Shown one piece after another: positions 1-49,283 of a DNA stretch of 49,283 nt. Location of the stretch: positions 84,831 through 134,113 of the forward strand of contig MKRX01000005.1 in the NCBI GenBank assembly GCA_001898035.1. The letters are read 5' to 3'. The notes under the pieces are model-generated. The model saw only the letters and a list, made by a program, of their open reading frames with translations, did not search any database and was not told the origin of the DNA. This DNA comes from Armatimonadetes bacterium 55-13. Lineage in GTDB: Bacteria > Armatimonadota > Fimbriimonadia > Fimbriimonadales > Fimbriimonadaceae. Positions within the stretch are counted from its first letter, which is position 1, and every line of letters begins with the position of its first letter. The position numbers and the translations under genes are program-made.

Positions 1-1
1 G

Positions 2-229
2 CCGAATCGGTTGGATGGGTTCTTCGATGTGGATGTGCCGAAGGGTTGGGAGATCGTGCGAGGCAACGAGAAGAACTTCATCATCTACAACTCGCGCTCG
101 GGCGTCCGACGGGTTCTGACCCTCACGATCCCGCCGCACACCAGCGGGGTATTTCCCTTCCATTTCAAAACTCGCATTGGCCAGCAATCGTTTGAGCAAA
201 CGGGCTGGATCAACATCGAGAAGAAATAG
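2..229 (+). CDS. C-terminal end of an unidentified protein (5' end outside window)
   Basis: The reading frame is open from base 2 and ends at a TAG at 227-229, so this is the last 75 or so codons of a gene that begins upstream of the window. A TTG at 11 could be read as a start, but an open frame on both sides of it argues for a truncated longer gene. The visible part alternates hydrophobic and polar residues (FIIYNSRS, RRVLTLTIPP, FHFKTRIGQQ), which suggests a beta-sandwich end domain. No motif identifies a function. It reads toward the DHDPS-like gene, 41 bases further on. Confidence 0.5.
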   Translation, partial: PNRLDGFFDVDVPKGWEIVRGNEKNFIIYNSRSGVRRVLTLTIPPHTSGVFPFHFKTRIGQQSFEQTGWINIEKK

Positions 230-270
230 CCCTCCAGATTTCAGGCGTCTTCCAGACAATATTACTAGCG

Positions 271-972
271 ATGTTTGAACTCGCAGGTCGGATGACGCCT
301 CTGGTCACCCCGTTCACTGACGACGGGGCTTCGATTGGAGAAGTGCGGATAGCTCGGCTCGTACGCTTTTATGCGGAACGAGGAGCCGAGGGATTCGCCA
401 TCGCAACCGATACCGGCGAGTTTACGACTCTGACTTTTGCCGAACGCAAGCAGGTTGTTGAGTGGGTCCAGCGTTCTTGTCAAGGCTCGCTGCCACTCGT
501 GGTAAACGCCTCGACGCTAGCCACATCGTCCAGTCTTGATATTGCCCAGCACGCGGCACGACACGGGGCACGAGCCGTTCTTTTGATGCCGCCCTACTAC
601 GGTCAGTTTAGTCAGGCGGAACATGTCGAACACGTGCGAGTCGTATCGGCCTACTCGAAGCTTCCAGTCGTCGTTGTAGACGCGCAAGAGCTTCTCCAGG
701 AAGATGCAAAGACCAACATCTCGCATATTCCTAACGTGCACATGGCCTGGAACGCGCCAAACGCTCCTTTTGTAGCCACCGACTGGTTCCGTTGCTATAG
801 TCTGATCGTCGATCCGTTAGCCGGAGTGCCGGGTTCGACGGAGGCGGATTTCGTTTTGAGAAACAGGGCCGCCGTTGCCAAGACGCTTCTTCTGGATTCC
901 GATCTCGAAGTGGGTAAGCCCCGAATGCCCGTGCAGCCCATTCCCTATCGTGAAATTCGTTCAGCCGCCTAA
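271..972 (+). CDS. DHDPS/NAL-family (DapA-like) TIM-barrel protein lacking the catalytic lysine
   Basis: A 233-residue protein whose first 135 residues follow the dihydrodipicolinate synthase / N-acetylneuraminate lyase fold: MTPLVTPF near the start, a TGE substrate-loop motif at about 48-50, and PPYY at 108-111, matching the TPYYNKP region. Active family members are about 290-300 aa and use a Schiff-base lysine in a GIKE/GIKD strand after a YNxP tyrosine. Here the tyrosine region reads VVVVDAQE (about 133-140) and the lysine region reads VHMAWNAP (about 157-164), so both residues are missing and the C-terminal part is shortened. I infer a non-enzymatic or differently acting paralogue. Its stop interlocks with that of hisF on the other strand (4-base overlap). 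Confidence 0.72.
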
Positions 973-1733
973 ACGGTTCTCATCGTCAGGCCCGCTTCGG
1001 ACATACGGTCTTTCAAGTCACGAATTCGGAACATGCCATCGTGAACGATGCTGGCGAGGAGTACCGCATCCGCTTTCCCTTTGACGACGGCCTCGACGAG
1101 GTGCTCTGGTTTTCCGGCCCCGCCGCTGGCAATAACGGGAACCGATACCGCTTCGCTAACGGCTCGTGTCAACTCCAAGTCGTATCCCGCCTGTGTTCCG
1201 TCTCCATCCATACTTGTCAGGAGAATTTCGCCCGCCCCTAGTTCAACTCCTTTCCTGGCCCATTCCACGACGTCCAGGCCCGTCGGAGTACGTCCTCCGT
1301 GGCTAAAAACCTCCCAACCTGGCGCATTCGGTCTTTTTCGGGCATCGATCGCGAGAACAATGCATTGAGCGCCAAAGTTCTCAGCTCCTCGCTCGATTAA
1401 GGAAGGGTCCTTAATCGCAGCCGAGTTTAGGCTCACCTTGTCCGCTCCGGCATGGAGAGCCGAGCGTATGTCCGCCACGGTACGGATGCCGCCACCGACG
1501 GTGAAAGGGATGAAAACTTGCTCCGCCACACGCTCTGCAAGGTCTATTACCGGAGCTCGCGAGTCTGACGACGCCGTAATGTCAAGGAAAACAAGCTCGT
1601 CCGCGCCCTCTTCACCGTACAGCTTTGCGAGTTCAACAGGATCACCAGCATCGCGTAGACCTACAAAGTTGACTCCTTTGACCACTCGACCTTCTTTAAT
1701 GTCGAGGCAGGGAATGAGACGAACGGATGTCAT
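969..1733 (-). CDS. hisF: Imidazole glycerol phosphate synthase cyclase subunit HisF
   Basis: HisF converts PRFAR plus ammonia from HisH into imidazole glycerol phosphate and AICAR in cytoplasmic histidine synthesis. At 254 aa it has the normal length. Both catalytic aspartates are visible: Asp11 in PCLDIK and Asp130 in AIDARK. The phosphate-binding glycine motifs (TVGGGIR near 78-84, ASGGAG near 223) are intact. The ATG at 1731-1733 overlaps the stop of the upstream membrane-protein gene (ATGA), so it is probably translationally coupled to it. No hisH or other his gene lies next to it in the window, so the pathway genes are likely scattered. Confidence 0.97.
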
Positions 1734-2545
1734 ATTGTTTGAAGCCTCATAATTCTAATTCGTGCTCGCCCTTTGCTTGGCGGGGATACCAGGATTTGGA
1801 ATCGATCATCGTAGGATTCGATTTCGACTTGGTCGGGAATTTGGTTTTCGGTCCAAATCTTCCGTGCCGCTTCTTCCACAAGGGATTCGACAAGCATCTT
1901 CTCGTCTGCTCTTACGTCATCTGTGACGAGTTCAGGTAGTCCCTTCTTGATCAACCCGCGAGATTCGACCCTTCCTCCTAGTTCAGCAGGACGCCATACC
2001 GTCTGAATGTTGAACTCAGCAGCCTTGGTATTCGTATTCGCTTTCAGGAGGGCCGTAAACTCATCTTTGGTCATGAGCCGCTCTTGGTTGACATCGTAGA
2101 CGGCTAAACCTTCTCCAAGTTTTTGGTATGCGTAAGAGAGATAGGGGAGTAACTGGAGGTGAGCGTCTGACTTCAATCGAATTTCGGACGCGTATCGAAT
2201 CTTGATCATCGCCTTTGAACTTGCCAGGGCGGTTAGGACTTCAGCGGTTGGCGTGATGTGATCGGCGATGATGTCAGGGCGAAAGACGTGGGGATTCTTC
2301 GCTCTCAAGACGAGCGCGACATGAAGGCGAATATCGCTGAACAAAAGGCCCTCTTGCGTTCCTACCGGCGCCCCTCCTTGCAGGACGAGATTCATGATCT
2401 TGTCTTGGGAAGGAAGCTCTTCGCCCGGAATGTAGACCCAATACTCGGAGATCGCAAAGAATCTCGATTGCTCGCGACGGTTTCGGATCGTGATGTAAGC
2501 GTATCCGACAGCGATGCCAAGGATTACTCCAACGACAAAATACAT
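1730..2545 (-). CDS. Hypothetical protein with one N-terminal membrane anchor
   Basis: I do not recognise this 271-residue protein. Residues 2-20 ([19 protein letters not shown]) form one hydrophobic segment followed by a positively charged RNRRE stretch, which suggests an N-terminal anchor with the rest of the protein in the cytoplasm. The remainder is soluble, mixed alpha/beta, with no cysteine-rich or catalytic motif that I can name. It is the middle gene of a leftward trio. Its ATG shares one base with the stop of the zinc-ribbon gene (TAATG) and its own stop overlaps the hisF start (ATGA). The coupling says it is expressed with them but not what it does. Confidence 0.75.
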
Positions 2546-2763
2546 TAAGGGCCTTCACCCGAGAGCCAACGATTTACCAGTCTCAGTTCGTCGGGATCCT
2601 GGATCATTGAATAGCAGACGTCGCAAAGCCCAGCTTCGTTGACGTTAGAGGAGCGACAGAGAAGGCATTTATCGACGCGCCTTGCCGTCTGAACTACTAT
2701 CCCTTTAGATAGCGCAAACTTGAGCGTATGGCGGGGAATTCCTTCGGAATTTAGGCGCTCCAC
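2545..2763 (-). CDS. Small zinc-ribbon protein
   Basis: A 72-residue protein with two CxxC knuckles, C33-LL-C36 and C47-DV-C50, spaced like a treble-clef or zinc-ribbon fold, so it probably binds one zinc ion. No further domain is visible. It may bind nucleic acid or protein, but there is no direct evidence. It is the first gene of the leftward zinc ribbon - membrane protein - hisF set and shares one base with the next gene. Its start lies only 33 bases from the divergent Tricorn-like gene, so promoters for the two must overlap or extend into coding sequence. Confidence 0.75.
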   Translation of the reverse strand: MERLNSEGIPRHTLKFALSKGIVVQTARRVDKCLLCRSSNVNEAGLCDVCYSMIQDPDELRLVNRWLSGEGP

Positions 2764-2796
2764 ACCTAGATTCTACTTCCGGCGTCGTGGTCAAGT

Positions 2797-5700
2797 ATGA
2801 TTGCCGCTAGAATGCTCAGAGTTGTCTCCATTTTTTCGGCGGCACTTGGCACGGTATGCGTGTGTTTCGCTCAGCTTCCCGCTCCCAAGTCTGATCCCCT
2901 CGTTGGCGCTCGCTCCCTGGCATTGAGCCCAGACGGCAAGCGACTCGCTTTCAGTTACCAAGGCGACGTTTGGGTTGCGCCAGCGTCTGGTGGTCGTGCC
3001 ATTCCTGTGACTAATCACATTGAAATGGATGACAATCCAGTTTGGTCTCCGGACGGCCAGTGGATCGCATTCGCATCCAATCGGTATGGAAATTGGGACA
3101 TCTTCGTCGTACCTGCCGATGGCGGAAAGACGCGGCGCCTAACATGGTTCACCGGAACCGACGTTCCCAGTGACTGGACTCCAGACGGGAAAACCATTCT
3201 CTTTCGCGGTGGACGGGACGATGTCAATAACGGCATCTATGGTGTCGATGTTGCCGATGGAAAGACGCACCAGTATTTTCTAGACATGATGTCGGTGGGT
3301 AACCCGAAGATGTCTCTCGATGGGAAAAAGATACTCTATACGAGGCTCGGTTTCCCCTGGGTCCGACCCCGCTATCAAGGGTCGGCCGCCTCGCAGCTTT
3401 GGGAGTACGATCTGGCGACCAAGAAACGCAGCGAATTGCGAGACAATGGATTCCAACATCTTTGGCCCAACTATGCTTTGGGGGGAAAGACCGTCCTCAC
3501 GGTGACCGTTGCGGAGAAAACGCCAAGCTCAAGTTATCTGGGCAAGCCAATTCCTAAGAACGTAGATAACGTCCAGCGATGCCCCAACGTTTATGCGGTC
3601 GATGGTCCAACTAAGGCGAGAAGGCTAACGAACTTCACTGATGAAGGGGCGAGGTTCCTGACCGTATCGCAAGACGGCCAGACGGCCGCTTTTGAGCGCG
3701 ATGGCGACGTGTACGTCATGGCCCTTGGTAGCGAACCAAAGAAAGTTGAACTAACAGCGAGTATCGACGATAAGACGACTCAGGAAGAACGCTTGATTTT
3801 GACGGACGGGGCCGGTGACATGTCGCTTTCTCCAAAAGGCGATACGGCGGTGTTTTCCGTTCGGGGTGAACTGTGGAGCGTTCCTGTTAAAAAGGGAAAA
3901 GGCCCGAACGCCAATGATGCCACCCAACTGACGACCTGGGAAGGTTTGGACGAGCAGCCGCTCTACGTCAACGACACCACGATGTTTTTTGTGAGTGATC
4001 GTGACGGAGCAATGCGGCTGTTTAGGATGGATATCCCCTCAAAAGTCGTCACGGCGATTACGAAGGCGGATGCCGACGTTTCTCAGCTTTCGCTAACTCC
4101 CGATGGAAAGAATGTCAGCTTTATCCTCGCTGGAAAAGAAGGTGGACTCTATACCGTTTCCATCGAGGGTGGCGCGCCGAAGCTCGTATTCAAACGGCCA
4201 GGATACGGGGGAGGAAATACGCCCGCCTATGCATGGTCGCCAGATGGTAGATATGTGGCTTATCCAGACGTCCTTCGCAGAAGCGGATATTACTATTGGG
4301 ATTCAACCACTGATCTGTACATCTTCGACACCAAGGAAAACACCTTCCGCAACGTGACCAGACTCAGTGCCAGTCACTTTGCACCCCAATTCTCGCCCGA
4401 TGGCCGCTACCTGTTCTTTGCGAGCGATCGTCAAGGACCGGGTATCTACGCCCTTCCGCTGAAGAAGGAGGATGCGCGCGAAACTGAACTGGATCTCAAA
4501 TTTGAGAAGCCGAAGACGGCGGTGACGGTCGACATCGACTACGACGACATCGAAAACCGTTCTCGAAAGATCACTTCTCTGGGGATGGCCGATAACATTC
4601 GCGTCGATAAAACGAATGGAGATATCTTCTTCGCTTTGGGTGGAGATGTTTGGAAGGTCAACTATAGCGGTGACGACCCTAAGAAGATCACCAATCTCGG
4701 CGGAATTGGCTCATTTGAATTCACTGGGGATGGCAACAGCCTGCAATTCGTGCGCAGTGGCGCCCTTAACACGGTGCTCCTACGCAATCCTCAATTCCCA
4801 GTTACGACGATCGCGTTTCGTGCTGACTGGACTCATGATCTTCGCAAAGAGCATGCTGCTGCCTATGAAGAATTTTGGCGAGCCTACAACCGGGGGTTCT
4901 ACGATGCGAATTTCCACGGTCGCGACTGGCTGAAACTCAAAGATCGGTACGCCAAGTTCTTGCCCTCCGTGGGCCACCGAAATGAGATGGCAACCGTCCT
5001 GAATATGTTGGTTGGCGAACTCGAATCGTCTCACTCCGAAGTTTCCCCCGCCGCCGGGAATCCATCCAGCGACTCCGTTGCTTCTTTGGGCTTTACGTTT
5101 GACTATGGTTACTCGGGCCCCGGAATTAAGATCAAAGAAGTTCCGAACGGGACACCTGGAAGCTATGCCAAGACAAAGCTCTCGACAGGCGAGGTTGTGA
5201 CGTCAATCAATGGAAAGTCCGTCAATTTGGATGAATCGCTCTACGCCGACGTTCTGATGGGACAGTCAGGGCGTGACATTGTTTTGACGGTTAAGGGTAG
5301 TGACGGCAAGACCCGCGAAGTCAAGTACCGCGCCCTAAGCACGGGTGAATTTGGAGGCATCGTCAATCGAAATCTCCTTCAAGCCCGGCGAAAATACGTG
5401 GAAGAGAAGTCAAACGGCGAAGTGGGATATGTTCACATTGCCGGAATGAACGACACTGAACTTCAGCGTTTCAATCAGCAGGTGTGGGAGTATGGTCAAG
5501 GAAAGAAGGCTCTCATCATCGATGTTCGCGGCAACGGAGGCGGCAACACCTCAGACCGAATCATTGATGTTCTCGAACGCCAACCCAATAGCTACTATCA
5601 AATTCGCGACGATGAGGCTCAACTTGGGCCGGGACAAGCATTGGCGATTCCGATGGTCGTAATGGCTGCCGAGAACAGCTTTTCAAACGCCGAAATGTTC

Positions 5701-5967
5701 CCGTATGCGATGCACGCCAGAAAACTTGCGAAACTTGTAGGAATGCCGACTCCGGGATATGTAATCTATACGGGTGGATTCCGGTTGGTAGACGGAACGG
5801 TGGCACGAATGCCCGGCACAGGCGTGTATCGGCTCGATGGTTCTCCGCTAGAGAACATGGGGCAACAGATGGACTACACCGTTGGCATCACCCCTGAGGA
5901 ATATTTTGCCGGAAAGGACCCACAGCTTGATAAGGCGATCGAAGTGTTGCGTAAGCAAGTAGATTAG
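2797..5967 (+). CDS. Tricorn-like protease, exported (peptidase family S41)
   Basis: A 1056-residue protein with a signal peptide (hydrophobic 8-24, cut likely after CFA at 25). Two beta-propeller blocks of PD40 repeats follow (many SPDGK/SPDGR/TPDGK motifs over roughly 40-560), then a linker with the Tricorn C1 region, a PDZ domain (about 765-850) and an S41 peptidase domain (about 870-1050). The expected catalytic residues are present: Ser745-His746 in SSHSE, the nucleophile Ser963 in NSFSNAEMF, and Glu1019 in PLENMG. Family members degrade peptides passed through the propellers. Thermoplasma Tricorn has Asp after the nucleophile, whereas this one has Asn. ATG at 2797 was chosen; Met6 (2812) is also possible. 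No operon partner is evident. Confidence 0.92.
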   Translation: MIAARMLRVVSIFSAALGTVCVCFAQLPAPKSDPLVGARSLALSPDGKRLAFSYQGDVWVAPASGGRAIPVTNHIEMDDNPVWSPDGQWIAFASNRYGNWDIFVVPADGGKTRRLTWFTGTDVPSDWTPDGKTILFRGGRDDVNNGIYGVDVADGKTHQYFLDMMSVGNPKMSLDGKKILYTRLGFPWVRPRYQGSAASQLWEYDLATKKRSELRDNGFQHLWPNYALGGKTVLTVTVAEKTPSSSYLGKPIPKNVDNVQRCPNVYAVDGPTKARRLTNFTDEGARFLTVSQDGQTAAFERDGDVYVMALGSEPKKVELTASIDDKTTQEERLILTDGAGDMSLSPKGDTAVFSVRGELWSVPVKKGKGPNANDATQLTTWEGLDEQPLYVNDTTMFFVSDRDGAMRLFRMDIPSKVVTAITKADADVSQLSLTPDGKNVSFILAGKEGGLYTVSIEGGAPKLVFKRPGYGGGNTPAYAWSPDGRYVAYPDVLRRSGYYYWDSTTDLYIFDTKENTFRNVTRLSASHFAPQFSPDGRYLFFASDRQGPGIYALPLKKEDARETELDLKFEKPKTAVTVDIDYDDIENRSRKITSLGMADNIRVDKTNGDIFFALGGDVWKVNYSGDDPKKITNLGGIGSFEFTGDGNSLQFVRSGALNTVLLRNPQFPVTTIAFRADWTHDLRKEHAAAYEEFWRAYNRGFYDANFHGRDWLKLKDRYAKFLPSVGHRNEMATVLNMLVGELESSHSEVSPAAGNPSSDSVASLGFTFDYGYSGPGIKIKEVPNGTPGSYAKTKLSTGEVVTSINGKSVNLDESLYADVLMGQSGRDIVLTVKGSDGKTREVKYRALSTGEFGGIVNRNLLQARRKYVEEKSNGEVGYVHIAGMNDTELQRFNQQVWEYGQGKKALIIDVRGNGGGNTSDRIIDVLERQPNSYYQIRDDEAQLGPGQALAIPMVVMAAENSFSNAEMFPYAMHARKLAKLVGMPTPGYVIYTGGFRLVDGTVARMPGTGVYRLDGSPLENMGQQMDYTVGITPEEYFAGKDPQLDKAIEVLRKQVD

Positions 5968-6087
5968 CCGAACAAAGCTTGAGCGCGTTCGGGCATGGTC
6001 AAGTTAAGGTCGTGCCTGAGCGTCGCTCGAATTGGAACGTATCAAAAGGTCGGGGACGTCAATATGGATACGAGCCCCTAGGCATGG

Positions 6088-6561
6088 ATGAACGAATTAT
6101 TTGAACCTTTGGTTTTGCACGTCGAAGACAATGCCGACGATGAAATGCTTGTCAAGCGAGCCTTCCGCACAGGGGTGCCCGCCAATACATTAATTGTTGC
6201 CCGCGACGGTCGCGAGGCAGATCGATATCTCTTTGAAGGCGTGATGTTGAGCGGATTGGTGGAGCACCGGCTCCCCGATCTGGTCCTCCTCGACCTGAAA
6301 CTGCCCATCATGGGTGGACTGGAGATCTTGGAAAAGATTCGTTCGACCGATCAAACGCGCGAAATCCCCGTGGTAGTTTTAACTTCTTCTGATGAGCAGC
6401 GAGACGTAGCGAGGTGTTATCGGCTGGGTGTGAATAGCTACGTTCCCAAGCCTGTCGACTTCGATAAGTTTATCGAAACCGTTCGGCGAATTGGCGCTTA
6501 TTGGCTGGAAACGAACCGAACTCCGAACAATCGTGGAGCTTACGCGGACCGAGCCGGTTAG
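6088..6561 (+). CDS. CheY-like single-domain response regulator (Rcp1 type)
   Basis: At 157 aa this is a lone receiver domain. The acidic pair is Glu13-Asp14 (HVEDN), the phospho-acceptor is Asp69 (LLDLKLP), the switch Thr99 is in VVLTSS, and the conserved Lys121 is in YVPKPVD. The wide loop between beta2 and beta3 (residues 40-63) is typical of the Rcp1 subgroup that pairs with phytochrome-like or hybrid histidine kinases. There is no output domain, so it should act by protein-protein contact or in a phosphorelay. No kinase gene is adjacent. The stop codon interlocks with that of flhA on the opposite strand (4 bases, TTAG). Confidence 0.93.
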   Translation: MNELFEPLVLHVEDNADDEMLVKRAFRTGVPANTLIVARDGREADRYLFEGVMLSGLVEHRLPDLVLLDLKLPIMGGLEILEKIRSTDQTREIPVVVLTSSDEQRDVARCYRLGVNSYVPKPVDFDKFIETVRRIGAYWLETNRTPNNRGAYADRAG

Positions 6562-8630
6562 GCGGCTCGGACCGATCCCACAAATTCAACTTCCGCTCTC
6601 GACGCGATTTCGTTGTATGCCAAAACCGAGAGAGAGGTCATGTACTTCTCTACAAGTCGTCTCAGTGGTAAGCGAAGCTGAGTCGAACAGATGAGCACTG
6701 GCTGATAGCCTCTATTCAATGCGCCATCCATCTCTGCTTGAAGCTTGGCGATCAGATCCGACTGAGTCTTAGTATCCAGGACCAGGGTCGAACCGAAATT
6801 GGTGAGGCTGATCGATTCGTTCAGGTGGCGCTCAAGAGTTGGCTCAAGTGTAATGCAGTAAAGCTTGTTCTCGTGGTCCAGGTACTGCCGTGTAATGGTT
6901 CGAGCGATTGCGGCACGGACCAGTTCGCCGAGTTGATCTGGATCCTTTACCCGCGCGCCAAAATCGGCCATCGTTTCGAGAATCGTAACCATGTCGCGAA
7001 TAGGAATTCGCTCGCGAAGGAGGTGTTGAAGGACCTTTTGAATATCACCGATTTGGAGCACCGCGGGAACGAGCTCATTGACTACCGCTTCGTTGATCGT
7101 CTTGGCATTCTCGATAAGTGTTTGAACGTCTTGGCGACTCAATAACTCGGCCGCGTACATTTTCACAACTTCGGTGAGGTGAGTCGAGATGACGGCGCTG
7201 GGCTCAATCACTGTATAGCCTGCTCTCTCGGCAGCGTCTTTGACCGATGCATCTATCCACAGCGCGTCGAGACCAAAGACGGGATCCTTGGTTGGCGAGC
7301 CAGGAACGGTGTGCAGAATTGCGCCGCTGCTTACGGCTAAGAATTCATTTGCAGAGCAAAGACACCGCGCAACTTCTTCGCCCCTCACCTTTATCACGTA
7401 TTCGCTGTTTTGAAGATGAACCGAGTCTCTAATCCTTACGGTGGGCATGACGAAACCGAGTTCAAGAGCAATCTGACGACGAGTGGCGGTGATTCTTTCT
7501 GACAGATCTCCACCGACCCGGGGATCGGCAAGCTTGGTGAGACCGTATCCAATTTCGATTTCTAGCTGATCGACGTTTAGGAAGGGCATAACCGCTTCTG
7601 GCCCACTTGGGGCGGCCTTGGCTTCGGCCGCTTCTTTCTTGGCTTCAGGTTTCTCGGGATTTAGACTCTTGAGCGCGTTGGGATTCTTCTGGGCGAACCG
7701 GCTCATGCCGAACATCACTGCGGCACAGGACAAGAAAATCGTGGCGGGAAAGCCGGGGACCAATGCCAGCGCGGCGAGGGCAATTCCTGCAACGGTCAGA
7801 GCCTTTGGCTGATTGAAAATTTGGGTGGCAACCTCACCGCCCATACTACGGTCTTGACCCGCGCGAGTGACCATCAAGCCGCTGGCCGTGGAGATCAGTA
7901 GCGCCGGAAGTTGGGAAACAAGACCTTCACCTACAGACAGAAGCGCATAGGTCTTCAGTATCTGAAGCGGATCGCCCTGCCCCTTCATGAAGCCAACGAT
8001 AAAGCCGCCCACGATGTTGACGATGATGATCAGGATGGCGGCAATGGCATCGCCTTTGACAAACTTGGAGGCGCCGTCCATCGCGCCGTAGAAGTCGGCT
8101 TCCTGCTTAATCTGTTTTCTTCGTGCCTTAGCGCCTTCTTCGTCGATCAATCCGGCGGCGAGATCGGCATCAATCGCCATCTGCTTTCCGGGCATGGCGT
8201 CCAATGTGAAGCGTGCCACGACTTCCGAAACACGACCAGCGCCGTTCGTGATGACCATGAAGTTGACGATGATCAGGATCAAGAACGCGACGACGCCAAC
8301 GACAAAGTCTCCGCCCATTACGAAGTTGCCAAAGGTTTCAATCACATGACCGGCGCTTCCGGTGCCTAAGATCAGCTTCGTCGCCGCGATGCTCAACGCC
8401 ATTCTAAAGAGGGTTGTGATGAGCAAGAGACTGGGAAACACGCTGAACTGAAGGGGGTCTGAAACATTGACCGCAGTCAAGAGGATTACGACGGAAGTTG
8501 CAATGGCAAAGACCAGGCAGGTGTCGAGGATCCAGTGAGGTAGCGGAAGGATCAACATGCCAACAATGATCAGGAGGCCAATGCCCACAAGCAAGTCGGT
8601 GTGTTTGAGGATCTTCTGGAAGTTCGTCAT
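6558..8630 (-). CDS. flhA: Flagellar biosynthesis protein FlhA
   Basis: FlhA is the export-gate membrane component of the flagellar type III secretion system. From ATG 8628-8630 the protein is 690 aa, the usual size. The N-terminal half has about eight membrane segments and the FHIPEP signature region (GRVSEVVARFTLDAMPGKQM, then DADLAAGLIDEEGAKARR). The C-terminal half is the cytosolic substrate- and chaperone-binding domain. The frame stays open for 54 more codons upstream, but that stretch is charged, unlike FlhA, and would add an unneeded tail before MTNFQKILKH. SctV of injectisomes is the alternative, but the pilus/motility neighbourhood and length favour FlhA. No other flagellar gene is present here. 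Confidence 0.9.
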   Translation of the reverse strand: MTNFQKILKHTDLLVGIGLLIIVGMLILPLPHWILDTCLVFAIATSVVILLTAVNVSDPLQFSVFPSLLLITTLFRMALSIAATKLILGTGSAGHVIETFGNFVMGGDFVVGVVAFLILIIVNFMVITNGAGRVSEVVARFTLDAMPGKQMAIDADLAAGLIDEEGAKARRKQIKQEADFYGAMDGASKFVKGDAIAAILIIIVNIVGGFIVGFMKGQGDPLQILKTYALLSVGEGLVSQLPALLISTASGLMVTRAGQDRSMGGEVATQIFNQPKALTVAGIALAALALVPGFPATIFLSCAAVMFGMSRFAQKNPNALKSLNPEKPEAKKEAAEAKAAPSGPEAVMPFLNVDQLEIEIGYGLTKLADPRVGGDLSERITATRRQIALELGFVMPTVRIRDSVHLQNSEYVIKVRGEEVARCLCSANEFLAVSSGAILHTVPGSPTKDPVFGLDALWIDASVKDAAERAGYTVIEPSAVISTHLTEVVKMYAAELLSRQDVQTLIENAKTINEAVVNELVPAVLQIGDIQKVLQHLLRERIPIRDMVTILETMADFGARVKDPDQLGELVRAAIARTITRQYLDHENKLYCITLEPTLERHLNESISLTNFGSTLVLDTKTQSDLIAKLQAEMDGALNRGYQPVLICSTQLRLPLRRLVEKYMTSLSVLAYNEIASRAEVEFVGSVRAA

Positions 8631-8855
8631 GGCGATAAGGCAGAGTTCGGCCTCATTGGAACTATCGGCAATATTGCCGTGAAGGTTAGGGCTCGGAGAC
8701 CCTATTTCCCTTAGAAATATGCGGCTGGCATTTTTACTAGCCGGTGCTCTTAACAGTTTGGTTGGGGGTACGCGAAAAATACCAGGTCGCAATTCTTACC
8801 GGGATGGAAAGCAATAGACACCGGGGTTGGCAACCTCGAGCTGGAGATTGTTTGA

Positions 8856-10574
8856 ATGCTATCAGGCGAACACTTTGTATCGGAAGGTCTTATCACTCAT
8901 GAGGACCTGGAGCTCGCCCTTCAAAAGCACCGAGAGTTGGGTGGCAGCGAACCCATTGCCCGCCTCTTGGTGAGTATGGGCTTAGTTAGCGAACGCGACC
9001 GCGTTCGTTGTCTTGGCAAAGTGTGGGGTATCCCATTCGTCGATATAGCCGAGGTCACGCCTCAGCCTGACGCCCTGGCCGTAATTACCCCGCAAATCGC
9101 CAAGCGATTTAAGTGTGTTCCGATTGAGAAGCAAGGGGAACGACTTGTCGTGGCGATGGTAAACCCCTTGGACATCTTTGTCATCGACGAGCTTCGTTTA
9201 ACCACGGGGCTGGAAATCGAGGCAATGATCGCCATCGAAGAAGATCTCATTGGGGCGTTGGCCAGTCACTACAAGGTTGATATCAACGTCAATGACGCGC
9301 TCGCAGGCGTGATGAAAGACTTCGACGGCGATGTCGAGATTAGCAAAGACGGTGAAGAGGAGCTTAGCGAAGCCGAACTGCGTGAGATGGGTGAGGATGC
9401 GCCTATCATCCGGCTAGCCAATCTCATCATTAACCAGGCAATTCAAGACAAGGCCAGCGACATTCACATGGAGCCCGGCAAAGATGGAATGCGGGTCAGA
9501 TACCGCGTGGACGGCGTGATGATGGAGGGCATGAAGTTGCCCCGAAAGGTGATTGCTCCCTTAACTAGCCGAATGAAGATCATGTCCGACATGGACATCG
9601 CCGAAAAGCGCGCGCCGCAAGATAATCGAATTAGCGCGACGATCGGAGGGAAGGAATTCGATTTCCGCGTTTCCACACTTCCATGCGTGTATGGCGAGAA
9701 AATCGTCATGCGTGTTTTGGACAAAGGCGGAATCAACGTTGGCCTGTCTAAGCTGGGATTCTTGCCTCACAACATGAAGCTGATCGAGGATCTCACATCG
9801 AGAAGCTTTGGGATCATGTTGGTCTGCGGACCTACTGGCTCAGGTAAGTCCACGACGCTCTATTCGATTCTAAACAAGCTAAATACGGGTCTCAACAACA
9901 TCATCACCATTGAGGATCCGGTTGAGTATGAGCTCGGCGGAATCAATCAGTGCGGTGTAAACGTGAAGGCAGGAATGACGTTTGCCGCGGGGCTTCGTGC
10001 CATGTTGCGACAAGACCCCGACGTGATCATGGTTGGTGAAATGCGAGACAAGGAGACGGCAACGATCGCCATGGAAGCCGCCCTTACCGGACACTTCGTT
10101 TTGAGCACGCTACACACGAACGATGCTCCCTCGGCGACGACTCGACTCACCGACATGGAAGTGGAGCCATTTCTCATTTCTTCGGCGGTCATCGGCGTTT
10201 TGGCCCAACGACTTGTGCGTCAGATTTGTTCGCACTGCAAGGAATCCTATACGGCTCAGCGAGAGAGCTTGCTGCGTTATGGTTTCCCGCTGCCGGATGA
10301 GATTGGCGCCGACACCAACGGAGAGATCACCCTTTTCAAGGGTAAGGGCTGCGATCACTGCAAAGGAACGGGCTATAAGGGACGAACCGGCATTCACGAA
10401 TTGATGGTGATGACTGACGAGATTCGCGATGAAGTTCTTAAGCGCGGGCCAGCTCACCTGGTTCGTAATCTGGCCGTTCAGTCGGGAATGAAAACCCTCC
10501 AGATGGATGCGGTTTCCAAGATTTTGATGGGCGTTACCTCCGTCGATGAGGTTCTGCGTGTGATTTACGCATGA
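8856..10574 (+). CDS. pilB: Type IV pilus extension ATPase PilB/GspE family
   Basis: This is the hexameric ATPase that powers pilin polymerisation at the inner membrane. At 572 aa it has an N-terminal MshEN/T2SSE-N domain (about 1-150), then the GspE core. Walker A is GPTGSGKST with Lys331, the Asp-box region is ITIEDPVEY, and Walker B is MVGEMRDKETA. A four-cysteine zinc motif (CSHC and CDHC) in the C-terminal domain is typical of PilB and absent from PilT. The start is ATG 8856 with GGAG about ten bases upstream. It is followed after 30 bases by an HDOD gene and then pilT, so the extension and retraction motors share one transcription unit. FlhA is divergent, 225 bases away. Confidence 0.94.
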   Translation: MLSGEHFVSEGLITHEDLELALQKHRELGGSEPIARLLVSMGLVSERDRVRCLGKVWGIPFVDIAEVTPQPDALAVITPQIAKRFKCVPIEKQGERLVVAMVNPLDIFVIDELRLTTGLEIEAMIAIEEDLIGALASHYKVDINVNDALAGVMKDFDGDVEISKDGEEELSEAELREMGEDAPIIRLANLIINQAIQDKASDIHMEPGKDGMRVRYRVDGVMMEGMKLPRKVIAPLTSRMKIMSDMDIAEKRAPQDNRISATIGGKEFDFRVSTLPCVYGEKIVMRVLDKGGINVGLSKLGFLPHNMKLIEDLTSRSFGIMLVCGPTGSGKSTTLYSILNKLNTGLNNIITIEDPVEYELGGINQCGVNVKAGMTFAAGLRAMLRQDPDVIMVGEMRDKETATIAMEAALTGHFVLSTLHTNDAPSATTRLTDMEVEPFLISSAVIGVLAQRLVRQICSHCKESYTAQRESLLRYGFPLPDEIGADTNGEITLFKGKGCDHCKGTGYKGRTGIHELMVMTDEIRDEVLKRGPAHLVRNLAVQSGMKTLQMDAVSKILMGVTSVDEVLRVIYA

Positions 10575-10604
10575 CGCGCCGATGTTTTAAAGAGGGAAGA
10601 TAAG

Positions 10605-11462
10605 ATGGCTGCCTTACCACATCAGGAACAGTCTGCGGCGCTTGACGCGCTGATGGGCAAAATTGACAATCTCGCCGTACTACCGCATGTCGTGTTCAAG
10701 GTCTTGGAGGTCACGGGGGATAGCGATTCTCCTGCGATCGAGATGGAAAAAGCAATCACCATCGATCCAGGGTTTAGCAGCAAAGTGCTTACGCTGGCGA
10801 ACTCTGCCTACTTCGGTTTGCCTAAGCGGGTCACCTCGATCAAAGAGTCCCTGATGTTTTTGGGCTTCAAGAGCGTCCGCAACCTCGCGATGACAGTCGG
10901 CGCGTTTGATATGTTCGTGGGAAAAAATGACGAAGAATCTCTGCGTCGGCGCACCTGGTGGCGTCACTCCGTAGACTCGGCGGTCTGTGCAAAGTGGCTG
11001 GCGAAGTCGACGGGCAAGATGTCCTGCGATGAGGCTTACACCTGCGGGTTGCTTCACTACCTCGGAAAGACGCTTCTTGATCGATTCGGAGAAGGGAACT
11101 ACACAGATGCGTCGCATCTCATTGAAGCCGGAATGCTACCGGTGGAAGCAGAGCGTCAGATATTTGGTTGCGACCACGTTGAGGTAGCCGTCGGGGCGGC
11201 AAAGAAGTGGGCTTTCCCCGAGGGACTTACAGAAGGATTGCGATATGTGGAAGAACCTAAAGAGGGAGAACCTGCCCGAGAGGAACGCGCTTGCACCGCT
11301 CTCGCAAGCGCTATCGCCCGAATCGCAAAGCAGGGGCGTCACAACGACGAGTTGGATGTTCCTCACTGGGCGTTTAGAATCTTAGGGCTGCAGGTGGACC
11401 AGGCCGAAGCCATCGTTGATGACGGGATTGGGGAAATCTCTTCGGCACAGCTCAGTTTTTAG
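10605..11462 (+). CDS. HDOD-domain protein
   Basis: A 285-residue protein that is almost wholly one HDOD domain (about 15-215), a catalytically inactive relative of HD phosphohydrolases found in signalling proteins. Typical features are LPHVVFKVLEVTGD, IDPGFSSKVLTLANSAYFGLP and the helix SIKESLMFLGFKSVRNLAM. The LLHYLGKTLLDRFG segment sits where an HD protein would read HDIGK, with the HD pair lost (HY). It lies between pilB and pilT, 30 bases after the first and 10 before the second. I infer that it regulates pilus motors or links them to second-messenger signalling. A GGGA-type ribosome site precedes the ATG. Confidence 0.9.
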   Translation: MAALPHQEQSAALDALMGKIDNLAVLPHVVFKVLEVTGDSDSPAIEMEKAITIDPGFSSKVLTLANSAYFGLPKRVTSIKESLMFLGFKSVRNLAMTVGAFDMFVGKNDEESLRRRTWWRHSVDSAVCAKWLAKSTGKMSCDEAYTCGLLHYLGKTLLDRFGEGNYTDASHLIEAGMLPVEAERQIFGCDHVEVAVGAAKKWAFPEGLTEGLRYVEEPKEGEPAREERACTALASAIARIAKQGRHNDELDVPHWAFRILGLQVDQAEAIVDDGIGEISSAQLSF

Positions 11463-11472
11463 GAGAGAAAAG

Positions 11473-12888
11473 ATGTCAAACGGATTTAGCTGGAATCAAG
11501 TGCTAAGCAATGGACAAGAGGCGCCCGCTGAGGAAGCAGCGGCCGCTCCCGCTCCTGCGCCCGAACCCGAAGTTGAACTCGTACAAGACCCTCGGTCGGG
11601 ACAGTTCATTGAGGTGCCGAAGGGCTCGGTTGACGGAATAGCGACACCTCTCCAAGAGGAAGCAGCCAAGATCCTCAAAGAACTTGATAACGATCCGGTA
11701 AAGAACTACAAGCCCGTGCAGGTCGATCAGTCTGTCCACAACATCGATGTCAGCGACCGGCGATACGATCATCTTGCCGGTGAAGGAAGCGGTGTTCAAC
11801 AGCTTGAAGCCGACGCTAAACCCATCGCCGACGTGCACATCGACGAAATTCTCCGAATGGCGATTGACCGTAAGGCCAGCGATATTCACCTTACCGTGGG
11901 CTTACCGCCGATGATTCGTCTGGATGGTGAGATCGTCCCGCTTCCTTTCACGATCATGACGAATGAAGATACGCGTCGCATGATCTATGACACCTTGACC
12001 GACGAGCATATCGAGAAGTTTGAATCTACGCACGAGTTGGACTTCGCGTATAGCGTGAAAGGACTCGCCCGATTCCGCTTTAACGTCTACATGCAACGGA
12101 TGTCGGTTGCGGGAGCGCTCCGTGTCATTCCGACGAAGATTCCGACTTTCGAACAACTGGGTATTCCCGCCGTCATCCGAGAACTAGCCAAGCGAAGTTC
12201 GGGATTGATTCTGGTTACGGGACCTACCGGATCTGGTAAGTCGACAACGATCGCGACGATTATCGACGACATCAACGAAAATCGATCGGCTCATATCATC
12301 ACGATCGAAGACCCAATTGAATATCTGCACGTCCACAAGAAGTGCATGGTCAACCAACGCGAGATGCATTCGGATACCTATTCGTTCCACAACTCGCTCC
12401 GTGCCGTTCTTCGTGAAGACCCCGACATCATTCTCGTTGGCGAGCTACGCGACCTCGAAACGATCGAGGCGGCGCTAACTTTGGCCGAGACAGGCCACTT
12501 GGTCTTTGGCACGCTCCACACCCGCAACGCGCCTTCGACCATTGACCGTGTGATCGACGTCTTCCCGAGCGATCAGCAGGACCAGATCCGTGTTCTGTTG
12601 GGAAATACCCTTGAAGCGGTTGTCTCGCAGCAACTGTTGCCCCGACTGGGCGGTGGTCGCTGCGCAGCGATTGAGATTATGCTGGGAACGGCGGCGATTA
12701 AGAACCTGATCCGTGAAGGCAAGACTCACCAGATGTACTCCATGATCGAAACTTCCCAACAGTTAGGAATGCAGACGATGGATAGCTCCTTGGCAGCTCA
12801 CTTCCGAAACGGTAACTGTTCGTACGAAGAATGCTTGATGCGAGCGGTGGATAAAGAAACCTTCGGTCGCCTTGCTAAAGGAGGATAG
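11473..12888 (+). CDS. pilT: Type IV pilus retraction ATPase PilT with N-terminal extension
   Basis: PilT depolymerises pili and drives twitching motility. ATG 11473 has a strong AGGAGA site at 11461-11466; the frame continues 19 codons upstream into the HDOD end but without support. The product is 471 aa against about 345-370 for most PilT proteins. The extra length is a low-complexity Ala/Pro/Glu-rich leader (about 1-60) plus a charged linker to about residue 120. The motor core follows, with Walker A GPTGSGKST (Lys256), ITIEDPIEY, Walker B ILVGELRDLET, and the PilT hallmark AAIKNLIREGK close to AIRNLIRE. PilB-type zinc cysteines are absent. It is the last gene before a strong terminator. 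Confidence 0.95.
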   Translation: MSNGFSWNQVLSNGQEAPAEEAAAAPAPAPEPEVELVQDPRSGQFIEVPKGSVDGIATPLQEEAAKILKELDNDPVKNYKPVQVDQSVHNIDVSDRRYDHLAGEGSGVQQLEADAKPIADVHIDEILRMAIDRKASDIHLTVGLPPMIRLDGEIVPLPFTIMTNEDTRRMIYDTLTDEHIEKFESTHELDFAYSVKGLARFRFNVYMQRMSVAGALRVIPTKIPTFEQLGIPAVIRELAKRSSGLILVTGPTGSGKSTTIATIIDDINENRSAHIITIEDPIEYLHVHKKCMVNQREMHSDTYSFHNSLRAVLREDPDIILVGELRDLETIEAALTLAETGHLVFGTLHTRNAPSTIDRVIDVFPSDQQDQIRVLLGNTLEAVVSQQLLPRLGGGRCAAIEIMLGTAAIKNLIREGKTHQMYSMIETSQQLGMQTMDSSLAAHFRNGNCSYEECLMRAVDKETFGRLAKGG

Positions 12889-12901
12889 GGTCCTAGTCTT
12901 G

Positions 12902-12935
12902 AGCGCCCGGAGGCCGTGGCTTCCGGGCGCTTTTT
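12902..12935 (+). terminator. Rho-independent terminator after pilB-HDOD-pilT
   Basis: AGCGCCCGGA (12902-12911) pairs perfectly with TCCGGGCGCT (12922-12931), with a ten-base loop, and TTTTT follows (12931-12935). It ends the pilus-motor operon and separates it from the prepilin gene. Confidence 0.9.
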
Positions 12936-12957
12936 ACTTGGTTTTGAACCTAATATG

Positions 12958-12980
12958 TTAAGTGTTATTAACACACTTAA
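12958..12980. promoter_or_regulatory. Inverted repeat in front of the prepilin gene
   Basis: TTAAGTGT (12958-12965) and ACACTTAA (12973-12980) are perfect inverted copies. The inner GTGTTATTAACAC (12962-12974) is also a perfect odd palindrome. It lies 64-86 bases before the prepilin ATG, within an AT-rich stretch. It could be an operator or protein-binding site for control of the prepilin gene. That role is inference from position and symmetry only. Confidence 0.4.
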
Positions 12981-13043
12981 ACGGGTTAATCAATTCTTAA
13001 CGTTGCCTGTAGATGCTACTTACGACATCCAACTGAGGAAAGA

Positions 13044-13910
13044 ATGAGAAGAGCATTTACTTTGATTGAATTGCTCGTTGTCATCGCAATCATTGCGATC
13101 CTGGCAGCGATCCTTTTCCCCGTGTTCGCGCAAGCCAAAGAAGCGGCGAAGAAGACTTCGTGTCTGAGCAACGACAAGCAGATTGCGACGGCGCTCTATA
13201 TGTACGCCAGCGACTACGACGACATGCTTTGTCAGACAAGTTGGGAGCAAGACCCGGCGTTCTCCTATAACCCGAACAATCCAGCCGGAACCTATCAGGT
13301 TCACTGGACCTTCTTGATGCAGCCCTATATCAAGAACTGGGACATGTTCAAGTGCCCTTCGGACAGCGAGCCTGTAAAGCCGAAGAAGGCATGCCCGAAC
13401 GGCATCGCCGATCTCGGTAAGGTCCCCATGGTTTGCGACTGGCAAGCTCCGGCTTACTCCTACGTTGCCAGCTACAACGCCATGCCGGCCCATGACTGGG
13501 CGCCGGTTTCCATGACCAGCTTTGGCAGCCCGGCCGACACCATCATGGTCACCGAGCGACGCGCTAAGTTGCCGAATGGAACCGTGATCGGTCAGCACAA
13601 GGGTGTGAGCGGATTCAACCCGACTCAGCCGTGCCCCAGCTGGACCCTGGTCAACTCGACCTCGCCGGGAGCTGGTCAGTATGCCTTCATTACCCCCGAC
13701 CAAGCCAAGACCCACCTCGCCAACGACACGAACGACAAGTTCGATATCGTGCGCGTTAACTGGGATCGTCACACCGGGGGAGCAAACTACAGCTACGCGG
13801 ACGGCCACGCCAAGTACCGCAAGCTGGACCAGACGCTTAACCCGAACAAGTATGAGTACGGCGAGAAGTGGTATCCGGGTCTGATGCCCTGGACCGCTGG
13901 CTGCCCCTAA
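13044..13910 (+). CDS. Type IV prepilin-like protein with H-x9-DG motif
   Basis: A 288-residue pseudopilin. The class III prepilin leader is MRRA followed by [20 protein letters not shown], so cleavage by prepilin peptidase is expected before Phe5, leaving the conserved Glu at mature position 5. The small residue before the cut is Ala rather than Gly. Near the end, [12 protein letters not shown] fits the H-x9-DG signature of the abundant prepilin-like families of Planctomycetes and Armatimonadetes. Paired cysteines (CLSND, CPSD, CPNG, CDWQ) may form disulfides. GAGG precedes the ATG by six bases. It follows the pilus-motor operon terminator, so it has its own promoter, and it is probably a pilus or secretion-system subunit. 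Confidence 0.9.
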
Positions 13911-13933
13911 ATTCGTCTCAGAACTAACATTCG

Positions 13934-13959
13934 TTGGAGCGCCGTTGTAGGCGCTCCAA
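13934..13959 (+). terminator. Hairpin after the prepilin gene, probable terminator
   Basis: TTGGAGCGCC (13934-13943) and GGCGCTCCAA (13950-13959) form a perfect 10-bp stem with the loop GTTGTA, 24 bases after the prepilin stop. Only TTA follows, so the U-tract is weak. It might instead stabilise the 3' end of the prepilin mRNA. Confidence 0.6.
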
Positions 13960-13973
13960 TTACCCAAAATCTC

Positions 13974-15086
13974 ATGCCACTTTTGACTGCGGTCGCGGCC
14001 CTTGCCTTGGGCCCTCATCAATCCGTTTCTCACCCCCGATTCGATCATCTCGCCGCTTCCTTTGCGTTCTTTGGTTGTAACCGAATGGACGTCAAAGACT
14101 GGGAAGAAACCAAGCAAGAAAATCCATCCTCGGCAAATCTTGCCCAACTCAACCGCACTTTCCAGGACTTGGCCAATCTACGGCCCATACCAAATCTGGT
14201 TTTTGGTGGCGGAGATTTGGTGATGAACTATGCCGACGATCAAGGCGAGACCCTGCGTTCTCAAATGATGGGTTGGCAAAAGGCATTTCAATCTTCACCC
14301 TTGGAAGGGAAGACCATCATGGTGCCGTTTACCGGAAACCATGAAACGAATAGGAAGGTTGGGAAGCAGAAACTGCCGAATCCAGCGACGACGGCGGTAT
14401 GGAATCGCTGGTTTGCCCAGAGTGGGTTCAGACAAATGGCCACCAACGGTCCCACCGTGACCAATGACAAGCCAGACAAACTTTCTGCCGATCAATCTCA
14501 GATGAGCTACTCGTTCGACTTCCGGCAATTGCACTTCGTCGTTCTCAATACAGATACCCCGACTACGGTTTTGGACGAGAAGACAGGGCAGCCAAAGGTC
14601 GGCTGGGTACCGGCAAAGTGGGCGCAACAAGATATCGAGGCGGCTCAAAAGAACCCCAAGATCAAAGCGATTTTCGTTCTTGGTCACCGAAATTTGATTG
14701 ACCCGACGGTTTGCACCGGAGACTCTCCTATCGATAAGGAAACGGGCGGAATGCTCGTGAGGACGATTCAATCAAATCCCAAGGTGAGGGCCTATGTGTG
14801 CGCCCACGTTCACGCTTGGGACTTGGAGCCAATGGGTGGTGTGAGCCGAGCCTGGCAAGTGATCGCTGGAAACGGGGGCAGTGTCCTTGAAGAGGATTGG
14901 AAGCCAAAGGAGGGAACCTACTTCGGCTTCGTGGTGATTAATGTCTACCAGAGCGGCAAGGTGGTGCTGCGCAATTTCCGACGTCCAACACCCCCCGAGC
15001 CTCAACGCTATTTTGAAGACGCGCCGATCAAACCGCCGCCAGCGCGTCCGGTGGACACCGTCCTTTTCGACCCGGCTAAGAAGTAA
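13974..15086 (+). CDS. Calcineurin-like metallophosphoesterase with altered first metal motif
   Basis: A 370-residue protein with a short hydrophobic start (LLTAVAALALG) that may be a signal peptide. Most metallophosphoesterase motifs are clear: GGGDLV with Asp81, GNHE with Asn122-His123, GHR with His238, and HVHAWD with His278 and His280. The first family motif, normally DxH or GDxG at the first strand, is replaced by FFGCNR (residues 32-37), so one metal ligand may be missing or supplied by cysteine. It resembles purple acid phosphatase-like phosphoesterases, but the substrate is unknown. The tail is proline-rich. Its end overlaps the convergent pyrE by 11 bases. Confidence 0.85.
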   Translation: MPLLTAVAALALGPHQSVSHPRFDHLAASFAFFGCNRMDVKDWEETKQENPSSANLAQLNRTFQDLANLRPIPNLVFGGGDLVMNYADDQGETLRSQMMGWQKAFQSSPLEGKTIMVPFTGNHETNRKVGKQKLPNPATTAVWNRWFAQSGFRQMATNGPTVTNDKPDKLSADQSQMSYSFDFRQLHFVVLNTDTPTTVLDEKTGQPKVGWVPAKWAQQDIEAAQKNPKIKAIFVLGHRNLIDPTVCTGDSPIDKETGGMLVRTIQSNPKVRAYVCAHVHAWDLEPMGGVSRAWQVIAGNGGSVLEEDWKPKEGTYFGFVVINVYQSGKVVLRNFRRPTPPEPQRYFEDAPIKPPPARPVDTVLFDPAKK

Positions 15087-15651
15087 CCGCCCGAGTCCCC
15101 GGCTTCGAGATCGGGATCGCGGCCAGAGCCTCCGGAACCTCGTCGGGGGCGTAGGATTGCGCCTCAACCTTGTAGGCGCCGAACAGGGGACGTTGTAGAT
15201 CAAGCCCTGGGGCGGCCCGATCAATGAGAACCGCGTAGGCAACCACTTCAGCGCCCGCGTTCTCGATGGCTTGGCGGGTTTCTACGAGGGAAGTGCCAGT
15301 TGTGAGCACATCATCTACGATCAAGACTTTCGCTCCGGCGGGCAAAGTCTTACCGCGCCGCAGAGTTTTGACTCCGTTCTCCGTCTCAACGTACACGGAC
15401 GGCTTGCCCATCTGTCGCGCCACTTCGAAGGCGATGATAATTCCTCCGGTGGTGGGACCGGCGACAAAGTCGATCGACTGATCGGCAAAGTGCTCGGCGA
15501 TCTCATGGCAGAGTGCGGTAAGGACAGTTGGCTGTTCTAGGACTCGGAATTTCTCAAAATAGACGTCGCTGTGGCGTCCAGAGGTGAGAAGAAAGTGACC
15601 CTTCAGAATGGCGCCCGAGGATTCAAGGAGCGCACCGAGATCTACTGACAT
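15076..15651 (-). CDS. pyrE: Orotate phosphoribosyltransferase PyrE
   Basis: PyrE joins orotate to PRPP to make OMP in pyrimidine synthesis. The 191-residue length is normal. The PRPP-binding loop is VLIVDDVLTTGTS (about 109-121), the pyrophosphate-side TSGRHSDVYF motif lies near 23-32, and AGPTTGG is at about 64-70. It is the last gene of a leftward run that starts with ccmE and ccmF and continues with panD, 12 bases upstream. The functional link to cytochrome biogenesis is not obvious; panD and pyrE are housekeeping genes probably carried along in the same transcript. Confidence 0.95.
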   Translation of the reverse strand: MSVDLGALLESSGAILKGHFLLTSGRHSDVYFEKFRVLEQPTVLTALCHEIAEHFADQSIDFVAGPTTGGIIIAFEVARQMGKPSVYVETENGVKTLRRGKTLPAGAKVLIVDDVLTTGTSLVETRQAIENAGAEVVAYAVLIDRAAPGLDLQRPLFGAYKVEAQSYAPDEVPEALAAIPISKPGTRAVTS

Positions 15652-15663
15652 CGGGATCAGAGA

Positions 15664-16026
15664 CTACCCGAGGATGCTGAAGGGCGTCATATCACGGACG
15701 ATTTCATTCTTCTCATTGAGGAGAACGACCTTGGGATCGATGGGCTCATCGCTCAGGTCGAAGGCGGCGATGATGATCCGGTCTCCTTCCTTGAAGAAGT
15801 GAGCCGCGCCCCCGTTCAACCCTACTGCTCCGGAGGGACCGGCAAAGATGTACGTCTGGATACGGGATGTATGATCGACCGCCCAGACGTGTACGAGCTC
15901 GCCGTCTTGCAGTCCGACATGGCGCATGAGATCACCATCAACTTCAATACTTCCTACGTAGTCAGGGTTGGCGTAGGTGACGTGAGCGTGGTGGAGCTTC
16001 GCCTTAAGAAACTGGGATAAGCGCAT
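15664..16026 (-). CDS. panD: Aspartate 1-decarboxylase PanD
   Basis: PanD makes beta-alanine from aspartate for pantothenate and CoA synthesis. It is made as a proenzyme that cuts itself at a Gly-Ser bond to form a pyruvoyl group. With ATG at 16024-16026 the protein is 120 aa, the usual size. The cleavage site is YVGSIE (Gly25-Ser26), the catalytic lysine is in FLKAKLHHA (Lys8 or Lys10), and the SRIQTY and LNGGAAH segments match the Arg54/Thr57/Tyr58 and NGAAA regions of the family. The frame extends 29 codons upstream, but that part lies inside ccmF. The true start still overlaps the ccmF end by 23 bases. Confidence 0.93.
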   Translation of the reverse strand: MRLSQFLKAKLHHAHVTYANPDYVGSIEVDGDLMRHVGLQDGELVHVWAVDHTSRIQTYIFAGPSGAVGLNGGAAHFFKEGDRIIIAAFDLSDEPIDPKVVLLNEKNEIVRDMTPFSILG

Positions 16027-18391
16027 CTTTTTGAGGCTTGTTCGGCGCGCCTTCGACTTCAACTTCCTCAGTTGATTCCGCGGTGTGTCGAACTCTGCGG
16101 TAGAAGGCGGCAATCAGACCGCCAATCGTGAGGATACCAGCGCCCGCCCAGACGAGGCTGGTCATCGGCTTGTAGTATAGGTCGATTGGGTAGAGGGCTT
16201 CGCGGTAGAACAACTGGATCTCGGCACCCTGAGTTGCGGCATCCATTCGGCCAATCGCGGCAAGAAACTCGTTTCCAGCGGCGGGCATGGATGGGGAAAG
16301 ACCTTTGTCGGTGATCTGAAGGGAGGGGTTGACGTCGTAGGAATGCCCTTCGTAGGCCACGGTGAGGTGGGCCACAAATTTGGTTCCCGCTTGCCCCGGC
16401 TGACCTTCCATCTCCATCTTGTGATAGGTGACGGTTACGTCTTGGACGGTCTTCGTTTCGCCCGGCTTAAACATCTCGGGCTTGTCCCAGAAATTGATCT
16501 GGGGACCGCCTAGGGCGATGTACACGTCGTGCGTCGCAAATCGCTCGATATGCGGCCAGACCATCGGTTTTGGTCCTTCCGCGCTGTCGGTGTAATAAAG
16601 GCCAGGATAGGCGGTAAATTCTTTGTCTGGACCGGTCACCGTGATCGGGAGTTTGTTATCTCGATCATAAAGCTTGTCAGGATCGGGATTCTTGTCCAGC
16701 TTGAAGGTGTAGCCAAGTCCTTGGCCGGGGCGAGAGAGTTGAACAAACAGCTTTTCGTTTCTCTCAAACCCGCGCGAGAGGATCATTCCCGCCATAAACA
16801 CCGCCAATCCAATGTGAGAGATGAAGCCGCCGATGGACATCGGACTCTTTCTCAAGGACTCAACCATGCGCCAGATATTCGCGATGGCGGCAAACAACGT
16901 TAGGAAGATCAGGAACGCGATCCAGAAGACCGTCTTCACCTCGACCAATCCAGCAAAGGATGTGGTCTTGTTCGGATCCAGCGATACGCCCCACTCAGGG
17001 TGTCGGAAGACAAGAAGGGCGAAGCCCGTCAAGCCGATGCTGAGCGTGAATATATTGACGACTCGCGTCAAAAGCGCCTTCCAGGTCAAGGATCTCCAGG
17101 TTGCGAAAGGAGCAAGCCCAATCAGCAGCATGGTCGGAATGAACATGTAGGAGAGGACTTGGTGGTAGAGCCATTCCTCAATTCTCGAGTTGCGTCCTTG
17201 CGCGATCAGAGAGAAAATCGGCGCGCTCATGCCCAATGCGGTGGCGGTTGCGATGGCGCAGAGCAGCACGATGCCCGTTCGATAGAGTGCCTCTCGGTTG
17301 GGACCAGTCTCGGTTTCGGACTTCTGAATTTCCCGGGCAAGCGCTCGGCCATTCTTGATCCAAACGCCAACGAACGCGATGGCGGTTAAGACCAAGAACC
17401 CGAGAAGGATCCAAAGGGCGCTTCGGTTCATCTCCGCAAAGCTGTGAACGCTTGAATCGCCGAGAAATCCGGAACGGGTGAGGAAGGTGCCGTAAACGAA
17501 GAGAATGAACGGCAACCCGCCTAGAAGTAGATTCGCTCCGACCGATCTCCCGCGCGTCGCCTGGACGATCAGGCCATGAACGAGAGCGGCGGTAAAGACC
17601 CAGGGAACGAAGCTGACGTTCTCGACCGGATCCCAAGCCCAGAAGCCTCCCCAGCCCAGCGTTTCGTAAGCCCAGAATCCACCAAGGCAGAGCCCGAGAC
17701 CTAGCACGGCGAGGGAAAGAATCGACCACGGTCGAACTTGTCGAACCCAGGTGGTGGCATCGCGGGTGATCATGGCGCTCAGCGCCCAGCAGAAGAGAAC
17801 CGTCAGCGATCCGAATCCAAGGAAAATGATCGGTGGGTGAATGACAACCCAGTAATTCTGGAGGGCCGGGGTCAGACCGTTACCCGTCGGCGGCAGCAGA
17901 ACCTTGCCGTTTTGAATCGCCTCAGGAATGATGTTGAACGGCGTCTCATAGGCAAGAATGCCGCTAATGCATGCGAGGAAGAGTGCGTAGGGGATGGTGA
18001 ACCAACGCCGATACTTGCCGGTCGATTTCCCGGCGATCAATCCAAAGATCGCTGAACAGCATGCCCAAAGCAAGAAACTGCCTTGTTGACCGGACCAGAT
18101 CGCCGCGATCTTGTACTTGGTTGCAAGATCAGCCTCGGCGTGACCGAAGACGTACTCGTACTGAAACTGATTCGTCAGGAAGAGCGTTGCAAGACAAGCG
18201 AACACTCCAAAGAGGGCAAAGGAACCTAGGGTAAATGCCCATTTTCCAACGCTGGCTCCAAGCCTTCGCTCTTCACCTCTTGCCCAACCGATGATCGAAA
18301 GGACAAACAGGGCGATGGCGGCGACGACGAGCCCTCTACCGAGCGTTCCCACAAGGAGGGACCACTGAGGGGCGAACGGCAGAGGGGGCAT
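16004..18391 (-). CDS. ccmF: Cytochrome c maturation protein CcmF (heme lyase)
   Basis: CcmF takes heme from holo-CcmE and attaches it to apocytochrome c at the outer face of the inner membrane. From ATG 18391 the protein is 795 aa (a TTG at 18400 would add three residues). About fifteen membrane segments are visible. The WWD heme-handling motif is GWGGFWAWDPVEN (about 249-261), and the flanking conserved histidine is in VIHPP (about 188). A large periplasmic beta domain lies between the last segments (about 580-740). It directly follows ccmE with almost no gap. The other ccm genes (A, B, C, D, H) are not in the window. Confidence 0.94.
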   Translation of the reverse strand: MPPLPFAPQWSLLVGTLGRGLVVAAIALFVLSIIGWARGEERRLGASVGKWAFTLGSFALFGVFACLATLFLTNQFQYEYVFGHAEADLATKYKIAAIWSGQQGSFLLWACCSAIFGLIAGKSTGKYRRWFTIPYALFLACISGILAYETPFNIIPEAIQNGKVLLPPTGNGLTPALQNYWVVIHPPIIFLGFGSLTVLFCWALSAMITRDATTWVRQVRPWSILSLAVLGLGLCLGGFWAYETLGWGGFWAWDPVENVSFVPWVFTAALVHGLIVQATRGRSVGANLLLGGLPFILFVYGTFLTRSGFLGDSSVHSFAEMNRSALWILLGFLVLTAIAFVGVWIKNGRALAREIQKSETETGPNREALYRTGIVLLCAIATATALGMSAPIFSLIAQGRNSRIEEWLYHQVLSYMFIPTMLLIGLAPFATWRSLTWKALLTRVVNIFTLSIGLTGFALLVFRHPEWGVSLDPNKTTSFAGLVEVKTVFWIAFLIFLTLFAAIANIWRMVESLRKSPMSIGGFISHIGLAVFMAGMILSRGFERNEKLFVQLSRPGQGLGYTFKLDKNPDPDKLYDRDNKLPITVTGPDKEFTAYPGLYYTDSAEGPKPMVWPHIERFATHDVYIALGGPQINFWDKPEMFKPGETKTVQDVTVTYHKMEMEGQPGQAGTKFVAHLTVAYEGHSYDVNPSLQITDKGLSPSMPAAGNEFLAAIGRMDAATQGAEIQLFYREALYPIDLYYKPMTSLVWAGAGILTIGGLIAAFYRRVRHTAESTEEVEVEGAPNKPQKDALIPVS

Positions 18392-18401
18392 CTCGTTCAA
18401 T

Positions 18402-18791
18402 TTAGCTCTGAGCCTTCTTTGTTCCTTCGTACTTGGATGGACACTTGATCAAGAGCTTGTCCGAATGGAATTCTTCGCCCTTGACTGTGCCAATCGCGAC
18501 GATGTCTGTCGCTTGAGTGATGTCCTGAGGGGGCGGGCCGGTGTAGACGATGGTCATCTCGTCTCCATTGGCATCCTTGATCTTGAAACTCATCGATTTG
18601 GACTTGAAGTCGTTTTTGATGCTATCTTTCTCAAGAATTCCCTTTAAATGGACATTTGTGGCACCGGATTTGCGTGCTTCGGAAACTGTCACGTACGGAC
18701 TGGCGTTAGCAATGAATGCGACCGAAACGCCCAAGATCGCCGCGGCGACGAGGAGACCAGTGATAACTGCGCCGAATCGTTTGTTTTTCAT
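18402..18791 (-). CDS. ccmE: Cytochrome c-type biogenesis heme chaperone CcmE, CxxxY type
   Basis: CcmE carries heme across the periplasm to CcmF. At 129 aa it has an N-terminal membrane anchor (about 7-28) and an OB-fold domain (NVHLKGILEKDSI, MSFKIKD, IVYTGPPP, DIVAIGTVKGEEFHSDKLLIKCPSKYEG). In the classical protein the heme-binding residue is a histidine in HDENY. Here the equivalent position is Cys117 in CPSKY, giving the CxxxY motif known from Desulfovibrio and archaea (the variant Ccm system often called System I*). It is the first gene of the leftward ccmE-ccmF-panD-pyrE run. Confidence 0.93.
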   Translation of the reverse strand: MKNKRFGAVITGLLVAAAILGVSVAFIANASPYVTVSEARKSGATNVHLKGILEKDSIKNDFKSKSMSFKIKDANGDEMTIVYTGPPPQDITQATDIVAIGTVKGEEFHSDKLLIKCPSKYEGTKKAQS

Positions 18792-18863
18792 AGCGATGTT
18801 GGTTAGGAGTTTCTACGCCGCAAATGCGAAGAACGCGAAACCTAATAAGATAAAATTACCACG

Positions 18864-19478
18864 ATGAAGCCAACCATCACATCGAATTTCAAGACGAAAG
18901 CCCTGATCGCCCTTGGCGCGCTTTCGGTCATCGCCGTCGGCGTCGTATGGGCTCAGTCTGAGGCGCCCAAAATGCCTGACCTCACCAAGATGACGACATC
19001 GAATGAAATGGATGACCTCTATTTCAACACGAAGGTTGGCAGTTTCAAGATTCTTCCACGCGGAAACGTCATGCCGAGTGGTTCATTGAGCATGACCTTC
19101 ACGGGAAGCGTTCTCATCTCTGGACTGGAGGGCGATGTCCAAGCGACTGGCTCGGTTCGCCGAGAGTATTGGCAGAAAGAGCATAACAAGCAGGTGTGGT
19201 TCGGAACCGGCAAGTTGGTAATCAAAGGCAAGTTCCTCAATGTTCAATGGTTCGGGCGCGATCTCAATGCCGAGTTGCATGGCAATGGAATTCTGCGACT
19301 CTACGGAGAATTCGATAAGAATCTGGATACTGGCTACTACTGGTTCGATAAGGCCGACAAGAAGTATTGGGGCAACTACGGCACTACGGTTGTCGTTCCC
19401 GAGCAGAAGATGGGTGGCGGGTCTGCGATGACGCGAGATGAATTCGAGAAGAACAAGAAAGGCAAGAGTGGCGGCTAG
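18864..19478 (+). CDS. Exported protein of unknown function
   Basis: A 204-residue protein with a signal peptide (charged start MKPTITSNFKTK, hydrophobic 13-29, cut probably after VWA before QSE). The mature part is beta-rich (FTGSVLISGLEGDVQATGSV, GTGKLVIKGKF, ELHGNGILRLYGEFD), recalling the stacked beta-strands of OstA/LptA- or DUF4097-like sheets. I cannot assign a family. The C-terminal 30 residues are charged. It is transcribed divergently from ccmE with 72 bases between. The nuclease gene starts five bases after its stop, so the two are probably cotranscribed. Confidence 0.65.
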   Translation: MKPTITSNFKTKALIALGALSVIAVGVVWAQSEAPKMPDLTKMTTSNEMDDLYFNTKVGSFKILPRGNVMPSGSLSMTFTGSVLISGLEGDVQATGSVRREYWQKEHNKQVWFGTGKLVIKGKFLNVQWFGRDLNAELHGNGILRLYGEFDKNLDTGYYWFDKADKKYWGNYGTTVVVPEQKMGGGSAMTRDEFEKNKKGKSGG

Positions 19479-19483
19479 CCCAG

Positions 19484-20251
19484 GTGCTCCGGCAGACTTT
19501 TCTTCATATCGCGGGAATCGGACAAGAAACCGAAGCGGCGCTTTGGAAAGAAGGGTGCAACGACTGGGAGCACCTACTCGATAACTTTAATAGATTCTCG
19601 GTCGGCGCTGCTGACCGAGAATTTGTTCGTCGTCAGATTAAGAGTTCGATCAGGTCTCTTGAAACACGAAATCATCAGTTCTTTACAAAGTCACTTGGCC
19701 TAAAAGAAGCGTGGCGTGCGTTTCCCGACTTTCGCGAATCCTGCGTCTATCTGGATATCGAAACGGATGGAGGTCAGAGCGGCTCTTCGATCACCACGGT
19801 GGGGCTGTTCGATGGAAAAGACTACACGTGTTTAGTGAGGGGCCATGACCTGGAGAACTTTCGGGACATCATTTCGCGCTACAGCATGATTGTCACCTTT
19901 TTCGGTTCCGGCTTCGACCTCCCCGTGCTGCAAAAGAGATTTCAAGATATCAAGTTCGATCAAATCCACCTCGATCTATGTCCCACTCTGCGAAGAGTCG
20001 GGCTCAAGGGTGGGTTGAAGAAAATTGAGAAAGAACTTAGCATCGCTCGCGGAGAGGAGACCGACGGACTAAATGGTTATGATGCCGTCTTGCTTTGGCG
20101 GCGCTATGAACGGCTGGGCGATGAAAGCGCTTTGGAGCGCCTCATCGCTTACAATCGGGAGGACGTTGTCAACCTTGAGCGTCTTGCGGAGATCGCTTAC
20201 GAGCGACTCCACGAGGATACACTTCGTCGAGCCGGGCTCTTTCTTGCCTAA
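19484..20251 (+). CDS. YprB-type RNase H-like exonuclease domain protein
   Basis: A 255-residue protein with a DEDD-type 3'-5' exonuclease fold. The first acidic motif is YLDIETDG (Asp91, Glu93), the second region is FFGSGFDLPVL, and the last is AYNREDVVNLERL, where Asp lies in the metal site. This arrangement matches the YprB_RNaseH-like family (COG3359). Residues 5-30 (FLHIAGIGQETEAALWKEG) look like a helix-hairpin-helix element that would bind DNA. The likely start is GTG 19484, five bases after the previous stop, giving tight coupling. A nucleic-acid processing role is expected but the substrate is unknown. Its stop interlocks with that of ltaE. Confidence 0.85.
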   Translation: MLRQTFLHIAGIGQETEAALWKEGCNDWEHLLDNFNRFSVGAADREFVRRQIKSSIRSLETRNHQFFTKSLGLKEAWRAFPDFRESCVYLDIETDGGQSGSSITTVGLFDGKDYTCLVRGHDLENFRDIISRYSMIVTFFGSGFDLPVLQKRFQDIKFDQIHLDLCPTLRRVGLKGGLKKIEKELSIARGEETDGLNGYDAVLLWRRYERLGDESALERLIAYNREDVVNLERLAEIAYERLHEDTLRRAGLFLA

Positions 20252-21303
20252 GAGACTCTTGAGACAGCAATCTCTTGAAACGCCGTAATTGCCCGATCCA
20301 ACTTTTCATCGTCGATGTCGGCATGAAGGACCAAACGTAGGCGGTTGGCGGCCACGGGGAAGCAAAGAATTCCTTGATCTTCCAGCTTTGCCTGCACTTC
20401 CGGTGCTGGCGCATCCGTCAGGACCAGAACCATGTTGGTTTGAACTCGATCCCAATCGATCGCAAAGCCGGGGAGTTCAGAGATTGCTTGGGCAATGCTC
20501 CGGGCTCGTCGATGATCGTCGGCAAGACGATCAACCATTTTTGTCAGACTGATAATTCCGCATGCCGCGAGGATGCCAGCTTGCCGCATGCCACCTCCGA
20601 GCCTCTTTCGCCATATGCGAGCTTTCTCGATGAAGTCGGACGGCCCGCAAAGAAGGGAGCCTACCGGAGCCCTCAGGCCCTTGCTCAGACAGAAGTTAAC
20701 GGTGTCGACATGCTGGGTGATTTCTTTGATATCGACACCCAAGCCGACAGATGCGTTAAAGACGCGCGCTCCATCCAAATGCACCCTCATGCCATGCTGA
20801 GTCGCAATCGATCGATAGTCCTGAAGAATCGAAAGGGGCGTAATTGTGCCTCCGGCCCGATTGTGTGTATTTTCCAAGCAGAGCAAAGTTGTTCCTGGGG
20901 TGTGGAGATTTTGTTTGAGCACGTGTTTTTCCACCACCTCGGGGGCCATGACTCCTTTATCCGAGGGAAGGGTCCAGGTGACGACGTTGGCAATGACCCC
21001 GGGCCCGCCTACCTCGTAGTACACCATATGCGCTTCTTCCTCGATGAGAACGGCATCTCCTCGATCGCAATGGGTGGCCATCGCGATTTGGTTTCCCATG
21101 GTGCCGCTGGGAACGAACATCGCCGCTTCCTTTCCCACGGTCTTCGCGGCCAGAGCCTCCAATTGCGCCACGGTCGGCTCATCGCCCAGCACGTCATCAC
21201 CCAGCGGCGCAGTTGCCATCGCTTCGTACATTTCGGCTGAAGGGCGTGTGACGGTATCGCTGCGTAAGTCGACAAATTTGGCTTGGTCGGCGGGAATACT
21301 CAT
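20248..21303 (-). CDS. ltaE: Low-specificity L-threonine aldolase
   Basis: A PLP enzyme splitting L-threonine/allo-threonine to glycine and acetaldehyde in the cytoplasm. The 351 aa match the family. The signature start FVDLRSDTVTRPS, the glycine loop SGTMGNQIA (66-74), the PLP-contacting HLDGARVFNA (175-184) and the Schiff-base lysine Lys208 in CLSKGL are all present. An Arg-rich C-terminal motif (ANRLRLVLHADI) also fits. It is convergent with the nuclease gene (4-base overlap) and divergent from the Gfo/Idh oxidoreductase with about 43 bases between starts. Confidence 0.95.
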   Translation of the reverse strand: MSIPADQAKFVDLRSDTVTRPSAEMYEAMATAPLGDDVLGDEPTVAQLEALAAKTVGKEAAMFVPSGTMGNQIAMATHCDRGDAVLIEEEAHMVYYEVGGPGVIANVVTWTLPSDKGVMAPEVVEKHVLKQNLHTPGTTLLCLENTHNRAGGTITPLSILQDYRSIATQHGMRVHLDGARVFNASVGLGVDIKEITQHVDTVNFCLSKGLRAPVGSLLCGPSDFIEKARIWRKRLGGGMRQAGILAACGIISLTKMVDRLADDHRRARSIAQAISELPGFAIDWDRVQTNMVLVLTDAPAPEVQAKLEDQGILCFPVAANRLRLVLHADIDDEKLDRAITAFQEIAVSRVS

Positions 21304-21346
21304 GAGACTCTTCCATTATTGCGCGCTACCGGGTACAACGCGCCGG

Positions 21347-22357
21347 ATGGCCAGATTTCGAGCCTTGATCGTCGGTGCTGGAGGAATGGGAAGGGCATGG
21401 GGACATAACCTCAACAATCACCCAGATGTCGATGTTGTGGGTTGGGTGGATGTCCGTCCGGGAGCCGCTGAGGAAGCTTGTCACGTCGTCGGACTGACTG
21501 GGATTTTGGCATCGACTGAATTCAAAACGAGCCTTTGCCAGCTTCAACCTGATTTTGTGGTTGATGTCACGCCGCCCGAGGTTCATTCCCAAATCACCAT
21601 CGAAAGCCTACGAGCAGGAATCCCCGTCCTTGGAGAAAAGCCAATGGCATCTTCGATGGAAGAGGCGCGTCAAATGGTTGCCGCCTCCGACGAGGCTGGA
21701 AAGTTGTACATGGTGAGTCAAAGCCGCCGCTACGATGGGCGGCTGAAGGGCTATCGGCGGCTTGTGGAGAGCTTGGGGCAACTGGGGATTCTCAATGCCG
21801 ATTTCTATATAGGAGCGCACTTTGGCGGATTTCGAGACGAGATGCCAAGCCCGTTGGTGTTGGATATGGCGATCCACACCTTCGACGCGGCGAGGTACCT
21901 CTGCGCCAGCGATCCAGTTGCAGTCTATGCCGAAGAGTTTAACCCGGCGTGGAGTTGGTACCAGGGCGATGCCTGCGCTTCGGCCATCTTCGAAATGGCG
22001 AACGGAGTGCGCTTCACCTACCGAGGAAGTTGGTGCGCCGAAGGTTTGGCCACATCATGGGAAAGCTCCTGGCGGGCGGTGGGCGAGCGTGGATCGGCAA
22101 ATTGGGACGGCTACGATGACATCCGAGCTGAAGTCGTCAGGAGCAAGGGCGGTTTCCATTCCGAGATGGAACTTGCGTTTGGCGAAGCAGAAACGGTGCC
22201 CGCGGGAATCGCTGGGTCCTTGGCAGAGTTTCTCGAAGCCTTGGAAACGGGTAACACGCCCATGGGAGAGTGCCACGACAACATCAAGAGCCTCGCGATG
22301 GTGTTTGGGGCGATCGAGTCTGCCGCGACCGCCCGCAGGGTTGAGATTCGGATTTAG
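21347..22357 (+). CDS. Gfo/Idh/MocA-family NAD(P)-dependent oxidoreductase
   Basis: From ATG 21347 the protein is 336 aa. The Rossmann glycine motif is IVGAGGMGRAW at residues 7-17, the EKP signature with its conserved lysine is GEKPMASS, and the C-terminal alpha/beta domain has DMAIHTFDAARYL, the usual histidine region. Such enzymes oxidise or reduce sugars, inositols or related alcohols; the substrate cannot be told from the sequence. The frame continues 100 codons upstream, but that part runs over ltaE on the other strand and lacks the fold. It is transcribed alone and ends in a 4-base stop overlap with the aminotransferase. Confidence 0.92.
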   Translation: MARFRALIVGAGGMGRAWGHNLNNHPDVDVVGWVDVRPGAAEEACHVVGLTGILASTEFKTSLCQLQPDFVVDVTPPEVHSQITIESLRAGIPVLGEKPMASSMEEARQMVAASDEAGKLYMVSQSRRYDGRLKGYRRLVESLGQLGILNADFYIGAHFGGFRDEMPSPLVLDMAIHTFDAARYLCASDPVAVYAEEFNPAWSWYQGDACASAIFEMANGVRFTYRGSWCAEGLATSWESSWRAVGERGSANWDGYDDIRAEVVRSKGGFHSEMELAFGEAETVPAGIAGSLAEFLEALETGNTPMGECHDNIKSLAMVFGAIESAATARRVEIRI

Positions 22358-23610
22358 GCAAGCATGGCGAGGACTTCAGTCGTCTCGCTTACCGCCTCGC
22401 CAAACGTTTCCACAGCGAACTGAACTTGATCTTCCCTGATGATGAGGGGAGGCTCAAATCGGAGCACACGGGGGTTGTTCAGGGTGTAGGCGACACACAT
22501 GCCACGCTTCAGCATTTGAGCGACGACCAGTTCGCCGACTTCATCCATCTGGAACTCGACCCCGATCATCAGACCCCGACCGCGTACTTCCTTGATCAGG
22601 TCGCCGTGTCTTTGGCCGACTTCAGCAAGACCTCCTTTGAGTAAAGCTCCCATTTCGGTCGAACGCTCGAGGAGCCCCTCTTCCTTTGTTACTTCAATGG
22701 CCGCGATTCCTGCCGCGCAGGCCAGCGAATTGCCTCCAAAAGTTGACGTGTGGGAAAGTGGGTTCTCGCCATAGATCTTTTCCCAAACCGCTTGAGTTCC
22801 CATGACCGCGCCGATCGGCATGACGCCGCCGCCAAGAGCTTTGGCAAGGGTCATGAGGTCTGGCGAGACGCCATCGTGGTCGCAGCCAAACCATTTGCCC
22901 GTGCGTCCAAGTAGAGTTTGCACTTCATCAAGGATGAGAAGCGCGCCGACCTTGTCACAAGCCGCTCGCAGGTCTCTAAGGTAGCCATCGGGAGGAACGT
23001 GAATGCCGCCTTCTCCTTGGATGGCCTCGACAATCATGCACGCGGTGTGTTCATCGATCGCCTCAGAAGCAGTGATTGAGTCTCCGTAGGGAACAAATTC
23101 AACTCCGGGAAGGAGGGGCTCAAATTTTTGGCGATACTTCTCCTTACCGGTTACCGAAAGAGACCCTAAGGTTTTTCCGTGGAATCCACCGAACGTTGAG
23201 ACGATCTTTGAGCGCCCCGTCACGCCTTTGGCAAACTTGAGGGCGCCTTCCACCGCCTCCGCCCCGCTGTTGCAGTAGAAGGTGTACTGCAACCCCTCAG
23301 GTGCAATTTCGGCAAGTTTGGCGGCAAGATCGGCTCCTTGCTTGTTAAAGAAAGCCTTGCCGCTAAGCGCCAAACTATCAAGTTGGGTCTTGACCGCTTC
23401 AACAACTTTCGGGTGACGATGTCCCAAACTGAAGCAACCGTAGCCTCCTAGGCAGTCCAGATAACGTTTACCGTCCTGGTCCCAGACATAGCAGCCCTCG
23501 CCTTTCATTTCTACGCCGAAACCGGCGAACTGAAGGAGTTTGGCAAGGTAGGGGTTGACGTGTTTGGAGTACTTATCGACAACGTCGGCGAACAGGGCAT
23601 CCGCATCCAT
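22354..23610 (-). CDS. Class III PLP aminotransferase, putrescine/ornithine type
   Basis: At 418 aa it has the full class III fold. Key parts are [16 protein letters not shown] (phosphate-cup region), [23 protein letters not shown] with PLP-binding Asp228, and [14 protein letters not shown] with the Schiff-base Lys257. The LDEVQT..GRTGK...CDHDGVSPD...[12 protein letters not shown] stretch is closest to putrescine:2-oxoglutarate aminotransferases, with acetylornithine or ornithine aminotransferase as alternatives. Its role would be polyamine or ornithine breakdown to an aldehyde. The neighbours do not settle the substrate. It is leftward and alone, with its stop interlocked with the Gfo/Idh gene. 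Confidence 0.88.
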
Positions 23611-23649
23611 GCCCGCAGTATAGCCATGGGCCGGTTGGCCGAGTAGGAC

Positions 23650-24732
23650 TCAGTAGAGGGGTTGCGCGAACTTGGATTTGTATTTCCTCGAAATTGCCTG
23701 ACTCAGCCTCTTGAATGCTTCCAGCCTTGGCTTAGATTGCTTTTCAGGCGTGGGCTTCGCCCTTCCTCCCGAAATCTGACAGGGGAGAAATCGGAATTTC
23801 TTGAACTGCCCGTCTTCGAAGTAAATACGAGCGAGCCCTGTAGGACCTTCCTTCTTGGAGATAAGGTTGCCCATGGAGTAGAGGATAGGCTTGCCCTTAT
23901 AAACCTCCGCGCCCTGGAGTACATGAGGGTGGTGCCCCCACACCACATCTGCGCCAGCATCAATGCACGCGCGCGCCAAGGCGACTTGATAGGGAGTGGG
24001 AGTCGTCATTCGCTCTATTCCCCAGTGGAGAGCGACCACGACGATTTCATTCTTGCCGCGCTGTCCGGAAATCCAGTCCTTAAGGTATGCCTTGGCCTTG
24101 TCCGTTACCGTCCCATTAAAGAACAACGCATGGATTCCCGGTCGATCGTCTCTCGCTGGCGTGAGTTTGTTGATCGCGCTCGTGTTCATAAACGCAAGCG
24201 CCGAAACCAACCCGACATTCGCTTTACTTACAATTTCCTTGGCTTCCGACAGAGTGGGGCCAGCGCCGGTATATAGAATCCCTTGCTGAGTGAGCGCCTG
24301 AATCATTTGGTTGAGGCCATCGGCACGGTAATCCATCGCGTGATTGTTGCCAAGGCTTACCAAATCAATTCCTACAGCCTTTATCTGAGGAGCGAACTTA
24401 GGGTCGGCCTTCAGGATGTACTGAGTTCGAGCCTTGATTTCCGCGGCTGATTTATAAGGGGTTCCCGCTTTCGTGTCGGTAAGAGGAATTTCAAGGTTGG
24501 CCAACGTCACCGTTCCTGATTCAAACAGTGGCTTAAGGGATTCTAGCGGCTTTGACTTCAACGGCAACTGATTCAGCATGATGTCTCCCCCCAGAACAAG
24601 GGTTGTGCCCTTTGGAGCCGGGAGAAGGAGCGTTGTTGCAATAATTGCTTGAAATATCACTGGGCCGAATGATACAGCACGGAATAAAATGTCAACACAA
24701 CGCCGCAGAAAATTCCTGCGGAACGTACTCAT
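23650..24732 (-). CDS. CapA-family (PGA_cap) metallophosphatase-like protein, exported
   Basis: A 360-residue protein with an N-terminal signal-like segment (about 15-40). It shows the CapA/PgsA calcineurin-like set: GGDIMLN, LANLEIPLTD, SLGNNHAMDY, ALHWGIE, WGHHPHVLQG and YSMGNLI. These supply the metal-binding Asp, Asn and His residues. In poly-gamma-glutamate producers CapA is required for export or polymerisation, but no pgsB/C-like genes are here, so the actual substrate is uncertain. The C-terminus is basic. The ATG at 24732 lies 10 bases before the divergent exported-protein start (24743), so their control regions overlap the coding sequence. Confidence 0.88.
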   Translation of the reverse strand: MSTFRRNFLRRCVDILFRAVSFGPVIFQAIIATTLLLPAPKGTTLVLGGDIMLNQLPLKSKPLESLKPLFESGTVTLANLEIPLTDTKAGTPYKSAAEIKARTQYILKADPKFAPQIKAVGIDLVSLGNNHAMDYRADGLNQMIQALTQQGILYTGAGPTLSEAKEIVSKANVGLVSALAFMNTSAINKLTPARDDRPGIHALFFNGTVTDKAKAYLKDWISGQRGKNEIVVVALHWGIERMTTPTPYQVALARACIDAGADVVWGHHPHVLQGAEVYKGKPILYSMGNLISKKEGPTGLARIYFEDGQFKKFRFLPCQISGGRAKPTPEKQSKPRLEAFKRLSQAISRKYKSKFAQPLY

Positions 24733-24742
24733 CTGGAGAACT

Positions 24743-25639
24743 ATGAAATCATTCGGCTCGATTAAATGCCTTGCATTTTTAGCGCTTGCGGCCGCCGCCT
24801 ATGCCGTTCAAGATCCTCTGCTTTTGCGTCGTGAACTCAAGGAAGGGACAACCGAAAAATACAAAATCGAAAGCGTCGTCAAGCAATTGGTCGATGCGCC
24901 GTCGTTTGGCGAGCAAGACCTGATCGTTACGACAGTCTCGACTTGCGATGTGAAGTTCGGAAAAATCGATCCTGAGAAGAAGAACGCTGAGATCGAGACC
25001 ACGACCAAGGTCGAGAAGCTCTCGATGGAAGGGGCGCTCGCCGCGATGCTGGGGCAAACTCCCAAACCCCCCGAGCCCAAGACTGAAAAGGGAACTCTCG
25101 ATGCTCACGGAAAGATCGTGATGGTAAAGGATCCCAACGCGAAAAAGATGAGCTCGATGCCGGGAATGGACATGTTACCGGGGCTGGAAATGGCCGGATC
25201 GGCGGCATCCCTGTTAGCATTCATGGAACTTCCTGAAAATCCGGTTAAGATCGGCGATTCTTGGGACTTAGCTCTTCCCGCCAGCTTAGGCGCCGGAACT
25301 CCGGGAGTGAAGGATCCAAAGATGACCGTCAAGCTCGTGGGTGAAAAGGATCTAGATGGAAGGGCCGTCTATGTCTTTGCCACAACTGGCAGCTTTAAGC
25401 TCGATATGGATACAAGCAAGATGCCAAAGAAAGAAGGAGAAGCTCCACCCCAATTCGGAGACGTTAAGATGACCGGTTCAGCCGATCTGGTGGGGGAAGC
25501 GTTGGTTGACAAATCGACTGGTCAGACAATCGCCCACACGATGAAGGTTCAAAACAAGACGAAGGTCTATCTGAGCGCGATGGGAATGGAGATTCCGGTT
25601 AACGGAACCATCGACACTACTTTGAAGTTGCAGAAGTAA
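24743..25639 (+). CDS. Exported hypothetical protein, DUF6263-like
   Basis: A 298-residue protein starting at ATG 24743, chosen because GGAG lies six bases before it and because it begins with a clean signal peptide (MKSFGSIKCLAFLALAAAAYA, cut before VQDP). The frame opens 18 codons earlier without a ribosome site. The mature protein begins LRRELKEGTTEKYKIESV, then alternating strands, a proline-rich loop (QTPKPPEPK), a Met-rich segment (SSMPGMDMLPGLEM) and PVKIGDSWDL. This layout resembles DUF6263-type exported proteins of unknown function. It is divergent from the CapA-like gene and convergent with the ABC operon. Confidence 0.7.
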   Translation: MKSFGSIKCLAFLALAAAAYAVQDPLLLRRELKEGTTEKYKIESVVKQLVDAPSFGEQDLIVTTVSTCDVKFGKIDPEKKNAEIETTTKVEKLSMEGALAAMLGQTPKPPEPKTEKGTLDAHGKIVMVKDPNAKKMSSMPGMDMLPGLEMAGSAASLLAFMELPENPVKIGDSWDLALPASLGAGTPGVKDPKMTVKLVGEKDLDGRAVYVFATTGSFKLDMDTSKMPKKEGEAPPQFGDVKMTGSADLVGEALVDKSTGQTIAHTMKVQNKTKVYLSAMGMEIPVNGTIDTTLKLQK

Positions 25640-25643
25640 GCAC

Positions 25644-26384
25644 TCACTCGGCAGCCACGACGTGCGCCAGGGATTCATTTTCCTGGCGCACGTCTACTTT
25701 GGCCAACTGTCCGTCCCGAATATGGAAGATGCGATCCGAAACATCAAGCATCTTATGGTCATGAGTGGCTGAAATGATTGTTACGCCGCGCTCGGTGTTG
25801 AGTTGTCTCAATAGGTCAATGATTTCCTGTCCTGTCTTGAGATCGAGGTTTCCAGTTGGCTCGTCTGCCAATACAATGCTGGGGTTGTTGGCTAGAGATC
25901 GAGCGATTGCAACGCGTTGTTGCTGTCCACCCGAGAGTTCAGTTGGGCGGTGATGACACCGATGTCCCAGGCCCACGAGTTCGAGCAATTTGATTCCACG
26001 CTCATCCGATTCATCAGGCGAAACGCCGGCGAAGAGCATCGGTAGAGTCACATTTTCCAAGGCTGTTCTGACGGTGATGAGATTAAACGTTTGGAAGATA
26101 TAGCCAATGGTATGGCATCTCAGGAAGGCGAGCTCTCGCGGCGTCAATTGAGCGATGTCCACCGAATTGACATAGACCGATCCTTCGGTGGGTTTATCCA
26201 AACCTCCCACCATATTGAATAGGGTTGACTTACCAGAACCGGAAGGCCCCATGATCGAGAGATATTCGCCCTGATAGATCTCACACGAAACCCCGTTGAG
26301 AGCTCGAACGGCGGCCTCCCCCTCTCCGTACTGCTTGACCAAGTCAACCGTGCGCACGACAACATTTCTTCCTGTTTCCTGCAT
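25644..26384 (-). CDS. ABC transporter ATP-binding protein (LolD/MacB family)
   Basis: At 246 aa it is a single nucleotide-binding domain. Walker A is GPSGSGKST (about 46-54), the Q-loop is FQTFNL, the signature is LSGGQQQR, Walker B is IVLADEPTGNLD, and the switch histidine is in SATHDHK. The sequence groups with LolD/MacB/FtsE-type ATPases that work with FtsX-like permeases, and indeed the preceding gene encodes one (1-base overlap). It is the last gene of the tatA operon. Export of a lipoprotein, peptide or membrane-perturbing compound is possible; the substrate is not known. Confidence 0.93.
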   Translation of the reverse strand: MQETGRNVVVRTVDLVKQYGEGEAAVRALNGVSCEIYQGEYLSIMGPSGSGKSTLFNMVGGLDKPTEGSVYVNSVDIAQLTPRELAFLRCHTIGYIFQTFNLITVRTALENVTLPMLFAGVSPDESDERGIKLLELVGLGHRCHHRPTELSGGQQQRVAIARSLANNPSIVLADEPTGNLDLKTGQEIIDLLRQLNTERGVTIISATHDHKMLDVSDRIFHIRDGQLAKVDVRQENESLAHVVAAE

Positions 26385-26950
26385 CAGACGTCCACCCTCA
26401 AAGCTGCTGCAGCAGGCATCTTGGCGGCCTGGATAGCGGGGACGATCGCGGCGAGGACAGTCATGGCAATTCCTACTCCCGTAGCCGTCAAAATGACGAA
26501 TCCAATCGAAGGCAAGGAAACGTGGTAGAGAGCGCCAAGCAACGAGGCACCAAGCATCGAGCCAACAAAGGAGCCAATTGCGCCAAGTACTGCGGCCTCC
26601 AGGAAGAAGACCTTAACGATGAAGCCATCTGAAGCACCAAGACATTTGATGGTGCCAATTTCTCGGTATCGTTCGGTAACTGACATAAGCATGGAGTTGG
26701 TCACTCCCACCAGGCACATCACCAACGAGGTTCCGACGAGCCAAATCAATCGATCGGCGTCGCCAGAATCACTCGGGCCAGTTTGCGGCGCGAGACGCAG
26801 GGTCTGGATGCTTGCGAAGAAGGCAATGCCGAGCGCGATGCCAATCGAGGTGATTGCGTGTCGAAAAAAACGGACTCGAATGCTTGCCAACGCCTGATTC
26901 CAGGCAACCCAGAAGGGCGGATCGACATTCTTAAATTCCGTTTGATTCAC
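26384..26950 (-). CDS. Short FtsX/MacB-like permease
   Basis: A 188-residue permease with four predicted membrane segments (about 28-46, 69-90, 112-138, 150-175). The FtsX core signature is clear: NSMLMSVTERYREIGTIKCLGAS and the last strand AIVPAIQAAKMPAAAALR. Usual MacB/LolC proteins are about 400 aa with a large periplasmic domain between the first and second segments. Here that domain is replaced by about 20 residues (LRLAPQTGPSDSGDADRL). It is not broken: it begins at a GTG overlapping the PqqD-like stop (GTGA) and ends by sharing a base with the ATPase start. I infer a dimer of two copies with two ATPases. Confidence 0.88.
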   Translation of the reverse strand: MNQTEFKNVDPPFWVAWNQALASIRVRFFRHAITSIGIALGIAFFASIQTLRLAPQTGPSDSGDADRLIWLVGTSLVMCLVGVTNSMLMSVTERYREIGTIKCLGASDGFIVKVFFLEAAVLGAIGSFVGSMLGASLLGALYHVSLPSIGFVILTATGVGIAMTVLAAIVPAIQAAKMPAAAALRVDV

Positions 26951-27351
26951 TTCTTCTGGCTCACCATCATCGTGATCAGCTTGCGTTGGCTTAACATTTG
27001 CAGAAAGGCGCTGAGCGAAGCGTCCGCTTCCAAGCGGTTTAGCTTAAAGTGTTCGCGAAGTTTCTTTGAGATTCCTTCAAAGGTGTGTTTACCGTCGCAT
27101 AAATTCCATACGAATGCGCCAATCGGTTCTAGCTCGAACTGTTTTTGATCGGGACGGCCAGCTTTAGCTGCCAGCTTTCCCATGAATCCCCTACCTTGCT
27201 GGCTAAGGGGCGCGCGAAGAAGGAGAGACCCATCCGAGAGAATCTCCCACTCGACGAATGTGTTTCGGATTGGCTTCGATCCACGAAGCAGCTTGGGATC
27301 GATCTGAGTTCTACGGTCGAATAGACTCTTCGCTAGAGTAGCCAATCCCAT
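26947..27351 (-). CDS. PqqD-family peptide-binding protein
   Basis: A 134-residue protein whose C-terminal half (about 65-130) follows the PqqD fold: FELEPIGAFVWNLCDGKHT, then EGISKKLREHF and LEADASLSAFLQMLSQRKLI. PqqD proteins present peptides to radical SAM or other modifying enzymes in RiPP pathways. No such enzyme lies here, and no precursor peptide was recognised. ATG 27351 was chosen because GGAGG lies five bases upstream; the longer TTG start (27363) would put that site inside the gene. The start overlaps the upstream gene by 19 bases, and the stop overlaps the permease. Confidence 0.85.
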   Translation of the reverse strand: MGLATLAKSLFDRRTQIDPKLLRGSKPIRNTFVEWEILSDGSLLLRAPLSQQGRGFMGKLAAKAGRPDQKQFELEPIGAFVWNLCDGKHTFEGISKKLREHFKLNRLEADASLSAFLQMLSQRKLITMMVSQKK

Positions 27352-28121
27352 GTGGGCCTCCAATCTTCGGACCGCGATGCGACCTTAAGGATCACCAATT
27401 GATTTCGCTCGCGTTGATATTGAGCCAGTCCATAAGTTGATCTTAACAGACCACCTTTGAAAATGCGCACCCCATCTTCTTCTTCCGTCAATCCGCCAAG
27501 CGGCATTTCGAGCGCGGCGGCTGCCCAATCTGCAAACGAATGTCGTCTCAATATCTGCTCCGCGAATCCCCATCTCTCCGTTATAACCTGACCACGACGA
27601 TGACGAAATTCCAACCTGGTCCTTCCTGATTGAAACGTGTGCTTGCCTACGACAAGATCTCTCGGGGTTTGAACGGCCAAACCGAATACTGCCCAGACGT
27701 CCATCTCGCCTTCGCCTGCGGTAAAGGAGTTCAGGAGAGAGCGGTGAGCTCCTTGGACGGAACGATTATTGGTAGCCGAAGCTTCGATAAAGAAAGCTCG
27801 AGAGCAATGTTCGAGGTAGATCAGTGAGCCAGAACCCCGCCCTTTACCACTCCATTCGTAGTCAATTCGATCACTTTGCGAATTGACGTCACTGTCGAAA
27901 GTTATTTTCTGTTTCTTTGCGTCGGAAGCGAGGCGATTAAGATAACCATCGAGAATCGCTCTTAAATCCGTCGAGGCTTTTGCCGTTTTCCATCGAACTT
28001 GACCGGAAAGAGTGTCAGGAGATGCCAGCCTGGCATATCCTTCGGTACGATTTCCCGTAAGAGTGGTTGGAGCCCAGTCATCAGGATGCTCCAGTTGAAA
28101 TCCGTGCCATCCAAAGAGCAC
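27333..28121 (-). CDS. Hypothetical protein in the tatA-PqqD-ABC operon
   Basis: A 262-residue protein starting with GTG at 28121, seven bases after the tatA stop. I do not recognise it with confidence. It begins GFQLEHPDDWAPTTL, a pattern seen at the start of PsbP/DUF1795-like domains, and the next strands (VRWKT, RIDYEWSGKGRG, AFFIEASAT) fit one such beta-sheet domain. A second half (about 140-262) contains RTRLEFRHRRGQVITERW and many Trp/Arg residues. It has no signal peptide or membrane segment. Position between tatA and the PqqD-like gene suggests a partner of that putative peptide/ABC system. Confidence 0.65.
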   Translation of the reverse strand: MLFGWHGFQLEHPDDWAPTTLTGNRTEGYARLASPDTLSGQVRWKTAKASTDLRAILDGYLNRLASDAKKQKITFDSDVNSQSDRIDYEWSGKGRGSGSLIYLEHCSRAFFIEASATNNRSVQGAHRSLLNSFTAGEGEMDVWAVFGLAVQTPRDLVVGKHTFQSGRTRLEFRHRRGQVITERWGFAEQILRRHSFADWAAAALEMPLGGLTEEEDGVRIFKGGLLRSTYGLAQYQRERNQLVILKVASRSEDWRPTWDWLL

Positions 28122-28127
28122 GATCGA

Positions 28128-28319
28128 CTAGGACTTTGCGTCTTCTTTTTCGTCGGACTTCTTGCCGTCGTTGTCCATCTTGGACTCGTTAATTCCCTTT
28201 TGGAACTCGCCGATGCCTTTACCCACACCTTTCATAAGCTCGGGAATCTTAGAACCGCCGAAGAGTAAGACGACGATCACCAGGAGGATCAACAGATGAG
28301 TGGGTTGCATTAAATTCAT
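28128..28319 (-). CDS. tatA: Sec-independent translocase subunit TatA/TatE
   Basis: At 63 aa this has the TatA plan: a short N-terminal membrane helix (LLILLVIVVLLFGG), the hinge FGGSKIPEL, an amphipathic helix (GVGKGIGEFQKGINE) and a charged acidic/basic tail (DGKKSDEKEDAKS). TatA forms the variable pore that moves folded proteins with twin-arginine signals. A good AAGGAGAG site lies a few bases before ATG 28319. No tatB or tatC is in the window. It is the first gene of the five-gene leftward operon that includes PqqD-like, FtsX-like and ABC ATPase genes. Confidence 0.92.
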   Translation of the reverse strand: MNLMQPTHLLILLVIVVLLFGGSKIPELMKGVGKGIGEFQKGINESKMDNDGKKSDEKEDAKS

Positions 28320-28369
28320 GATTTGCTCTCCTTAAGTATACGTCGGTCCACTTCCGACCTCTTATCCTC

Positions 28370-29008
28370 TCAGTGGCGAGTCATGTCGACGTTAACGTCC
28401 AAGTCAACCATCTTGCCGTTCTTTGACATGTGTGTCGGACCAAGAACAGGCATTTCAAGCCAACCGCGATGGTCTCCCAGCATTTTGGGGCTGGACTCCA
28501 ATGGGCGAACTTTGTAGGGTTCATTAAGATTGCGACCCCGAGACTCAACTTCGAAGATCAGGATCGTGCTGGTCGGATCTTTGATTTCTGTGATCTTCTT
28601 TTCGGAAAGGCTAGCGTTGAATGCCATTCCCGTTGGTGCGCCATCGCTAGGCTGGCAACCCCATTCGCCCTCTGGATCGAGTCGATTAAATGGCCCCATC
28701 TTTTCCTTGGGCATTTTGACTTTGGCTAGATAAGGCTTAACCTCGTCTTGCCAATTCGCGGCGCTCGGCAACTTGCCATCATGATCCTCTACGTAGGCAT
28801 CCATCGCTCGCCGAACTTCTTGGTAGTTGATCATGCAGTTCGCAAACCCCTTGACCTTTCCCCAAAGGAATAGCCCGCCGCCAAAGATAAGAGCGATTCC
28901 GCCGATGCAACATATCGCGATTCCACCCAGAACAAGGCCGATGATTAACCCGGTGTTGCTCTTCTTTCGGGGCGGCGCGTATGTCGGGGGCGATTCCATG
29001 CGTCGCAT
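28370..29008 (-). CDS. Membrane-anchored hypothetical protein with pilin-like soluble part
   Basis: A 212-residue protein from ATG 29008 (28999 and 29041 are alternative starts; none has a clear ribosome site). It starts with a proline-rich cytosolic segment (MESPPTYAPPRKK), then a glycine-rich double hydrophobic stretch (GLIIGLVLGGIAICCIGGIALIFGG, about 28-52). The soluble part includes MINYQEVRRAMDAYVEDHDGKLP and later HRGWLEMPVLGP, recalling the soluble domains of DUF1559-like prepilin families, but without the class III leader. The function is unknown. It precedes the tatA operon with 50 bases between. Confidence 0.7.
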   Translation of the reverse strand: MRRMESPPTYAPPRKKSNTGLIIGLVLGGIAICCIGGIALIFGGGLFLWGKVKGFANCMINYQEVRRAMDAYVEDHDGKLPSAANWQDEVKPYLAKVKMPKEKMGPFNRLDPEGEWGCQPSDGAPTGMAFNASLSEKKITEIKDPTSTILIFEVESRGRNLNEPYKVRPLESSPKMLGDHRGWLEMPVLGPTHMSKNGKMVDLDVNVDMTRH

Positions 29009-29224
29009 TGTACAGCAATCAGGTTCAAGCGATAGGACCATGCCCCAGCGTGATCCGTATTCGCTAACTTTTCGTCCATTGGACTAGTCGAGAAGTTGGC
29101 CGCAAGCTATTCCATCGACCGCCATTCATCGCTAAAATATTCGGCACCGACGTTAAAAGAGCCTTTTGCCATGCGTTGGTTAATTAGTTGGTATGTAATG
29201 ATCCGAATTGAGAGGCAAATTTAA

Positions 29225-29815
29225 ATGCACGAGTTAGGCGCTCAAGAAAAAAATGAGATCCTCGTAGGCTTGTTAAGAGCCCTTGACCTTCACGGTCCGG
29301 GAGAACGGGGCCACGCGGAGAGGGTTGCCGTCTATGCGGTTGCTACCGGGTACGAGTTAGGCTTGAGGGATCAAGACTTAGTGGACCTAAGATATGGAGC
29401 CACGCTTCATGATGTGGGCAAGGTCAAAGTGGATGCCTCGCTTGTGCGGAAACTTGGCAAATTGGATGAAGGCGAAATTGAGGCAATGAGGCTCCACGCG
29501 GAACTTAGCTTGGAACTATTGAATGGATTCGAGTGGCTAGCTCCTTGTCTTCCCATGATCATCCATCACCATGAACGGTGGGATGGGGCGGGCTATCCGG
29601 TCGGTCTTGCAGGTGACTTGATTCCCTTGGGCGCAAGAATAATTAGCGTTGCAGAGACGTTTGACGTCTTGACCACCGATGCAGGCTGGAAGATACCGAT
29701 TGACGATGAAGAGGCGAGAAAGGAAGTCGACTCATGTGCAGGCAGCCAATTTGACAGAAGAGTTGTCGAGGCGTTTCTAAAGGTTCAGCCGTTGATTCAA
29801 CCAATTGGTGTCTAG
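29225..29815 (+). CDS. Stand-alone HD-GYP domain protein (putative c-di-GMP phosphodiesterase)
   Basis: A 196-residue protein that is a single HD-GYP domain. Metal-site residues are H30, the HD pair H62-D63 in LHDVGK, H91, and H114-H115 with E117 in HHHERWDGAGYP, where the GYP signature is at 123-125. Such enzymes hydrolyse cyclic di-GMP. There is no attached sensor or receiver. It is transcribed alone after a 183-base leader with no clear motif other than an AT-rich stretch. The only other signalling genes in the window are the CheY-like regulator and the HDOD gene. Its stop interlocks with the GIN-domain gene. Confidence 0.92.
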   Translation: MHELGAQEKNEILVGLLRALDLHGPGERGHAERVAVYAVATGYELGLRDQDLVDLRYGATLHDVGKVKVDASLVRKLGKLDEGEIEAMRLHAELSLELLNGFEWLAPCLPMIIHHHERWDGAGYPVGLAGDLIPLGARIISVAETFDVLTTDAGWKIPIDDEEARKEVDSCAGSQFDRRVVEAFLKVQPLIQPIGV

Positions 29816-30477
29816 GGAATCGCTTCAATCGTCCCGGATCCCGTGATCGATCTTGATAGGTTCTTTGGCGAGCCTTGGTAGCGAATGACGCCACTACCGG
29901 AGACCGAGGCCGCCAAGCTATCGATGGCGTGGAGGCGAATCTCTCCGGAACCAGTAATCGAAGCATTTGCCTGCTGGCAAGTCGCGTTCTTGGCATCGAT
30001 CTCGCCGGATCCGGTGATCTGAACGTCCATCTGCTTCGTGCTTCCCGAGACCTTTATGGCGCCGGAACCATCAAGGGAGACATTGACGGAGTCAGGAGAA
30101 ATCTGGTTCGCGGTCAATTGGCCAGATCCTGTAAGGCGAAGCTCGCGGATTTGATCATTGGAGAAGCGGACTGTCAAGCCGATGTCTGTCGAGTATCCCC
30201 CCGGAACTCCGATGTGGATCAGATCGCCGTCCCTCACGAACTTGACTCGGTCAATCAAATTGTCGTCGCCTTCCACCTTCACATCACTTTGAGGGCCGCC
30301 ATCTATTTGAACGTTTATCGCGCCGTCTAGCACGACTCCTTTTATGGTCTCAATTTCGTTACCCGGACCCACTTTCACGAGCCGGGTTGCTAACTTACCG
30401 GAGCCGACGATCATTCCTGAAGGGGCCGAATGGCATCCCGCAGCAACAACCATCAAGATTGGAATCAATCGCTTCAT
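29812..30477 (-). CDS. GIN-domain (DUF2807) lipoprotein, putative auto-transporter adhesin head
   Basis: A 221-residue protein with a lipoprotein signal: MKRLIPILMVVAAGC, lipid-modified cysteine expected at 15. The rest is a right-handed beta structure with repeated GSG turns (LTGSGQL, LDGSGAI, ITGSGEI twice, VSGSGVI, ITGSGTI), the DUF2807 pattern, preceded by VDG..DVKVEGDDNLIDRVK. Family proteins are exported and often called head GIN domain proteins. Their role is unknown. It ends by interlocking with the HD-GYP gene and lies 86 bases from the divergent glyQ. Confidence 0.87.
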   Translation of the reverse strand: MKRLIPILMVVAAGCHSAPSGMIVGSGKLATRLVKVGPGNEIETIKGVVLDGAINVQIDGGPQSDVKVEGDDNLIDRVKFVRDGDLIHIGVPGGYSTDIGLTVRFSNDQIRELRLTGSGQLTANQISPDSVNVSLDGSGAIKVSGSTKQMDVQITGSGEIDAKNATCQQANASITGSGEIRLHAIDSLAASVSGSGVIRYQGSPKNLSRSITGSGTIEAIP

Positions 30478-30563
30478 CGCGGTGACACGGTATCACAGAC
30501 CCAATTTCTCGCCAAGGACCCAGTCCGAATATCCTGGGACCCGCAGGTATCCTCTGGCCTGCC

Positions 30564-31559
30564 ATGACGGTTCAGGAAATTGTTACCCGCCTCAACGAAT
30601 ACTGGTCGCAACAAGGCTGCGCCATCCTCCAACCTTACGACACCGAGGTTGGTGCGGGAACGATGCATCCGGCCACCACGCTCAGAGTGTTGGGGCCAGA
30701 TACTTGGAACGTGGCCTATGTTCAGCCCTCTCGCCGACCTGCCGATGGGCGCTACACGCTGAACCCGATGCGAAGCCAGAGGTATTACCAATACCAAGTC
30801 ATCATGAAGCCCAGTCCCGATAACATCGTGGATCTCTATATGGGCTCCTTGGATGCGCTCGGATTCGATACCTCAAAGAACGATGTTCGACTCGTAGAAG
30901 ATGACTGGGAGAGCCAAGCGGCAGGGGCCAGTGGGGTGGGTTGGGAGGTTTGGCTTAATGGCGCCGAAATCACTCAATTCACCTTCTTCCAACAGATGGG
31001 CGGCATCGAGTGCAATCCCGTTTGTGCAGAGATCACATACGGACCAGAGCGTCTTTGCCTAATGCTCGACAACAAAGCCTCTTTTTGGTCTGACCTCCAA
31101 TGGAACGAGCATTTGAGCTACAAAGATGTCGATTGGCAGTTGGAGATGCAGAATAACGTTTACAACTTCGAAATTGCCGATACATCGATGTTGTTCCAGC
31201 TCTTCGACATGTATGAGACCGAATCAAAGCGAGTCATTGAGACTCCCGTTTTTTGGGATTCCCTGCAAGGCATCCTTACCAGCGTGGAACCCTCTCAAGA
31301 CCAAAGAGTGTTCGACGATGAAGCACCTCCCAAAGAAGCTCAGAATCCTTCTGCCAGAGAGACGGGGAGTTTGGCCCTCGTCTACCCGGCCCTGGATTTA
31401 GCCTTGAAGTGTTCGCACGTGTTCAACGTATTGGATGCACGGGGCGCCGTGGGTGTAACGCAGAGGGCTGCATTCATTAACCGCATTCGGGCGCGGGTGC
31501 GTGCTTGCTGCCTCAAGTACGTAGAGCAATTCAAAGAGCCCGCAACCGCCAACAAGTGA
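30564..31559 (+). CDS. glyQ: Glycyl-tRNA synthetase alpha subunit GlyQ
   Basis: The catalytic alpha subunit of bacterial-type tetrameric GlyRS, which activates glycine with ATP. The conserved blocks YWSQQGCAILQPYDTEVGAG, AYVQPSRRPADGRY, YYQYQVIMKPSPDNI, WEVWLNGAEITQFTFFQQ and LDARGAVGVTQR are all present. It is 331 aa against about 290-305. The extra length is mostly an acidic, proline-rich insert at about 225-270 (SQDQRVFDDEAPPKEAQNP region) before the ALKCSHVFNVLDARG helix. The beta subunit gene glyS, usually next, does not follow here: a CsgG-like gene comes after, so glyS must be elsewhere. Confidence 0.96.
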   Translation: MTVQEIVTRLNEYWSQQGCAILQPYDTEVGAGTMHPATTLRVLGPDTWNVAYVQPSRRPADGRYTLNPMRSQRYYQYQVIMKPSPDNIVDLYMGSLDALGFDTSKNDVRLVEDDWESQAAGASGVGWEVWLNGAEITQFTFFQQMGGIECNPVCAEITYGPERLCLMLDNKASFWSDLQWNEHLSYKDVDWQLEMQNNVYNFEIADTSMLFQLFDMYETESKRVIETPVFWDSLQGILTSVEPSQDQRVFDDEAPPKEAQNPSARETGSLALVYPALDLALKCSHVFNVLDARGAVGVTQRAAFINRIRARVRACCLKYVEQFKEPATANK

Positions 31560-31645
31560 ACTGAGTCCTGGCCTTCCAATAACCCGTCGATAGTTAGTAA
31601 TGATCTTGCGCGAAACGGCGCATAATCTTCCTGGGACTATTACCT

Positions 31646-31650
31646 GGAGG
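31646..31650 (+). promoter_or_regulatory. Ribosome binding site that fixes a TTG start
   Basis: GGAGG lies eight bases before the TTG at 31659-31661. With no ATG before the signal peptide, this supports TTG as the true start of the CsgG-like gene. Confidence 0.7.
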
Positions 31651-31658
31651 CTTTAGAA

Positions 31659-32588
31659 TTGCGAAAAGTGAGAATTGCCGCCGCCTGTGCAATGTCGCTC
31701 CTGTTAGCGGCGTCGGTCATGGCCGGTTCGGTTAAACCAGACAAGAAACTGAAGATGCGGATTGCAGTCGCGCCGCTCGATTGGAAGAACTACGAATACA
31801 TCGATAATTGGCAGATTCCTATCGAGTTTCGAAACGCGATTCACGAGAAGCTTCAAAAGAAGCTGCTTGAGACCGGTCGATTTATTGTCTTGGAGCGAGA
31901 GGCGATGGAAGCCCTGCTTCAGGAGCAGGCGATCAAAGAAGAGAATACGGGACAGAGCCAAAAAGGAAAACTCGTCCCCGCCCAAGCCCTCGTACAGGGG
32001 AAGGTCACTGACTTCGAAATGAGACGCAACAGTACGGGCGGCGGGGTCAATATCGGCGGAATTGGTCGCGTTGGAGGTTCCGTAACGAACGCCAAGATGG
32101 CGCTCAATGTTCGGATTTTTAACGTTGACACCAGCGAGGTTATCGCAAGCGAAGAGGCGGCTGGAAAAGCTCAATCGAGTGGGTTCAAGTTCGATGGCAA
32201 CTATCGAGTGGCATTTGCCGATTTTGAACACTTCGAGAGAACTCCTCTCGGAGAAGCAACGACGAAAGCGATCGATGCAGCGGTTGAAAAGATTCTCGCT
32301 AAGCTCGACAAGCTGCCATGGTCTTGCCGTGTGGCCGACTACGACGCTTCGAGCAAAGAAGTGACTCTCAATGTAGGCGAGAGTTCGGGTATTTCAGTGG
32401 GAGACACATTCGACGTATACAAGGTCACGAAGGTGATCAAGGATCCAGAAACAGGAGAGGTCTTGGGAACCAAAACGGCCAAGGCGGGGCGGATCAAAGT
32501 GACCGAGGTCGAACAAAAATTCTCTTTAGCCACCGTAGTTGAAGGGGATGGTTTCGAAGTCGGCAGCATCGTTCGCGAAATCAAGTAG
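31659..32588 (+). CDS. CsgG-family exported protein
   Basis: A 309-residue protein beginning at TTG 31659, backed by GGAGG eight bases upstream. The signal peptide is residues 1-23 (VRIAAACAMSLLLAASVMAG). The CsgG-type part follows: MRIAVAPLDWKNYEY, then LQKKLLETGRFIVLEREAMEALLQEQ, LVPAQALVQGKVTDFE, and the NAKMALNVRIFNVDTSEVI strand. CsgG forms the outer-membrane secretion pore for curli, but related proteins occur widely without curli genes. The C-terminal 85 residues (VTLNVGESSGISVGDTFDVYKV) form an extra beta domain seen in such stand-alone forms. No lipobox is visible and no curli subunit is nearby, so the curli role is doubtful. Confidence 0.85.
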   Translation: MRKVRIAAACAMSLLLAASVMAGSVKPDKKLKMRIAVAPLDWKNYEYIDNWQIPIEFRNAIHEKLQKKLLETGRFIVLEREAMEALLQEQAIKEENTGQSQKGKLVPAQALVQGKVTDFEMRRNSTGGGVNIGGIGRVGGSVTNAKMALNVRIFNVDTSEVIASEEAAGKAQSSGFKFDGNYRVAFADFEHFERTPLGEATTKAIDAAVEKILAKLDKLPWSCRVADYDASSKEVTLNVGESSGISVGDTFDVYKVTKVIKDPETGEVLGTKTAKAGRIKVTEVEQKFSLATVVEGDGFEVGSIVREIK

Positions 32589-32603
32589 CGGAATTCAATC
32601 TTG

Positions 32604-32640
32604 GCAGGCGAGAATCCTTGGGGTCCTCGCCTGCTTCTTA
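32604..32640 (+). terminator. Probable terminator after the CsgG-like gene
   Basis: GCAGGCGAG (32604-32612) pairs with CTCGCCTGC (32626-32634) as a perfect 9-bp stem, followed by TTCTTATTT. It sits between convergent genes and reads as a terminator mainly on the + strand. Confidence 0.7.
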
Positions 32641-33024
32641 TTTGCGGAGTTCCTTCCGCCACACAAATCGCAAGCCCGACCAATTTTCGTCGATAGCGCA
32701 AACCTTGTTGTCAACGATTCCCAGGGGCAATCCAACCTCTCTCAAAACGTCCTCCGTTAGCTCAGATTGAATCTTTGAAGACCTTTTGGGCCATGCGATC
32801 CAAAGTCCGCCAGCGGGATGGAGTTGGCTTCTTAGTTGCAGGGCTTCCTCTAACTCTTCTCGGGTCAAGCAAAACGCAACCACAACATTGAAGTCTGAGT
32901 CAGAATTCGTCTGAACTCCGACTTCCCGTAAGAAAGATTCGGGGGCTCGCACAAAATGGATGCGTGAGCCCTCCTTGATTCCTAGCTTTTTGGGAAGCGG
33001 TGTTCCTGAGTATCCAGCGCTCAT
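32638..33024 (-). CDS. DUF3052 family protein
   Basis: A 128-residue protein with the full DUF3052 pattern: AGYSGTPLPKKLGIKEG at the start, a central FCLTREELEEAL segment, GGLWIAWPKRSSKIQSELTEDV, then REVGLPLGIVDNKVCAIDENWSGLRFVWRKE. Family members are small cytosolic proteins of unknown function, widespread in soil bacteria. It is probably cotranscribed with the M32 carboxypeptidase upstream, whose stop overlaps its start by four bases (ATGA). That link suggests no specific role. Confidence 0.9.
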   Translation of the reverse strand: MSAGYSGTPLPKKLGIKEGSRIHFVRAPESFLREVGVQTNSDSDFNVVVAFCLTREELEEALQLRSQLHPAGGLWIAWPKRSSKIQSELTEDVLREVGLPLGIVDNKVCAIDENWSGLRFVWRKELRK

Positions 33025-34523
33025 AGGCCGTAGATATCGCGATATTTGACCGAAAGAATGGAAATGAAGTCCGTGGGTTCCATGGGGCGCCCGGTGACTC
33101 TGGTCACCAGTTCCCGGGGGGTGAATAGTTTGGCCTGATCATAGACCTGCGCTTTGAGCCAGTTGAGCGCACCGCTGAAGTCTCCTGCTTCGAACCTCGA
33201 ATCCAAATCTCCGACTTCACTACTCAGGCATTGCCACATTTGGTAGCTGATGAGGTTGCCCATGGTGTAAGTGGGGAAGTATCCGACCATGCCCCGAGTC
33301 CAGTGAACGTCTTGGATGCAACCGTTGGTGTCGTCGGGCGGGGTAATGCCTAGGTAGTCGGCGTATTTTGAATTCCATGCTTCGGGAAGATCCTTGAGCG
33401 CGGTCTGGCCGGTAAGGATTTCACATTCCAATTCGAATCGGATCAGGATATGGAGGTTGTAGCTCACCTCGTCGGCGCCAACTCGGATGAAGGTTGGTAC
33501 AACTTTGTTAATGGCCCGATACATCGCCTCGGCGTCGAGTCCGGACAACTCCGTAAATGTTGCTTGAAGATCCGGGAGGAAGCGTTTCCAGAATCCTCGA
33601 CTCCTTCCGACGATGTTCTCCCAGAGCCTAGACTGGCTCTCATGAACGGCGAGGGAGATTCCTCCTGGAAGCGGTGTGCCTTCGAAACGCTTGGGCGAGT
33701 TTTGCTCGTAAAGTCCATGGCCCATTTCGTGAAGCGAACTCGAAACGATCCCTTTGATGTGGTCGCTGGGGCGCGTGGTCATGCGAACGTCGTGATGAGC
33801 GAGGTGGGTGCAAAAGGCGTTGTTGGCTACATCCAGCCGTCCGCAAGAAAAGTCAAATCCAACTTGTCCGGCGGCGCGTTCGGCAAATGCCCTGAGCTTT
33901 GGTTTATCCCAATCTCCGTAGAGCATCGAATCGTCAACTTCTCGCCCCCTCTCCTGAATGTCTTTAAGGAGTTGCACGATCGGACCTTTAATCGTATCGA
34001 AGAGCTTCTTGGCATCGGCGTAAGAAGCTCCCTCCTCGAAGAGATCAATGAGAGGATCATAAATGTGATCTTGGTAGCCCAATCGCTCTGCCGTCTCTCG
34101 GTTGATGTCAAACAATTGCTCCAAATAGGGAAGCATTGCTTTGAAATCATTGGCTGGCTTGGCTCGGCGCCAGGTGTCATATGCGTCCGAACCTACTTGA
34201 GCCTTTCGGGCAACGAGTTCGCCGGGCAGCTTCGTTTGCGTCCTCAATTCTCGCCGTAGGACTCTAATCGCCGCCGCTTCCTCAGACCCCGGCGTAACGT
34301 CCCGCGCCGCTTCTTCAACCAATTTTTGAAAAGAGTCCGAGGTTATCTTCTCATGCCGCATTCGCGCCAGAATAGCGACATGCTTTCCGCGGGCGTCGGC
34401 GCCACCCGGAGGCATGAGTACTTGGCGATCCCAGTTAAATAGGGATATCGAGGCATCGATGGCATCGACGTCCCCATAGCGGTCGATGAGTCGTCTATAG
34501 GCTGGAGAGGATTCCTGAATCAT
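33021..34523 (-). CDS. M32-family metallocarboxypeptidase (paralogue 1)
   Basis: A 500-residue carboxypeptidase of the Taq/Pfu M32 family, which removes C-terminal residues using one divalent metal. The zinc site is HEMGH with His265, Glu266 and His269, and the third ligand is Glu295 in HESQSR. Other hallmarks are FNWDRQVLMPPGGADARG near the start and DIRF-type strands followed by PSDHIKGIVSSSLHE. It is leftward and followed by DUF3052 (4-base overlap). Its ATG abuts that of the divergent PQQ-dependent gene (CATATG). A second M32 gene lies 1.7 kb downstream; the two share the HExxH, HESQSR and C-terminal GYFPTY..GNL motifs. Confidence 0.94.
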   Translation of the reverse strand: MIQESSPAYRRLIDRYGDVDAIDASISLFNWDRQVLMPPGGADARGKHVAILARMRHEKITSDSFQKLVEEAARDVTPGSEEAAAIRVLRRELRTQTKLPGELVARKAQVGSDAYDTWRRAKPANDFKAMLPYLEQLFDINRETAERLGYQDHIYDPLIDLFEEGASYADAKKLFDTIKGPIVQLLKDIQERGREVDDSMLYGDWDKPKLRAFAERAAGQVGFDFSCGRLDVANNAFCTHLAHHDVRMTTRPSDHIKGIVSSSLHEMGHGLYEQNSPKRFEGTPLPGGISLAVHESQSRLWENIVGRSRGFWKRFLPDLQATFTELSGLDAEAMYRAINKVVPTFIRVGADEVSYNLHILIRFELECEILTGQTALKDLPEAWNSKYADYLGITPPDDTNGCIQDVHWTRGMVGYFPTYTMGNLISYQMWQCLSSEVGDLDSRFEAGDFSGALNWLKAQVYDQAKLFTPRELVTRVTGRPMEPTDFISILSVKYRDIYGL

Positions 34524-35618
34524 ATGAAGCTCAAATCTCGGAACACTTGGTCCCGCTTTTGTACATGGACGTTACCCGCCTTAGCGGCCTCGGCACTTTT
34601 GTGGATTGGCTGTGGCGGCGGAGGGAGCGGTGGTGGAGGTTCAACCTCACTCCTTCATGCTGAAGTTGTGGTGAGTGGCCTAGCCTATCCAACATCGCTG
34701 TGCTTTGCGCCGGATGGCCGAATGTTTGTCACGGAAAAGACCACCGGCAGCATTCGGATCATTGATAACGGAGTTCTGCTTCCCGCCCCATTTGCGACTC
34801 TTGATAATAATGACGATGGAGAAAGGGGCCTGCTCAGCGTCGTTCTAGATCCCGATTTCACCAACAACGGATACGTCTATTGCTTTCATACCAAGTCAAG
34901 CGGAACGACGAACGAGGTCGTAAGGTTTACCGCGAACGGAAATGTTGGCGAAAATCCCGCTGTAATTGTCCCCAATTTGCCCGCAGCGAATAATCACGAC
35001 GGTGGAAGGCTGGTGTTTGGCCTCGATGGCAAACTCTACGTAACTCTGGGCGATGTAGCCGACGCCGCCAATGCTCAAAGCGATTCTTCGCCGGCCGGCA
35101 AGGTTCTGCGATATAACCCCGATGGGAGCATTCCCTCAGACAATCCAATTTCCGGCAATCCTCTTTTCACGAAGGGGCATCGGAATTGCTTCGGGATTTG
35201 TGTAGATCCTGATTCCGGCACCATCTTTGTATCCGAAAACGGTCCGAACTGCGACGATGAAGTGAATCGTCTGAGCCCCGGACAGAACTATGGTTGGCGA
35301 CCAAGCCAACCCTGCAATGACAGCGATCCGAACTATACCCAGCCCATCCAGCGCTTCTCGTCCATCATCGCTCCAACGGGAATCACGGTTGGCTCGGGGG
35401 CTTACTCGGGAAGCTTGCTCATGACGAGTTACTCGGACCGTTCTTTGCGAAAAATCGATCTCTCCGATCTGGAAAGTGGATCAGTGACGGGAGTCACCGT
35501 TCTATATCAACACGCTTCGAACGCGCTCATCGATGTTGCCATGGGACCGGACGGCAATTTGTACGTGGCGGCTGGAGACTTTGGAGGGCAAGGCTCGATC
35601 TTGAAGCTTTTGCCTTAG
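34524..35618 (+). CDS. PQQ-dependent sugar dehydrogenase-like lipoprotein
   Basis: A 364-residue protein with a lipoprotein-type leader (LAASALLWIGC, Cys at about 29) followed by a glycine-serine linker. The body is a six-bladed beta-propeller of the soluble glucose dehydrogenase / YliI (GSDH) type: LAYPTSLCFAPDGRMFVTEK, GERGLLSVVLDPDF, NNHDGGRLVFGLDGKLYVTLGD (with the catalytic His), KVLRYNPDGSIP, GHRNCFGI and GPDGNLYVAAGD. Soluble GDH oxidises sugars with PQQ and calcium; related proteins act on other sugars. ATG 34524 adjoins the divergent M32 start with no spacer, so its ribosome site must lie inside the other gene. Confidence 0.88.
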   Translation: MKLKSRNTWSRFCTWTLPALAASALLWIGCGGGGSGGGGSTSLLHAEVVVSGLAYPTSLCFAPDGRMFVTEKTTGSIRIIDNGVLLPAPFATLDNNDDGERGLLSVVLDPDFTNNGYVYCFHTKSSGTTNEVVRFTANGNVGENPAVIVPNLPAANNHDGGRLVFGLDGKLYVTLGDVADAANAQSDSSPAGKVLRYNPDGSIPSDNPISGNPLFTKGHRNCFGICVDPDSGTIFVSENGPNCDDEVNRLSPGQNYGWRPSQPCNDSDPNYTQPIQRFSSIIAPTGITVGSGAYSGSLLMTSYSDRSLRKIDLSDLESGSVTGVTVLYQHASNALIDVAMGPDGNLYVAAGDFGGQGSILKLLP

Positions 35619-36193
35619 CGTAGACGGGCAATCAGGCCCGCTTTAACGGCGGGCCATTCCGCTGGCAAGATCGAGTACATCACGGTATCACGAACATAGC
35701 CGCTGGCGAACGTCATGTGGTTCCGGAGAACTCCCTCTTTCGTTGCGCCTAATTTTTCGATGGCTCTTTGACTTTGCAGATTTCTGGCATCGGTTTTTAG
35801 CTGGACGCGAACTGCGTTCATAGCCTCGAACGCGTGCCCGAGAATGAGCAGCTTACTTTCAGGATTGACTTGCGTTCCGCGATAGTCTCTGCCGTACCAA
35901 GTCATCCCAACCTCCAAGGCGCGATGAGCGGAACGGATATCCAGATAGCAAGTCATGCCCACCGCCCTATTGGTTAACTGATCGAAAACGGTGAAAGGAA
36001 GAACGGTAGGCTGCTCCAGCAGACGTTGGATGTATCCCTCCAGGCCATCCTTATCGTAGCTTGAAGGAGCTCCGGTCACAATGTATTGAAAGGTTTCTTC
36101 GTCGGCAACCCTTGCCAGATCGCTGCCGTGGGTTACATTGGCGGGGACCAGTTTGACGAATCTTCCTTCGAGAGTGACCGGAGCAGCGTTCAT
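35615..36193 (-). CDS. GNAT-family N-acetyltransferase (RimJ/RimL type)
   Basis: A 192-residue acetyltransferase of the RimJ/RimL-like GNAT group that uses acetyl-CoA. The pattern is VTLEGRFVKLVPA, then LDIRSAHRALEVGMTWYGRDYRGT (motif A region, with the Q/R-x-x-G/A-like RGT turn), KTDARNLQSQRAIEKLGATKEG, and a C-terminal RDTVMYSIL. The substrate could be a protein N-terminus or an amine-bearing small molecule. It follows the second M32 gene directly, sharing one base (TAATG), and ends interlocked with the PQQ-dependent gene. Confidence 0.92.
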   Translation of the reverse strand: MNAAPVTLEGRFVKLVPANVTHGSDLARVADEETFQYIVTGAPSSYDKDGLEGYIQRLLEQPTVLPFTVFDQLTNRAVGMTCYLDIRSAHRALEVGMTWYGRDYRGTQVNPESKLLILGHAFEAMNAVRVQLKTDARNLQSQRAIEKLGATKEGVLRNHMTFASGYVRDTVMYSILPAEWPAVKAGLIARLR

Positions 36194-37677
36194 TACAGCC
36201 CGTAGACTTCTCGATACTTGGCGCCGAGCCCCTGGAGGTAGTCGGTAGCTTCCATCGGTTTGCCGGTAACTTGGACGATGAGGTCCTTCGGCTTATGCTT
36301 CTTGCCTTGAGAGTAGACGTTTGCTTGAAGCCACTCCAGCATCGGCTTGAAGTTTCCTGCCGCCATGAGATCTTGGGTGTTGGGGATATCGCGTTCGAGA
36401 GCGTTCCATATCTGATAGCTCAAGAGATTTCCCATCGAATACGTGGGGAAGTAGCCGATGGAGCCCATCGACCAATGGACGTCTTGTAAACATCCCTCGG
36501 AGTCGTTAGGCGGAGTGACCCCCAGATAGTCCGTATACTTGGCGTTCCATACTTCCGGGATGTCCTTCACGGCAAGCGCGCCCGTCAGTACATCGCACTC
36601 GATCTCAAACCGCACCATGGTGTGAAGGTTGTAAGTTAACTCGTCCGCTTCAACTCGAATAAGGCTGGGCTTCACCTTATTGATGGCCTTGTAAAACGTA
36701 TCGAGGTCTTTGCCAGCAATTTGGGGAAAGGCTCTTTGAAGATGGGGAAGGAAGTGCTGCCAGAAGGCGCGACTTCTCCCGACGATGTTCTCCCAGGTTC
36801 GGCTTTGGCTCTCATGAAGGCCATAGGAAACGCCCCCGGCCAGCGGAGTGCGATCCCAAGCTCTTGGGGAACCCTGTTCGTACATGCCGTGCCCCGCCTC
36901 GTGGAGAGATCCGAAGATGGCAGAACCCAAATAGTCTTTGTATCGAGTCGTTAAACGAATATCGCCAACTGACCAGCCGCTGCAGAATGGATGGGGCGCC
37001 GTGTCCTGCCGCCCCCTTTCAAAGTCGAAGCCTATTGCCTGGACGATTTCCTCGGTAAAGCGACTTTGGGCGAGGATGTCCCAGTCTCCATAAAGCCAAG
37101 AATCGTCGGTCTCCGGGAGTTCCTGGATCTGTTTAACCAGTTCCACTTGAGGACCTCGAATCGCGTCATACATGGCCTGAGCGTCCGCAGTATTGGAACC
37201 TTCCTCGTACTGGTCGAGCAGCGCGTCATAGACATGATCCGTGTAGCCAAGGAAATCGGCCTCTTGCTTCGCAATCTCGAACATTCGCTCCAAGATGGGC
37301 GCGAAGCTCTTGAAATCGTTAGTAGCGCGCGCTTTCACCCACTCTTCGTGGGCAAGGGCGGACAACTTTGATTTTTCTTCCACCAAACTCGAAGGGAACT
37401 TGGTGGCGAGATCGAGCTCTCGCCCAACGACCCGCAAGAGGGCCGCATCGTCGGATTCTGGGGTGGCTTCCGTCTTGGCCTTTTCGAGCAAGTTACGGGT
37501 TTCGTCTGCAGTCAAGAGCTCGTGGTGCATTCTGCTGAGTCGACCGACGTGTTCACCACGAGCGTCGGCCCCTCCCCTTGGCATGTAAGTCTGCTGGTCC
37601 CAATCCATGATTGCAACAGCGGAACCAAGGGCATTGAGGTCATATAGGCGCGATTTGAGCGCATCTAGGGAGGACAT
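36193..37677 (-). CDS. M32-family metallocarboxypeptidase (paralogue 2)
   Basis: From ATG 37677 the protein is 494 aa. The zinc site is HEAGH (His259, Glu260, His263) with Glu289 in HESQSR. Hallmarks are MDWDQQTYMPRGGADARG and GYFPTYSMGNLLSYQ, close to paralogue 1 but with a different N-terminus (MSSLDALKSRL). The frame continues 17 codons to 37728, but that stretch lies over a terminator stem and has no ribosome site. It is followed by the GNAT gene in the same transcript. It is probably an older duplication product. Confidence 0.93.
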   Translation of the reverse strand: MSSLDALKSRLYDLNALGSAVAIMDWDQQTYMPRGGADARGEHVGRLSRMHHELLTADETRNLLEKAKTEATPESDDAALLRVVGRELDLATKFPSSLVEEKSKLSALAHEEWVKARATNDFKSFAPILERMFEIAKQEADFLGYTDHVYDALLDQYEEGSNTADAQAMYDAIRGPQVELVKQIQELPETDDSWLYGDWDILAQSRFTEEIVQAIGFDFERGRQDTAPHPFCSGWSVGDIRLTTRYKDYLGSAIFGSLHEAGHGMYEQGSPRAWDRTPLAGGVSYGLHESQSRTWENIVGRSRAFWQHFLPHLQRAFPQIAGKDLDTFYKAINKVKPSLIRVEADELTYNLHTMVRFEIECDVLTGALAVKDIPEVWNAKYTDYLGVTPPNDSEGCLQDVHWSMGSIGYFPTYSMGNLLSYQIWNALERDIPNTQDLMAAGNFKPMLEWLQANVYSQGKKHKPKDLIVQVTGKPMEATDYLQGLGAKYREVYGL

Positions 37678-37699
37678 GGTAAGCAGGATTCTACCGCTC

Positions 37700-37736
37700 A
37701 AAAAAAGGAACCTTGGGTGTTTCTTCACCCAAGGTT
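37700..37736 (-). terminator. Rho-independent terminator of the PEP-CTERM gene
   Basis: AACCTTGGGTG (37709-37719) and CACCCAAGGTT (37726-37736) make a perfect 11-bp stem with a 6-base loop. Reading leftward, the stem is followed by CC and a run of seven T (A run at 37700-37706 on +). It terminates the PEP-CTERM gene just ahead of the M32 start at 37677. Confidence 0.9.
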
Positions 37737-37761
37737 CAATGCATCGTCGAATAACCCCTTT

Positions 37762-38433
37762 TTAACGCTTTCTTCGGCGGAGCAGTCCGACCGCGCCGAC
37801 GGCAAGCGCGGCAAGAGTTGCCGGTTCGGGGACGGGGGCGGCAGATGCGAAACTCTGCATTGAAGTTCCTGTGTGTCCCTCGTAGCGGGTTGTAATGGCG
37901 GACCCACCGAGATCGGCATTAAACATGGCGAAGTAGGTAGAAGGATCAAAGGTCGAACCGTCGACCTTGATGGTGTCTGCCTTAAAATTTCCAGCATTCA
38001 GGTTGATGCTGTAGGCGGTGGTTGCCTGAATATTGCCGGTTGGAGCTTCATAGAGAATGTCCCAGATGGCAAGCTGAAGGGCAGCCGAACCTTTTTTGTC
38101 GACATTGTCATGGAAGGTTGGAGCGTACTTCTGAAGCAAGTATCCAATGGTCGCGCCGCCGTTTAGGCTTCCCGTATCAGATTTGAATGCCTGTCCATTG
38201 CCTGCGGCATGGAGAATGTCGACGCAGTAGCCGTAGGTCTGTGGCTCGCTTCCATAGGTGAATTTGTTTTCTCCAATATAGACATTGCCATCGTAACTTC
38301 CAACGGACCCAGATAGATGGATTTTGGCGGTGCCATGGTTGGGCGCCATGCCTTGATAGAGAAAAGTGTCTGCGCTCGCGAAGGCGGCGGTTGTCAAAAC
38401 GATTATCGAAAAACCAAAACGATTCATAAGCAT
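37762..38433 (-). CDS. PEP-CTERM surface protein with thioester-like Cys/Gln motifs
   Basis: A 223-residue exported protein: signal peptide MNRFGFSIIVLTTAAFASA, and a C-terminal sorting tag VPEPATLAALAVGAVGLL followed by RRRKR, the PEP-CTERM pattern recognised by exosortase-type enzymes. Inside, YGYCVDI (Cys70) and ALQLAIWDIL (Gln120) match the YCxD and Q-x-A-I-W signature of thioester domains, in which Cys and Gln crosslink and then bind host or surface amines. Assignment of a thioester domain is inference from these two motifs. AAAGGAG precedes the ATG 38433 by about eight bases. It stands alone with a strong terminator after it. Confidence 0.88.
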   Translation of the reverse strand: MLMNRFGFSIIVLTTAAFASADTFLYQGMAPNHGTAKIHLSGSVGSYDGNVYIGENKFTYGSEPQTYGYCVDILHAAGNGQAFKSDTGSLNGGATIGYLLQKYAPTFHDNVDKKGSAALQLAIWDILYEAPTGNIQATTAYSINLNAGNFKADTIKVDGSTFDPSTYFAMFNADLGGSAITTRYEGHTGTSMQSFASAAPVPEPATLAALAVGAVGLLRRRKR

Positions 38434-38546
38434 GAGTGCTCCTTTCAGAGAAAAAAATCAGTTGAGCACTACGGTCCCTTCAATTAGCGTGCCGAGACTC
38501 GGTGGCTGGCGGGATACTGGAGCAATTGCGTGGGGCAGAAGGCGGA

Positions 38547-39137
38547 ATGGATCAGAAAACGATTGCGGCTTATGATCGCGCGGCGAAGAACTTTTCGGAT
38601 GAGTGGCGCGATCAACCGCCGCCTCAAGACATGTACGATCTTTTCTTGTCATTGCTCGGGCCAGGAAGGACGGTCGATATTGGTTGCGGAAGCGGTCGAG
38701 ACGCGGCGTGGCTGACCCAGCAAGGGCATCAAGTCCTGGGCGTCGACGCTTCAGTTCAGATGATCGCCGAAGCGAAAAGAAGGTTTCCCGAAACAGAATT
38801 TCTTGTGGGGGTCCTGCCGCAACTCGAGGTACTGGGCTTAGAACTATTCGACAACGTCGTTTGCGAAACCGTGATCATGCACCTGCCAATCGAATCGATG
38901 GGCCCAGCAGTGCGGAGACTCCTCTCATTAATTAGGCCCGCTGGCGTCCTCTATCTCAGTTGGAGAGTGTCCGCGGAAAGCTCCCGCGATACTCACGGGC
39001 GTCTCTATCAGGCATTTGACGATCAGATAATCATGCTTGAACTTGTGCAATGCGAGTCGTTGTATGACGCTAAATTGATCAGCGAATCGTCAGGAAGGGA
39101 AGTGCGGCGGATTGCCGTAAGGAAAAAATTCATTTAA
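38547..39137 (+). CDS. Class I SAM-dependent methyltransferase
   Basis: A 196-residue protein from ATG 38547 (MDQKTIAAYDRAAKNFSDEW); the frame opens 15 codons earlier without support. The SAM-binding motif I is VDIGCGSGRD, followed by LGVDASVQMIAEAK and the later motif FDNVVCETVIMHL and RPAGVLYLSW. It belongs to the Methyltransf_11/25 superfamily. The substrate is unknown. It is the last normal gene before the transposon and ends 33 bases before the left terminal inverted repeat. Confidence 0.88.
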   Translation: MDQKTIAAYDRAAKNFSDEWRDQPPPQDMYDLFLSLLGPGRTVDIGCGSGRDAAWLTQQGHQVLGVDASVQMIAEAKRRFPETEFLVGVLPQLEVLGLELFDNVVCETVIMHLPIESMGPAVRRLLSLIRPAGVLYLSWRVSAESSRDTHGRLYQAFDDQIIMLELVQCESLYDAKLISESSGREVRRIAVRKKFI

Positions 39138-39162
39138 ATTTATATGGATGGGTATTTGGATT

Positions 39163-39170
39163 AAATTTTT
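39163..39170. repeat. Left copy of 8-bp target site duplication
   Basis: AAATTTTT immediately before the left terminal repeat. It is identical to the eight bases immediately after the right repeat (42180-42187). IS1-family insertion characteristically duplicates 8-9 bp. Confidence 0.85.
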
Positions 39171-39195
39171 GGTAGTGGGTCAGTTTGAAACTTAA
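39171..39195 (+). repeat. Left terminal inverted repeat of the transposon
   Basis: Begins GGTAGTGGGTCAGTTTGA and ends AAACTTAA. The transposase stop codon (39192-39194, minus strand) is inside it. It differs from the right repeat at one position (A instead of G at the 19th base). Confidence 0.9.
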
Positions 39196-40037
39196 TTTTC
39201 TTGAGTCTGGCGATCCAAAAGACCTATCATGTCCTCAACTGTCCAGATGTGGTCGGCAACTCCAGCGGCTACGGCGGGTGTCGTCTTGAGGGTCTGGTGC
39301 TTTCGGCAGAAGTTGTAGTACATGAAGTGAAGGGCAATGGCCGCCTCATGGTTTTCGATCTTCTTAGAGAAAGCGTTGGTGAGTCTCGTGAATCGCCGCA
39401 TGCTCATTCGCATCGTTAAGTTCTGCCGCTCCACGAACGAAGTAGAGATGTGGGATTCCGCTGGGGTTCCAGTGATCGGTTTCTTTTCTGCTCCAATACA
39501 GGCGGCGGGGCTATAGCGTCCGGTATCCGTAGGGCCGGGGCCGTAGAGCTTGACCAGCATCGCATAGTCAATATCGTTCTCGCCAAAAGCCCACGAGACC
39601 GCTTTTAGATATGCCTTGTGTCCGTCGGTCGTAAGTTGAACCTTCGAACTCAATCGCTCTGCCAGGTCATTCATGAACAGGTGAGCAGAGACCGCATCAC
39701 GCTTTGCGACGAACCAAGAAACGATTAGCTTGGTATCGGCATCAAGAGCCGTCCAAGTCCAAACATCCCCATAGCCCCATTCTCCTTGCTTGTCTTCAGG
39801 GACGTTCTTTTCCTTGGAGTAGCAGAAGGACCAAATCTCATCGCATTGAATCCTCTCGCACTTGAGATTGCGCATGACCTGGTTCTGATATTCAGCGCAA
39901 GCACTACCAATATCCACGAGCAGTTTTACGACCGTGTTCTTTGCTGCGCCGGTCATACGAACAGTTGAACGGATCGAATTACCCTCCACCAAGCAGCGAA
40001 CTACTTGCGATCTTCGTTCAGTGTTCATCTGATTCAT
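39192..40037 (-). CDS. IS1-family-like DDE transposase
   Basis: From ATG 40037 the protein is 281 aa (ATG 40028 also possible; the frame extends 28 more codons into the control region). An N-terminal helix-turn-helix (NSIRSTVRMTGAAKNTVVKLL, read as two parts) is followed by the catalytic core. The DDE triad is Asp66 in QCDEIW, Asp138 in TTDGHKAY, and Glu203 in SFVERQNL. The ERQNLTMRMSMRRFTRLTNAFSK block is like the ERHNLNLRQHLARL..SFSKS block of IS1. The reading frame is intact. It is transcribed toward the left end, divergent from the passenger operon. Confidence 0.92.
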   Translation of the reverse strand: MNQMNTERRSQVVRCLVEGNSIRSTVRMTGAAKNTVVKLLVDIGSACAEYQNQVMRNLKCERIQCDEIWSFCYSKEKNVPEDKQGEWGYGDVWTWTALDADTKLIVSWFVAKRDAVSAHLFMNDLAERLSSKVQLTTDGHKAYLKAVSWAFGENDIDYAMLVKLYGPGPTDTGRYSPAACIGAEKKPITGTPAESHISTSFVERQNLTMRMSMRRFTRLTNAFSKKIENHEAAIALHFMYYNFCRKHQTLKTTPAVAAGVADHIWTVEDMIGLLDRQTQEN

Positions 40038-40038
40038 A

Positions 40039-40072
40039 ATGACTAGTATACTTGAGCCAAGTATGATTCCAA
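40039..40072. promoter_or_regulatory. Divergent promoters for transposase and passenger operon (predicted)
   Basis: Leftward, TTGGAA (-35; + strand 40067-40072) and TATACT (-10; 40045-40050) are 16 bases apart, serving the transposase. Rightward, ATGACT (-35; 40039-40044) and TATGAT (-10; 40062-40067) are 17 bases apart, serving the 222-aa gene. Matches to the sigma70 consensus are 4/6 and 5/6 in each case. They overlap each other and the palindrome, so one bound protein could control both. Confidence 0.45.
40048..40064. promoter_or_regulatory. Perfect 17-bp palindrome, candidate operator
   Basis: ATACTTG-AGC-CAAGTAT, with 7-bp perfect arms. It lies between or overlapping the -35 and -10 boxes of both predicted divergent promoters. 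The natural candidate to bind it is the XRE domain encoded in the passenger operon, or the transposase's own helix-turn-helix. Confidence 0.55.
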
Positions 40073-40098
40073 CAAAATACATGCTTTTTTTGTTGGAA
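40067..40098. promoter_or_regulatory. 11-bp-arm inverted repeat ahead of the first passenger gene
   Basis: TTCCAACAAAA (40067-40077) and TTTTGTTGGAA (40088-40098) are perfect inverted copies with a 10-base spacer. The right arm ends five bases before ATG 40104 and includes GGAA, the only ribosome-site-like sequence there. If transcribed, the hairpin would hide it and limit translation. As DNA it could be a second operator. Confidence 0.55.
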
Positions 40099-40103
40099 AT
40101 GCT

Positions 40104-40772
40104 ATGATCAGCATTATGCACACGAATGAGTTAAATGTTGCTCAGATAATCACTGCCTTGACTCCCTTTGCCGAGAAAGCCAAGGAGGTCCTTCCCCAGC
40201 CCATGATGGTCAGACTATTCAAGTGGATCGACGGGAATAGATCCTGTGCAGCTGCGGCCCTTAGATCCGAGTGTCAGACGCACCTTTCTGACATAACTTT
40301 GCTAACAGGAAGAGTGAAAAAGGTCTCCAAGGCTCCTGATGGACGTCGCCCAGGAAATACGACGTGGATAATCGTGCCCACTTTAGCAGGTGTCTTTGGT
40401 GTGATCGTTCGAAACGTAGTCAAACATGGCGATAAGGAGTATCGATTTTTGTCTGACACATCCGCAGAAATTTCAAGTCACTTAACCGAACGGCTGATAG
40501 ACGTACCTGAACCTGTAAATGTCCAAGATATTGTAGTCGGAATTGAAAGGGCAAGGAAAACCAGTACCCGTATGGAGAGCTTAGCTGTTAAAATTCTAAT
40601 TGGTAATATTGATCATGCAAGTAAAAAGATACGAGTTGAAGATGAGATCCCCATTTTCAATGAAGGACTGACGGACAGAGATATTGAAGGTATCCTCATC
40701 AACAGGGAACAAGCCACACACAAGTCTCCAGATGTGCCGGTTAAAAAAAAGGGAACCCGCCCTAAAGCATGA
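40104..40772 (+). CDS. Transposon passenger: unknown 222-aa protein coupled to ImmA/IrrE gene
   Basis: I do not recognise this protein. It is 222 aa from ATG 40104 (ATG 40116 is an alternative). No signal peptide, membrane segment or classical catalytic motif is visible. The segments PGNTTWIIVPTLAGVFGVIVR and later VNVQDIVVGIERARKTS suggest an alpha/beta core. The tail is lysine- and arginine-rich (KKKGTRPKA). Base use is visibly more AT-rich than in the flanking chromosomal genes. Its stop overlaps the next gene's start (ATGA). Pairing with an XRE-ImmA/IrrE gene suggests it is the partner, toxin or regulated factor, but that is inference. Confidence 0.7.
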   Translation: MISIMHTNELNVAQIITALTPFAEKAKEVLPQPMMVRLFKWIDGNRSCAAAALRSECQTHLSDITLLTGRVKKVSKAPDGRRPGNTTWIIVPTLAGVFGVIVRNVVKHGDKEYRFLSDTSAEISSHLTERLIDVPEPVNVQDIVVGIERARKTSTRMESLAVKILIGNIDHASKKIRVEDEIPIFNEGLTDRDIEGILINREQATHKSPDVPVKKKGTRPKA

Positions 40773-41872
40773 GTTTGATAGAGTTAGATCCAAAGCACAT
40801 TGCATCTCGAATCCAAATAGCTCGCTCTTGGATGGGGAAAAGTGCGCCTGAAGTGGCGGCGCAATTAAATATTGCCCCATCTACTTACAGGGGGTACGAA
40901 AGCGGACTATCTATTAACGACAGTGTCCTAGAACAGATTGCCGCCATTTTAAATGTTCCTGTCAAATTTTTCCAAATGGGACCTCTTTCGCTGATTCCAT
41001 CTGGAGAGTTGAGCTTTCGAAAGAGGGTTAGGCTTAAGTCTCCTTTTGTCATGCATGTTAGGGCCGTAAGTTCTTTTCTTTCAGATTTAGTGATTGAGCA
41101 AGAGCGTCTGCTAGATCTACCGAAAGTAAAAGTGCCCTATGCTAGGGCTTCAGGGATAGTCGAAATAGAGGATATCGTTAAGAATATCCGGAACGATTTG
41201 TCAATTGTCGATGCGCCGCTAAAGAGTGCATTGGACTTAGTAGAATCGCTAGGAGTTTCAGTATTTTGGGTTACTTCTGATCCTGATTTTGACGCAGTAA
41301 GCTTTTGGTCTGAAGACAGGCCCTATATTTTGATCAACGAGACTCACAAAGACGGTTATCGTGTTAGATTTTCAGTACTACATGAATTAGGCCATTTGGT
41401 TTTGCATAGACACTCCAATGCTACTGATACTTATGAAGATGATGCTGTCAGGCTCGAAAGGGATGCAAATGCTTTTGCGTCTGCAATGTTGATGCCAGCA
41501 ATTCCATTTACATACCGTTTTTCTACACATTGGGGCTTGATGGATATCTTTGAAGAGAGAGTGCACTGGAGGGCATCCTGCGCAGCAATTGTTAGGCGCG
41601 CTAGAGATTTAAAGATAATTTCCGAGGAAAGATATCGCCAACTTTACATCGGCATTTCTACAAAGGGTTGGCGTAAACGTGAACCAGGTGCACCAAATCA
41701 GGAAGAGTCTAGGGTCCATAGGTTCTTTTTCGACGAGGCGGGCGAGATAGGACTAACAACTGACCAAATTGCTAATCAAGCAGGATCCCCAATTTCATGG
41801 ATCTATGAGACGATGCCAATTTCACGGCAGTACTTATCGAATTACGATTTAGACTTTCCCCAACGTTTTTGA
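40769..41872 (+). CDS. Transposon passenger: XRE-type HTH plus ImmA/IrrE metallopeptidase
   Basis: A 367-residue protein. Residues about 10-66 form an XRE helix-turn-helix (IARSWMGKSAPEVAAQLNIA, then PSTYRGYESGL). Residues about 185-245 are an ImmA/IrrE (COG2856) zinc peptidase: HELGH with His205, Glu206 and His209, and the downstream ERDANAFASAMLMP with Glu230. The C-terminal 120 residues are extra. ImmA cleaves phage-type repressors and IrrE the DNA-damage repressor DdrO; fused XRE-COG2856 proteins also act as antitoxin-like regulators. Its likely targets are its operon partner or a repressor of the element. Low-GC codon use points to foreign origin. Confidence 0.9.
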   Translation: MSLIELDPKHIASRIQIARSWMGKSAPEVAAQLNIAPSTYRGYESGLSINDSVLEQIAAILNVPVKFFQMGPLSLIPSGELSFRKRVRLKSPFVMHVRAVSSFLSDLVIEQERLLDLPKVKVPYARASGIVEIEDIVKNIRNDLSIVDAPLKSALDLVESLGVSVFWVTSDPDFDAVSFWSEDRPYILINETHKDGYRVRFSVLHELGHLVLHRHSNATDTYEDDAVRLERDANAFASAMLMPAIPFTYRFSTHWGLMDIFEERVHWRASCAAIVRRARDLKIISEERYRQLYIGISTKGWRKREPGAPNQEESRVHRFFFDEAGEIGLTTDQIANQAGSPISWIYETMPISRQYLSNYDLDFPQRF

Positions 41873-42084
41873 GCTGCCTTCTTTGCGATCTCTTTCCTTT
41901 GCTCGGGCGTTAATGATGCCGCCCGAGCTTTCCCACCTTTTAGCCCGCCTTTGCGCCCGAGCGACACGGCGGCGGGATCTTTTCCATCATCGTTCTTCGG
42001 AGCCTCTTCTGTGGCTTCTTGAAGGACTCTGAAGGCGATTTCGTTCAAATCATCGGGTCCTTGTTTCTTTGGCATCTCTTCCAT
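41842..42084 (-). CDS. Transposon passenger: small KGG-type basic protein
   Basis: An 80-residue protein from ATG 42084 (42075 is the alternative; the frame opens at a TTG 42108). The C-terminal half is SLGRKGGLKGGKARAASLTP, then EQRKEIAKKAAQKRWGK, a highly basic, Gly/Lys-rich pattern found in many small unassigned bacterial proteins and likely to bind nucleic acid. The N-terminal half is acidic (DDLNEIAFRVLQEATEEAP). It is convergent with the ImmA/IrrE gene, overlapping its end by 31 bases. TATAAT (minus strand, just before 42084) could be its -10 box, but the -35-like TTGACC is only 14 bases further. Confidence 0.7.
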   Translation of the reverse strand: MEEMPKKQGPDDLNEIAFRVLQEATEEAPKNDDGKDPAAVSLGRKGGLKGGKARAASLTPEQRKEIAKKAAQKRWGKSKS

Positions 42085-42154
42085 TATACGACGTGCGTGA
42101 GCGGTCAAGCATGCGATAAATGCGGGACCAGCGACTTATCAGATCTTGAGTTTT

Positions 42155-42179
42155 TTAAGTCTCAAACTGACCCACTACC
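42155..42179 (-). repeat. Right terminal inverted repeat of the transposon
   Basis: Reverse complement reads GGTAGTGGGTCAGTTTGA then GACTTAA, matching the left repeat at 24 of 25 positions. Confidence 0.9.
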
Positions 42180-42187
42180 AAATTTTT
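42180..42187. repeat. Right copy of 8-bp target site duplication
   Basis: AAATTTTT, identical to 39163-39170. Removing the element and one copy would restore an AT-rich spacer ending 46 bases before the DUF2089 start codon. Confidence 0.85.
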
Positions 42188-42233
42188 AAATTTCAGATCG
42201 AATTTATTTTGATTTATTTGATAGAATGCGTGC

Positions 42234-42638
42234 ATGGGTGAACGGAAAATCAAAAGACTGCTGGTTGATGACCCCATCACTGGCGAAGAGTTGGTGATAA
42301 CCGAACTTGCGGGAGAGGCATCCGGAATTACGATACGTGGCCGATTCGAGATTCCCCGCTACGCAAAGCTCTCGGAGGAGAATGAGCATTTTTTGGAGAC
42401 GTTTCTCCGTTGCCGAGGAATGATCAACAGCGTGGAACGGGAACTCGGAATTAGCTATCCCACCGTTAAGTCCAGATTGGACGCTCTGCTTCAGGCGCTG
42501 GACTTGACTCCGATCAAGGAAGAAACGGCCAAGAAAGAGAAGTCGGCGGAAAAGAAGGCAAAGATTTTGGAGCAGTTGGAAAAGGGCGAAATCACGGCTG
42601 AGCAGGCAAAGGCGAAGTTGAAAGGCGGGGCAAAGTGA
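42234..42638 (+). CDS. DUF2089 family protein with helix-turn-helix
   Basis: A 134-residue protein of the DUF2089 family. A short start (KRLLVDDPITGEELVITEL) replaces the usual zinc-ribbon. The conserved core follows: RFEIPRYAKLSEENEHFLETFL, then RCRGMINSVERELGISYPTV and KSRLDALLQAL, a helix-turn-helix that should bind DNA. The C-terminal third is a lysine/glutamate-rich coiled tail (EEQLEKGEITAEQAKAKL type). There is no ribosome site before ATG 42234, and TAGAAT lies at 42222-42227, so the mRNA may be leaderless. It overlaps the DUF4097 gene (GTGA). The two are a common regulator/effector pair with an envelope-stress role that is not established. Confidence 0.88.
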   Translation: MGERKIKRLLVDDPITGEELVITELAGEASGITIRGRFEIPRYAKLSEENEHFLETFLRCRGMINSVERELGISYPTVKSRLDALLQALDLTPIKEETAKKEKSAEKKAKILEQLEKGEITAEQAKAKLKGGAK

Positions 42639-43861
42639 AGGAAGAAGTAAGAAGGATCATCAAACTAGTCGAGGAAGGCAAGTTAAGTGCGGAAGATGCT
42701 GCCGATTTGATCGAGGCGTTTTCCGGATCTCAGGCGGAGCCTCAAGCGGATGAATCGGTGGAATCTTCCACGGAGGCTGCGGAGGAATCGCAAGCTGGCG
42801 AAAGTCCGGCAACAGAAAAGTCGAAAGACAAAGACTTCTTTAAGGCTTTCACCGACGCAGTGGAAAAGATCGGGAAAGAAGCGGCGACCGCGGTTAATTG
42901 GAAGGAAGTTTCTCAGCAAGCCAAGTCGTCGGCTCACAAAGGCTACGAGGCGCTGAAAGATGGCCTCGACCAAATCTCGAAGGGGAAATTTGAATTCGGT
43001 TGGTTCTCCAGCCAGGAAGTCCGAAAGATTGAGTTGCCTCTCAACTTCTCTTCCGCGAAGACGTTGAGGATCGAAAACCCGTGCGGAGACGTTCAAGTCG
43101 TAGGTGGATTTGAGGAAGGTCATGTGCAGGCGAAAGCAAGCGTCCGCGGTAACAGCGTAGAAGACGCTCGGGAGAAGGCCGACGGATATACCGTGATCAT
43201 TGAGGAGAGTGAACACCTCGTCTTGATCAAGCAACCCGATATGAGTGGCCTATCGGTAGATCTGGTTATTCAGATTCCTGAAAAGCGCTTTGTCGAAGTC
43301 AAAGCAGATTCAGGAGACATCGAGATTTTCGATACGAAGGGTGGAACCAGGGTCGTGAGTCGATCAGGCGATATCCACATGCGGCAACTGGATGGACCGG
43401 TTGAAGTCTCGGCTTACAGTGGCGATATCACGATCGAGGATGTGGTGACACCCAGCCTGACCATTGAGACCAAGTCCGGAGATCTGGAACTCAGGCGGAT
43501 CGAGGGCAATATTAACGCTCGGTCGGCGAGCGGTGACGTCAGGATCACTCAGTCGCAGGGAAAGACGATCGCGATCGAGGCTGTGTCAGGAGACGTCCAA
43601 TTGGATCTGGAGTCTGCGGTAACGGGAAGCCTAAACGTTAGGACGGTCAGCGGCGACTCTCTTGTAAGCGTGGTTGACGGTTGCGACTGTCGCGTCTCAT
43701 TATCGACACTTAGCGGTGATGTGAGATGTGGAATTCCGCTAGAGGATGAGGCGAAGACCAGCCAAAGAGTCACCGGACGGTTAGGAGATGGAAAAGGAAC
43801 GCTGGACATCAGCGCCGTCACTGGCAATGTCACGCTCGAAATGCATAACAGCGCGGAGTAG
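42635..43861 (+). CDS. DUF4097 (adhesin-like) protein with SHOCT-like start
   Basis: A 408-residue protein starting with GTG 42635 that overlaps the previous stop (GTGA). The first 30 residues (VRRIIKLVEEGKLSAEDAADLI) resemble the SHOCT-like helical hairpin found at such starts. A charged Glu/Ser-rich linker follows (about 30-80). The C-terminal 270 residues are a DUF4097 beta-helix with many SGD turns (VKADSGDIEIF, SRSGDIHMRQ, AYSGDITIED, TKSGDLELRR, SASGDVRITQ, AVSGDVQLDL, TLSGDVRCGI). No signal peptide or membrane segment is evident, so it may be cytosolic. A terminator follows at 43875. Confidence 0.88.
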   Translation: MKEEVRRIIKLVEEGKLSAEDAADLIEAFSGSQAEPQADESVESSTEAAEESQAGESPATEKSKDKDFFKAFTDAVEKIGKEAATAVNWKEVSQQAKSSAHKGYEALKDGLDQISKGKFEFGWFSSQEVRKIELPLNFSSAKTLRIENPCGDVQVVGGFEEGHVQAKASVRGNSVEDAREKADGYTVIIEESEHLVLIKQPDMSGLSVDLVIQIPEKRFVEVKADSGDIEIFDTKGGTRVVSRSGDIHMRQLDGPVEVSAYSGDITIEDVVTPSLTIETKSGDLELRRIEGNINARSASGDVRITQSQGKTIAIEAVSGDVQLDLESAVTGSLNVRTVSGDSLVSVVDGCDCRVSLSTLSGDVRCGIPLEDEAKTSQRVTGRLGDGKGTLDISAVTGNVTLEMHNSAE

Positions 43862-43874
43862 TCCGAATGATAAG

Positions 43875-43904
43875 GACCCGTCACTCAGGTGACGGGTCTT
43901 TTTT
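43875..43904 (+). terminator. Rho-independent terminator after DUF2089-DUF4097
   Basis: GACCCGTCAC (43875-43884) and GTGACGGGTC (43889-43898) make a perfect 10-bp stem with a TCAG loop, followed by TTTTTT (43899-43904). Confidence 0.93.
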
Positions 43905-43929
43905 GTTTCTGGTTTTGCCAAAATAGGAC

Positions 43930-44385
43930 ATGGCTTACTGGTTACTGAAGTCTGAACCCGACTGCTATAGCATTGACGATCAGGAAAGGGATGGCGCAAA
44001 TGTTTGGGATGGATGCCGCAATTACACTGTTCGAAACTTCTTTAGAGACCAGATGAACGAAGGTGATCAGGGATTTTTCTACCACTCGAGTTGTGAGCCT
44101 CCCGGAATCGTTGGAATTGTCGAGGTCGCGAGTGGGCCGGTGCCCGATCCGACTCAATTTGATCCGAACAGCGAATATTACGACCCCAAGAGTTCGAAAG
44201 AGGATCCCCGATGGATCACTCGCGAGATCAAGTTCGTTAGGAAACTGCCGAGGCAGATCACGCTTGCCGAACTGAGACAAACTCCGGGATTAGAATCCAT
44301 GGCGGTGCTTCAGAAAGGACAGAGACTAAGCGTTATGCCGGTAACGGATGAAGAGTGGACTCGAGTTCTTCAGATGGTTGAATAA
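43930..44385 (+). CDS. EVE domain protein
   Basis: At 151 aa this is one EVE domain, a PUA-related fold that binds modified bases. The signature start is YWLLKSEPDCYSIDDQERDG, then WDGCRNYTVRNFFRDQM, GDQGFFYHSSCEPPGIVGIVEV, and the DPRWITREIKFVRKLPRQITLAEL block. EVE proteins are found near restriction and stress systems and in eukaryotic thymocyte nuclear protein 1. The natural ligand is not known. It has no operon partner; it is followed by the amidohydrolase pair after 73 bases. Confidence 0.92.
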   Translation: MAYWLLKSEPDCYSIDDQERDGANVWDGCRNYTVRNFFRDQMNEGDQGFFYHSSCEPPGIVGIVEVASGPVPDPTQFDPNSEYYDPKSSKEDPRWITREIKFVRKLPRQITLAELRQTPGLESMAVLQKGQRLSVMPVTDEEWTRVLQMVE

Positions 44386-44400
44386 AAGTTAAGACTTTAC

Positions 44401-44418
44401 GGTTGCCCCGTGGGTAAC
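44401..44418 (+). other. Short hairpin between EVE and amidohydrolase genes
   Basis: GGTTGCCC and GGGTAACC pair (one G-T wobble) with a three-base CGT loop, 15 bases after the EVE stop. There is no T-run after it, so terminator function is uncertain. Confidence 0.35.
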
Positions 44419-44458
44419 CTCCCGCGCATCTTAATCATTCGTTAGGAGTGCAATTTTC

Positions 44459-45697
44459 ATGCGAAGATGCGCAATCATAGCCTTGGTTTTACTCTCGGCA
44501 ATCGTTCATTGTCAGGATCTTGTAATTGTTGGCGGACGAGTTGAGGTCGGCAACGGCAAGGTCCTCGAGAACGGAGTCATCGTGGTTCGCGATGGGAAGA
44601 TCGCGGAAATCGGTTCCAAATTGCCCGTTCCAGTGGGGATGAATTCCTTAGATGCGAAGGGAATGACCATCTACCCGGGATTCATCAACGGTTATTCGAC
44701 CAAAAGCCTGAAACTGCCCGATGCGCCGTCCGCTGCTACGCCGCCCTCGACTCTTAGTGTTGCTCCCCCAACCATGTGGCAGGGAAATCGCAAGGGAATT
44801 CGAGCTCAACTTAAGACAGCTGAATGTCTCGATCTCAAGGTCTTCATGTCAGACGCTCACAAAGCGGGATTCACCGCCTCGTATCTGGCGCCTGGAGGAG
44901 GATTGATTCGCGGTACCGGAGCTCTAGCCTATTGGACCGACGAAAAGTTTGATGCCCACCCGTTCGGAATGGAAATGAGTTTTAGAAACGCGGGAGGGCA
45001 GGGGTACCCAGGGACTCTTCTGGGCGCCGTGGCGCTTTTGCGGCAGACTCTTTACGATGCCCAGCGCTACGGAAAGCTCTCGAAGCCAGAAAAGGATGCC
45101 GACTACGACGGGCTACAGCCTGTACTCAGGGCAGAGACTTCGGCGGTGTTCGCCGCCGACTCTGAAGCAGATATCCAGCGCGCGTTAAAGATTGGCGATG
45201 AGTTCGGATTTCCGGTGGTCATTCAGGGATCTCGTGATGCTTACAAGAGAGGAAAAATGCTGGCTGACAAAAAGGTTCCGGTCATCGTGGACTGTGCGAT
45301 CGGAGATGAGCCGTCCGTGAAGACATCTCCAGACGGTCCTCCTGTCGCCGTCCTCGAAGAACGGCGCGATCAGTGGAAAGAAAGAGCTCTCAATGTCATT
45401 GAACTTCAAAAGGCAGGAGTTCTCTTTGCCTTCTCGGCAGAGAGGGATGGTTGGAGCGATTATTTGAAGGACGTTCGAGCCTTGATTGGTCTGGGTCTTT
45501 CGAAGTCCGCAGCACTTAGAGCGATGACTTCCGCTCCTGCCGAAATCTTTGGTGTCGCCAGGGAGGTCGGGACCTTAGAGAAAGGAAAAGTCGCGAACCT
45601 GGTGTTGATGAACGGCGACTTCGCCGACGCAAAGTCCGAAGTTCAAAGCGTCGTTGTGCTCGGCAAAGTGTTCGAATACAAAAAGGAGGCGAAGTGA
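44459..45697 (+). CDS. Exported amidohydrolase-like protein lacking the HxH metal motif
   Basis: A 412-residue protein with a signal peptide (MRRCAIIALVLLSAIVHC, cut before QDL). It has the small beta-sandwich start of imidazolonepropionase-like amidohydrolases (LVIVGGRVEVGNGKVLENGVIVV, IYPGFINGYS) and the matching end (GTLEKGKVANLVLMNGD). Active enzymes read GFVDAHxH where this has GFINGYSTK, so the two metal-binding histidines are absent. Other histidine sites are also missing. It therefore probably does not hydrolyse. AGGAG precedes the ATG. Its end is coupled to the next gene, whose C-terminal half it resembles. Confidence 0.85.
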   Translation: MRRCAIIALVLLSAIVHCQDLVIVGGRVEVGNGKVLENGVIVVRDGKIAEIGSKLPVPVGMNSLDAKGMTIYPGFINGYSTKSLKLPDAPSAATPPSTLSVAPPTMWQGNRKGIRAQLKTAECLDLKVFMSDAHKAGFTASYLAPGGGLIRGTGALAYWTDEKFDAHPFGMEMSFRNAGGQGYPGTLLGAVALLRQTLYDAQRYGKLSKPEKDADYDGLQPVLRAETSAVFAADSEADIQRALKIGDEFGFPVVIQGSRDAYKRGKMLADKKVPVIVDCAIGDEPSVKTSPDGPPVAVLEERRDQWKERALNVIELQKAGVLFAFSAERDGWSDYLKDVRALIGLGLSKSAALRAMTSAPAEIFGVAREVGTLEKGKVANLVLMNGDFADAKSEVQSVVVLGKVFEYKKEAK

Positions 45698-48354
45698 TGC
45701 GCCGGTTTGCCCTATTGGCTCTTCTCATCGTAAGCGTTTCTCATTCCCAAGATTTGCCATTTGAAACGGAGGCCATGCGAAAACCCCAAATCCACACCGG
45801 AGGAAGCGTTCTTATCAAAGGTGGCCGGATACTGACCGTGACCAAGGGAATCTTGGAATCCGGCGACATCTTGATTCGGAACGGAAAGATTGTCGCCATC
45901 GGACCGAAAATCGACGCCCCCAAAGGGACTATCGTGATCGATGCCAAGGGAAAAGTGGTCACACCGGGAATCGTGGACGCCCATATCCACCGGGGAATCA
46001 TGGCGACCAATGAGGGTTCCGACAGTATCGTTGCCGAAGTTCGAATCGAAGACGTGTTAAATCCGGATTCCAAGAACTTGTGGCAAGCTCTTTCTGGCGG
46101 AGAAACCACGGGAATGGCCCTGCACGGAAGCGCGAATTGCGTAGGGGGGCAGAGCACCGTTATTAAGCTCAAGTACGCCCGGCCAGTCGAAGAATTGCCC
46201 GTCCCCGATGCCCCGCGCATGATCAAGTTCGCGTTGGGTGAAAACGTGACCCGATCCGGTTCCGATACCTCTAATAGATTTCCCAAGACGAGAATGGGAC
46301 AAGAAGCGGTTTACCGGCGCGCATTTACGGAAGCGAGGCAATACATTTCCGAGTGGGACGGATGGGAGAGGAGAGGTAAGAAGGGAGACCCTCCACGTAA
46401 GGACCTGCGGCTTGAGGCGCTGGCCGATATTTTGCGCGGCAAGATTTGGGTTCAATGCCACAGCTATCGAGCCGACGAGATGCTGATGATGGTCCGTCTT
46501 AGCCAAGAATTTGGATTCAAGATAGGCGCCCTCCAGCACGCACTGGAAGCCTATAAAATTGCTCCCGAACTGGCAAAAGCCGGAATCGGAGTGTCGACAT
46601 TTGCCGATAGTTGGTCTTTCAAAGTCGAAGGTTACGACGCCATTCCTTACAATGCGATGATTTGCCAGCAGGCGGGAGTCAACATTTCCGTTAATACGGA
46701 TGGACTCTCCGGGATGCCGTCGATTGCGATCGATGCCGCCAAAACAATGCGCTATGGCGGGGCTACCGAAGGTCAGGCGATGGCGATGTTGACGATCAAT
46801 CCTGCTCGTTCATTGGGTGTGGACAAACGCACGGGGAGCCTTGAGGTCGGTAAAGACGGCGATATCGCTATTTGGGATGGACATCCTCTAAGCGTCTACT
46901 CAAAGTGCGCGATGACCCTGATTGAAGGCGAAGTCTACTTCCAGCGACGCGATGCATTCGGAATTGACCCAACATCCGTGACAAAGAATGTCTTGGACAC
47001 GAATCGACATACCGAACCTTTGAAGGTCGATCTAACTGGAAAGAGGTATGCCGTCATTGGCGCGACGATTCATCCCGTGAGCGGACCGGTCATTGAGGGG
47101 GGAACGGTCTTGTTGGAAGATGGGAAGATCAAACAGGTGGGCACGAATGTGCCTATCCCCCGAGACGCCCTGACAAAGGTGATTGACGGAAAAGGACTTC
47201 ATGTCTATCCCGGCTTCATCGATGCCGGCAACTCCATTGGACTATCCGAAATTTCGCCTATTGGCCAGATGAACGACAATTCGGAGTTAGGTGGCTATCA
47301 GCCAGATTTGGTGGCAGGTACCGCAGTGCAGGTCCAAAGCGAGCACCTGCCAGTCGCCCGAATGGGAGGAGTGCTTACCTCGCTGACTCGGCCCACCGGC
47401 GGGACCATTTGTGGTCAGGCGAGCGCGATTGAGAACTTCGGCTGGACGACGGAACAGATGTCTCTTGGCAATCGCATGCTCGTCATCAATTTCCCCGGAG
47501 CGGGAACTGGCTTTGGATTCGATGCAAGTCTAGCTTGTTGCGATGTGGATCTCTTGCGAGGCGAATACAACCCGCCTATCGAGCAAGAACACGATCATGA
47601 CCATCAAGACGAGCTTGGCGGAGCCCAAAGGCGAGGCGGAGGCGGCGGTGGCTCTGCCGACGATCTTGATGACTACTTTAAGAAAGCAGCTGCTTATCTC
47701 AAGAAGCGTACGGACGATCCCAAAAGCGAAATCGACCTCTCGATGGAAGCTATGATCCCCTATCTCCAGGGAAGGGCCTCGGTGCTGCTGCGTGTTCGCA
47801 GTGCGTCTTCCATTCGAAACGCCGTCGCTTTCGCGGAGAAATATCACCTCAAGGTCGTTCTCGCCGGGGCATACGACGCGTGGAAAGAAGCGAAGCTTTT
47901 GGCTGAGAAGAAGATTCCGGTCATCATTAACCCAGCGGGGAAGAGCACGCTTTCTGCGAACTCACCAGCCAATGATTGGGACCCGTATGACACGACCTTT
48001 GTTCTTCCGGCCCTCTTGAAGAAAGCGGGAGTCCAGTTCTGCTTCCAGACGGAAGATAACTCAGACGCCTTCAATTTGCCGGTGAAGGTTGGTGAATCCT
48101 GTGCGTACGGGATTTCTCAGGAAGATGCCCTGCGATCTATCACCTTATCTGCCGCGGAGATACTGGGATTGGCAGACAGACTGGGCTCGATCGATGCTGG
48201 CAAGATTGGCAATTTGGTCATTACCGATGGTGATCCATTTGAACTGACCACCAACGTGGTCGGCATTTTTGCCAACGGAAAGCCGTTATCGCTTGATTCA
48301 AAGTTCACGCGCATGCGGGATCAGTGGATCAAGCGTCTTCAGGAGGCCAATTAG
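45697..48354 (+). CDS. Exported fusion of two amidohydrolase-like domains
   Basis: An 885-residue protein starting at ATG 45697, with AGGAGG seven bases before it; a GTG at 45694 is less likely. A signal peptide ends near VSHSQ. The first domain (about 30-440) has an intact metal site start, VDAHIH (His96, His98), and a later histidine region (QCHSYRADEM). The second (about 450-880) has the same overall plan but DAGNSIG instead of DAHxH, so it is probably inactive. Between or within the second lies HDHDH followed by a glycine run (about 630-655), possibly metal-binding. Such proteins are imidazolonepropionase-like. It overlaps the upstream gene by one base. Confidence 0.88.
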   Translation: MRRFALLALLIVSVSHSQDLPFETEAMRKPQIHTGGSVLIKGGRILTVTKGILESGDILIRNGKIVAIGPKIDAPKGTIVIDAKGKVVTPGIVDAHIHRGIMATNEGSDSIVAEVRIEDVLNPDSKNLWQALSGGETTGMALHGSANCVGGQSTVIKLKYARPVEELPVPDAPRMIKFALGENVTRSGSDTSNRFPKTRMGQEAVYRRAFTEARQYISEWDGWERRGKKGDPPRKDLRLEALADILRGKIWVQCHSYRADEMLMMVRLSQEFGFKIGALQHALEAYKIAPELAKAGIGVSTFADSWSFKVEGYDAIPYNAMICQQAGVNISVNTDGLSGMPSIAIDAAKTMRYGGATEGQAMAMLTINPARSLGVDKRTGSLEVGKDGDIAIWDGHPLSVYSKCAMTLIEGEVYFQRRDAFGIDPTSVTKNVLDTNRHTEPLKVDLTGKRYAVIGATIHPVSGPVIEGGTVLLEDGKIKQVGTNVPIPRDALTKVIDGKGLHVYPGFIDAGNSIGLSEISPIGQMNDNSELGGYQPDLVAGTAVQVQSEHLPVARMGGVLTSLTRPTGGTICGQASAIENFGWTTEQMSLGNRMLVINFPGAGTGFGFDASLACCDVDLLRGEYNPPIEQEHDHDHQDELGGAQRRGGGGGGSADDLDDYFKKAAAYLKKRTDDPKSEIDLSMEAMIPYLQGRASVLLRVRSASSIRNAVAFAEKYHLKVVLAGAYDAWKEAKLLAEKKIPVIINPAGKSTLSANSPANDWDPYDTTFVLPALLKKAGVQFCFQTEDNSDAFNLPVKVGESCAYGISQEDALRSITLSAAEILGLADRLGSIDAGKIGNLVITDGDPFELTTNVVGIFANGKPLSLDSKFTRMRDQWIKRLQEAN

Positions 48355-49007
48355 GCTTCTGAGGAGGAAAGGGCCTGGCGAAGTGTGCGAACAGGTAATT
48401 CCACCGCGCGAGCCAGGTCCAATATCTCCTTAACGTGTGTCAGCTTGGGGTCAAATTTGGCCAAAACTTGGGGGCGAACGCAAACCGTTATCGCACGGTT
48501 TCTGCTGGCCGTCTCTCGTAGGCCTGCTTTGATCGAATCGGTCCATATCCGAGCCGAAGTGCCCGCTCTGACAGCCTCGCGGTCCGATTTCGTCTCAACG
48601 GGGAAGAAGTGCAGACGGGGTGGACCTTTTGTGCCCTGAGCGGAAACAAACTGCATTCCGTGAGGCACCATGCCATCCTCTGGCCAAGATCCGCGCAGCG
48701 CCATTCCCAGTGGGGTGTGACCTATGGATTGAAAGAGCTCGGCGGCCTCTGGATACCTGGCGTCAGGCTCCTCCGGATGCTTTGAAAACCAATCCAAATC
48801 ATGCCCTTCGTTAAGGACCGCCTCGGCGGTAGATGGAAAGGCTCGTAGAACTCGACTTGAAATGAAGAATTGGAGTCTATCGCCTGAGAGTCTGGCTAAA
48901 TCGAGGAGTTTCAGAAACAAGGCTGGCTCACCATGCCCGAACTCGTTCCCGTCAGGAGTATCCCAGGGAACGTAGTCGAGATCGATTCTCAGGCACAAAA
49001 AGGGCAT
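48351..49007 (-). CDS. NodB-like polysaccharide deacetylase-superfamily protein
   Basis: A 218-residue protein of a deacetylase-like barrel. It starts MPFLCLRIDLDYVPWDTPDG, has LQFFISSRVLRAF, then NEGHDLDWFSKHPEEPDARYPEA with histidines in the metal-site position, and HTPLGMALRGSWPEDG. The DxD start and GHDLDWFSKH stretch match the NodB-fold pattern, but exact metal residues are not fully conserved. It may deacetylate or otherwise bind sugars. It is leftward, 22 bases after pgk, so it is probably cotranscribed, and its stop interlocks with that of the amidohydrolase gene. Confidence 0.7.
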   Translation of the reverse strand: MPFLCLRIDLDYVPWDTPDGNEFGHGEPALFLKLLDLARLSGDRLQFFISSRVLRAFPSTAEAVLNEGHDLDWFSKHPEEPDARYPEAAELFQSIGHTPLGMALRGSWPEDGMVPHGMQFVSAQGTKGPPRLHFFPVETKSDREAVRAGTSARIWTDSIKAGLRETASRNRAITVCVRPQVLAKFDPKLTHVKEILDLARAVELPVRTLRQALSSSEA

Positions 49008-49029
49008 GGCAAGCGGGTTTCAGGCAGCG

Positions 49030-49283
49030 TTACTCGAGGGCCTTGATACCTGGCAATACCTTTCCTTCCAGGAATTCAAGAGATGCTCCACCGCCGGTAC
49101 TAACGTGGCTCACCTTGTCTGCATAGCCAAACTTCTCAATAGCCGCGGCCGAGTCGCCCCCACCCACGATTGATACCGTGCCTGATTCCGCCAATGCTTC
49201 AGCCACCACGCGCGTGCCCGCTTCGAAGGGCTTCATCTCGAAGACGCCCATGGGGCCATTCCAAACGGCCGTGCCAGATGTTT
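49030..49283 (-). CDS. pgk: Phosphoglycerate kinase Pgk, C-terminal end (partial)
   Basis: The last 84 residues of Pgk; the N-terminal part lies beyond the window. The family landmarks [31 protein letters not shown] and [21 protein letters not shown] are plain. Pgk transfers phosphate from 1,3-bisphosphoglycerate to ADP in glycolysis. The NodB-like gene follows in the same direction. No gap or frameshift is visible in this part. Confidence 0.96.

Follow-up and report, generated by a model that had tools for sequence, protein, structure and literature searches.

A compact predicted thioester domain carrying an exosortase sorting tag in an armatimonad bacterium

The window analysed here, that is, the whole stretch of 49,283 nucleotides from Armatimonadetes bacterium 55-13, contains a gene whose product (P0001) is, in our assessment, probably an exported, compact thioester domain (TED) that runs straight into an exosortase tag, forms an internal thioester between Cys70 and Gln193, and couples over a short range to amines.

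The gene and its predicted thioester domain

The gene and its parts, in window coordinates, are as follows.

37762..38433, minus strand: gene for P0001 (predicted TED plus PEP-CTERM tag), 223 amino acids plus stop, ATG start
38439..38445, minus strand: AAAGGAG, Shine-Dalgarno-like on reading the sequence, just 5' of the ATG (38431..38433)
38371..38433, minus strand: putative signal peptide, residues 1-21, read by eye, with presumed cleavage after ASA
37837..38370, minus strand: predicted thioester domain, residues 22-199, from the AlphaFold model aligned by VIA-align with solved TEDs and from the homologue profile
38224..38226, minus strand: Cys70, putative thioester cysteine, in YCVD ([YFL]CΦζ motif), from homologue alignments
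38062..38082, minus strand: ALQLAIW helix motif, residues 118-124, with a probable supporting role and not the bond, from alignment, model and papers
38074..38076, minus strand: codon of Gln120, within the ALQLAIW motif
37855..37857, minus strand: Gln193, proposed thioester glutamine, in MQSFA (ΦQζΦΦ motif), from alignments and structural register
37768..37836, minus strand: PEP-CTERM sorting tag, residues 200-222, from PF07589 and TIGR02595

The N-terminus of P0001 looks like a Sec signal ending in ASA. An earlier note on this DNA had pointed to a YGYCVDI stretch with Cys70 and an ALQLAIWDIL stretch with Gln120, and the translation places both residues as it said; the PEP-CTERM sorting tag that it proposed is borne out by a Pfam match (PF07589, E 3e-6, 27.5 bits, cut-off 20.7), with which TIGR02595 agrees. 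Cys70 is the sole cysteine of the protein, its glutamines are residues 27, 65, 81, 101, 120, 136 and 193, and Gln193 stands seven residues ahead of the tag. Pfam listed for P0001 the PEP-CTERM tag, a weak TED match and a weak VPDSG-CTERM match and nothing else, tandem stalk domains being absent from the 223 residues by this search; there is no LPXTG anchor, the PEP tag being in its place. Among NCBIfam models, P0001 and ten relatives exceeded no cut-off except that of the generic PEP_CTERM model.

AlphaFold2, run without templates, gave models of P0001 (pLDDT 78.4, pTM 0.73) and of a Bryobacteraceae relative, L151 (pLDDT 87.0, pTM 0.80), the two being built on one common sequence set and hence not independent. 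In VIA-align comparisons with the P0001 model, the top 11 of 44 rows were all TEDs (Z 8.3-11.8; next row 3.4), including 6fx6 (Z 11.8, 142 residues aligned, 3.1 Å), 5a0g (Z 9.7, 138 aligned, 3.0 Å) and 5a0l (Z 8.3), and the same held for the top 13 of 15 rows with the L151 model (Z 9.1-13.2; next row 2.4), the highest being 6fwv (Z 13.2, 162 aligned, 3.8 Å). Foldseek alone returned no match at E<=0.001 for either model; its best for L151 was CpTIE-TED (E 0.016, probability 0.89). In the L151 model, Cys86 ends a strand (82-86), Gln142 lies within a helix (131-151) and Gln207 in a strand (205-212), while the block around Gln193 in the P0001 model has a pLDDT of 59-67.

Against the Pfam TED profile PF08341, P0001 scored 13.4 bits (E 0.11), under the cut-off of 22 bits, which was exceeded by three of the ten proteins scanned (L151, 28.3 bits; L167, 27.6; L172, 22.9); a match at E<=1 was obtained for 19 of the 28 members of the multi-phylum alignment described below (A4). 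Some members of the family have likely been auto-annotated as PF08341 already. A PDB sequence search with P0001 or with a 23-sequence alignment of its homologues (A2) retrieved no TED. The helix motif of P0001, LQLAIW, retains the Q and W of TQxxΦW, with L in place of T, and the TQxxΦW motif has been described as incompletely conserved among TEDs (PMC4450167). Overall, the identity of the domain as a TED is supported by the predicted fold, which matches the β-barrel with three helices of solved TEDs, together with the family-level profile matches; this part of the earlier proposal of thioester-adhesin motifs therefore stood, while the pair of residues that it named for the bond did not.

Conservation, spread and genomic setting

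A first homologue search of 40 relatives yielded full-length homologues and many tag-only matches. Removal from the initial alignment (A1) of an unrelated PEP-CTERM ORF (L024:2180-2842), admitted by a loose motif filter, gave A2, whose members had been chosen by a pattern requiring the Cys and the helix Gln/Trp. A search across the phylum with A2 (291 genomes), together with fetched stretches, brought the collected loci to 145, and a tag-less profile of the A2 domain matched 125 of 1407 distinct ORFs, from the same phylum, at E<=1e-3. Alignment of these 125 homologous ORFs revealed that (i) the Cys70 column holds C in 124, with one gap (L145, whose local alignment begins after the column), so that the absence of the cysteine from close homologues, which the earlier note had named as evidence against its reading, was not observed, (ii) the Gln120 column holds Q in 124 and G in one (L111, which retains the Cys and the tail Gln), (iii) the Trp124 column holds W in all 125, and (iv) the Gln193 column holds Q in all 102 rows that reach it, the local alignments of the other 23 stopping earlier.

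Read by eye, every printed row has a tail Gln ahead of the tag or of the protein's end, except for two truncated sequences (L077, cut by a contig edge, and L083_1999, which runs into N). In 114 of 114 homologues (L068 by a false tag match) a Gln stands 16 residues or fewer from the recognised tag, a weak measure because 13 of 24 other PEP-CTERM ORFs, taken as a control, pass it too; at the sequence level, the tail-Gln claim rests on the aligned column (102/102) and on A4 (28/28). Many relatives carry two glutamines two residues apart (QxQ), which makes the bond-former ambiguous in them and not in P0001.

A first scan of public contigs with P0001 alone as query found no relative, and a second scan gave 27 loci (scan pattern [GAS][AT]ALQLA[IV]W), with record titles naming Armatimonadetes, Acidobacteria (Bryobacter and others), Verrucomicrobia, Planctomycetes (Phycisphaerae, Sedimentisphaerales and Planctomyces) and Burkholderiales/Rubrivivax. 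P0001 and 27 proteins from 26 of these loci, spanning five phyla, constitute A4, from which L163 was excluded, its domain sitting inside a longer partial protein. The invariant columns of A4 (n = 28) are C70, A118-A122, W124, Q193 and P202; only C70 and Q193 are independently invariant, because A118-A122 and W124 overlap the scan pattern and P202 belongs to the tag. Among named records, the nearest relative is L166, a Fimbriimonadaceae metagenome contig, at 56% identity. As judged from the 125 homologous ORFs, the presence of the motifs is not due to chance. One locus, L148 (JADZEW010000035.1), is titled Methanoregulaceae archaeon and shows the same match as the armatimonad G012, so that it is probably a mislabelled bin. 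TED/PEP-CTERM genes stand side by side in pairs or triplets at L024, L027, L109, L118, L121 and L125.

The source genome (4.5 Mb, 99% complete) contains one exosortase above cut-off (PF09721, E 2.7e-49) and 45 PEP-CTERM matches, and no sortase was detected in it (PF04203, none at E<=0.01; positive controls detected). The exosortase and a DUF3485 neighbour lie amid nucleotide-sugar, ABC-2 export and glycosyltransferase genes. As an outer-membrane marker, Omp85 gave two matches (best 9.8e-41), in agreement with the diderm host assumed earlier. An exosortase was over cut-off in all nine tested genomes from the public-contig loci. PEP-CTERM proteins have been proposed by Haft et al. to be exported into the exopolysaccharide layer (PMC1569441), exosortase has been tied to polymer adhesion (PMC12188702), and PEP-CTERM proteins to flocs (PMC9850573). 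In five loci of family f19 (L096, L078, L093, L099 and L100) the tags read LPETGT, VPEGST, VPEGGT or VPEAGT, intermediate in look between PEP-CTERM and LPXTG.

With a tag-free alignment (A6; match threshold E<=1e-6), matches were found in 118 of the phylum's 291 genomes, or in 95 if only the 194 genomes of good quality are counted, and the source genome has two. In one family, ten genomes each have an ORF without a tag (L066-L069, L071-L076) that stops a few residues beyond the tail Gln, which argues that the domain is independent of the tag and that the tail Gln marks the domain end. Six of the ten genomes have exosortase and PEP-CTERM matches, while four (G108, G119, G121 and G122) have neither; another genome, G124, has no match to exosortase, PEP-CTERM or TED. 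By eye, the neighbourhoods of six tag-free relatives contain no constant gene.

Two further features flank the gene in the window.

36193..37728, minus strand: M32 carboxypeptidase, 33 bp downstream of the TED gene, kept in the closest relative
39192..40121: IS1-like transposase

The gene order at L166 is DUF4097, DUF2089, TED, M32 peptidase, whereas in the window the stretch from 38502 to about 42100 (a methyltransferase, the transposase and an HTH/M78 gene) separates the TED gene from DUF2089-DUF4097. The absence of this stretch, 38502..42100, from L166 suggests an insertion. A conserved operon was considered and rejected, as the M32 and DUF4097/DUF2089 genes were matched only at the P0001 and L166 loci, most collected loci being short, and no general partner gene emerges from them. 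The window also holds a second, paralogous M32 carboxypeptidase on the same strand (33021..34523), with genes for a glucose/sorbosone dehydrogenase and a GNAT protein between it and the first (36193..37728).

Bond partners and proposed function

Solved TEDs are reported to form the thioester only between the cysteine and the glutamine of a weak ΦQζΦΦ motif, both in β-strands (PMC4450167, PMC6194298), the bond glutamines being residues 267 of CpTIE, 261 of SfbI, 247 of PnTIE and 575 of Cpa (PMC4450167, PMC6194298, PMC4282584). We determined the register of the tail Gln by stepping backwards from the end of each alignment, which presupposes that its last 8-11 aligned residues are free of gaps; SaTIE, EfmTIE86, BaTIE, FNE and 4c0z were left out owing to entry numbering. 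Gln193 of P0001 falls on 267 (5a0g), 261 (5a0l) and 575 (2xic, 2xid and 4bug), exactly in 5 of 6 rows, the exception being 5a0d (265, off by 2). Similarly, Gln207 of L151 falls on 267 (5a0g and 5a0d), 247 (5a0n) and 575 (2xi9, 2xic, 2xid and 4bug), exactly in 7 of 8 rows, with 5a0l giving 262 (off by 1). Because both registers fall on published bond glutamines, we pair Cys70 with Gln193, which is, on these models, its likely thioester partner.

According to the mechanism that we propose, P0001 would be exported via Sec, and folding would set Cys70, at the end of a β-strand, beside Gln193, in the last β-strand, allowing an internal thioester to form with loss of ammonia next to the Gln120/Trp124 helix motif. 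The PEP tag would be removed or transferred by exosortase, the protein arriving at the cell surface or in the matrix, where a primary amine may attack the thioester and become fixed to the Gln193 side chain by an irreversible bond. Predicted fold, conserved residues, tag, exosortase and outer-membrane marker were computed, and we infer bond formation, tag processing, reactivity and target. The reach would be short, as there is no stalk and Gln193 is so near the tag, and the target is for this reason likely to lie in the cell's own extracellular matrix or among neighbouring surface proteins, and not to be a host receptor at a distance. The function that we infer as most likely is a covalent, short-range link between the cell surface and amines, probably those of its own matrix; with the domain stalkless and next to its anchor, this matrix is at least as good a candidate as outside surfaces.

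We consider it unlikely that the protein uses its thioester as SfbI and Cpa do, as a warhead for long-range adhesion to foreign surfaces or to a host. The predicted fold and the residues are the same as in those host-binding adhesins; however, P0001 lacks a stalk, its proposed bond Gln lies just ahead of the tag, and the named relatives are by title metagenome assemblies or environmental genomes, with no host indicated. Quite improbable, too, is a TED-fold matrix protein in which the thioester is only structural, or is hydrolysed, and couples to nothing. The lack of a known target, the small size of the proteins and the fact that some relatives have several copies in one genome would agree with such a role, but Spy0125 without its thioester was reported to show the same protease resistance and a hardly changed melting temperature (PMC4282584), so that a role in stability is not the rule, and the near-total conservation of the Cys and both Gln argues for chemistry that has been kept. 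An invariant cysteine in an exported protein might also serve in a disulfide, a metal site or a dimer bridge, which we regard as very improbable: the Cys is alone in P0001 and in 95 of the 125 aligned domains, excluding internal disulfides there, and the invariant Gln193 and the TED fold would be left unexplained.

Finally, the Cys70-Gln120 thioester put forward in the earlier note is barely credible and was rejected on published TED structures and mutagenesis: Gln120 is nearly invariant, and its equivalent adjoins the Cys in solved TEDs (PMC6194298), for which reason nearness of the two residues could mislead, yet the QxAIW stretch is the helix motif (TQxxΦW), the Gln of which hydrogen-bonds to the Cys backbone, both its Gln and Trp being reported as non-essential and mutants of the Gln as still forming the thioester (PMC4450167, PMC6194298), and L111 has Gly at this position.

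Comparison with known thioester domains and exosortase substrates

TEDs have been reported "exclusively in Gram-positive bacteria" (PMC4450167), and later TED papers also treat them as Gram-positive (PMC6194298, PMC9210967). The earlier remark that the combination of a TED with a PEP-CTERM tag is rarely discussed was borne out, as no description of exosortase-tagged TEDs was found in the literature searched (thioester with PEP-CTERM, exosortase, diderm and phylum names). The presence of such proteins in bacteria with an outer membrane would bring covalent adhesion to a new kind of envelope.

Class I TEDs are described as having an α0 helix, and class II TEDs as having a β-sandwich of ~75 residues between α3 and strand P (PMC6194298). 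The class I domains of SfbI, CpTIE, PnTIE and Cpa/Spy0125 share with P0001 the predicted fold, the [YFL]CΦζ Cys, the xQxxΦW helix motif, the last-strand Gln and the absence of a β-sandwich insert. In contrast to them, P0001 shows no α0 helix before α1 in the predicted secondary structure of its model (nor does L151), its Cys-Gln spacing is shorter (123, with an A4 median of 120.5 and range of 109-152, vs 129-153 from the residue numbers in PMC4450167 and PMC4282584), and it lacks a stalk and LPXTG and resides in an outer-membrane host. The class II domains of BaTIE, SaTIE and EfmTIE86 are among the best Z for both models and lack the α0 helix, which is likewise not seen in the P0001 model; their β-sandwich is missing from P0001, where the models of P0001 and L151 have a linker of 7-9 residues only, and the spacing is too short for it. 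Since neither class-defining insert is seen in the models, we term P0001 a minimal TED. That the class scheme does not cover all TEDs is already known, as two mixed-class TED clusters have been noted in Firmicutes (PMC9210967).

We put forward, tentatively and as a possibility that may well prove wrong, that diderms of several phyla possess a minimal third class of TED, placed by exosortase and stalkless, which glues the cell to its own exopolysaccharide-protein matrix. If true, this class would explain at the molecular level how some PEP-CTERM proteins bind the matrix. It would also offer testable chemistry for the way in which exosortase-sorted proteins keep extracellular polymer on the cell, a role that PMC12188702 and PMC9850573 report, in their abstracts, without a chemical mechanism. 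The tag-free sister group and the exosortase-less genomes are natural controls, and a single-cysteine domain of ~180 residues should be easily expressed and tested.

TIE proteins differ from P0001 in having an isopeptide/ester stalk and LPXTG, and no sortase is found in its genome. A stalked, TIE-like architecture in a diderm is seen at L163:1944-3314, on a Planctomyces contig that ends inside the protein, where a TED-like core sits between SpaA prealbumin-like and SdrD_B domains. PepA (NF033554), a PEP-CTERM protein tied to aggregation (PMC9850573), shares the tag type with P0001; matches to NF033554 covered mostly the tag end only (best 32.3 bits vs a cut-off of 80), and the idea that this flocculation protein is itself a TED found no support. 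Like PEP-CTERM/exosortase substrates in general, P0001 has a putative signal peptide, a PEP tag and a genomic exosortase near polysaccharide genes, and it differs from them in the domain that precedes the tag, which is a predicted TED.

Follow-up and report, generated by a model that had tools for sequence, protein, structure and literature searches.

A stretch of control DNA between the transposase gene and the cargo of a small transposon in Armatimonadetes bacterium 55-13 is probably the junction of two separate control modules, one serving the transposon core (module A) and the other the cargo (module B). The window, i.e., the whole stretch of DNA analyzed, comprises 49,283 nt of contig MKRX01000005.1 (assembly GCA_001898035.1, forward-strand positions 84,831–134,113), and all coordinates given below are positions within it.

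The transposon spans 39171–42179 (3009 bp), as delimited from the sequence and its inverted repeats (IRs). The terminal IRs are 25 bp long with one mismatch (left, plus strand, GGTAGTGGGTCAGTTTGAAACTTAA, 39171–39195, shared with many relatives; right, minus strand, 42155–42179), and the 8-bp direct repeat AAATTTTT flanks the element on either side (39163–39170 and 42180–42187), within the 8–9 bp range of target duplications in the IS1 family. Only one copy is present in the 4.5-Mb genome. The transposase gene (minus strand) is located at one end and a second core gene, p88 (minus strand), at the other, with two plus-strand cargo genes between them. The transposase, a single ORF of 281 aa (39192–40037, minus strand), scores 26.7 bits against the IS1 DDE domain model PF03400, exceeding the cut-off of 24.1, and 52.1 bits against the NCBIfam IS1 model NF033558, under its cut-off of 100; its relatives are annotated as ‘IS1 family transposase’. 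Because this ORF is uninterrupted, lacking the programmed insA/insB' frameshift of classical IS1, the element is best filed as an IS1-family variant. Elsewhere in the window, perfect inverted repeats with arms of 13 and 12 bp, exceeding those of the 11-bp repeat described below, are found at 25659–25694 and 37708–37737, and two pairs of neighboring genes look similar by eye, one metallocarboxypeptidase-like (33021–34523 and 36193–37728) and one amidohydrolase-like (44459–45697 and 45694–48354).

Scanning GTDB genomes identified 352 relatives of the transposase, 80 of which were retrieved; this set and relatives from the phylum supplied 87 usable transposase upstream regions, or 88 with the window. 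A quick tree of the transposases spans at least 15 named phyla, with some well-supported small clades mixing phyla, a pattern behind which MAG binning errors are possible. The IR GGTAGTGGGTCAGTTTGAA is common to many loci. About 70 of the examined loci showed homology to p88, mostly on the transposase strand and next to the far IR, and the cargo between p88 and the transposase amounts to ~0.4–3.9 kb. Named plasmids of Hoeflea and Mesorhizobium have the same layout, which in Mesorhizobium reads as a gene annotated ‘histone H1’, a pair of cargo genes, and a gene annotated ‘IS1 family transposase’.

The core module is marked by the palindrome ATACTTG-AGC-CAAGTAT (40048–40064), which is perfect, as the first-pass annotation had described, and occupies the spacer and -10 box of the transposase promoter. 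It overlaps the minus-strand -10 box (TATACT, 40050–40045), with the -35 box TTGGAA at 40067–40072 (minus strand), and lies inside a promoter-like match on the plus strand (40039–40067), in agreement with the overlap predicted earlier for both directions. Taken alone, the palindrome is not unusual, since the window holds 26 perfect 7-bp-arm repeats with loops of up to 8 nt versus 25.1 in shuffles (P = 0.11 per 200 bp of local composition). We judge it real because of its conservation in relatives from many phyla and not from window statistics. In these relatives, the transposase promoter takes the form TTGACA - ATGCTTGA-N4-TCAAG - TATAAT - 7 nt - ATG, and a dyad resembling ATGCTTGA-N4-TCAAGCAT (score of at least 11/16) is found upstream of the transposase at 73 of 88 loci versus 3% of shuffles, which here and for p88 below preserved base composition only. 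The loop measures 4 nt in 57 of the 73. The window carries a variant of this family operator, shorter than the family form. At two loci (L027 and L029), much larger dyads surround the transposase start (AATGATTAGTATGCTT...AAGTATACTAATCATT in L029), apparently an extended operator form. The core of the IR, GGTCAGT, recurs at positions -7 to -1 of the transposase (at least 6/7 matching bases at 23 of 88 loci) and, at some loci, inverted near -51, upstream of the dyad.

Its sequence conservation marks the palindrome as a genuine site belonging to the transposon core, most likely an operator. It is quite unlikely that it is instead a by-product of promoter constraints and the common ancestry of transposase promoters, with no operator involved. 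Such a reading fits a palindrome that by itself does not exceed chance, and the formal covariation is weak: paired arm changes do occur (e.g., ATGCGTGA/TCACGCAT and ATGCATGA/TCATGCAT), with both arms changing in step in L095, L116, and L031, but compensatory changes are few (per-pair P of 0.03–0.09 at four of eight pairs and none at the other four), making covariation across all dyad pairs suggestive. However, spacer positions free of promoter constraint are conserved in relatives, and the same dyad stands at the unrelated p88 promoter, where its position relative to the promoter boxes differs from that at the transposase.

The p88 gene (41842–42075, minus strand; homologues in relatives) encodes a KGGKARA-containing, histone-H1-like protein of 77 aa that begins with MPKKQ, and the gene at the same position on the Mesorhizobium plasmid is the one annotated as ‘histone H1’. 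The protein matched none of the curated Pfam or NCBIfam families; its predicted fold (four helices, pLDDT 79, pTM 0.36) has no match in the PDB and therefore names no regulator. The p88 promoter (42083–42112, minus strand) consists of the operator ATGCTTGA-CCGC-TCACGCAC (42112–42093) and the -10 box TATAAT (42088–42083). A dyad scoring at least 12/16 is found upstream of p88 at 20 of 69 loci versus 1% in shuffles, a strong operator thus being a minority feature there. Operator scores at the transposase and p88 correlate (r = 0.28, P = 0.02), and any excess similarity of operator variants within an element over those of different elements is not clear-cut (P = 0.096). The operator is retained in two elements where no p88 was found (L080 and L092). 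Membership of the operator in a host regulon was considered and is unsupported, because the only match with up to one mismatch in the 4.5-Mb host genome is the p88 site itself.

Because the same operator precedes both core genes, in the window as in relatives, the control couples the transposase to p88 and not to the cargo. The first-pass annotation had taken the palindrome as part of a possible joint switch for transposase and cargo, a role that is not supported: the site also occurs in elements whose cargo is unrelated or lies on the opposite strand, and its second copy in this element is at p88. In module A as we picture it, a leaderless sigma-70-type promoter would transcribe the transposase from behind a dyad operator placed in its spacer and -10 box, and a single DNA-binding protein would repress both core genes. 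That this regulator is encoded by the element is probable, given that the same operator precedes each gene; a core-encoded protein binding the common dyad is the simplest reading, and the candidates would be p88 and the transposase, the latter binding through its N-terminal HTH in the manner of InsA. In IS1, the transposase promoter overlaps the left IR and is repressed by the element’s own DNA-binding protein (PMC12428005). By this analogy, the recurrence of the IR core at the transposase start and, inverted at some loci, upstream of the dyad favors the transposase as one candidate binder. The likeness to InsA/InsAB' autorepression lies in the common transposase family and in this IR-core recurrence, to be set beside the promoter overlap in IS1. 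In contrast to IS1, the element has one ORF with no insA/insB frameshift arrangement, the cargo of its relatives measures ~0.4–3.9 kb, and it adds a second core gene, a dyad operator distinct from the IR, and a leaderless geometry.

The leaderless geometry is common to both modules. The -10 box stands exactly 7 nt ahead of an ATG in the transposase (40035–40050, minus strand; ATG at 40037–40035), in p88, and in the first cargo gene, whose extended -10 box TGcTATGAT (40100–40108) is followed by the ATG at 40116 (40100–40118, plus strand); all three genes therefore look leaderless. Among relatives, the -10-to-ATG spacing peaks at 6–7 nt for the transposase and at 6 nt for p88, and Shine–Dalgarno (SD)-like bases precede only 5 of 55 p88 genes and 13 of 88 transposase genes; p88 in the window has a GGAAGAG before its ATG that could double as a weak SD. 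Across 392 kb of host sequence, a -10-like box lies 5–8 nt before the first ATG in ~16% of genes, a figure summed over four positions, versus ~1.5% of internal ATGs. Gene starts in these comparisons were called crudely. Beside the element, a DUF2089 gene (42234–42638) has a -10-like TAGAAT 6 nt before its ATG and is for this reason possibly leaderless too. At five loci (L042, L057, L065, L112, and L118), the transposase ATG is farther from the -10 box, and in some of them the extra leader holds SD-like bases, which may reflect a change from leaderless to leadered starts.

The cargo looks like a toxin–antitoxin (TA)-like pair resembling RosmerTA. The second cargo gene (40769–41872, plus strand) encodes an XRE-HTH domain joined to an ImmA/IrrE (M78) protease with its HELGH motif present (HTH_3, Peptidase_M78); the protein matches the PADLOC model of RmrA, the RosmerTA antitoxin, at 2.6e-61, and the spr1629 antitoxin family at 5.4e-32, though under the family cut-off. 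The first gene (40116–40772, plus strand), joined to it by an ATGA overlap, encodes a 218-aa orphan protein. This protein has no relatives in 291 genomes of the phylum or in GTDB contigs, matches no Pfam or PADLOC family, yields no usable fold from its single sequence (pLDDT 37), and has no homology to the partner proteins of two RmrA-bearing elements (L065 and L154). RosmerTA (RmrT/RmrA) is a phage-defense toxin–antitoxin system in a group whose toxins are diverse (PMC10440598). The likeness consists of an RmrA-like XRE and M78 protease protein beside an unrelated partner gene for ~200 aa, and in many of the relatives checked an unrelated ORF of ~200–226 aa precedes the RmrA-like gene. The pair differs from RosmerTA in that its 218-aa partner, a candidate toxin, has no detectable relatives.

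Just upstream of the cargo lies a second inverted repeat, TTCCAACAAAA-N10-TTTTGTTGGAA (40067–40077/40088–40098), likewise perfect as described earlier, with a 10-nt spacer and arm centers 21 bp apart, or two helical turns. Its left arm contains the transposase -35 box, and its right end adjoins the cargo -10 box. The 5-nt distance reported between the repeat and the passenger start is correct when measured to the ATG at 40104; a better cargo start is the ATG found in the same frame at 40116. Three repeats with arms of at least 11 bp and loops of up to 20 nt occur in the window versus 0.37 expected, and none arose in 1000 local shuffles, so this repeat is not a product of chance. No other copy of the 11-bp repeat was found in 85 family genomes, and it is private to this cargo. 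A comparable repeat lies ~40–46 nt before the partner gene of an RmrA cargo in L080 (0/60 shuffles) and, more weakly, in L154 (p = 0.07). Considering its position, these two analogous repeats, and the RosmerTA-like cargo, our best guess is that the 11-bp repeat is an autoregulatory operator for the RmrA-like antitoxin. Module B would then comprise a leaderless extended -10 promoter and the 11-bp repeat, at which the XRE domain of the antitoxin would, most likely, repress its own operon.

The first-pass annotation had proposed that the repeat acts in RNA, as a hairpin limiting cargo translation; a related proposal is that it shields the cargo from read-through transcription. As RNA, the repeat folds at -10.9 kcal/mol (z = -4.5), and with respect to the ATG at 40104 the GGAA of its right arm resembles an SD. 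However, the best cargo -10 box is found on the 3' side of the repeat, 7 nt ahead of the ATG, and transcripts from the alternative plus-strand promoter would begin near 40074, within the left arm, so neither candidate transcript could form the full hairpin, which would exist only on read-through RNA. Since the leaderless geometry would place the repeat upstream of the cargo transcript and renders an SD unnecessary, a hairpin masking the ribosome site is unlikely, and we regard an RNA role in either form as very improbable; control of the cargo by the repeat probably acts at the level of DNA.

Another reading is joint control through DNA. In the form put forward in the first-pass annotation, a single cargo regulator, the XRE-ImmA protein, would bind both repeats and silence transposition and cargo together; we think this unlikely. 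Both repeats fall inside 51 bp, and the 11-bp repeat lies over the transposase -35 box and ends beside the cargo -10 box. Against it, the two repeats have no sequence in common, the palindrome accompanies p88 and unrelated cargo, and cargo orientation varies: in 36 elements the largest cargo ORF points away from the transposase, and in 25 the two run in the same direction, so the family as a whole does not keep to a divergent control region. A switch common to transposase and cargo is conceivable chiefly via the 11-bp repeat, where a cargo regulator protein could dampen both promoters. In the two-module arrangement that we prefer, cargo repression might also dampen transposition in this copy, because the module B repeat covers the transposase -35 box.

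In relatives L026–L119, anti-phage or toxin–antitoxin genes often appear to occupy the space between p88 and the transposase. Among 75 cargo ORFs compared with PADLOC, Pfam, and NCBIfam models, matches were obtained to PD-Lambda-2_B (6), RmrA (at least 4), and HigA (6), as raw counts; the PD-Lambda-2_B and HigA counts probably overlap, as one protein (L044:2463-3560) matched both. Single matches include BstA, SoFic, IetA, type IIG restriction enzymes, MazF, and VapC. Passenger-bearing IS elements similarly have compact ends and a transposase, with the passenger genes inside; the element described here differs in that its cargo lies between two conserved core genes with a common operator and is often defense- or TA-like. 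Among the papers searched, we found no description of IS1-family elements with defense cargo, which is not proof of novelty.

It is an evenly balanced proposition that these transposons constitute an IS1-derived family, spread over at least 15 phyla, that carries swappable anti-phage or TA modules and has both core genes leaderless under one element-encoded operator. If true, expression of the core genes would be independent of SD use by the host, which would explain how a single element can be expressed across hosts whose translation signals differ greatly. The second core gene traveling with the transposase, p88, now has a name, and a precise candidate operator is defined for testing. This small transposon architecture would be a possible carrier of defense genes between distant phyla.
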